From Gammaproteobacteria bacterium (GTDB taxonomy: Bacteria; Pseudomonadota; Gammaproteobacteria; GCF-002020875), in NCBI GenBank assembly GCA_018648825.1, contig JABGQL010000083.1:1-33972 (forward strand): DNA of 33,972 nucleotides. Reading direction: 5' to 3'. Position numbers and translations under genes: made by a program. The notes below the pieces were generated by a model. That model saw nothing but the letters and a program-made list of their open reading frames with translations, was not told where the DNA came from and did not search any database. Shown piece by piece: positions 1 through 33,972 of this stretch; the first letter of the stretch is position 1; the number at the start of each line of letters is the position of its first letter.

Positions 1-54
<54 letters not shown>

Positions 55-72
55 GATTTTTATTACTAAGTA

Positions 73-1893
73 TTAATTTGCATCCAGATAGCTTTCTAGT
101 TTATCAGAGCGAGAAGGGTGGCGCAGCTTACGTAGTGCCTTGGCCTCAATCTGACGGATACGCTCACGGGTAACGTCAAACTGTTTACCGACCTCTTCCA
201 GTGTGTGGTCGGTATTCATGTCGATACCGAAGCGCATGCGCAGTACCTTGGCTTCGCGAGGGGTCAATCCAGAAAGTACGTTCTGTACATCTTCAGAGAG
301 TCCAATGGTGGTTGCGGACTGGTCAGGCTGTATCACATTGGTATCTTCGATAAAGTCCCCAAGATTGGAGTCTTCATCGTCACCAATCGGAGTCTCTGTA
401 GAGATCGGCTCTTTGGCGATCTTCAGTACCTTGCGGATCTTATCCTCAGGGATCTCCATCTTCTCAGCCAGCTCCTCTGGAGTTGGTTCACGCCCCATCT
501 CCTGCAGTAGTTGGCGCTGAATGCGGTTGAGCTTGTTGATGGTCTCGATCATATGTACCGGAATACGGATGGTACGTGCCTGATCTGCAATCGAGCGGGT
601 GATCGCCTGACGAATCCACCAAGTAGCGTAGGTGGAGAACTTAAAGCCGCGACGATACTCGAATTTGTCTACGGCCTTCATCAGGCCGATATTGCCCTCT
701 TGAATTAGGTCGAGGAACTGTAGTCCGCGGTTGGTATATTTCTTGGCGATGGAGATTACCAGTCGTAGATTGGCCTCAATCATCTCCTTTTTGGCGCGGC
801 GTGCTTTGCCTTCACCAATCGACATCATGCGGTTGATCTCTTTTAAGCGATTAATAGAGATACCGCATTCGTCTTCGAGGTTGAGCAGCTTCTTCTGTGC
901 GCGCAAGATGTCGCGGGAGTAGCGTTTCAGTGTGGCAGAGTGCTTCTTCTTTGCGGCAACCTGTTTGTTGAGCCACTCCAGATTGGTCTCATTCTTGGGG
1001 AAGGAGGTGATGAAGTCCTTGCGGGGCATTCCAGAGCGGTCTACAGCCAGCGTCATGATGGTGCGCTCGTTCTCGCGTACCTTTGTCATGTCGTTGCGGA
1101 TATCGACAACCAGGCGATCCAATAGTTTAGGGACCAACTTACACTGCATGAACATGTCTGCAATTTCACGACGGATCTCATCACTCTTCTCGTGTTCTCT
1201 GCCGTTGTTTTTCTCGCAGATCTCCAGCTTCTTCGCCAGATCTGCAATGCCTTGCAGGCGACCTGTCATCATCTCTGGTGGTGGTCCGGTGAATCCCTCC
1301 TCCTCGACCTTGTTGCCATTGGCATCCGTAGTGGGTGGAGTGGCTTTGGGGGGTTCAGGGCAGAAGTCACAAAGCCCGGTGATGACGGTGCTTAGCTCCT
1401 GATCTCCGCTGCTTACCTTGTCATACTCTTTTAGTAGCTCTTGAATGGTGCTGGGATAGAGTGCCAGTGCATTCATCATTTGGCGCATACCCGCCTCGAT
1501 GCGCTTGGCGATGGCGATCTCGCCCTCGCGGGTCAGTAGGTCTACAGAGCCCATCTCACGCATATACATGCGCACAGGGTCAGTGGTGCGCCCCGCTTCC
1601 CCCTCGGCGGAGAGCAGTACAGATGCGGCCTCAGCGGCGGCCTCCTCATCGGTATCGTCATTGGATGCGCCGCTCTCACCAGTGATGAGCAGGTTCTCTT
1701 CGTCTGGTGCTTTTTCCAGTACATTGATCCCCATAGAGTTGATTACGCTAATAACGTTCTCAATCTCGTCGGTGTCTGTTACATCGCTGGGAAGATGATC
1801 GTTGATCTCGCCATAGGTTAGGTAACCCTGCTCCTTACCTTTGGCAATGAGGTTTTTGATCTCGTTTTCTTCAGCTTTTGGTGTTTGTGACAT
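73..1893 (-). CDS. rpoD: RNA polymerase primary sigma factor RpoD (sigma-70)
   Basis: 606-aa ORF with the conserved region 2 signature ([82 protein letters not shown]) and region 4 ([16 protein letters not shown]...[33 protein letters not shown]). Synteny with dnaG and rpsU. Confidence 0.98.
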
Positions 1894-1980
1894 ACAGTAT
1901 GAAACCCTACGGATGAGGTGGATCGGTAGAAAAAGGACCGCGTATTTTACACTAAGTGGAGCTAAAAGGGGAGTGCTAAT

Positions 1981-3729
1981 TTATTGGGCAGAAAGTAGCT
2001 GTTGAAGTTTTGTGCGCTCCTCAGCAGAGAGTTCGTTAAGTGGTCGGCTGTAGAGGCTTTCGGTTAGCTGATCTCTGGAGAGAGCGAGTAGCTGTTTTAT
2101 GGCGCCTTGAAACTCATGCTCAATCCCCTCTTCAGGAATGGGTGGATTCCATTGGGCCACTTTGTGTAAGACCCCCTCTGACTCGCGCCCCCGCCAACGC
2201 TCCAGTAGTGCGGCGGGAGTTAGATTAGGGTGCTGTTGTAAGGTCTCGATCACCTCAATTAGCAGTGGTATGCCGGGGCCATCAATCTGCTTGAGCGGCT
2301 CTAATTCGGTGATCTGCTCGATTAGATGGGGGTTGTGGAGTAGGGCAGAGAGTGCAGTGCGTACCGGTGAGGGGGATTGTCCACGCTGGTTGCTTGATGC
2401 CTGTTTAGTGCGGGTAGCGGGTTTGGGGATGTCTGGCTCTAGTAGGTGACCAGAAATGGTCTCCTCCTCTAGGTCAACCAGATTAGAGAGCTGTTTGAAC
2501 ATCATCTCACGGAACATCCCTGCTGGTAGACGAGAAAGTTTGGGGCGTGCCAGTGATACCAGCTTGGCGCGCCCATCCAGAGAGTGGATGTCCGCCTGCT
2601 GCTCCAGCTGGGCAAAAAAGAATTGGGAGAGTGGAATGGCCTCACTGATGCGTTGTTCAAACTGTTGTGTGCCCTCTGTGCGTACCAGTGAGTCGGGGTC
2701 CTCCCCGTCAGGTAGAAACATAAACAGGACTTCACGCCCATCACGCAGCAGGGGAATGGCAGTATCCATCGCCTTGACTGCAGCATCACGTCCCGCGCGG
2801 TCACCATCAAAGCAGAAGACGATACGGCTGATGCTGCGAAATAGCTGGTTGAGGTGGTCCGGTGTAGTGGCGGTGCCCAAGGTAGCGACACTATAGCGGA
2901 TACCAAATTGCGCCAGTGCCACTACATCCATATATCCTTCAACCACCAGTGCTTGGGTTAGATTGCGGTTGTTCTTGCGAGCCTGATAGAGGCCGTATAG
3001 CTCCTGCCCTTTGTGGAAGAGTGGACTCTCTGGGGAGTTGAGGTATTTGGGTTTATCATCCCCCAGTACCCGCCCACCAAAACCGATGACGCGACCACGG
3101 GTGTCATGGATGGGGAAGATGATGCGGTTGCGAAAGCGGTCATAGTGGCCGCCGTTCTCTTTCTCGATCAACATGCCGGTGCGGGTCAGCTGTTGCGTGG
3201 TGTTATTGTCTTCTCCAATCGCCTCATGCAGATGGCTCCACCCCTCTGGGGCAAAGCCCAACCCATAGCGGGCTGCGATCTCTCCGCTCAGTCCGCGCTG
3301 TTTTAGATACGCGATTGCGCTCTCTTTTTGGGGGTGAGATTTGAGCTGCTGTTTGTACCAGTCGCTGACCTGCTCCATCAAGCTGAATAGTGGGGCAAGG
3401 TTCTCTCGGGGCTTGTCGTTCTCATCCTCATCGCGCGGAACCTCTGTCCCTGCCTTGGCAGCCAAATCTTCGACCGCCTCAGGGAAGGGCATATTTTCAT
3501 ACTCCATCAAAAAGCCGATGGCGGTGCCATGGGCGCCGCAACCAAAGCAGTGATAGAACTGTTTAACTTGGCTGACAGTAAAGGAGGGGGTTTTCTCGTG
3601 GTGAAAGGGGCAGCAGGCTTGGAACTCGCGTCCTTTCTTGATGAGTGGGACGCGCGCGTCGATCACATCGACAATGTCGGTGCGGGCGAGTAGTTCATCA
3701 ATAAAGGTAGAGGGTATGCGACCAGCCAT
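1981..3729 (-). CDS. dnaG: DNA primase DnaG
   Basis: 582 aa with N-terminal CHC2 zinc-binding motif (CCPFHHEKTPSFTVSQVKQFYHCFGCG) and TOPRIM core (VVEGYMDVVALAQFGI...FCFDGDRAGRDAA). Lies between rpsU/yqeY and rpoD. Confidence 0.98.
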   Translation of the reverse strand: MAGRIPSTFIDELLARTDIVDVIDARVPLIKKGREFQACCPFHHEKTPSFTVSQVKQFYHCFGCGAHGTAIGFLMEYENMPFPEAVEDLAAKAGTEVPRDEDENDKPRENLAPLFSLMEQVSDWYKQQLKSHPQKESAIAYLKQRGLSGEIAARYGLGFAPEGWSHLHEAIGEDNNTTQQLTRTGMLIEKENGGHYDRFRNRIIFPIHDTRGRVIGFGGRVLGDDKPKYLNSPESPLFHKGQELYGLYQARKNNRNLTQALVVEGYMDVVALAQFGIRYSVATLGTATTPDHLNQLFRSISRIVFCFDGDRAGRDAAVKAMDTAIPLLRDGREVLFMFLPDGEDPDSLVRTEGTQQFEQRISEAIPLSQFFFAQLEQQADIHSLDGRAKLVSLARPKLSRLPAGMFREMMFKQLSNLVDLEEETISGHLLEPDIPKPATRTKQASSNQRGQSPSPVRTALSALLHNPHLIEQITELEPLKQIDGPGIPLLIEVIETLQQHPNLTPAALLERWRGRESEGVLHKVAQWNPPIPEEGIEHEFQGAIKQLLALSRDQLTESLYSRPLNELSAEERTKLQQLLSAQ

Positions 3730-3772
3730 GCGAGAAGCTTAGCATAGAGTATGCTGGCTTTAAGGGGCTGAA

Positions 3773-4216
3773 CTAGCCCAGTAGGGCTTTGATCTTACCG
3801 CTGAGTTGCCCCATATCGGCACGGCCTTGTGCTTTGGGTTTGATAATCCCCATGACCTTGCCCATCTCTTTCATCGAGGTTGCACCGCTCTCGGCGATGG
3901 CAGCCTTGATCATCTCTTCGATCTCATCGTCAGAGAGCTGCTCAGGCATATACTCCTGAATGACAGTAACCTCTGCAATCTCAACAGCGGCTAAGTCATC
4001 ACGTCCAGCCGCTTCATACTGGCTGATGGAGTCCCGACGCTGCTTGACCATCTTGTCGAGGATGGCGAGCATGCGTGGCTCATCCACCTCAATACGCTCG
4101 TCGACCTCAATCTGCTTTACGGTTGCAGTGATCATACGCAAAATTTTGAGGCGCTCTTTGTCTTTCGCGCGCATCGCGTCTTTTACATTGGCGTTGATCT
4201 GTTCGAGTGTAGACAT
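3773..4216 (-). CDS. GatB/YqeY domain-containing protein
   Basis: 147 aa, YqeY-like (MSTLEQINANVKDAMRAKDKERLKILRMITATVKQIEVDERIE...QGRADMGQLSGKIKALLG). Common position between rpsU and dnaG. Confidence 0.93.
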   Translation of the reverse strand: MSTLEQINANVKDAMRAKDKERLKILRMITATVKQIEVDERIEVDEPRMLAILDKMVKQRRDSISQYEAAGRDDLAAVEIAEVTVIQEYMPEQLSDDEIEEMIKAAIAESGATSMKEMGKVMGIIKPKAQGRADMGQLSGKIKALLG

Positions 4217-4247
4217 TGCGTTTGACTCTAGATGGTTTTACTAAAGG

Positions 4248-4265
4248 TGGCTTTTATTAAAGCCA
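4248..4265 (-). terminator. Candidate attenuator or processing hairpin between rpsU and yqeY/dnaG
   Basis: Inverted repeat TGGCTTT-tatt-AAAGCCA (7-bp stem, 4-nt loop) 5 nt beyond the rpsU stop. The following minus-strand sequence is only weakly U-rich. The position matches the internal terminator known between rpsU and dnaG in the E. coli macromolecular synthesis operon. Confidence 0.4.
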
Positions 4266-4270
4266 ACTCT

Positions 4271-4501
4271 TTAGCGTGACAGCAGACCGCGGTTGCGACG
4301 CATGGTGCTACGCTCGCGAGACACACGCTTCTGAGTGCGCTTTACAGCAGCAGCAGATTTGCGCTTGCGAACCTGTGTTGGTTTTTCATAGAACTCACGC
4401 TCACGGGCCTCGGCTACTGTGCCGGCCTTCTCTACAGCACGCTTGAAGCGGCGCAGGGCATAATCAAAGTTCTCGTTTTCTCGTACTCGTATACTTGGCA
4501 T
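4271..4501 (-). CDS. rpsU: 30S ribosomal protein S21
   Basis: 76 aa, [55 protein letters not shown], classic S21. Confidence 0.97.
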
Positions 4502-4577
4502 TCTGGTTGTATCCTTGAAGTTTCAACCGTTTTCAATAAAGAGCCGCGCATTATACGGATCTGTGGAGGGGCGTGCA

Positions 4578-5429
4578 ATGATTAAGATGATAAAAGTTAT
4601 TTTACTGGGGGTTTTCTGCTGGAGTTGGGTTTTACCCCTCTATGCGCAGGCTGCTTGGGCTGATCCCCTGCTGGCCAAAGTCTATAAAGAGGAGCTGGAT
4701 CTGTCGCAGTGGTGGGTGAGTGAGAAGCTGGATGGGGTGCGTGCGATCTGGGATGGGCAGCAGCTACGCTTTCGTAGTGGGCGAGTGATACAGGCACCAG
4801 CATGGTATACCCAAGATTTTCCAGCGCAGCCGATGGATGGGGAGTTGTGGATGGGGCGAGGCACCTTTGAGCAGACCTCGGCGGCGGTGCGGCGTAAACA
4901 GCCGCAAGATGAGCCGTGGCGCAGGATTCATTATCGACTGTTTGAACTGCCTGCTGCAAAAGGGACCTTTACCCAGCGGGTTGAACAGATGCAGAGCCTT
5001 ACCCATCAGCTACAAATTTCGTGGTTGCAGCCCATTCCACAGCAACGGGTTAGCAATAGAGAGGCTCTATTCCGATGGTTGGAGCGTGTGGTTGAGGAGG
5101 GAGGGGAAGGGCTGATGCTGCATCGCGCAGACTCTCTCTATCATGGGGGCAGAAGCGGTGACCTGCTCAAATTGAAAGCATGGCAGGATGCAGAGGCAAC
5201 GGTGGTAGAGATCATGCCGGGTCAAGGCAAGTACCGTGGGATGATGGGGGCGTTACGGGTAGAGGATGCGCAGGGGCGGCAGTTTCGTATTGGCAGTGGC
5301 TTCAGTGATCAAGAGAGGCAAAATCCTCCCGCGCTGGGCAGTCTGATCACCTATAAATATACCGGTACAACAGGGAGGGGGCTGCCGCGATTCGCATCAT
5401 TTTTGCGGTTGCGCCAAGGGCCAGAGTAG
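4578..5429 (+). CDS. ATP-dependent DNA ligase, LigE-like, with N-terminal signal peptide
   Basis: ATG at 4578 preceded by GGAGGGG. N-terminus MIKMIKVILLGVFCWSWVLPLYAQAAWA looks like a Sec signal peptide. Adenylation motif EKLDGVRAIW (KxDG), then MDGELWMGRG, EGGEGLMLHRADSLY, LLKLKAWQDAEATVVE. The upstream in-frame extension from 4515 is probably not translated. Confidence 0.92.
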   Translation: MIKMIKVILLGVFCWSWVLPLYAQAAWADPLLAKVYKEELDLSQWWVSEKLDGVRAIWDGQQLRFRSGRVIQAPAWYTQDFPAQPMDGELWMGRGTFEQTSAAVRRKQPQDEPWRRIHYRLFELPAAKGTFTQRVEQMQSLTHQLQISWLQPIPQQRVSNREALFRWLERVVEEGGEGLMLHRADSLYHGGRSGDLLKLKAWQDAEATVVEIMPGQGKYRGMMGALRVEDAQGRQFRIGSGFSDQERQNPPALGSLITYKYTGTTGRGLPRFASFLRLRQGPE

Positions 5430-6638
5430 TTACCCGTTCTCTTCTGGGTTTTGCAGTCTGCTCAAGGCTTGGCAGAGGGAAGTGTAACCGATTCGTTCTT
5501 GTTCTAGCCTCAGTTGGGGGGCAAGCTCCTGTTTAAGTAATAACTGGTAGAGAGCCTGTTCCTCCTCGGTCAGTAGAGGCAGAGTGCGTTGAGTCGGTGT
5601 CTGCTCCTCGCCCCAGAAGGCGCGGTGGTCGAGCAGTGTCTGCCTCTCCATCAGTATGGAGTGGGTCTGTGGTAGATAGTGGCGAACCTGTTCCAGCATG
5701 GCAAAACCGTGGGTATCAATATCGCCCCAGTAGGTGATTGAGCGTTGCTTGAGCCACTCCACTTGTTGCAGCAGTTGCAGCCCATAACCGAGCCCAAAAA
5801 TGACCAGACTTTTGGGGTATGGAGGAAAGGCCAGCCCATTGATCTCATTCTCGGTGATGAAGACATGCTCCACAGCAACCCGAAGCTCGGCAAACTGCTC
5901 AACCGGTATGCTGATGTCGGTGAGTCCTGCGATGGCTAAGGTTGGATCAAGGATACGGAAGCGGATCAGTGTGGTTTTAGGGGTAAAGCCATAGCGCTGC
6001 TCAAATGCCCGAACTCCACGTGCATCGGTGTCAACCTGCTCTGCGGGCAGTACAATATCCAACAGTTCGCTCAGTAGCGCACGGTGCTGCTCAATAAACT
6101 TGGTATCGACCCCAGCCAGATCAACCTGTCGTAGATAGCAGTGTGGACGGGGGTGAGCCTGAATCCACGCCACCACCTTGAGCAGGCGTGGCCACTCTGT
6201 CTCAAACTGGATCAGCTTGTGAGGATAGCGGATAACCCACTCCCGCAGCTCTGGGAACTGTACCAGCAGTTCACTGGAGAGGGTATGAAAACGGGCGGCC
6301 TCACGCTGTTTGCCAATAGTGCTGAGTAGATCCTGCTCCCGCTCAAACCAGACCGCAACCGGGATCTCATTGCGTCCGATCTGACGGTGATTGATGCTCT
6401 GCCACTGGATGCGGTATCCCACCCGCTGATCCCCCGCCTCCTGCTGCTGTAGCTGCTGGATCCACTGTTGTGCAGCCTCAAACTGCTCCCCCAGATCGCG
6501 ACTGTTGGGGCGCTTGAGCTGCAAGTGCAGGGGGAACAGCGCCTCGGCTGTGATCTGCGCAGCGAGAAAATCTCCACGCTTCCAGCGCTTAAGCAGCTGA
6601 CTGCGGATGGTGGTTGGGGTGGACCATGTGTTATTCAT
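5430..6638 (-). CDS. jetD: Wadjet defence protein JetD (DUF3322 + DUF2220 TOPRIM-like nuclease)
   Basis: Likely start MNNTWSTPTTIRSQLLKRWKRGDFLAAQ at 6638. C-terminal TOPRIM-like core FITENEINGLAFPPYPKSLVIFGLGYGLQLLQQVEWLKQRSITYWGDIDTHGFAMLEQVRHYLPQTHSILM is typical of JetD. In the same operon as jetA, jetB and jetC. Confidence 0.92.
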   Translation of the reverse strand: MNNTWSTPTTIRSQLLKRWKRGDFLAAQITAEALFPLHLQLKRPNSRDLGEQFEAAQQWIQQLQQQEAGDQRVGYRIQWQSINHRQIGRNEIPVAVWFEREQDLLSTIGKQREAARFHTLSSELLVQFPELREWVIRYPHKLIQFETEWPRLLKVVAWIQAHPRPHCYLRQVDLAGVDTKFIEQHRALLSELLDIVLPAEQVDTDARGVRAFEQRYGFTPKTTLIRFRILDPTLAIAGLTDISIPVEQFAELRVAVEHVFITENEINGLAFPPYPKSLVIFGLGYGLQLLQQVEWLKQRSITYWGDIDTHGFAMLEQVRHYLPQTHSILMERQTLLDHRAFWGEEQTPTQRTLPLLTEEEQALYQLLLKQELAPQLRLEQERIGYTSLCQALSRLQNPEENG

Positions 6639-7704
6639 GATGGTACATCTTTCGACTGAATAGATGAGGGCGGTCCAGATAGTACTGTAGTCTTGGTTTG
6701 TTGTTGTAGCGATAGGTTGCTTGCAGCATAGGGAGGTAATATCGCCCATATTGCTGTTGGTAGAGTCTGTTCAGATAGCGAAAAAATTTTTCCCCATTTT
6801 GACCGTTGCTCCTGAATCTGAATGCGCTGACCTCGTCCAGATCCATATCAAAATAATCCTCTGGGGTACGAGAGGGGCTGCCCCCGACAGTCGGTTGGTA
6901 CTCCTGTACAAATGAGATCACGCCTAGGGATGCCATCCTTTTGAGAATGGCGAAGTCCTCGGAGAGGCGCGTGTTGAAGCCGTACATGATGACGACAGTG
7001 ACCTGGTTATGACCAAAGCCCTTGATGTACTCCCTTTTCTTCTCAAAAAGATCAGCTGTTTTTCTGTTGTTGCAGCTGAAGTAGATCATCCTGCGGGTAA
7101 ACCGAGAGTTCATTGAGTAAACTTGTTTCAACAGGGGGTAGTTGTCATCATTGAGGTACTGTATATCCAGTGTCTGGCTGAAGTTGATCCGGTACTCCTG
7201 CTGGATCATCTGTTCCAACAGGCTGTTTGCATTGGGAGATACGAGCAGGTTATTGTCCAGTAGCATCACATTTTTCTGCCCTTCGGGCACAAAGTCATCA
7301 AAGGTTGCAGCATTGGGGTTGAGCGCTCCCTCTTTGGGGGGGACTACGCAGAAGTGGCAGCGTTTGTTGCAGCCTCGGGTGAGGAAGCCAAGTGCATAAT
7401 GGGTGTGGTTGTAGAGGGCATAATCGGGGAAGCAGCATTCAACATCATCCGCCAAGGTGGTTTGTAGATCAATGCCAGAGCCACCGATGGTGATCTGATC
7501 TCCATAAAGCTGTTGCAGTTGTTGAATACGTTTCTGTGACTTTTTTGTGTGGAATACTACGCTGGCGAAATATTGGTCGGCCTCAACTGCTTGCAGGTTT
7601 CGCTGAAGGGATACCTCATCCCCTTGTGATTTAAAGTGGCTGCTGAGCTTCATCAAGGCAAAATTGGGTATTTTGCTGTCGATATCATAGAGTGCGATTC
7701 GCAT
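6631..7704 (-). CDS. Radical SAM protein, embedded in the Wadjet operon
   Basis: 357 aa with the canonical cluster CNKRCHFC (CxxxCxxC) in GFLTRGCNKRCHFCVVPPKEG. The N-terminus (MRIALYDIDSKIPNFALMKLSSHFKSQGDEVSL) resembles the B12-binding-like Rossmann domain of B12-type radical SAM enzymes. The stop overlaps the jetD start by 8 nt. Confidence 0.9.
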   Translation of the reverse strand: MRIALYDIDSKIPNFALMKLSSHFKSQGDEVSLQRNLQAVEADQYFASVVFHTKKSQKRIQQLQQLYGDQITIGGSGIDLQTTLADDVECCFPDYALYNHTHYALGFLTRGCNKRCHFCVVPPKEGALNPNAATFDDFVPEGQKNVMLLDNNLLVSPNANSLLEQMIQQEYRINFSQTLDIQYLNDDNYPLLKQVYSMNSRFTRRMIYFSCNNRKTADLFEKKREYIKGFGHNQVTVVIMYGFNTRLSEDFAILKRMASLGVISFVQEYQPTVGGSPSRTPEDYFDMDLDEVSAFRFRSNGQNGEKFFRYLNRLYQQQYGRYYLPMLQATYRYNNKPRLQYYLDRPHLFSRKMYHHE

Positions 7705-7739
7705 GGTGTGGGGGAGTGGTAAGGTTAAGCGGAGTATCT

Positions 7740-10700
7740 TTATGTGGGCGGTGCTTGGTTGCCATGAATCAGCTCAACCAGATCGTCGACTGAGATAGGT
7801 GTAGCATGGTCACTCCCCTCCAGTAGGCTGTTGGCGAGATCCCGTTTCTGTTGGTGGAGTTGAATAATCTTCTCCTCAATGCTGTTCTGCACCACCATAC
7901 GGTAGATAGTTACCGGGCGGGTCTGTCCCATGCGGTGGGCGCGGTCAGAGGCCTGATCCTCTACTGCCGGATTCCACCAAGGGTCCATGTGGATCACATA
8001 GTCAGCAGCGGTCAGGTTGAGTCCGGCCCCCCCCGCCTTGAGACTGATCAGAAATAGCTCCCCCTCCCCCTGTTGAAAGGCATCGACAGCGATCTTTCTC
8101 TGTTTTGCCGGGGTGGAGCCATCCAAGTACTGATAGTGGATACCTTGGCTATCTAGTTGTTCACGAATTAGCGAGAGGTGGCCGACAAACTGGCTGAAGA
8201 CCAGCGCACGGTGGTTGTTTTCGCGCAGCTCGTTGAGAATCTCCATAAAGGCCCGCAGCTTTGCGCTGCTCAGCGGGCTATCTTTGAGTACCAGCCTAGG
8301 GTGACAAGCGGCCTGGCGCAGGCGGGTGATCTCGGTCAGGATCTTGATTCGCAGCTGTCCAGGGTGCTCTTGTGGCTCCGCAATGCGTTCGATGGATTGA
8401 CGGCGCAGCGCCTCATAGAAGGCGGCCTCTTCCGGTGCCATCTCGATACTGTGGATGATCTCTGTACGGGGCGGCAACTCGGTGAGTACATCCCGCTTCA
8501 GCCGGCGTAGCATAAAGGGCTGGATGATCGATTTGAGATGCTGCCGAGCACTCTCGTTATTCTGCTCCTGAATCGGGATGGCGAAGCGCTGGTTGAACTG
8601 CTTCTCTGTCCCCAACAGCCCCGGATTGATAAACTGAAATAGGTTCCAGAGTTCACCTAGGTGGTTCTCTATCGGGGTGCCGGTGGTGATGATGCGCATT
8701 TCCCCCTGTAGTGACATCATCGCCTTGGAGCGCTTGGTGCGGCTGTTCTTGAAGGCCTGAGCCTCATCGGCAATGATGGTCTGCCACTTGATCTGCTTGA
8801 GCCGCTCAATCTCACTTTGCAACAGTCCGTAGCTACAGATGATGAGAGAGTGAGGACCGGCATGGTCGAGCATCTGCTGACGCTTGCCACCACCAAAGAG
8901 TTGCGGATTGATTGTCGGCGCAAAGCGTTGGCTCTCATCCACCCAGTTGTTACAGACCGAGGTGGGGGCAATGACCAAGGTGGGGCCATCTGCGCAACGT
9001 TGCAGGATCAGAGCCAGCGCCTGTACCGTCTTGCCTAGTCCCATATCATCAGCCAAGCAGCCTCCAGCGCCCCAGTGGGCGAGACGGGAGAGCCACTCAA
9101 AGCCATCCAGCTGGTAGCTTCGTAGAGAGGCATCGAGGGTGACGGGAAGGGCAGGTTGCAGGGTGTTGGCCTCCTCGATTTTGTTGATCTGCTTGAGCCA
9201 CCCGCGCCCTTTTTTCACCGCCATCTCCTGAGTGGACTCCTCGATAGCGGCGCTGGCCAGTGGATGGATGCGGTTGCCATGGCTGAGTGTACTGATCCGA
9301 TCCAGCTGTCTTCTCAACTGTTGACTCAGGTTGAGGATACGCCCATCGTCGAGTTGTAGAAATCGTCCTGGACGTTGCTGTAGCAGGGTGAGGAGCTTCT
9401 TCATCTCGATCACCTCCCCCTCCTCCAGCTGTAGTGTCCCATCAAGGGTGAACCACTCCTGTTTTTTACTGAATGATAGGCTCATCTGCTTGCTGTCACA
9501 CTCACGTAGCAGGGTGATTTGCTTCCCCTCGGGCCATGCAACCACCATCGGCTCCTTCATCTGCTGCAGGGTAGAGAGCAGCTCCAGAGCATCTTCTGGG
9601 TCATCCAAGATCCACTGCCAGGGGATATCTGAGTCGGGTAGTTTCAGCTCTTTAATAATTTGGTTGGCTGCTTCGACCTCCCCCTGCAGGTTACGTTGAC
9701 AGCTCTCAGCGTTGCCATCAATCTCGATATGAATGCTGGCGTGTTCGCTGCCTGGGGAAAAGTAAGGCCCCTTCTCCCCTATCTTTTCACCAAATGGATA
9801 ACAGTAGATTGAGAGTTGAAACCCGCCACTGCCGCCTGCGATTGGGGAGAGGTGAAGGTGGGGAGTGGTATCTCCCTCCACCTCTGTGCTGGAGGTGGTT
9901 ACATCGGAGTGGATGGAGAGTATCGGGGCCATGCTGGAGAGGGTATTGGCGACCTCTTGTCGCGCCTCTTCAGGGGTGGTGAGGCCCTGTTGGGAGAGTA
10001 TTTTGGCAATGGCCAACTGTCCATCATTGAAGTGGGTGATGATGAAGCGGTTTGGTGGTTGGAAATAGCCACGGAAGGAGGAGAGGTAATCGCTGAATGC
10101 CACTGCTGGGTAGGGGTGGATGGCGAAGTGAATCTGCTGCTGTTGTGGGATCTCCTTCACCTCCAGATGAGCATTGCGCTCCTCAATGGTGAGCGGTCCG
10201 TGTAGGGTGTGACCATCATCAAAAAACAGGGCTGGGTGGCCGATGGCCGCACGAATCACATTCTCGCCGCAGAGAGAGTAGCGGGTCTCTGGATAGCCGC
10301 TATAGTTGCGGTGATGTTCTACCTCCATGTTGTTACAGATCTCTATATCCTGCATGGTGAGGTAGTTAAAGTTAGAGCGCTGTTCATGGAGTCGTTTCAG
10401 TGCCACCTTGCGTCCTTTGCTCCACCCTTTTTTATTGCGTCTCTGTTCTTTGGGGCTGAACTCGATAGCTTGGTCTTCACCGTGAATCAGCCAGACCATG
10501 CGAGTCTCTGTCGTATTGGGTGCTTTATTGCTCTCTGTTGCGGGGCCTGCGGTGAAGATTTTTGATACCGATTGCAGCAGATTGAGCTGCTGTTTCCATG
10601 GACTCTTCTTTCGGTAGAGGGTGGGGAGGATAGCGGCAGGATCGGCTTCAAAAACATTTGGAGTTATCCTTGTCCGTTCGACCCCCAGAGCCAGCAGCAG

Positions 10701-11576
10701 TGTGCTGCACTCATTTCTGTACCAGTCGTAGCTAAGGCCACACTGTTGGTTATGGCGTAACAGACGGCGGATGAGCCGCTCTTCAATCGGCTGCTCCAGC
10801 CAATAGAGGGCAAGCGCTTGAAACAGGTCGTGCCAGTGATCTGTCGTGAGTGGTTCATGGTGAAGCCAGATGGACTGCTGCAGGGTTATCTTTTGTAGGG
10901 TTATCTTACTGAAATCAGAGAGAATTTTTAGGATTGGGAGTAGAGGTGAGGCAGCAGATAGCCCCTTTTGAAGCTGTTGCGACTCCTCCAGCAGTGCGGT
11001 CTCATTCTGGATGCCACCCTGTGCAATTCGTGCCAGTAGAGAAAAAATGATCGGCAGTCCAAAAATGTAAGGTTGACCTGGGGCTGACTTTCGGCTCTCT
11101 TCAAATTTCTGTAGTGCCTTTTCAGCATCGCCCTGTAAAAAATAGAAGGCAGCGACAAATGTAGCCCCATAGGCGAAATGATCCTGATCAACGGTGTCGA
11201 GGATCCACTGATTACGCTGCAACCAAAGTTCTGATACTGGGTGGCTGAGTGTGAGACAGGTGAGTATGATTTCAGTTTTCAGTATCTCCTGCTCCTCTTT
11301 GCAGGGGGGGCCGTGTTTGGACCTAGATGCTTCATCGATAAAGTCTCTTTTAATCGCTAACAGAACACTCTTTCTCCATGGAAGGTAGAAAGAGATGATC
11401 TCAGGGTCTAGTTTAAGGGCGGCTTGAGGAAGAGTGGTTGTAATTCTACGTAGGTCATCGGCGGCGTAGGGGCTGTTACTGATGGATGTATCAACATTGT
11501 AGCGTTGTAGTAGTCTCTCAATCTCCTGCTGTTGCGCAATATCGACCCCACCTGCCTGTTCTCTCTGCTCATTCAT
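7740..11576 (-). CDS. SNF2-family DEAD/DEAH-box helicase with long N-terminal extension
   Basis: 1278 aa. C-terminal SNF2 motor: [18 protein letters not shown] (motif I), [11 protein letters not shown] (DEAQ, motif II), [75 protein letters not shown] (motifs V-VI). The first ~800 aa are not recognised. Confidence 0.95.
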   Translation of the reverse strand: [1278 protein letters not shown]

Positions 11577-13417
11577 CAGTGAACCCCTTTCGGGCTGATT
11601 CGATATCCTAAAGTGCGTACCCCTTTGAGGAAGGAGCGGTAGGATTTTTCAGCGACAACCACCGTTTTTTTGTTGCTAAAGAGACAGAATTTTGAGGTCT
11701 CTTTGGCGCTTGTCAGAAGTTGCACAAGATGCTCGCTGGCACATTCAACCATGCGTGCAGCTTCCCCTTCATGGAGAGACTCGGTGCGCATTTTTAGGCT
11801 GTCGAAAAAATCCTCCATTTCGTCACTGAGTTTGCTGTCAGACTCCTTCTCTAGCAAAGCCTTTACCTCATTCAGACTGTTCCCCTGCTCAATGGCGCTG
11901 AGCCCTTGCTGCATATCGAAGAGGAGTGGCTGCCCAATCTCGGTCGGTTTTTGTGTGGTAAACGGTTCCAGCAGGAGCTGTTCATGCGCTTCTGGTTTGC
12001 GCAACAGGGTGAAGCCTGTGCCCTCATCCAGAGGATGGAGTAGGGCGGGGAGGGCGTGTTCGGCTGGTTGATACTCTGTACAAATACCCAAACAGTAGGC
12101 TCCCAGCGGGTTGATGCGAAACCATCCAAGCCCATCATACCGGCTCAGATAGCTGTAATCATCGCCTCCCCAAGTATCGTAGTAGTCACTGCGCACATCG
12201 TGTGGGGCGCTATAGATTAAATCAACCATACCCAGCGTGGAGAGTATCTCAAACAGGTAGGCAAGAATATAACGCCCCTCCAGTACCTTGAAGTTATGGT
12301 TAATGTTGCCGTAGTTGCTGTCGACTAGATAGAGCACGTACGGGTTTTCGCTTACTAAAAAGAAGGGGGTGCTGCTGCGAACAAAGCGCATCCACTCATC
12401 AACCTGTACCCACTCATCCGTTGGGGTGGAGAGCAGAATCTCTTCCAGCTGCAGCCGCCGCAGGCTGGGAGGGGTCATCTGCGGGCCGACAAACCGCCCA
12501 CGGCCCCGTTTTGTCTGTCCCTTGATACGATTCACCCGCAGAAATTCATCCAGTTTTCCCTGTTTTCGCCAGCCACTGTAGATTGTTTTCAGTGCATCGG
12601 CATAGGGTGTTTGATGTTGTAGTACTTTTTTCCCTTGAGTGCTGAGAGTCAGTTTTTTGCCAACCCGTCGAGTAAGCCCTCCGCTCTGAATCAATAACGG
12701 CCAGATAAAGCTGCGGATGGGTGAAAGGGTGTCATTGGTATAGTCCTTCTTTTCGTCGGCCTCTGAGAAAAAGTCACCTTCATAGAGTGTTGCATGAACC
12801 GCTTTTATGCAGGCTGCAGTGGGCTTCAAGGTCTTTTCGCTGATGCTGATTTTGCCTTGATCGACCAGCCGTAACAGGGAGTAGATCTCTTGGCGAGCGC
12901 AGATCTCCATATCACGTTGAGATAGTGGCAGGCCATTGTGGCGATCATCATCCACTGTGGTTAAAAACTTAGCGAGTATGCTGCTCTCAGTGGTTTTGAT
13001 GTAGTCTGTCTTTGGCTTCTCAAGCTGTTCACATAAGCGCTCACAGAGCTCTTGTGGGATGATGTCGTTAAAGTAGAATATGCTGATGACACTCGCTATT
13101 TTTTTAACGGGTTTCCTATACCCATAGTGACGTTTCTCTTGAGTATAGCCTTGAGGGAGTGAGCCAAAACGGGCCACCAACTGGGACTCTACTATCCGCC
13201 CATGCTGGTTGTGGACAACCTCGGCGATCATGGTGCGCTCTTTATCCGTGAGTTGCAGAACAAAGGGGTCAAGCCGTCTGGAGAGCAGGAATTTGTAGAG
13301 AAATTGAACGCGCTCATCTTTTCGAGTGGGACACTCTTTTGGGGTGACTCCGAGCTGGTAAATGCGCGTTTTTAGCACGTCGCTGTTTAGGTTATCCAGC
13401 GCTTCAAATAGTTTCAT
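11576..13417 (-). CDS. Protein of unknown function between jetC and the SNF2 helicase; possibly a winged-helix / XPB N-terminal-like helicase-associated protein
   Basis: Likely start MKLFEALDNLNSDVLKTRIYQLGVTPKE at 13417, preceded by AAGGAGCAAC. The ORF track gives an unlikely longer N-terminus to 13516. The stop TGA overlaps the SNF2 start as TGATG. The C-terminal pattern (KFCLFSNKKTVVVAEKSYRSFLKGVRTLGYRISPKG) loosely resembles helicase-associated XPB N-terminal-like domains. No confident family. Confidence 0.85.
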   Translation of the reverse strand: MKLFEALDNLNSDVLKTRIYQLGVTPKECPTRKDERVQFLYKFLLSRRLDPFVLQLTDKERTMIAEVVHNQHGRIVESQLVARFGSLPQGYTQEKRHYGYRKPVKKIASVISIFYFNDIIPQELCERLCEQLEKPKTDYIKTTESSILAKFLTTVDDDRHNGLPLSQRDMEICARQEIYSLLRLVDQGKISISEKTLKPTAACIKAVHATLYEGDFFSEADEKKDYTNDTLSPIRSFIWPLLIQSGGLTRRVGKKLTLSTQGKKVLQHQTPYADALKTIYSGWRKQGKLDEFLRVNRIKGQTKRGRGRFVGPQMTPPSLRRLQLEEILLSTPTDEWVQVDEWMRFVRSSTPFFLVSENPYVLYLVDSNYGNINHNFKVLEGRYILAYLFEILSTLGMVDLIYSAPHDVRSDYYDTWGGDDYSYLSRYDGLGWFRINPLGAYCLGICTEYQPAEHALPALLHPLDEGTGFTLLRKPEAHEQLLLEPFTTQKPTEIGQPLLFDMQQGLSAIEQGNSLNEVKALLEKESDSKLSDEMEDFFDSLKMRTESLHEGEAARMVECASEHLVQLLTSAKETSKFCLFSNKKTVVVAEKSYRSFLKGVRTLGYRISPKGVH

Positions 13418-16400
13418 GGTGTTGCTCCTTCTCTGTACGATACTCCTCAATGGTGAGGTTGCGCAGCTTCGACTCTCTTCCCTCCTCATTATGGACAAAG
13501 CCAACACAGGCGACATAGGGTTCGATGATGTGGATCTTCTGTAGCGGGGTGACGATCAGCAGCTGCAGGTTGAGCTGTTTGAACAGCTCCAGACCAAAAC
13601 GGGCAGAGTCGTCTGAGCCGCGCCCGAAGGCCTCATCGATTACCACAAAGCGGAAGCTACGGGAGCGGGTTGCCCCCCACTCCAGCCCAAATTGATAGGC
13701 GAGGCTGGCGGCCAGCACGGTGTAGGCAAGCTTCTCCTTCTGTCCGCCCGATTTTCCACCACTGTCGGTGTAGTGTTCATGTTCGCGATCATCCTCACGC
13801 CAGCGCTCGGAGGCGGAGAAGAGGTAGCTGTTGCGCACATCGGTCACTTTGCGGGTCCAGCGTCGATCCAGTTCACTGCTTCCCTCACGTCCGCGAAAGC
13901 GCTGGATGATCTTCTCTACCTGAGCAAACTTGGCCTCGGAGTACTGCTCCTCCTCTGATCCGGTCAATCCACCCTCAGTACAGCTGCGTAGATCCTGCAT
14001 GAACTCGCGAATCTCAGGGTCACCATTGTTCTGTCGTTCCAGTACGATGTAGCGCCCCGGATTGTAGTCGATCTGGTTGAGTGACTGATTGATGCGGTCG
14101 ATGCGTTCGCGGATAGTCTGCTGCTCACGCCCCAGCTGTGACTGAAAATTGGCTACCTCACGGATGGTGTTCTCATTCAGTAGCTGTTTGAAGCGGGCCT
14201 CAAAGGCGGGGAGGTCATCCTCTTGTAGTGCTTGCAACAAGGCACGGTACCCCTCGGCTGACTCAATCCCCACATCCAGCTCCTCGGTCTCCAGTGGATA
14301 GTCGATGTGGTACTGCTGCATTGCGGCGATCACCTTCTGGAACAGCTTCTGGATCTCTTTGTCGAGCTTGTCGATCTTCGCCTGTAGCCAGCCGCGCAGC
14401 TCTTTCTCGCGTGTGGCGCAGGACTCTACGGTGAGGGTGTGCTCCTCCAGCCCTTCGCTACGCGCCACTTCCAGCTGGCTGAACTGCGTCTTACGCTGTT
14501 GTGGGTCTAGACTCTGAACAATCGTATCACTCTCTGTCAACAGTTCATGGGACTGCTCCAGCTTTAGCTCATGGGTGGCTACGGCCCGTTTTTCCCGGTC
14601 GAGCTTCTCCTCGCGCTGCTGCAGACGTTGCTCCAGCTCTTCAAGCTGTTGGTTGATGGTCTGTAGCAGGTCCGATGAGGCCTGCAGGGATTGGTGCTCC
14701 TCCTCCAGCAGGCTGATCTCTATCGCAAGGGGCTGCCAGTGGATCTCGTTAAAGTCTCGATACTCTCCAATCTGCGCCAACTGTTGCAGCTGTTGGTGCC
14801 CCTGCTTTTGTTCTGCCTGAATGGTACTGATCTCACCGGAGAGGCGCTGCATCTGCTGCTCTAGGCTCTCTACCAGACGTTCCAGTGCCTCAATCTTCTG
14901 TTGGTTACTCCAGCCCAGCACATAGCGGCGGCGATCATCAATGCGGTGGCGGTCATCTTTCTCATGGCGCACCCCACCCGCCTTGGTCTGCCCCCGCAGT
15001 GTTATCGCACGCTGTTCACGTCGGAACTGGTCGAGGGTGTTGCAGCAGGCGTAGTCGAAGCGTTTCGCCAGCTCCTGCTCTAGCCAGGGATAGAAGCTGG
15101 AGTCTGGTTTGATGCTCAGTTTGCGCACCAGAGAGTTGGCATGCAGATCAATTGCCGCACTGCGTTGTTGCGGGCGGATACGGTAGTAGACCAGCCGTCC
15201 CTTGAGTCGGGTCTGCTCGACCCACTCGGTTACCGCCGCATAGTGTGTCTCGGGTACCAGTAACGAGAGGGCAAAGTTGTGTAGCAGTCGTTCCACCGCA
15301 CCCTCCCAACGCTGCTCTGATTGGTGTACCTGAATCAGCTCACCTGCGAAGGGCATTTCGCTCTCCTCCAGTCCCAGTTGCTCGCAGAGCTGATCGCGGA
15401 TCTGGATCTGCTGGCTGCTGATGTTACTGCTGCGCTGGCGCAGTGAGTCGATCTCCTGCTGGTTCTGCTGGTGCTGCTGGTGTAGTCCGCGCAGCTCAAC
15501 CCCCAGCTCGGTCTGCCGATTTTGCAGGCGATCATCCTCCCCCTCTGCGTGGCTTCGTAGCTCTGCCAAGCGGTTTTGGTTATCGATAAAGTGGTCGCTC
15601 TGTTCAACGGCGGGGAGATCGAGCAGGGTGGCCAGATCAGCATAGCGCTCGGCCCGCTGCTGTCGTCGACCTCTGTCTTGGCCCTTCTCTTCGATCTGGT
15701 GGCGAATGCGCTCTAGCCGGTCCCCCCCATTTTGCGCAATCGCTTGTTTGATGCGGTCGCGCTCTCCTTGCTGTTCACGCTGCCGGTGCTGCTGTTGTTG
15801 CAGACGCGCCTCGGTGCGTTGTAGCTCTTCAGTAAGCCGTTTGATGCGGTGCTCCAGCAGCCTCCCTTTGTGGTGGGCGAAGAAGGGTGTGAGGGCCTCG
15901 CGATTGGCGCGCCAATCTGCCACCTGCTTGGTGCAAAGTTGATGTTCATCATAGTGGGCCATCAGCGGGGTGAGTTGCCCAATCTGCAGTTTTGCCTTGA
16001 GGATCGCCTCGTGTGCGCGGCTGAGATCATCAAAGTGGTGAATCAGTGCGTCAATACGAGGCTGTACGTTGAACGCCTCCAGCATGTGTTCGCGCACAAA
16101 GTCGGTCAGGTTGCCAACCGACTTCATGGAGACGGTCTGGTGGAACAGCTCTAGCGCCTGTTCATTGTGGATGCCAAAGAGGCGGCGAAATTGTGCTGCA
16201 TAGGGGGGGAAGCTATCAAACAGCTCCAGATTACGTTTGCTGCGCAGCCGTTTTTTTAGCTGCTGAATCTCCTTGCCAAAGGCGGAGAAGTCATCGGCGA
16301 TGGTGAGTGGAGACTGTGCCACCACAAAGAAGCGGGCGGGTTGCCCCTTTAGGTCCTTGCTCCAGAACACCTGTGCCAGAGTCACATCCTGATCGTAGCC

Positions 16401-16823
16401 GCTGTTGTGAAAGGTAGCGAGAATCACCGAGTAGCTGTTGTGGTCACGTAGAGGCACCGGTTTGGAGACCCCGCCAATCTCACTGCGCTCTGATTTGTAG
16501 TAGCCCTGTACGTAGGATCGCAGGGTGCGCTCTTTGCTACTGGCCCCAGCGGCCTTGTTGTAGGCGACCCGTTGGGCGGGGACCAGCAGGGTGGTGATGG
16601 CATCTACCAGTGTCGATTTTCCAGAACCGATATCCCCGGTCAGCAGGGTATTGTTGCCGTCAGCGTGGAGGTTCCAGACTCGGTTATGGAAGGTGCCCCA
16701 GTTATAGACCTCTAACCGTTGCAGGCGAAATCCGGCCAGTGTCTCCTCAATGCCAAAGTCAAATTGCTCTAAAGTCGCGTCTAGAGTTGCATCTAGAGCG
16801 GCGGTTTGTGCGGGGTTACCCAT
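13404..16823 (-). CDS. jetC: Wadjet SMC-like ATPase JetC
   Basis: Likely start MGNPAQTAALDATLDATLEQFDFG at 16823 with AGGAGG upstream. Walker A LLTGDIGSGKSTLVDAITTLLVP, very long coiled coil, C-terminal SGGQKEKLAYTVLAASLAYQFGLEW...FRFVVIDEAFGRGSDDSARFGLELFKQLNLQLLIVTPLQKIHIIEPYV. Typical of JetC/MksF-like SMCs. Confidence 0.96.
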   Translation of the reverse strand: MGNPAQTAALDATLDATLEQFDFGIEETLAGFRLQRLEVYNWGTFHNRVWNLHADGNNTLLTGDIGSGKSTLVDAITTLLVPAQRVAYNKAAGASSKERTLRSYVQGYYKSERSEIGGVSKPVPLRDHNSYSVILATFHNSGYDQDVTLAQVFWSKDLKGQPARFFVVAQSPLTIADDFSAFGKEIQQLKKRLRSKRNLELFDSFPPYAAQFRRLFGIHNEQALELFHQTVSMKSVGNLTDFVREHMLEAFNVQPRIDALIHHFDDLSRAHEAILKAKLQIGQLTPLMAHYDEHQLCTKQVADWRANREALTPFFAHHKGRLLEHRIKRLTEELQRTEARLQQQQHRQREQQGERDRIKQAIAQNGGDRLERIRHQIEEKGQDRGRRQQRAERYADLATLLDLPAVEQSDHFIDNQNRLAELRSHAEGEDDRLQNRQTELGVELRGLHQQHQQNQQEIDSLRQRSSNISSQQIQIRDQLCEQLGLEESEMPFAGELIQVHQSEQRWEGAVERLLHNFALSLLVPETHYAAVTEWVEQTRLKGRLVYYRIRPQQRSAAIDLHANSLVRKLSIKPDSSFYPWLEQELAKRFDYACCNTLDQFRREQRAITLRGQTKAGGVRHEKDDRHRIDDRRRYVLGWSNQQKIEALERLVESLEQQMQRLSGEISTIQAEQKQGHQQLQQLAQIGEYRDFNEIHWQPLAIEISLLEEEHQSLQASSDLLQTINQQLEELEQRLQQREEKLDREKRAVATHELKLEQSHELLTESDTIVQSLDPQQRKTQFSQLEVARSEGLEEHTLTVESCATREKELRGWLQAKIDKLDKEIQKLFQKVIAAMQQYHIDYPLETEELDVGIESAEGYRALLQALQEDDLPAFEARFKQLLNENTIREVANFQSQLGREQQTIRERIDRINQSLNQIDYNPGRYIVLERQNNGDPEIREFMQDLRSCTEGGLTGSEEEQYSEAKFAQVEKIIQRFRGREGSSELDRRWTRKVTDVRNSYLFSASERWREDDREHEHYTDSGGKSGGQKEKLAYTVLAASLAYQFGLEWGATRSRSFRFVVIDEAFGRGSDDSARFGLELFKQLNLQLLIVTPLQKIHIIEPYVACVGFVHNEEGRESKLRNLTIEEYRTEKEQHHETI

Positions 16824-17481
16824 TGGCAGCGGCCTCCTGTTGCAGGTGTGTCTGGTACCCCTCCAGCTGCTGGTCAAAGTCACGCAACCACTGCGCATCG
16901 ACAAAGGCCTTTAGAATGCGGCGTACCTCCAGCATCTCCTCTTGCCCCTTGCGTTGCCCTGCTGTCTTTAGGCGGCGCAGAAAGCCCATCTCGATCACCT
17001 TGTTGATCTGGGTGTCGATCTGTTTGATGGTCTTGGTCTCATTGCTGCTTTCGGGGAGGAAGATCTGTAGCAGTTCAACGATCTCATCGCGGGAGAGGAT
17101 CAGGCGCTGTTCAGCGCCGCTGGCATCAAACTCGGCGAGCCGTTTACGCAGCAGCGCAAGCAGTAGACTGAGGGTGAAGGGGAGCTGGCGACGGCTGATC
17201 AGGCGGGGCAGTTCGCTCTCATCCGGGTCTGTAGGGCGGGTGCGTAACCAGCTATACCCCTCTGCCTCATCGATGATCAACTCCAGCCCAATCTGGGCCA
17301 TATAGTCGCGCACTCTGCCTTGTAGTGTGAGCAGTTGTTGCCAAAGAGCGGGATCACCCTCCAGATAGACGATGCCCTTGAGTAGTGCAATGGTGACGCG
17401 AGAGAAGGCGTTCTGCTGGGGATCCTCTGAGGCTGTGGTGTCGCTGGTAGTGGGTTCTTGCATGGTTGTGGAGATCTCCAT
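16816..17481 (-). CDS. jetB: Wadjet protein JetB (DUF4194, MukE/kleisin-partner-like)
   Basis: Likely start MEISTTMQEPTTSDTTASEDPQQNAFSRVTIALLKGIVYLEGDPALWQQLL, with IDEAEGYSWLRTRP and LPRLISRRQLPFTLSLLLALLRKRLAEFDASG, all DUF4194-like. Lies between jetA and jetC. Confidence 0.93.
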   Translation of the reverse strand: MEISTTMQEPTTSDTTASEDPQQNAFSRVTIALLKGIVYLEGDPALWQQLLTLQGRVRDYMAQIGLELIIDEAEGYSWLRTRPTDPDESELPRLISRRQLPFTLSLLLALLRKRLAEFDASGAEQRLILSRDEIVELLQIFLPESSNETKTIKQIDTQINKVIEMGFLRRLKTAGQRKGQEEMLEVRRILKAFVDAQWLRDFDQQLEGYQTHLQQEAAANG

Positions 17482-17483
17482 GG

Positions 17484-18926
17484 TTAACGGCTGTAGATCA
17501 CTCGAGGTAGCTCGACTTGACGTATGTGGTCTGCCTCGTCCTGCCACTGCAGGGTGTCGAGGTGGGTCTCATCAAACAGGTGTTTGGGGTTGTCACTGGC
17601 GATAGAGAGCCAGCATACCAGCTCACTCAGCCCCTGTTCCAGCGGGTCCTGCTGTAGTAGTGCCTGCAGGGTGATCTGTGGCTGGGTTTGGAGAGCCTTG
17701 CGAAGGCGTGAGCGTAGCTGTTCTGAATCGATATAGCTCTGCTCAAATAGTGCATCTGTGTTGAGAACCGACTCCTCCCCAGCGATCACCGCCCCCTCCA
17801 GCTGTGGCTTTAATGGTGGGGCGTAGAGGGGGCGCTCCATCGGCAGACTGAGGTTGGGAGCGCTCTCATCGATCTCTGTAAGGTTGCCCTTGGGCGGCTG
17901 GTTGCGTAGCGCAATGGCCTTGCCCTCGATCTGCTTCAGCAGCACCATGATGCGCCGATTCTCCAGATAGGTCTGATCATCGAGATAACGCCTCAGCTGT
18001 TGGGAGAGGCGGGCCACGGTGCGCTGAGTCTGTTCGCCCGCCTCCAGCCAGTCGTAGTGGATGCGTTGTAGACGGCGATCGGGGCGCAGCTGCTGAATCG
18101 GCTCCAGCTGCAACACCTCGTCGAGTAGTGCGCTCAGCTCCTCTTGCCGTGTTGGAGACATCAAAAAGTCCCAGAAGGCACGAAAGCTCTTGCCCTGATC
18201 GGAGTCTGCAATCAGATCGCGCTCCCCAAAGATCTGCTCTAACAGCGCCCCCTTGTTGCCCTCCCACAGGGTGATACGTTCACGTACCTGCTGATCAAGT
18301 GCACGAAAATTCTGTTCCACCTCACGAAAGTCAGAGAGCAGTTCACGCGCGGTGGTGGTCAACTGCTGGAAACGGTCTCGCAGTGCAGTCTCATCCAGTA
18401 GCTCCAGCTCACCCGCCTGAATGCGTTCGATCTCGGCCTCAATCACCTGTTTGCGGCTCTCCAGCTCTGCGATACGGCGTGCGGGGTCGGTTTCACTCCC
18501 CTCAATCATCTGTTTCAGTAACTGAAATACCGTCATCAGGCGCGATTCAGTGCCGACGAACTGGCGCTGTGTGAGGCTCTCTAGCCAGTTGATCGCCTTC
18601 TCGGTAGCGGGGGTCAGGTCATAATGTGGCTCATCGGAGTCGACCGGGTAAAACTTGCGCAGCCACCCCTTGTCGCTCTCGGCCCAGTCGCTGAGGTACT
18701 GCTCTGCCCGTTTGGGAAAGCGCTGCTCACCCTCCGTTTCACGCAGCTGAAACAGGGTGTCTTCCAATTTTGAGGCAAGATCGGCCTGAGTGATGACCCG
18801 CAGATTGGGTTCAACAAAGGCTTGTTGCAGAAAGCTGGCAATCAGTGGGGCATGGTCGGCTTGTAGCAGTCGCCATGCGGGATGGTTCTTTCGTAGGGAG
18901 GAGAGGGTGAGGTAGTCGAGCGCCAT
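17484..18926 (-). CDS. jetA: Wadjet protein JetA (DUF3375, kleisin/MukF-like)
   Basis: 480 aa, MALDYLTLSSLRKNHPAWRLLQADHAPLIASFLQQAFVEPN...RGLTPATEKAINWLESLTQRQFVGTESRLMTVFQLLKQMIEGSETDPARRIAELESRK, DUF3375-like. First gene of the operon. Confidence 0.93.
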   Translation of the reverse strand: MALDYLTLSSLRKNHPAWRLLQADHAPLIASFLQQAFVEPNLRVITQADLASKLEDTLFQLRETEGEQRFPKRAEQYLSDWAESDKGWLRKFYPVDSDEPHYDLTPATEKAINWLESLTQRQFVGTESRLMTVFQLLKQMIEGSETDPARRIAELESRKQVIEAEIERIQAGELELLDETALRDRFQQLTTTARELLSDFREVEQNFRALDQQVRERITLWEGNKGALLEQIFGERDLIADSDQGKSFRAFWDFLMSPTRQEELSALLDEVLQLEPIQQLRPDRRLQRIHYDWLEAGEQTQRTVARLSQQLRRYLDDQTYLENRRIMVLLKQIEGKAIALRNQPPKGNLTEIDESAPNLSLPMERPLYAPPLKPQLEGAVIAGEESVLNTDALFEQSYIDSEQLRSRLRKALQTQPQITLQALLQQDPLEQGLSELVCWLSIASDNPKHLFDETHLDTLQWQDEADHIRQVELPRVIYSR

Positions 18927-18944
18927 TTGGGTGGTGATTAGACC

Positions 18945-18969
18945 ACAGTGAAGTTAGGGTTTACAGTGA
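18945..18969. promoter_or_regulatory. Paired direct repeat ACAGTGA upstream of jetA (possible operator)
   Basis: ACAGTGA at 18945-18951 and again at 18963-18969 (18-bp periodicity), just upstream of the jetA start at 18926. Confidence 0.25.
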
Positions 18970-19155
18970 CTGTGCTGAGGGGGCTAGCCTTCTGTACTTG
19001 GTTCAGAGTGATCCTCCAGAAAAGACTGAGAGTTTTGGGCAAAGTCAGCCAACTGTCGCTGCTGGATAGGGCGGCTACCTCCCTTGGTTAATAGAATCTA
19101 CATGCTGAAGCAATATTGTATTGCGATATTATCGAGTTATGATATTATTAAAGGC

Positions 19156-19437
19156 ATGATTAAACAGTTTGCCGATAAACCTACTGCCGCAATCTTTTCT
19201 GGCTTGATCCTCAGAAAGATGGATAGAAGACTACAGGAGAAGGCGAGACTGAAGCTTCAGCAGATTGATAATGCTACTCAATTGGATGATCTCAGAAATC
19301 CGCCAAGCAACCGATTAGAGCGAAAATCAGGCAATATGAAGCACCTGCACTGTCTGAGAGTGAATAAACAGTGGCGAATCTGTTTTGAGTGGGTAGATGG
19401 GCATGCATACAAAGTGCAATTGACGGATTACCATTAG
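19156..19437 (+). CDS. higB: HigB/RelE-family toxin of a type II toxin-antitoxin system
   Basis: Likely start MIKQFADKPTAAIFSGLILRKMDRRLQEKARLKLQQIDNATQLDDLRNPPSNRLERKSGNMKHLHCLRVNKQWRICFEWVDGHAYKVQLTDYH, a classic HigB pattern, followed at once by a HigA antitoxin. Confidence 0.93.
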   Translation: MIKQFADKPTAAIFSGLILRKMDRRLQEKARLKLQQIDNATQLDDLRNPPSNRLERKSGNMKHLHCLRVNKQWRICFEWVDGHAYKVQLTDYH

Positions 19438-19447
19438 GAGAGTGATT

Positions 19448-19780
19448 ATGATTAAGCGTGAAAATTTAGCCAATACTGACTTCTCTGATATTGTGACTGG
19501 GGAGAAGGTATTGCCGATTCATCCGGGTATTCACCTAAAGGATTATATAGAAGGTGCTGGAGTCACCCAGTACCGAGTAGCCAAGGAGATCCATGTTTCG
19601 GCTATCCGCATCAGTGAAATTGTGAATGGTAAGCGCTCAATCAGTGCTGACACGGCTATCCGGTTGGGGCGCTTTTTTGATACTTCGGCACAGTTTTGGA
19701 TGAATTTACAGTCTCGGTATGACTTGGATGTTATGGTTGGTGAGAAGGATTATAATGATATAACCCCTGTTGCTGCATAG
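19448..19780 (+). CDS. higA: HigA-family addiction-module antitoxin (HTH)
   Basis: LPIHPGIHLKDYIEGAGVTQYRVAKEIHVSAIRISEIVNGKRSISADTAIRLGRFFDTSAQFWMNLQSRYDLDV, typical HigA XRE helix-turn-helix. Lies 10 nt after higB. Confidence 0.95.
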   Translation: MIKRENLANTDFSDIVTGEKVLPIHPGIHLKDYIEGAGVTQYRVAKEIHVSAIRISEIVNGKRSISADTAIRLGRFFDTSAQFWMNLQSRYDLDVMVGEKDYNDITPVAA

Positions 19781-19880
19781 GGAGTGGAAGCTGCTATGCG
19801 TGGTGTTTGCTCGCATGTTATTTGGGTAAAAAAGTGAATTATTGTTCGACTCAAATTCGTGATTGTGTACCCTATCCCCC

Positions 19881-20894
19881 ATGATTACCTTGGGAATTGA
19901 AAGTTCTTGTGATGAGACGGGCATCGCACTCTATGAAACCGGAGTGGGTTTGCGTGGGCACGTACTCTATAGCCAAGCAGAGATGCACGCACAATATGGC
20001 GGTGTGGTACCTGAGTTAGCCTCGCGCGACCATATCCAGCGAGTGATTCCATTGATTGATCAGCTGCTGCAAGAGAGCGGTATCAATAGAGAGCAGGTGG
20101 GCGGTATCGCCTACACCGCAGGCCCCGGTTTGATGGGTGCGTTGATGGTAGGGGCCTGTGTAGGGCGCAGCTTGGCCTATGCGTGGGGAGTGCCTGCTGT
20201 TGCGGTGCACCATATGGAGGGGCATCTGTTGGCTCCCTTGCTGGAGCCGGAAGTCCCAGAGTTTCCCTTTGTGGCACTACTGGTCTCTGGTGGTCATACG
20301 CTGCTGGTGCAGGTGGATGGCGTGGGGCAGTATCAACCCTTGGGGGAGTCAATCGATGATGCGGCTGGTGAGGCCTTTGATAAAACCGCCAAGCTGTTAG
20401 GGCTGGGGTATCCCGGTGGTCCTGCGCTCTCTAAGCTGGCAGAGCAGGGTGACCCAGACCGATTTACCTTTCCGCGCCCGATGGTTGATCGTCCCGGTCT
20501 CGACTTCAGCTTTAGTGGGTTAAAAACCTTTGCGCGTAATACGCTGGAGAAGCACTTTGAAGAGGAGACCATTGCTGCAGATGTCTCTCGTGCCTTTGAG
20601 GATGCGGTTGCCGATACCTTGGCGATTAAGTGTCGACGCGCATTACGTCAGTGTGAATTGAAGCGGCTGGTGGTAGCGGGTGGTGTCAGTGCCAACCGAC
20701 GTATTCGTAGTCGCTTGAGCGAGATTGCTGAGGGGGAGGGGGGTATGGCCTACTTCCCTCGGCCTGAGTTCTGTACCGACAACGGGGCGATGATCGCCTT
20801 TGCGGGAGCCTTGCGGCTGGAGGCGGGTGAGCAGAGCGGGTTGGGGGTTGAGACTCGCCCCCGTTGGCCGCTGAGTGAGCTGGCAGCCGTTTAA
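19881..20894 (+). CDS. tsaD: tRNA N6-adenosine threonylcarbamoyltransferase TsaD
   Basis: [72 protein letters not shown]. Start ATG at 19881 rather than 19863. Confidence 0.98.
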
Positions 20895-20897
20895 GCG

Positions 20898-21506
20898 TTA
20901 CTTTTTGCTGCCGATCTTATCTTCTCGGCCAGCCAGTAAATTCTCAATATTGCTACGGTGACGCCAATAGAGCATCACCGTAATGAGTGCCATGGCGCTG
21001 GTGAGTATGGTTGATCCGGTAATAGGGAATAGCATCCACACATAGAGTGGGGCCAGCAAGATCGCAGTTAATGCTGAGAGAGAGGAGTAGCGAAACAGCC
21101 CGGCGACAACGAGCCAGGTAGCCAGCGTTGCTAAGCCGATGCTCCAGTGCAGCCCAATCAATCCCCCCAGTGCAGTAGCCACCCCTTTCCCCCCTTTGAA
21201 GCCAAAGAATAGTGGATAGAGATGGCCCAAAAAGGCGGCGATCAATGTCAGGGCGATGGTCAGTTCTGTCGCCTCTAGCTGTACCGCAACCGCAACGGGA
21301 AGTAGTCCCTTCAGCATATCCCCCAGTAAGGTAAGCAGTGCCGCTTTTTTGCCCCCTAGGCGCAGTACATTGGTGGCGCCGGGGTTCATCGACCCTTCCG
21401 TGCGTGGGTCCGGTAGCTGTAGTAGTTTGCATACCAGTATCGCGGCGGAGAGGGAGCCAACCAGATAGGCAGCCACGACAAGGAGTAGTTCGGTCATTTC
21501 AATCAT
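20898..21506 (-). CDS. plsY: Glycerol-3-phosphate acyltransferase PlsY
   Basis: Multi-pass membrane protein with AYLVGSLSAAILVCKLLQLPDPRTEGSMNPGATNVLRLGGKKAALLTLLGDMLKG and GFKGGKGVATALGG. Conserved position next to tsaD/folB. Confidence 0.96.
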   Translation of the reverse strand: MIEMTELLLVVAAYLVGSLSAAILVCKLLQLPDPRTEGSMNPGATNVLRLGGKKAALLTLLGDMLKGLLPVAVAVQLEATELTIALTLIAAFLGHLYPLFFGFKGGKGVATALGGLIGLHWSIGLATLATWLVVAGLFRYSSLSALTAILLAPLYVWMLFPITGSTILTSAMALITVMLYWRHRSNIENLLAGREDKIGSKK

Positions 21507-21568
21507 AGTGTGGAATTATATGGGATAATTTGCTTCAGGTTATCAACAGATCAGGAAAAGAGCAGTAT

Positions 21569-21925
21569 ATGGATATCGTCTACATTAAAGACCTTCAGAT
21601 CAAAACAGTGATCGGCATCTACGACTGGGAACGGGAGATCAAGCAGACGGTGAGTATCGACCTAGAGATGGGTACGGACATCCGCAAGGCGGCGGAGAGC
21701 GACACCATTGAACATACGCTCGACTATAAGGCCGTTGCAAAACGGATTATCACCTTTGTGGAGGAGAGTAGCTTTCAGCTGGTAGAGACCATGGCTGAGC
21801 GTATTGCTGAAATCGTGCGCAGTGAATTTAATGTGCCGGGAGTGCGGTTGCGGGTGAGTAAGCCGGGGGCAGTGACTGGATCGCGTGATGTAGGGGTAGT
21901 GATTGAGCGTGGTGAAAAGATCTGA
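21569..21925 (+). CDS. folB: Dihydroneopterin aldolase
   Basis: MDIVYIKDLQIKTVIGIYDWEREIKQTVSIDLEM...DYKAVAKRIITFVEESSFQLVETMAERIAEIV. Divergent from plsY. Confidence 0.96.
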   Translation: MDIVYIKDLQIKTVIGIYDWEREIKQTVSIDLEMGTDIRKAAESDTIEHTLDYKAVAKRIITFVEESSFQLVETMAERIAEIVRSEFNVPGVRLRVSKPGAVTGSRDVGVVIERGEKI

Positions 21926-22413
21926 TGCCACAGGTTTATCTCAGCCTAGGTAGTAATATTGATCGTGAACAGAGTATCCAGCAGGCGATCAAGCAGCTGA
22001 CAGCAGAGTATGGTCTTCTCAAAATCTCCACAGTATATGAGAGTGAGGCGGTCGGGTTTGAGGGAGACGCCTTCTACAATTTGGTTGTTGGATTTGAGAC
22101 AGATCTGCAGTGGGAGCAGGTGCAGCAGCAGCTGCGTCAGATTGAGGAGGATAACGGGCGTGAGCGGGGATCGGAAAAATTCAGTTCACGCACCTTGGAT
22201 ATTGATCTGTTGATCTACGGTGATTTGGATCTGCAGAAACAGGGGGTCGACCTTCCCCGGGCAGAAATTTTTAAGTACGCTTTTGTGTTGCGCCCTCTGG
22301 CTGAGATTGCTGGAACAGAGTGCCACCCTCAAAGTGGCGAAAGTTATGCTGAGATTTGGGAGAGATTTGACTCAACTCCTCAGTCGCTGTGGGCCGCTGC
22401 GCTGCAGTTTTAA
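21925..22413 (+). CDS. folK: 2-amino-4-hydroxy-6-hydroxymethyldihydropteridine diphosphokinase
   Basis: VYLSLGSNIDREQSIQQAIKQL...EERGSEKFSSRTLDIDLLIYGD-type HPPK motifs (RERGSEKFSSRTLDIDLLIYG). The start overlaps the folB stop (TGATG). Confidence 0.95.
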   Translation: MPQVYLSLGSNIDREQSIQQAIKQLTAEYGLLKISTVYESEAVGFEGDAFYNLVVGFETDLQWEQVQQQLRQIEEDNGRERGSEKFSSRTLDIDLLIYGDLDLQKQGVDLPRAEIFKYAFVLRPLAEIAGTECHPQSGESYAEIWERFDSTPQSLWAAALQF

Positions 22414-22477
22414 AGGGAAAACCAGCCTGTAGGGTTTTGTAGGGAAACTATAGCAGGGGCTGCTTATAATACGCCTC

Positions 22478-22552
22478 CGGTACACGGCCCGTATAGTGCG
22501 CCCCTTCCCCCACTTTGGTGGTGTCTCTTTAGGTCGTGTGCCGTTCTTTTTT
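22478..22552 (+). ncRNA. Candidate structured small RNA with intrinsic terminator
   Basis: Arm 22478-22489 (CGGTACACGGCC) pairs fully with 22532-22543 (GGTCGTGTGCCG): 12 bp including two G-U pairs. An internal CCAC-TTTG-GTGG hairpin lies in the loop and the stem is followed by GTTCTTTTTT. A consensus TATAAT at 22465-22470 lies 7 nt before the 5' arm. No convincing -35. Confidence 0.45.
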
Positions 22553-22599
22553 GATAAACTCCCCGATATGATCAATAAAGCCCTAATGGGGGAGCTGTT

Positions 22600-23220
22600 G
22601 TGTTGAACCTTATTGAAGCCGCTACCTTTCTGTCGTTACTGGTGAGTACACTTTATCTCTATTGGCAACTGCGCAGAACTCGCTTGAATCTACAAGAGCA
22701 GCAACAGCAGTCGGAACAGCTCAACCATCTGGCCTACTATGATGAGTTGACTCAGATTCCTAATCAAACCTACTTCAAGAAACATCTACAGCATGTGATT
22801 GCGAGAACAGAGCGCTCAAAAAATGAGTTTGCGCTGTTCTATATTGATCTGGATAACTTCAAGCCATTTAATGATGAGTATGGTCACCGCATGGGAGATC
22901 AGGTGTTAAAGGTTGCCGCAGAGGCGGTGGTGCAGAGTTTGCGAGAGGTTGATTTCCCCGCACGTTTTAGTAGTGATGAGTTTGTTGCGGTACTGGAGGG
23001 TACCAGTGACCGAGATCTTCTGGAGAGGGTTGCGCAACGTCTGATCGACAATATCTATCGGGCCACACAGGGGGTGGATGGAGATTATGAGATTAGCGCC
23101 AGCATTGGTATCAGCCTCTATCCACAGCAGAGCGAGAGCGTCAACGAGTTGATTGATATCGCAGACCATGCGATGTACAGCGCCAAGCAGCGAGGAAAGA
23201 GTGGTTATGTTTTTGCCTAA
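22600..23220 (+). CDS. Membrane-anchored GGDEF-domain protein (degenerate SSDEF motif)
   Basis: N-terminal hydrophobic helix, then YYDELTQIPNQTYFKKHLQHVI, FALFYIDLDNFKPFNDEYGHRMGDQVLK, LREVDFPARFSSDEFVAVLEG, ISASIGISLYP, ADHAMYSAKQRGKSGYVFA. GGDEF fold with SS replacing GG. Confidence 0.93.
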   Translation: MLNLIEAATFLSLLVSTLYLYWQLRRTRLNLQEQQQQSEQLNHLAYYDELTQIPNQTYFKKHLQHVIARTERSKNEFALFYIDLDNFKPFNDEYGHRMGDQVLKVAAEAVVQSLREVDFPARFSSDEFVAVLEGTSDRDLLERVAQRLIDNIYRATQGVDGDYEISASIGISLYPQQSESVNELIDIADHAMYSAKQRGKSGYVFA

Positions 23221-23233
23221 GGGGTACGGCCCT

Positions 23234-23989
23234 CTAGTTGCTTAAGGTGCGACCACCATCGACATTGAGAATCTGTCCCGTGGTGTAGTGGGCATCTCGA
23301 ATCAAAAATAGCACCGTGCGTGCAATATCGGCGGGTTCACCGCTGCGCTTCAACGCAGTGCGAGAGAGAATATCTGACTTAGTGGCCTCATCCATCTCAT
23401 TTTCTGGCCAGAGAATCGCCCCCGGAGCCACCCCATTAACCCGCACATCCGGCCCCAGCTCTCGTGCCAAACTTTTGGTGAGCATTGCCAGTCCCGCCTT
23501 GGCGATACTGTATACAGGGTGCTCTTTGAGTGGGCGGTCGGCATGAATATCAACAATGTTGATGATATTGCCCTGCTGTGCCTTGAGGTATGGTGCTGCG
23601 GCTTGAGCCAAAAACAGGGGCGCCTTGAGGTTGGAGCCCATTAGGTCATCCCAGTTATCCTCGCTGATGGTTCCTAGTGGGGTCGGGTAGAAGGTTGAGG
23701 CGTTATTGACCAATATATCCAGTCGTCCCCATATGGCTTCGGCCTGTTGAATCAGTGTGTCGAAGCGATCGACTTGGTGGAGATCCCCCTGCAGCAGTGC
23801 AACAGAGTCGGGGCGGGCGGACTCGAGCTCTTGCTGTAGTGCCTTTGCCGCCTGATCAGAGTTGCGGTAGTGAATCACAATATTCATCCCTGCGGTGTGC
23901 AAGGTGCGGGCGGTGGTGGCTCCAATGCGATGAGCCGCTCCGGTGATCAAAGCTACTTTGTTGGCGCAAGCGTTGTTATCATTATCCAT
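23234..23989 (-). CDS. Short-chain dehydrogenase, pteridine reductase-like
   Basis: SDR fold: KVALITGAAHRIGATTARTLHTAGMNIVIHYRNS, ILVNNASTFYPTPLG, YSIAKAGLAMLTKSLARELGPDVRVNGVAPGAILWPENEM, LNVDGGRTLSN. Looks like bacterial pteridine reductases and sits near folB/folK. Confidence 0.9.
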   Translation of the reverse strand: MDNDNNACANKVALITGAAHRIGATTARTLHTAGMNIVIHYRNSDQAAKALQQELESARPDSVALLQGDLHQVDRFDTLIQQAEAIWGRLDILVNNASTFYPTPLGTISEDNWDDLMGSNLKAPLFLAQAAAPYLKAQQGNIINIVDIHADRPLKEHPVYSIAKAGLAMLTKSLARELGPDVRVNGVAPGAILWPENEMDEATKSDILSRTALKRSGEPADIARTVLFLIRDAHYTTGQILNVDGGRTLSN

Positions 23990-24029
23990 TCCGTTAATTC
24001 CATTTTTTCGTAATCTTCTAGTCTATCAG

Positions 24030-25181
24030 ATGAACAGCACCCTTCCTGAACCCTCAGTAGAGCAGATGGCCCGCAGCCAGCAGCTGCAGTCTGAAATTAT
24101 AGAGGAGATCCATAGTAGCGGTGGCTGGATCTCTTTTGAGCGCTATATGCAGCGCGCGCTCTACACCCCTAATTTGGGATACTACAGCACGCTACAGGGG
24201 CTGGGAGCCGAGGGTGACTTTATTACCGCACCAGAGATCTCTCCGCTCTTCTCAAGGGTGGTGGCACGGCAGATCGCTCCGGTACTGGCTGAGATGGATG
24301 CTCCCACTATATTGGAGCTGGGGGCCGGTTCTGGGGTGATGGCGGCAGATATTCTGTTGGAGCTGGAGCGTATTTCACAACTGCCTACAGCGTACCGAAT
24401 TCTAGAGTTAAGTGGAGGGTTGAAGGCCAGGCAGCGACAGACACTGACTGAGCGAGTGCCTCATCTGCTGGAGCGGGTGGTATGGCTGGATGCGTTGCCT
24501 GAAGCGCCCTTCCAAGGGGTGATTGTTGCCAATGAGGTGTTGGATGCGATTCCCGTAGAGCGTTTTATGGTACGTGATGGGGTGCCTCTCTCTTACGGGG
24601 TCTCGACCAATCCGCAAGCTCAACTGATCTGGAGTGAGCCGCACAAGGGTGGGGAGCCGTTGGAGGTGGCCGTTGAGTCGCTGGAGGAGGGGTACTGTTC
24701 TGAGGTGCGTCCGGCGATCACTCCATGGATCGCCTCACTATCGGATCTGTTACAGCAGGGGATGATGCTGTTTATCGACTATGGTTACAGCCGTGCCGAG
24801 TACTATCGTCCTGAGCGTGACAGCGGTACCCTCAAATGTTTCTATCGACACCATCAGCATGAGGAGCCGTTGAGCTGGCCGGGGCTACAAGACATTACTG
24901 CGCATGTCGATTTTACGGCGGTGGCTGAGGCCGCAGATCAAGCGGGGCTCACTGTTGCGGGTTATACCACGCAAGCCTATTTCCTGATGGGAGGAGGCAT
25001 TACGCAGCTGGCTGAGACAGAGCTGCTTGATGATCTGCAGGCCCGTATTCGCATCTCGCAGGCGATACAGCAGCTCACCCTACCTGCGCAGATGGGGGAG
25101 GTGGTGAAGGTGATGGCACTGACACGTGATGTTGCATTGCCAGTAACCTTCACCTTACGCGACCAGTTGCACACCCTATAA
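24030..25181 (+). CDS. Class I SAM-dependent methyltransferase, MidA/NDUFAF7 (DUF185) family
   Basis: ISFERYMQRALYTPNLGYYSTLQGLGAEGDFITAPEISPLFSRVVARQI, ILELGAGSGVMAADIL, GVIVANEVLDAIPVERF, LFIDYGYSRAEYYRPERDSGTLKCFYRHH. Likely start at 24030. Confidence 0.94.
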   Translation: MNSTLPEPSVEQMARSQQLQSEIIEEIHSSGGWISFERYMQRALYTPNLGYYSTLQGLGAEGDFITAPEISPLFSRVVARQIAPVLAEMDAPTILELGAGSGVMAADILLELERISQLPTAYRILELSGGLKARQRQTLTERVPHLLERVVWLDALPEAPFQGVIVANEVLDAIPVERFMVRDGVPLSYGVSTNPQAQLIWSEPHKGGEPLEVAVESLEEGYCSEVRPAITPWIASLSDLLQQGMMLFIDYGYSRAEYYRPERDSGTLKCFYRHHQHEEPLSWPGLQDITAHVDFTAVAEAADQAGLTVAGYTTQAYFLMGGGITQLAETELLDDLQARIRISQAIQQLTLPAQMGEVVKVMALTRDVALPVTFTLRDQLHTL

Positions 25182-25196
25182 GGTACCTTTTCGATT

Positions 25197-25991
25197 ATGG
25201 AACTCTTTCAAATACTTGTTCTGGCGCTGGTACAGGGGCTGACCGAATTTCTACCGATCTCCAGCTCTGCGCACCTTATTCTGGTGCCGCAGTTTACTGG
25301 CTGGAGTGATCAAGGGCTGGCCTTTGATGTCGCAGTTCACTTTGGCACCCTGATGGCGGTGGTGGGCTATTTTCGTCATGAGTTGGTGGTGATGTTCAGT
25401 GAATGGTTTGGTTCACTGACTGGTAAGGGGATGACCCCGGATGCCCGACTGGCGTGGGCAGTGGGGCTGGGTACCATCCCCGTAGGGTTGGCTGGGCTGC
25501 TGTTCAAGGATGGGATTGAACTCTACCTGCGCTCTCCACTGGTGATTGCAGTCACCACCATTCTGTTTGGATTGCTGCTCTGGTGGGCAGATCGAACCAG
25601 TAAGCAGCAGGTTGATGAGCACCAGATGGGGTGGCAAGCGGTGGTGATGATTGCGCTGGCTCAGGCGATTGCGCTGATCCCCGGCACCTCTCGCTCTGGT
25701 ATTACGATTACTGCGGGGTTGATGATGGGGCTGACCCGACAGGCAGCGGCCCGTTTCTCCTTCCTGCTGTCGATTCCAGTGATAGTGTTGGCGGGTGGGC
25801 TTGAGACCAAGGCGTTGATTGAGCATGATGCCTCTGTGGACTGGAATGCGTTGCTGCTGGGTACGCTGTTCTCGGCAATCAGTGCTTATCTCTGTATCCA
25901 CTACTTCCTCAAGCTGCTGGATCGTATTGGAATGGTACCGTTTGTGGTCTATCGATTGTTGTTGGGGGTGGTGTTGCTACTGGCGTTTTGA
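25197..25991 (+). CDS. uppP: Undecaprenyl-diphosphatase UppP/BacA
   Basis: MELFQILVLALVQGLTEFLPISSSAHLILVPQ, ALIPGTSRSGITITAGLMMGLTRQAAARFSFLLSIPVI. Confidence 0.97.
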   Translation: MELFQILVLALVQGLTEFLPISSSAHLILVPQFTGWSDQGLAFDVAVHFGTLMAVVGYFRHELVVMFSEWFGSLTGKGMTPDARLAWAVGLGTIPVGLAGLLFKDGIELYLRSPLVIAVTTILFGLLLWWADRTSKQQVDEHQMGWQAVVMIALAQAIALIPGTSRSGITITAGLMMGLTRQAAARFSFLLSIPVIVLAGGLETKALIEHDASVDWNALLLGTLFSAISAYLCIHYFLKLLDRIGMVPFVVYRLLLGVVLLLAF

Positions 25992-26002
25992 TTAGCGGGG
26001 GG

Positions 26003-26377
26003 TTAATGTTTGTGTACCAGTTTGCTGATGATATCGAGCATCTTCTGTAATTCCAGAAAGGGTTTGCTGAAGAAGTGGGCGATCTTGCCTTTGTTCTCTT
26101 GACGCAGGTCCTCTTTGCGAAAGTGCCCGGAGATCATCGCAATCCGTGTGTGGATCAGATCGACGGGGTGAAGAGCAGAGAGAAACTCGTCGCCATTCAT
26201 ATCCTTCATCTTGTAGTCGAGTAGTACCAGTGGAGGGTTCTCTTTGCGTAGTATCTGCAGCCCCTGTGCGCCGCTGCTTGCGAACAGTAGGGTGTAGTCT
26301 GTACTGAGTAGATTGATGAAGAGTTTGTGGATGATAAATTCATCATCAATGATCAGTATCTTGGGTTGGGTGTTCAT
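26003..26377 (-). CDS. Single-domain response regulator receiver protein
   Basis: 124 aa: ILIIDDEFIIHKLFINLL, VLLDYKMKDMNGDEFL, IAMISGH, FFSKPF. REC domain only, no output domain. Confidence 0.93.
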   Translation of the reverse strand: MNTQPKILIIDDEFIIHKLFINLLSTDYTLLFASSGAQGLQILRKENPPLVLLDYKMKDMNGDEFLSALHPVDLIHTRIAMISGHFRKEDLRQENKGKIAHFFSKPFLELQKMLDIISKLVHKH

Positions 26378-26428
26378 CCAACCATTATATCCACTATTTG
26401 AGTTTTAAAATTAATAATATTTATATAG

Positions 26429-27733
26429 TTATATTAGTGCGGTACGAATAGCCGCTGTCTGCCGTTTTTGTAGCTCTTCCCGAATCGCCTTTCCCTCAAA
26501 TCCATCAGTCAGAATGCTTTTTGTGTCGATGGAGTGAGCTGCTGCATAGGCGCGTCGCAAGGTAGCCCCCTGTGTGAATTCAGCCTCCCCAAAGCCCGTG
26601 CGTCCACGTTGGTCAGCTTCACAGGCGATAAGGAACTCCTCAAATCGTTCTGCTCTGCGAAAGGCATCAATGCCTTCCAGCATTTTGAGGATGGTTGCGG
26701 GACGCATCTCCTCCGCACGGTGGTAGTGTCCGTGGTACTGCGCTACCGCCAGTGCCAATTCACGGTAACTCTTCGGTGCTTTGAGTCGCTTACAGAGCTG
26801 TTTCACCAGCTTGCTGCTGCGTGCCTCATGGCCGTGATGTTTGGGCCACTCGGTTTGGGGAGTGGTTGCCTTGCCGAGATCATGTACCAGTGCAGCAAAG
26901 CGGATCTCAGGCTTGTCGCTCAGCTTAACTGCTTGCTGTAGTACCATCAGGGTGTGGATGCCGCTATCGATCTCTGGGTGGTGATGGGCAGGTTGGGGGA
27001 CACCAAATAGCGCCTCCAGCTCTGGAAAGATACGGGCCAGTGCGCCACAGTTGCGCAGTACCTCAAAGTAGCGGTCAGGGCGCTCGGTCTGCAGTGCCTT
27101 TACCGTCTCCTGCCAGACGCGTTCGGGGACTAAGGCATCGACCTCGCCACTCTTTACCATCTGCTGCATCAGCTTATGGGTTGGATGGGTGACCTTGAAA
27201 CCCCACTTTCCAAAGCGGGCCGCAAAGCGGGCGATGCGCAGAATACGCACGGGGTCTTCACTGAAGGCATCGGATACGTGACGGAGTAGCCCCTGCTGTA
27301 GATCCTCTTCGCCTTTGTAGGGGTCGATCAGTGTGTCGTCGTGCCCCTCGGCGATGGCGTTGATAGTGAGGTCGCGCCGTAGTAGATCCTCCTCCAGGGT
27401 GACATCAGGGGCGGCGTGTACAGTAAAGCCGCGATAGCCAGGAGCCGTTTTGCGCTCAGTCCGGGCGAGGGCGTGCTCCTCTTTGCTGTTGGGGTGGAGA
27501 AAGACCGGGAAGTCTTTTCCTACGGACTGAAAGCCCGCTTCGAGCATCTGTTGTTCGGTTCTACCGACCACCACCCAGTCTCTCTCTTTGGGGGTAAGCC
27601 CCAAGAGCTGGTCACGTACTGCTCCGCCAACCAGATAACGCTCTGCCTCAATCTCTTTCAGCAGCGGGGAGGGGTTAGAGCCTTTTGATGGAGTCAATCG
27701 AGACCACTTTGGTATCGCTAGGTTCATCAACAA
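26429..27733 (-). CDS. cca: CCA tRNA nucleotidyltransferase (with HD domain)
   Basis: ERYLVGGAVRDQLLGLTPKERDWVVVG, RRDLTINAIAEG, DPVRILRIARFAARF, FAALVHDLGKATTPQTEWPKHHGHE (HD domain). The 5' end is uncertain: an ATG at 27733 would overlap the upstream gene by 59 nt, and an internal TTG start is possible. Confidence 0.94.
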   Translation of the reverse strand: MLMNLAIPKWSRLTPSKGSNPSPLLKEIEAERYLVGGAVRDQLLGLTPKERDWVVVGRTEQQMLEAGFQSVGKDFPVFLHPNSKEEHALARTERKTAPGYRGFTVHAAPDVTLEEDLLRRDLTINAIAEGHDDTLIDPYKGEEDLQQGLLRHVSDAFSEDPVRILRIARFAARFGKWGFKVTHPTHKLMQQMVKSGEVDALVPERVWQETVKALQTERPDRYFEVLRNCGALARIFPELEALFGVPQPAHHHPEIDSGIHTLMVLQQAVKLSDKPEIRFAALVHDLGKATTPQTEWPKHHGHEARSSKLVKQLCKRLKAPKSYRELALAVAQYHGHYHRAEEMRPATILKMLEGIDAFRRAERFEEFLIACEADQRGRTGFGEAEFTQGATLRRAYAAAHSIDTKSILTDGFEGKAIREELQKRQTAAIRTALI

Positions 27734-27941
27734 AGCTGGGGCGCAGGTCGGTAGTGATGCCTGCAGCCTCGGCCAGCTCCTTCTCCCACTCGGTAATTAC
27801 GCCAAAGCAGTTACGCATATCCTCAAAGGTCTGCTCGGTGAGTGGGTGCTCTTCACCGGGCTGTGGTGCGGTCTCGCGTGCGATTGCACCAAGGGTTTTG
27901 CGAATCATACGTAATGTACGCTGCTCTTTACTCATTTCCAT
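27675..27941 (-). CDS. Conserved-looking small hypothetical protein
   Basis: 88 aa, MEMSKEQRTLRMIRKTLGAIARETAPQPGEEHPLTEQTFEDMRNCFGVITEWEKELAEAAGI..., same strand and just upstream of cca. Compositionally credible coding sequence. Confidence 0.7.
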   Translation of the reverse strand: MEMSKEQRTLRMIRKTLGAIARETAPQPGEEHPLTEQTFEDMRNCFGVITEWEKELAEAAGITTDLRPSFVDEPSDTKVVSIDSIKRL

Positions 27942-28050
27942 TGTGGGGTCTCCTTGATATGAATCGTTGCATGAGATCTAGCAGGGGGAGGGCTAGGGTG
28001 GGGATCGAAACTAAAGCGACTTAAGCAACAATAAATAGTATTCCGTTGCG

Positions 28051-29004
28051 TTACCGTTTTGCCAGCGTACGGTAATCCATATAGCGTACCTGCTGATGCT
28101 TACTCCCCAGATAGTGAGGGATGACTCCCTCCAGAGGTGTAGGCTCAATCTGGAATAGGGCGCTGAGTGGCTCTTTACAGGTGCTGGTGAGCTGCATCGA
28201 TAGATAGTTGTCAGTGGTCATTAATTTGCCGGGTAACATGCCCAGAATTTTTGCCTGTAGTTTTGATAGGCTATCACTCATGCCCACAATCAGGCGACGC
28301 ACGCCGATGGCGCGTTCGGTAATCTCCACCAGCTCCATCAGACTGTACTCTTTAGGCCCACAGATATCGTAGCGCTTCTCAAAGGTTGTAGGGTTGTCAA
28401 TGGATTGCGCCATAACCTCCGCTACGTCAGCGGCATAGACCGGGGCAAAACGGGCCTCTGGGCAGGCCAGTGGTATCGCAACCAGAGGCAACCGAAGCAG
28501 TTTGGCAAATTGATTGAAGAAGCTGTCGCCCTCACCAAAGATCACGGAGGGGCGGAAGCTGGTTACATGCAGTTTATGGCTAGAGAGGTGGTGTGCTGAG
28601 TTTTCTCCCTCTCCCTTGGTGCGCAGATACTGGCTCATCGCATTGGCGCTGCCTGCCTGTAGTGCAGACATATGTAGTAGACGGGTGATTCCTAGCTGGT
28701 TACAGCGTTTGACTATACGCTCGGGTAGCTCAGCATGGGCCTTGCGGAACGCCTCTTGGGAACCATGCAGGATGCCAACCAGATTGATCACCACATCGGC
28801 ACCGCTGAGCAGAGACTCCAGCTTGGCGTCGTCATGGATGTCGGTCTCAATCAGCTCTACCTTAGGGTTTACCAGCAAGTGACGGTTACGTTCGCGGCGG
28901 CGGGTGGGTACCCGAATGGTGACATCATCTTGTGACAGTCGGTTGATCAGATAACGGCCTACGAAGCCGGTACCACCCAAAATAACAATTTCTCTCTTTT
29001 TCAT
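28051..29004 (-). CDS. NAD(P)-dependent epimerase/reductase, complex I NDUFA9-like family
   Basis: MKKREIVILGGTGFVGRYLINRLSQDDVTIRVPTRRRERNRHLL...VVINLVGILHG...SFRPSVIFGEGDSFFNQFAKLLRL; Rossmann GGTGFVG and NDUFA9-type pattern. Confidence 0.9.
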   Translation of the reverse strand: MKKREIVILGGTGFVGRYLINRLSQDDVTIRVPTRRRERNRHLLVNPKVELIETDIHDDAKLESLLSGADVVINLVGILHGSQEAFRKAHAELPERIVKRCNQLGITRLLHMSALQAGSANAMSQYLRTKGEGENSAHHLSSHKLHVTSFRPSVIFGEGDSFFNQFAKLLRLPLVAIPLACPEARFAPVYAADVAEVMAQSIDNPTTFEKRYDICGPKEYSLMELVEITERAIGVRRLIVGMSDSLSKLQAKILGMLPGKLMTTDNYLSMQLTSTCKEPLSALFQIEPTPLEGVIPHYLGSKHQQVRYMDYRTLAKR

Positions 29005-29037
29005 GGGGCAGATTATACCACCCGTTTTGCTGGGTAG

Positions 29038-29901
29038 TTATAGCGTGATTGCGCCCTTGAGCTTTTTCATTGCCGCTTGCTCTAGTTGACGGATACGCTC
29101 GGCAGAGACACCATATTCAGTGGCTAGATCTTGTAGGGTCTGCTTCTCTTCAGAGAGCCAGCGCTGGATGATGATGTTGCGACTGCGCTCATCCAGTGTG
29201 GTGAGGGCATTCTGCATCTGCTGATTAGAGCGCTGCTGCCAGTCGTCGGCTTCTAGCTCCTCCTCTGGGCTGAGGGTGGGCGACTCCAGATAGGCTGAAG
29301 GGGAGAAGGTCTCCTCCTCGTCATCACTGCCAGTGGGTAGATCAAAAGAGGTGTCCTGATAACTGAGGCGGCGCTCCATCTCCAGAACCGTTTCTGGTTT
29401 AACCCCTAGATCATTGGCGACCGTCTTCACCTCTTCATGAGAGAACCAGCCGAGCCGTTTCTTGGCGCTACGTAGGTTGAAGAAGAGTTTACGTTGCGCC
29501 TTGGTGGTGGCGACCTTGACGATCGACCAGTTGCGGATCACATACTCATGAATCTCGGCACGAATCCAGTGAACGGCAAAGGAGACCAGGCGTACTTTAC
29601 GCTCGGGATCAAAGCGGCGTACCGCCTTCATCAGCCCCAGGTTGCCCTCCTGTACCAGATCAGCCAGCGGCAATCCGTAGCCGAGGTAACCCCTTGCAAT
29701 ATGGGCTACAAAACGCAGATTGGAAATTACCAGCTGACGTGCCGCCTCCAGATCACCATCTTGGTGAAAACGGATAGCCAGCGCCTGCTCCTCCTCTTCG
29801 CTAAGAACCGGGAAGGCTCTCAGGCGCTGAAGATAGCTGTCGACACTGTTGCCGCTTACTGCGGGCAGTTGTGAAGGGCTGGTGGTCAGGGCGAAGCTCA
29901 T
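29038..29901 (-). CDS. rpoH: RNA polymerase heat-shock sigma factor RpoH (sigma-32)
   Basis: 287 aa, YLQRLRAFPVLSEEEEQALAIRFHQDGDLEAARQLVISNLRFVAHIARGYLGYGLPLADLVQEGNLGLMKAVRRFDPERKVRLVSFAVHWIRAEIHEYVIRNWSIVKVATTKAQRKLFFNLR (RpoH box). Confidence 0.98.
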   Translation of the reverse strand: MSFALTTSPSQLPAVSGNSVDSYLQRLRAFPVLSEEEEQALAIRFHQDGDLEAARQLVISNLRFVAHIARGYLGYGLPLADLVQEGNLGLMKAVRRFDPERKVRLVSFAVHWIRAEIHEYVIRNWSIVKVATTKAQRKLFFNLRSAKKRLGWFSHEEVKTVANDLGVKPETVLEMERRLSYQDTSFDLPTGSDDEEETFSPSAYLESPTLSPEEELEADDWQQRSNQQMQNALTTLDERSRNIIIQRWLSEEKQTLQDLATEYGVSAERIRQLEQAAMKKLKGAITL

Positions 29902-29935
29902 ACTTAATAACCTTTTAAATTACTCTGTTATCCCC

Positions 29936-29964
29936 ATTATAGGGTGATGACTTAGCACTCGCAA
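29936..29964 (-). promoter_or_regulatory. Sigma-70-type promoter of rpoH
   Basis: Minus strand: TTGCGA (29964-29959), 17-nt spacer, TATAAT (29941-29936), about 35 nt upstream of the rpoH start codon. Confidence 0.7.
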
Positions 29965-29978
29965 CCTTGGAGTGCTAA
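29952..29978. promoter_or_regulatory. CIRCE element (HrcA operator) upstream of rpoH
   Basis: TTAGCACTC-GCAACCTTG-GAGTGCTAA, an exact match to the CIRCE consensus TTAGCACTC-N9-GAGTGCTAA. It overlaps the -35 of the rpoH promoter. Confidence 0.93.
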
Positions 29979-30088
29979 TTTTGAACGGAATGGGGTTCTG
30001 GTCAACAGCCGCTCTGCTTTATACTTGTCGTCAAAAGGGGTGTTTTGAGAGTCATCTTCTGTGAAAAGGCTCAACGGTGTTTTTAGAA

Positions 30089-30370
30089 ATGACAAAAGCC
30101 AATACAACAGTTGTGATGAGAGAGATGATTCAGCAGATTCGAGACACTTTTCCGTTTCAGCTGGGTGAAGAGGAGCTCTGTACCGACACTTGCAGCTCTG
30201 GTTGCCCGCTTAAGCTTCTGGAGTATATTGAACAGGAGGTGACGGCTTGGGAGGTGCGGTTAGAGAGTGGGGAGGTCCCCAATTTTCGGGATCTTGAAAA
30301 TATGGCCCGTACCGGTAAAAAGATCCACCGTGTGCTGGAGAAAAACCGGCTGGTGGACTCTCCGAGTTAG
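30089..30370 (+). CDS. Small hypothetical protein with clustered cysteines
   Basis: 93 aa from ATG 30089, MTKANTTVVMREMIQQIRDTFPFQLGEEELCTDTCSSGCPLKLLEYIEQEVTAWEVRLESGEVPNFRDLENMARTGKKIHRVLEKNRLVDSPS. Lies between rpoH and ftsY on the opposite strand. Confidence 0.7.
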   Translation: MTKANTTVVMREMIQQIRDTFPFQLGEEELCTDTCSSGCPLKLLEYIEQEVTAWEVRLESGEVPNFRDLENMARTGKKIHRVLEKNRLVDSPS

Positions 30371-30379
30371 CGGCAGACC

Positions 30380-31558
30380 CTATGAGAGTAACGCCTCTAC
30401 AAAGTCCTCAGCATTGAATGGGCGTAGGTCATTAATGCTCTCGCCGATACCGATAAAGCGAATCGGTAACCCCAGCTGCTTCGATATCGCAAAGATTACA
30501 CCGCCTTTGGCAGTACCATCTAGCTTGGTCAGGGTGATGCCCGTGATACCCACCGCCTCATGAAACTGTTGCGCCTGATGGACCCCATTCTGTCCGGTAC
30601 TGGCATCGAGGATTAGCATGACCTCGTGGGGGATGTCGTTGTCCAGTTTCTGCATCACCCGCTTCACCTTCTTCAGCTCCTCCATCAAGTTGGTCTGAGT
30701 GTGCAGGCGACCTGCGGTATCGGCGATAAGGATGTCTGCCCTCTTCGCCTTGGCTGACTCAACGGCATCATAGAGGACGGAGGCGCTATCGGCACCGGTC
30801 TGCTGAGCAATTACCGGGATCTCGTTACGGCGGCCCCACTCTTGTAGCTGCTCAACGGCAGCGGCACGGAAGGTGTCTCCAGCCGCCAACACCACAGATT
30901 TACCCTGATTTTGGAACTGCTTCGCCAACTTGCCAATGGTGGTGGTCTTGCCTGCACCGTTGATGCCGACCATGAGGATAACGTAGGGCTGTTGATCGGC
31001 AGTCTCCAGCGGGGTTTCGCAGGGGGCAAGTAGCTCCAGCATCCCCTCTTTAAGTGCCTTCATCAGCGCTTCGGGATCATCACTCTCTCTGCGTTTGAGG
31101 CGGTTAGGGAGCTCGTCCAGAATGGTTTGTGTTGCCTCAATGCCGACATCGGCCACCAGCAGGCGGGTCTCTAGCTCTTCGAGCAGATCATCATCAATAT
31201 CTTTCTTGCCAAGAAGTAGATTGCCCAGCCCATCGCCAAGGTTAGTGCGGGTGCGGGAGAGACGTTCACGCAGCCGACCAAATAGCCCTTTTTTGCTCTC
31301 CTCTTTAGGTGTATCCGTGTCAGTCGAAGTATCGTTGGTTTCGGAGCCGCTTTCCTCTTTGTCACTGCTGAAACGGCTGAAGAATCCTCTTTTTTCTGCC
31401 TTCTCAGCCTCCTCTTTATGAGTCGGTTTATCTACTGTGGTGGCTTCAACCTCGTTCTCATCAGGGAGGGTTACTTCATCTTGTTGAGTTTCAAGGCTCT
31501 CGCTTTGGAGGGGCTGTTGGTTGTCGTTCTGACCCTTTTTCTTTCCAAATCCAAACAT
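30380..31558 (-). CDS. ftsY: Signal recognition particle receptor FtsY
   Basis: Acidic N-terminal A domain, then NG domain: VILMVGINGAGKTTTIGKLAKQF, VVLAAGDTFRAAAVEQLQEWGRR, ADILIADTAGRLHTQTNLMEELKK, GITLTKLDGTAKGGVIFAI, IGIGESINDLRPFNAEDFVEALL. Confidence 0.98.
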   Translation of the reverse strand: MFGFGKKKGQNDNQQPLQSESLETQQDEVTLPDENEVEATTVDKPTHKEEAEKAEKRGFFSRFSSDKEESGSETNDTSTDTDTPKEESKKGLFGRLRERLSRTRTNLGDGLGNLLLGKKDIDDDLLEELETRLLVADVGIEATQTILDELPNRLKRRESDDPEALMKALKEGMLELLAPCETPLETADQQPYVILMVGINGAGKTTTIGKLAKQFQNQGKSVVLAAGDTFRAAAVEQLQEWGRRNEIPVIAQQTGADSASVLYDAVESAKAKRADILIADTAGRLHTQTNLMEELKKVKRVMQKLDNDIPHEVMLILDASTGQNGVHQAQQFHEAVGITGITLTKLDGTAKGGVIFAISKQLGLPIRFIGIGESINDLRPFNAEDFVEALLS

Positions 31559-31623
31559 GGTTTTTGTCCGCTGAACGGGCAGCCGAATGGCTGCGCTATA
31601 TATAAGCGGGGAGTGTACCTAAA

Positions 31624-31794
31624 ATGTGCTGTCTTGGTGGTGATTTGAGGGTTAATCGTGTGTATAAAAGGGGTAAAGTCCAGAATGAGATAGAATGGTT
31701 TATCCTATCAGCCATAAAGCAGGCCCAGAAGGTTTACAATGATCAGATTAATGGACGGCTGAACAAGTGTGAGTTTTGGTGGTTACTACAATAA
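31624..31794 (+). CDS. Possible small ORF (56 aa), hypothetical
   Basis: ATG 31624 to TAA 31794: MCCLGGDLRVNRVYKRGKVQNEIEWFILSAIKQAQKVYNDQINGRLNKCEFWWLLQ. Below the ORF-track length cut-off; plausible amino-acid composition, but no recognisable family or clear RBS. Confidence 0.3.
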   Translation: MCCLGGDLRVNRVYKRGKVQNEIEWFILSAIKQAQKVYNDQINGRLNKCEFWWLLQ

Positions 31795-31821
31795 TTTCAG
31801 GGAATAGGTGGACTCATATTT

Positions 31822-33972
31822 ATGTGTAAATTGATGGAAAATAGACGCCTTCTTGCAGTGGATGACGATGCTTCTATCTTGAAGCAGTATCAGCATATTT
31901 TTACTGATGCTGTTCAAAGAGCGGATGTTGCACATCATCAATTAGTTGATGCTCTGGAAGAGGGGCTGAAAAAGAAGGCGGCTCCTGTCGAGAAGCGACA
32001 GCCCTATCAGCTGAGCTGCCTGCAGAATGGTAAAGAGGCAGTTGCCGCTGTCGCAGACGCTATTGCGCAGCAGGAACCCTATGCAGTAGCACTGATCGAT
32101 ATGCGTATGAAGCCGGGTATCGATGGGCTGGAGACGGCACTCGAAATCCGCTCTTTGGATAGCGACCTGCAAATTGTTTTTGTCACTGCATACAGTGACT
32201 ACTCGACCGATACTATCTATCAGCAGATCTCTGGGCCGGTACTCTGGTTCCACAAGCCCTTCCACTCTGAAGAGTTGTATCAAAGTGTGCGCAACTGCTG
32301 TCTGAGCTGGAACCAGGCATATGAGCTAAATCTGCTGAGGCAGGATCTTGCAGATCGAGTGGATCAACAGGCCGAACGGCTGCAGTCAAAAATTAAATCA
32401 GTGGATGTTCTGGAGAAGAATGCACTGAAGCGAGAGCTGCGGATGGGGAGCATGAAGCGCGAGCTTCGCAGTTTGAAGGCTTACCAAGAGATGCGCCTAC
32501 TGCTTAGGGAAAAACCGCTTCCAGAGTCTGAACGGTTGTGTCCTGCATTAACGCCAGAGCCATTGAATCCAGCGCTAGAACCGGTTGAGCTGCTGCTGGT
32601 GGATGACTCTCCCACTGTGCGCGAAATCAATAAGGTGAAGTTGGAGGAGATTGGATTTAAAGTGGTGGTTGCAGAGTCTGTTAAAGAGGCATTCAATATT
32701 GCCCAGCAACATCCGCCAGAAGTGGCGTTGATTGACTTCTATATGCCTGGTGGAAACGGAGATAAGCTGATCAACCTGTTACGTGGTGACTCCAGAACCA
32801 TGTACATATTACCTCTACTGTTTACCAATGCAGGGGATGAGTTGATGGCGGTTGAGGCGGGGGCCAGCTATTGGATGACTAAGGATCATATGTTATTCAC
32901 TAAAATGGAGTTGGTTCGTGACTATATCCAAAAAAGCCGATTATTTCAGCCAAGTCAGCCCCTTCCAGATTTGCAGCCTGAAAATCGACGGGTACTGTTG
33001 GTTGATGATGAGCAGGAGAATATCGATACTATCTGTTCAATTTTACAAGAGGATACTGCTAGTGGTGTTGAGGCTATCTTATATAGTGAGGAGCTTTCTG
33101 AGATAAAGGGCGCGCAGCAGAATAAACCAAAGTCACACCACTTTGAGTTGGCTACAGTGTTTCAGGGGGAGGATGCCATAGCCACTGTGCGTGAGGCACA
33201 ACTTATGGAACGCCCGTTTGCAGTTGCACTGATTGATGTTCGGATGCCCCCGGGGATTGACGGTCTGGAAACTGCAAGGCAGATCCGTCAAATTTCGCCT
33301 CAGATCGATATTGTGATTGTGACAGCATATAGTGATTACTCTCTGTACGAGATTCGTAATGTTCTGGGGGATAACTTCTCGTTTCTGGTTAAACCTTACA
33401 ATGCTGAAGTGCTATTGCAGAGAGTGGTGGAGGGGTGTGAAAAGTGGGGGATGGTCCATGAGGTCAAAGCCTCCCACCATGCACTGCTTAATCTTGCAGA
33501 TGATATGGACCAAGAGAACACCCTTCGCATAGAGGCGGAGCAGCAGTTAATTGAGGCAAATCGTGTAAAAGATGAGTTCCTGGCCTCTATGAGTCATGAG
33601 TTGCGCACTCCACTGACCTTAATTATTGGTAACAGTGAGCGTATGCTAGATAGTGGTGACTGTGGCAGCACAAAGTGCCCTCTGGATGATGCTGTAGAGA
33701 CGATAGAAACCATAGAGAATGCGGGCCGCGGACAGCTGGCTCTGGTCAATGACATTCTCGATATGTCCAAGATTCAGTCAGGGAACTTCCAGGTTGATGA
33801 GTCTCCCTATGATTTGTCAGTACTGCTCAATGATATGGCTAAACTGTTTAGCCTTCGTGCAGCAGATGCTGGGCTTGGGTTTACCATTGATCAACAAAAT
33901 AGGGAGTCCTGCCTGTTGTTAGGGGATGGGTTGCGAATTGCACAGATCCTCATCAACCTTATCGGCAATGCG
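31822..33972 (+). CDS. Hybrid sensor histidine kinase with three N-terminal REC domains (truncated by window end)
   Basis: Continuous frame from ATG 31822 to the window end (717 codons, no stop). REC1 RRLLAVDDDAS...VALIDMRMKPGIDGLETA...FVTAYSDYS...FHKPF. REC2 ELLLVDDSPTVREIN...ALIDFYMPGGNGDKL...LLFTNAGDE...MTKDH. REC3 RRVLLVDDEQEN...VALIDVRMPPGIDGLETARQIR...IVTAYSDYS...LVKPY. Then HisKA H-box DEFLASMSHELRTPLTLIIGNSERML and the start of the ATPase domain (ILINLIGNA). Confidence 0.92.
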   Translation, partial: MCKLMENRRLLAVDDDASILKQYQHIFTDAVQRADVAHHQLVDALEEGLKKKAAPVEKRQPYQLSCLQNGKEAVAAVADAIAQQEPYAVALIDMRMKPGIDGLETALEIRSLDSDLQIVFVTAYSDYSTDTIYQQISGPVLWFHKPFHSEELYQSVRNCCLSWNQAYELNLLRQDLADRVDQQAERLQSKIKSVDVLEKNALKRELRMGSMKRELRSLKAYQEMRLLLREKPLPESERLCPALTPEPLNPALEPVELLLVDDSPTVREINKVKLEEIGFKVVVAESVKEAFNIAQQHPPEVALIDFYMPGGNGDKLINLLRGDSRTMYILPLLFTNAGDELMAVEAGASYWMTKDHMLFTKMELVRDYIQKSRLFQPSQPLPDLQPENRRVLLVDDEQENIDTICSILQEDTASGVEAILYSEELSEIKGAQQNKPKSHHFELATVFQGEDAIATVREAQLMERPFAVALIDVRMPPGIDGLETARQIRQISPQIDIVIVTAYSDYSLYEIRNVLGDNFSFLVKPYNAEVLLQRVVEGCEKWGMVHEVKASHHALLNLADDMDQENTLRIEAEQQLIEANRVKDEFLASMSHELRTPLTLIIGNSERMLDSGDCGSTKCPLDDAVETIETIENAGRGQLALVNDILDMSKIQSGNFQVDESPYDLSVLLNDMAKLFSLRAADAGLGFTIDQQNRESCLLLGDGLRIAQILINLIGNA

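Follow-up and report, generated by a model that had tools for sequence, protein, structure and literature searches.

Among the closest described relatives of the locus reported here are the type I Wadjet system and the XPB-p52 pair of TFIIH. Adjacency of jetC and jetD is the usual Wadjet layout, and we know of no requirement for it in the activity of the system. The field has yet to explain how Wadjet copes with DNA covered by proteins and how it leaves its own chromosome unharmed. XPB and the SNF2-family ATPases translocate on double-stranded DNA and, in doing so, push or remodel the proteins bound to it. Type I Wadjet acts on circular DNA, which JetABC extrudes and JetD cuts once extrusion ends; at obstacles, Wadjet either stalls and cuts or bypasses them through the hinge (PMC12647877, PMC10586767). 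Within TFIIH, p52 anchors XPB and directly activates its translocase (PMC7708078, PMC9557730).

In the window, meaning the whole stretch of 33,972 nucleotides that was analysed (contig JABGQL010000083.1 of a gammaproteobacterium), open reading frames, Pfam and PADLOC identified seven genes on the minus strand, which fill positions 5430–18926 in the order jetA-jetB-jetC-X-SNF2-rSAM-jetD. Judged from the sequence, this span is one tight operon holding a complete type I Wadjet. The kleisin (DUF3375, 480 aa; PF11855, E 5e-160; PADLOC JetA1, 724 bits) is encoded by jetA (17484–18926), the KITE subunit (DUF4194, 221 aa; PF13835, E 4e-41; MksE, 1e-16) by jetB (16816–17481), the SMC ATPase (1139 aa; PADLOC JetC1, 1,601 bits), with Walker A, Walker B and SGGQ all intact, by jetC (13404–16823), and the TOPRIM nuclease (402 aa; PF11795, E 7e-58; PF09983 JetD_C, E 3e-56), with intact ENE and GDID motifs, by jetD (5430–6638). 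Between jetC and jetD lie X (11576–13417, 613 aa), the gene for an SNF2-family ATPase (7740–11576, 1278 aa; PF00176, E 3e-68; PF00271, E 7e-25) and that for a radical-SAM enzyme (rSAM; 6631–7704, 357 aa). All seven reading frames are intact, as are all catalytic motifs checked.

For several genes the start taken from the longest open reading frame lay too far upstream; correction gave the lengths stated above for X and JetD, and the start of jetB was moved from a GTG at 17547 on the basis of alignment to the PADLOC models and the junction sequence. With corrected starts, the spacings are +2 nt (jetA/jetB), -8 nt (jetB/jetC), -14 nt (jetC/X), -1 nt (X/SNF2), +35 nt (SNF2/rSAM) and -8 nt (rSAM/jetD), so that the inserted block shares nucleotides with jetC at one end and with jetD at the other. 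The preliminary description had taken the seven same-strand genes for one operon, with the insertion inside it and coupling kept; Pfam, PADLOC and a second assembly bear out the gene arrangement, and the two overlaps place the block inside the operon. It had also known of no published seven-gene arrangement of this kind, and none was found in the literature searched. Promoter and terminator scans of the locus returned no more sites than shuffled sequence, and the assignment to a single transcript thus stands on spacing and strand. The GC content at third codon positions (GC3) was 0.57 for X and 0.59 for rSAM as against 0.68–0.70 for jetABC, which fits a later insertion of these genes.

The operon is part of a larger island (5430–19860) between ligE (4515–5429) and tsaD (19863–20894). 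A gene pair on the plus strand (19084–19780) for a HigB-like toxin and an HTH antitoxin (HigBA; PF05015, E 4e-16; PF01381) lies within the same island, divergent from the jet operon, and has a GC content of 0.40–0.44. The island is flanked at one end by rpoD, dnaG, yqeY, rpsU and the ligE-like gene, and at its other end by tsaD, plsY, folB and folK. In three congeners (G102, G219 and G748) tsaD directly follows ligE and no jet genes are present at the site; the operon and HigBA therefore represent an insertion of about 14.4 kb.

X had been described as an unknown open reading frame of 646 codons. It is indeed without a Pfam family above the cut-off, and the profile of its family gave no match to PDB sequences; its length is, after correction of the start, 613 aa, and its predicted fold now points to a relationship. 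An AlphaFold2 model built from a 38-member alignment (pLDDT 88.6) was compared with the PDB by Foldseek, and all 16 matches at E<=1e-3 were p52/Tfb2 of TFIIH (best E 5e-8), followed by weaker matches to the clutch domain of XPB, which is homologous to p52. Identity to p52 is about 10%, and the global TM-score is low (0.28/0.36), for which a different or an uncertainly predicted domain arrangement may be responsible. By predicted fold, X is a bacterial relative of p52/Tfb2. The kinship is not visible to sequence searches alone. Neighbouring genes give independent support for a p52-like identity, as 21 of the 58 X-family loci from a genome-wide profile scan have XPB helicase within the flanking sequence fetched, often directly adjacent and across phyla. 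From these neighbourhoods, XPB is the usual genomic partner of the X family, and SNF2 takes its place in the clade of the window.

Relatives of X were absent from the viral contigs searched, and its model had no match in a viral fold library. No paper on such a bacterial p52-like protein was found in the literature searched, which is not proof of novelty. The family is possibly new, and as such would be the most interesting by-product of the analysis; p52-like proteins that accompany XPB widely in bacteria would shed light on the origin of the XPB-p52 pair of TFIIH and on the role of bacterial XPB.

The SNF2 ATPase consists of a long N-terminal region (about residues 1–800) and a motor (about 810–1270) with intact GLGKT, DEAQ and motif VI. 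The N-terminal region was modelled at pLDDT 45, with some 300 residues TPR-like at moderate confidence, and a fold search with it was uninformative. The subfamily occurs in 13 of 274 genomes of the class, the window genome included, and is also found alone; the window genome itself has a second, stand-alone copy. An X-SNF2 pair in the same order was found in Chromatiales MAGs (L066, L067, and L119 with a truncated X), where X is 48–49% and the SNF2 motor 73–75% identical to the window proteins, whereas the flanks are without jet genes and without rSAM. Window and Chromatiales proteins are sisters in the X tree (100/100), next to an XPB-linked X of Mariprofundus, and group together in the SNF2 tree (100/100). 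X-SNF2 is thus a unit that exists outside Wadjet.

Less can be said about rSAM. Its CxxxCxxC motif at residue 112 reads CNKRCHFC, and the Radical_SAM Pfam match (PF04055) is weak and below the cut-off. Distant kin (about 30% identity) are mostly located on mobile elements, namely phages and plasmids of Bacteroides. Relatives above about 35% identity were absent from 673 genome searches (some genomes were in both sets), and the viral contigs searched held no relatives.

Relatives of JetA were found in 35 of 369 genomes of the class, including the window genome. None of the 21 fetched class loci with both jetC and jetD carries X, SNF2 or rSAM between them, nor do G009, G273, G748 and four plasmid loci. 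Taken together, at least 27 other type I Wadjets have both genes in view, not one of which holds the X-SNF2-rSAM block between the two, and the exact block appears confined to one lineage among the genomes searched. The preliminary description had proposed to count such recurrence across genomes and had regarded a block found here only as a sign of chance insertion, which is the side that the count favours.

Single parts of the block do occur near other Wadjets. In Cupriavidus (L006, L011, L084, L086, L088, L108 and L120, the last ending within jetA), an X-family gene stands beside a JetABCD-type Wadjet; in contrast to the window, it lies upstream of jetA at a gap of about 375 nt, and SNF2 and rSAM are missing. 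The Cupriavidus X, which is broken in L108 and L120, branches apart from that of the window in the X tree, so X joined Wadjet twice independently. SNF2 genes were found inside two other Wadjet operons. The congener G748 has the order SNF2-jetABC-Y-jetD, in which a 930-aa SNF2 ends 8 nt before jetA and Y is a 179-aa gene of no assigned family, and another gammaproteobacterium (G029) has jetABC-SNF2, in which a 1013-aa SNF2 starts inside the jetC stop (ATGA, 4-nt overlap); no jetD relative was found in this 97%-complete genome. Both differ from the window in SNF2 subfamily (motor 32–40% identical) and position, and in having neither X nor rSAM. Their islands, between recJ and carAB in G748 and between an hslU-like gene and a transporter in G029, are bordered by housekeeping genes and not by other defence genes. 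A further SNF2 gene lies upstream of the jet genes in G083. The resulting enrichment near jet genes (3 in 0.53 Mb vs 1, X-linked ones excluded, in 1.25 Mb of comparison loci; Poisson P ~0.009) is suggestive only, the background having been estimated from fetched loci with a mixed comparison set, three loci and some jet loci counted twice.

Unrelated genes are inserted as well. In G249, jetC and jetD are separated by a ketopantoate-reductase-like gene with equally tight spacing, and in G273 a Uma2-containing insertion parts jetB from jetC. Together with Y of G748, they indicate that Wadjet operons accept cargo and that overlap alone is no proof of function; tight spacing by itself is weak evidence for it.

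The reading proposed tentatively, at a probability just short of even, takes the locus for a variant of type I Wadjet into which a p52-regulated module for translocation on double-stranded DNA was recruited. X would be a p52/Tfb2-like regulator from a family usually partnered with XPB, here partnered with an SNF2 ATPase, and both would be made on one transcript with the SMC core. JetABC would extrude circular DNA, with JetD cleaving once extrusion is complete, while the X-SNF2 motor would translocate on the same DNA and displace or remodel bound proteins, and extrusion and cleavage might thereby be completed on protein-loaded invading circles. That rSAM modifies a component or a substrate is a guess. 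In this reading, physical interaction, the clearance of obstacles and any effect on plasmid defence are inferred. The overlapping operon that arrived as one island, the predicted fold of X as that of an XPB activator, the place of its family next to XPB, the twofold linkage of X to Wadjet, the SNF2 genes of other subfamilies in the Wadjet operons of G748, G029 and G083, the housekeeping borders of the islands in G748 and G029, the SNF2 enrichment near jet genes and the known stalling and bypass of Wadjet at obstacles all argue for a recruited module; the restriction of the block to one lineage, the Wadjet-free pair in Chromatiales, the at least 27 Wadjets without the block, the apparent metabolic passenger in the jetC/jetD slot of G249, the differences in GC3 and an rSAM without a role in the model argue against it.

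Alternatively, an independent X-SNF2 pair, with a role in DNA repair or in a defence of its own, and an unrelated rSAM may have inserted into a canonical jetABCD and been kept only as harmless, expressed passengers, a plausible explanation that is nevertheless somewhat less than evenly probable. It is supported by the jet-free sister pair in Chromatiales, by a block unique to the window lineage, by the lower GC3 of X and rSAM and by the unrelated Uma2 and ketopantoate-reductase-like genes in other Wadjets, but it is at odds with SNF2 having entered Wadjet operons, and X having come to stand next to Wadjet, more than once and independently, and with seven frames and sets of motifs that are all intact. 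Between recruited translocase and co-transcribed passenger the balance is about even. The earlier suggestion that X, SNF2 and rSAM are functional accessories is accordingly upheld in part: X with jetABCD in Cupriavidus and SNF2 in the operons of G748 and G029 speak for it, whereas a block found only here, X-SNF2 without jets and an rSAM without a close relative do not.

SNF2 ATPases are generally known to evict DNA-bound proteins, and an SNF2 encoded in the same operon as a nuclease could also serve the host, the X-regulated motor removing JetABC from the chromosome in a Mot1- or RapA-like way and limiting self-damage or recycling the complex rather than aiding attack. This is improbable, as the majority of type I Wadjets do without such a factor. 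Finally, the insertion might be an artefact of assembly or a chimeric join of two organisms, the window being from a draft genome of 168 contigs at 88.5% completeness; this is hardly credible and was rejected, since a second assembly reproduces the arrangement, with the same jetC-to-jetD order and 8 single nucleotide differences, and the reading frames overlap cleanly at both borders of the block.

This second assembly is contig DUYW01000093.1 (C93), binned in G748, a Saanich Inlet MAG. It matches window positions 15258–5411 at 99.92% over 9,848 bp with 8 mismatches and no gap, covers the jetC-to-jetD half in the same gene order and terminates in the border between jetD and ligE that the window has. 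The housekeeping DNA of G748 is only 70–78% identical to that of the window genome, which marks another species, and G748 carries its own Wadjet on contig C40 (JetA 71%) besides an empty ligE-tsaD site. C93 was therefore probably mis-binned and shows gene contiguity and order only. That G748 carries the block independently was rejected in view of the 22–30% housekeeping divergence, the own Wadjet, the empty site and the shared border.

Should the recruited translocase module be real, an SMC nuclease with its own remodelling motor would make the handling of protein-covered DNA and the sparing of the own chromosome directly testable. A wider generalisation, according to which Wadjet has repeatedly been upgraded with double-stranded DNA translocases, a p52/Tfb2-like regulator here driving SNF2 as a TFIIH-like translocase alongside an SMC loop extruder and G029 even trading JetD for SNF2, is rather unlikely.

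Among known systems, DpdE of Dpd, ZorD of Zorya and DrmD of DISARM share SNF2 motor homology with the window protein, whereas their partner genes are absent beside it and the NCBIfam equivalog cut-offs are not reached; an identity as DpdE or ZorD was rejected on account of the absent partners. The model of X matches p52/Tfb2, and X-family genes often stand beside XPB, in likeness to p52/Tfb2 and XPB/Ssl2 of TFIIH, whereas the window has SNF2 in place of XPB and no p8/TTDA gene was seen there. With type I Wadjet (JetABCD, also EptABCD or MksBEFG) the locus shares the full set of four subunits, encoded on a single strand in the canonical order, the best-scoring models and intact catalytic motifs, and it departs from the usual compact jetABCD with adjacent jetC and jetD in holding three genes, or 6.8 kb, between the two.

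Judged by predicted fold, the relatives of X, the 613-aa product of the gene inserted after jetC, form a widespread p52/Tfb2-like family of bacteria (loci L065–L122), and a gene for the helicase XPB often adjoins them. Betaproteobacterial members are orphans close to argS, hflX or a DnaK-related gene. At L098 X is preceded by a DnaK-related gene, and an Hsp70 gene follows X in Desulfocapsa (L112). On two Cupriavidus necator plasmids (L108 and L120), the X gene adjoining Wadjet was found to be broken.

Outside the window operon, X adjoins an SNF2 gene of the window subfamily in Desulfogranum (L109) and Desulfocapsa (L112), in divergent orientation. The window's own genome carries a second, stand-alone SNF2 gene of this subfamily (1403 aa; contig C110, L173:3205-7416).

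The Wadjet island of the window also carries a low-GC HigBA toxin-antitoxin pair (19084-19780), which travels with it. Other insertions were seen in a distant type I Wadjet, where a ketopantoate-reductase-like gene separates jetC from jetD (G249, L138:8729-9553), and in a Wadjet operon of a related family, where small ORFs and a Uma2-containing gene split jetB from jetC (G273, L045:4557-7434).

SNF2 genes also occur in other Wadjet operons. The congener G748 has the order SNF2-jetA-jetB-jetC-Y-jetD (L206:3893-14137), flanked by recJ and carAB, and its Y (179 aa) has no Pfam match. In the gammaproteobacterium G029, an SNF2 gene (1013 aa) follows and overlaps jetC in jetA-jetB-jetC-SNF2 (L061:2650-11299), and no jetD relative was found in this genome. 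The G029 operon is possibly a Wadjet with an SNF2 motor in place of the nuclease.
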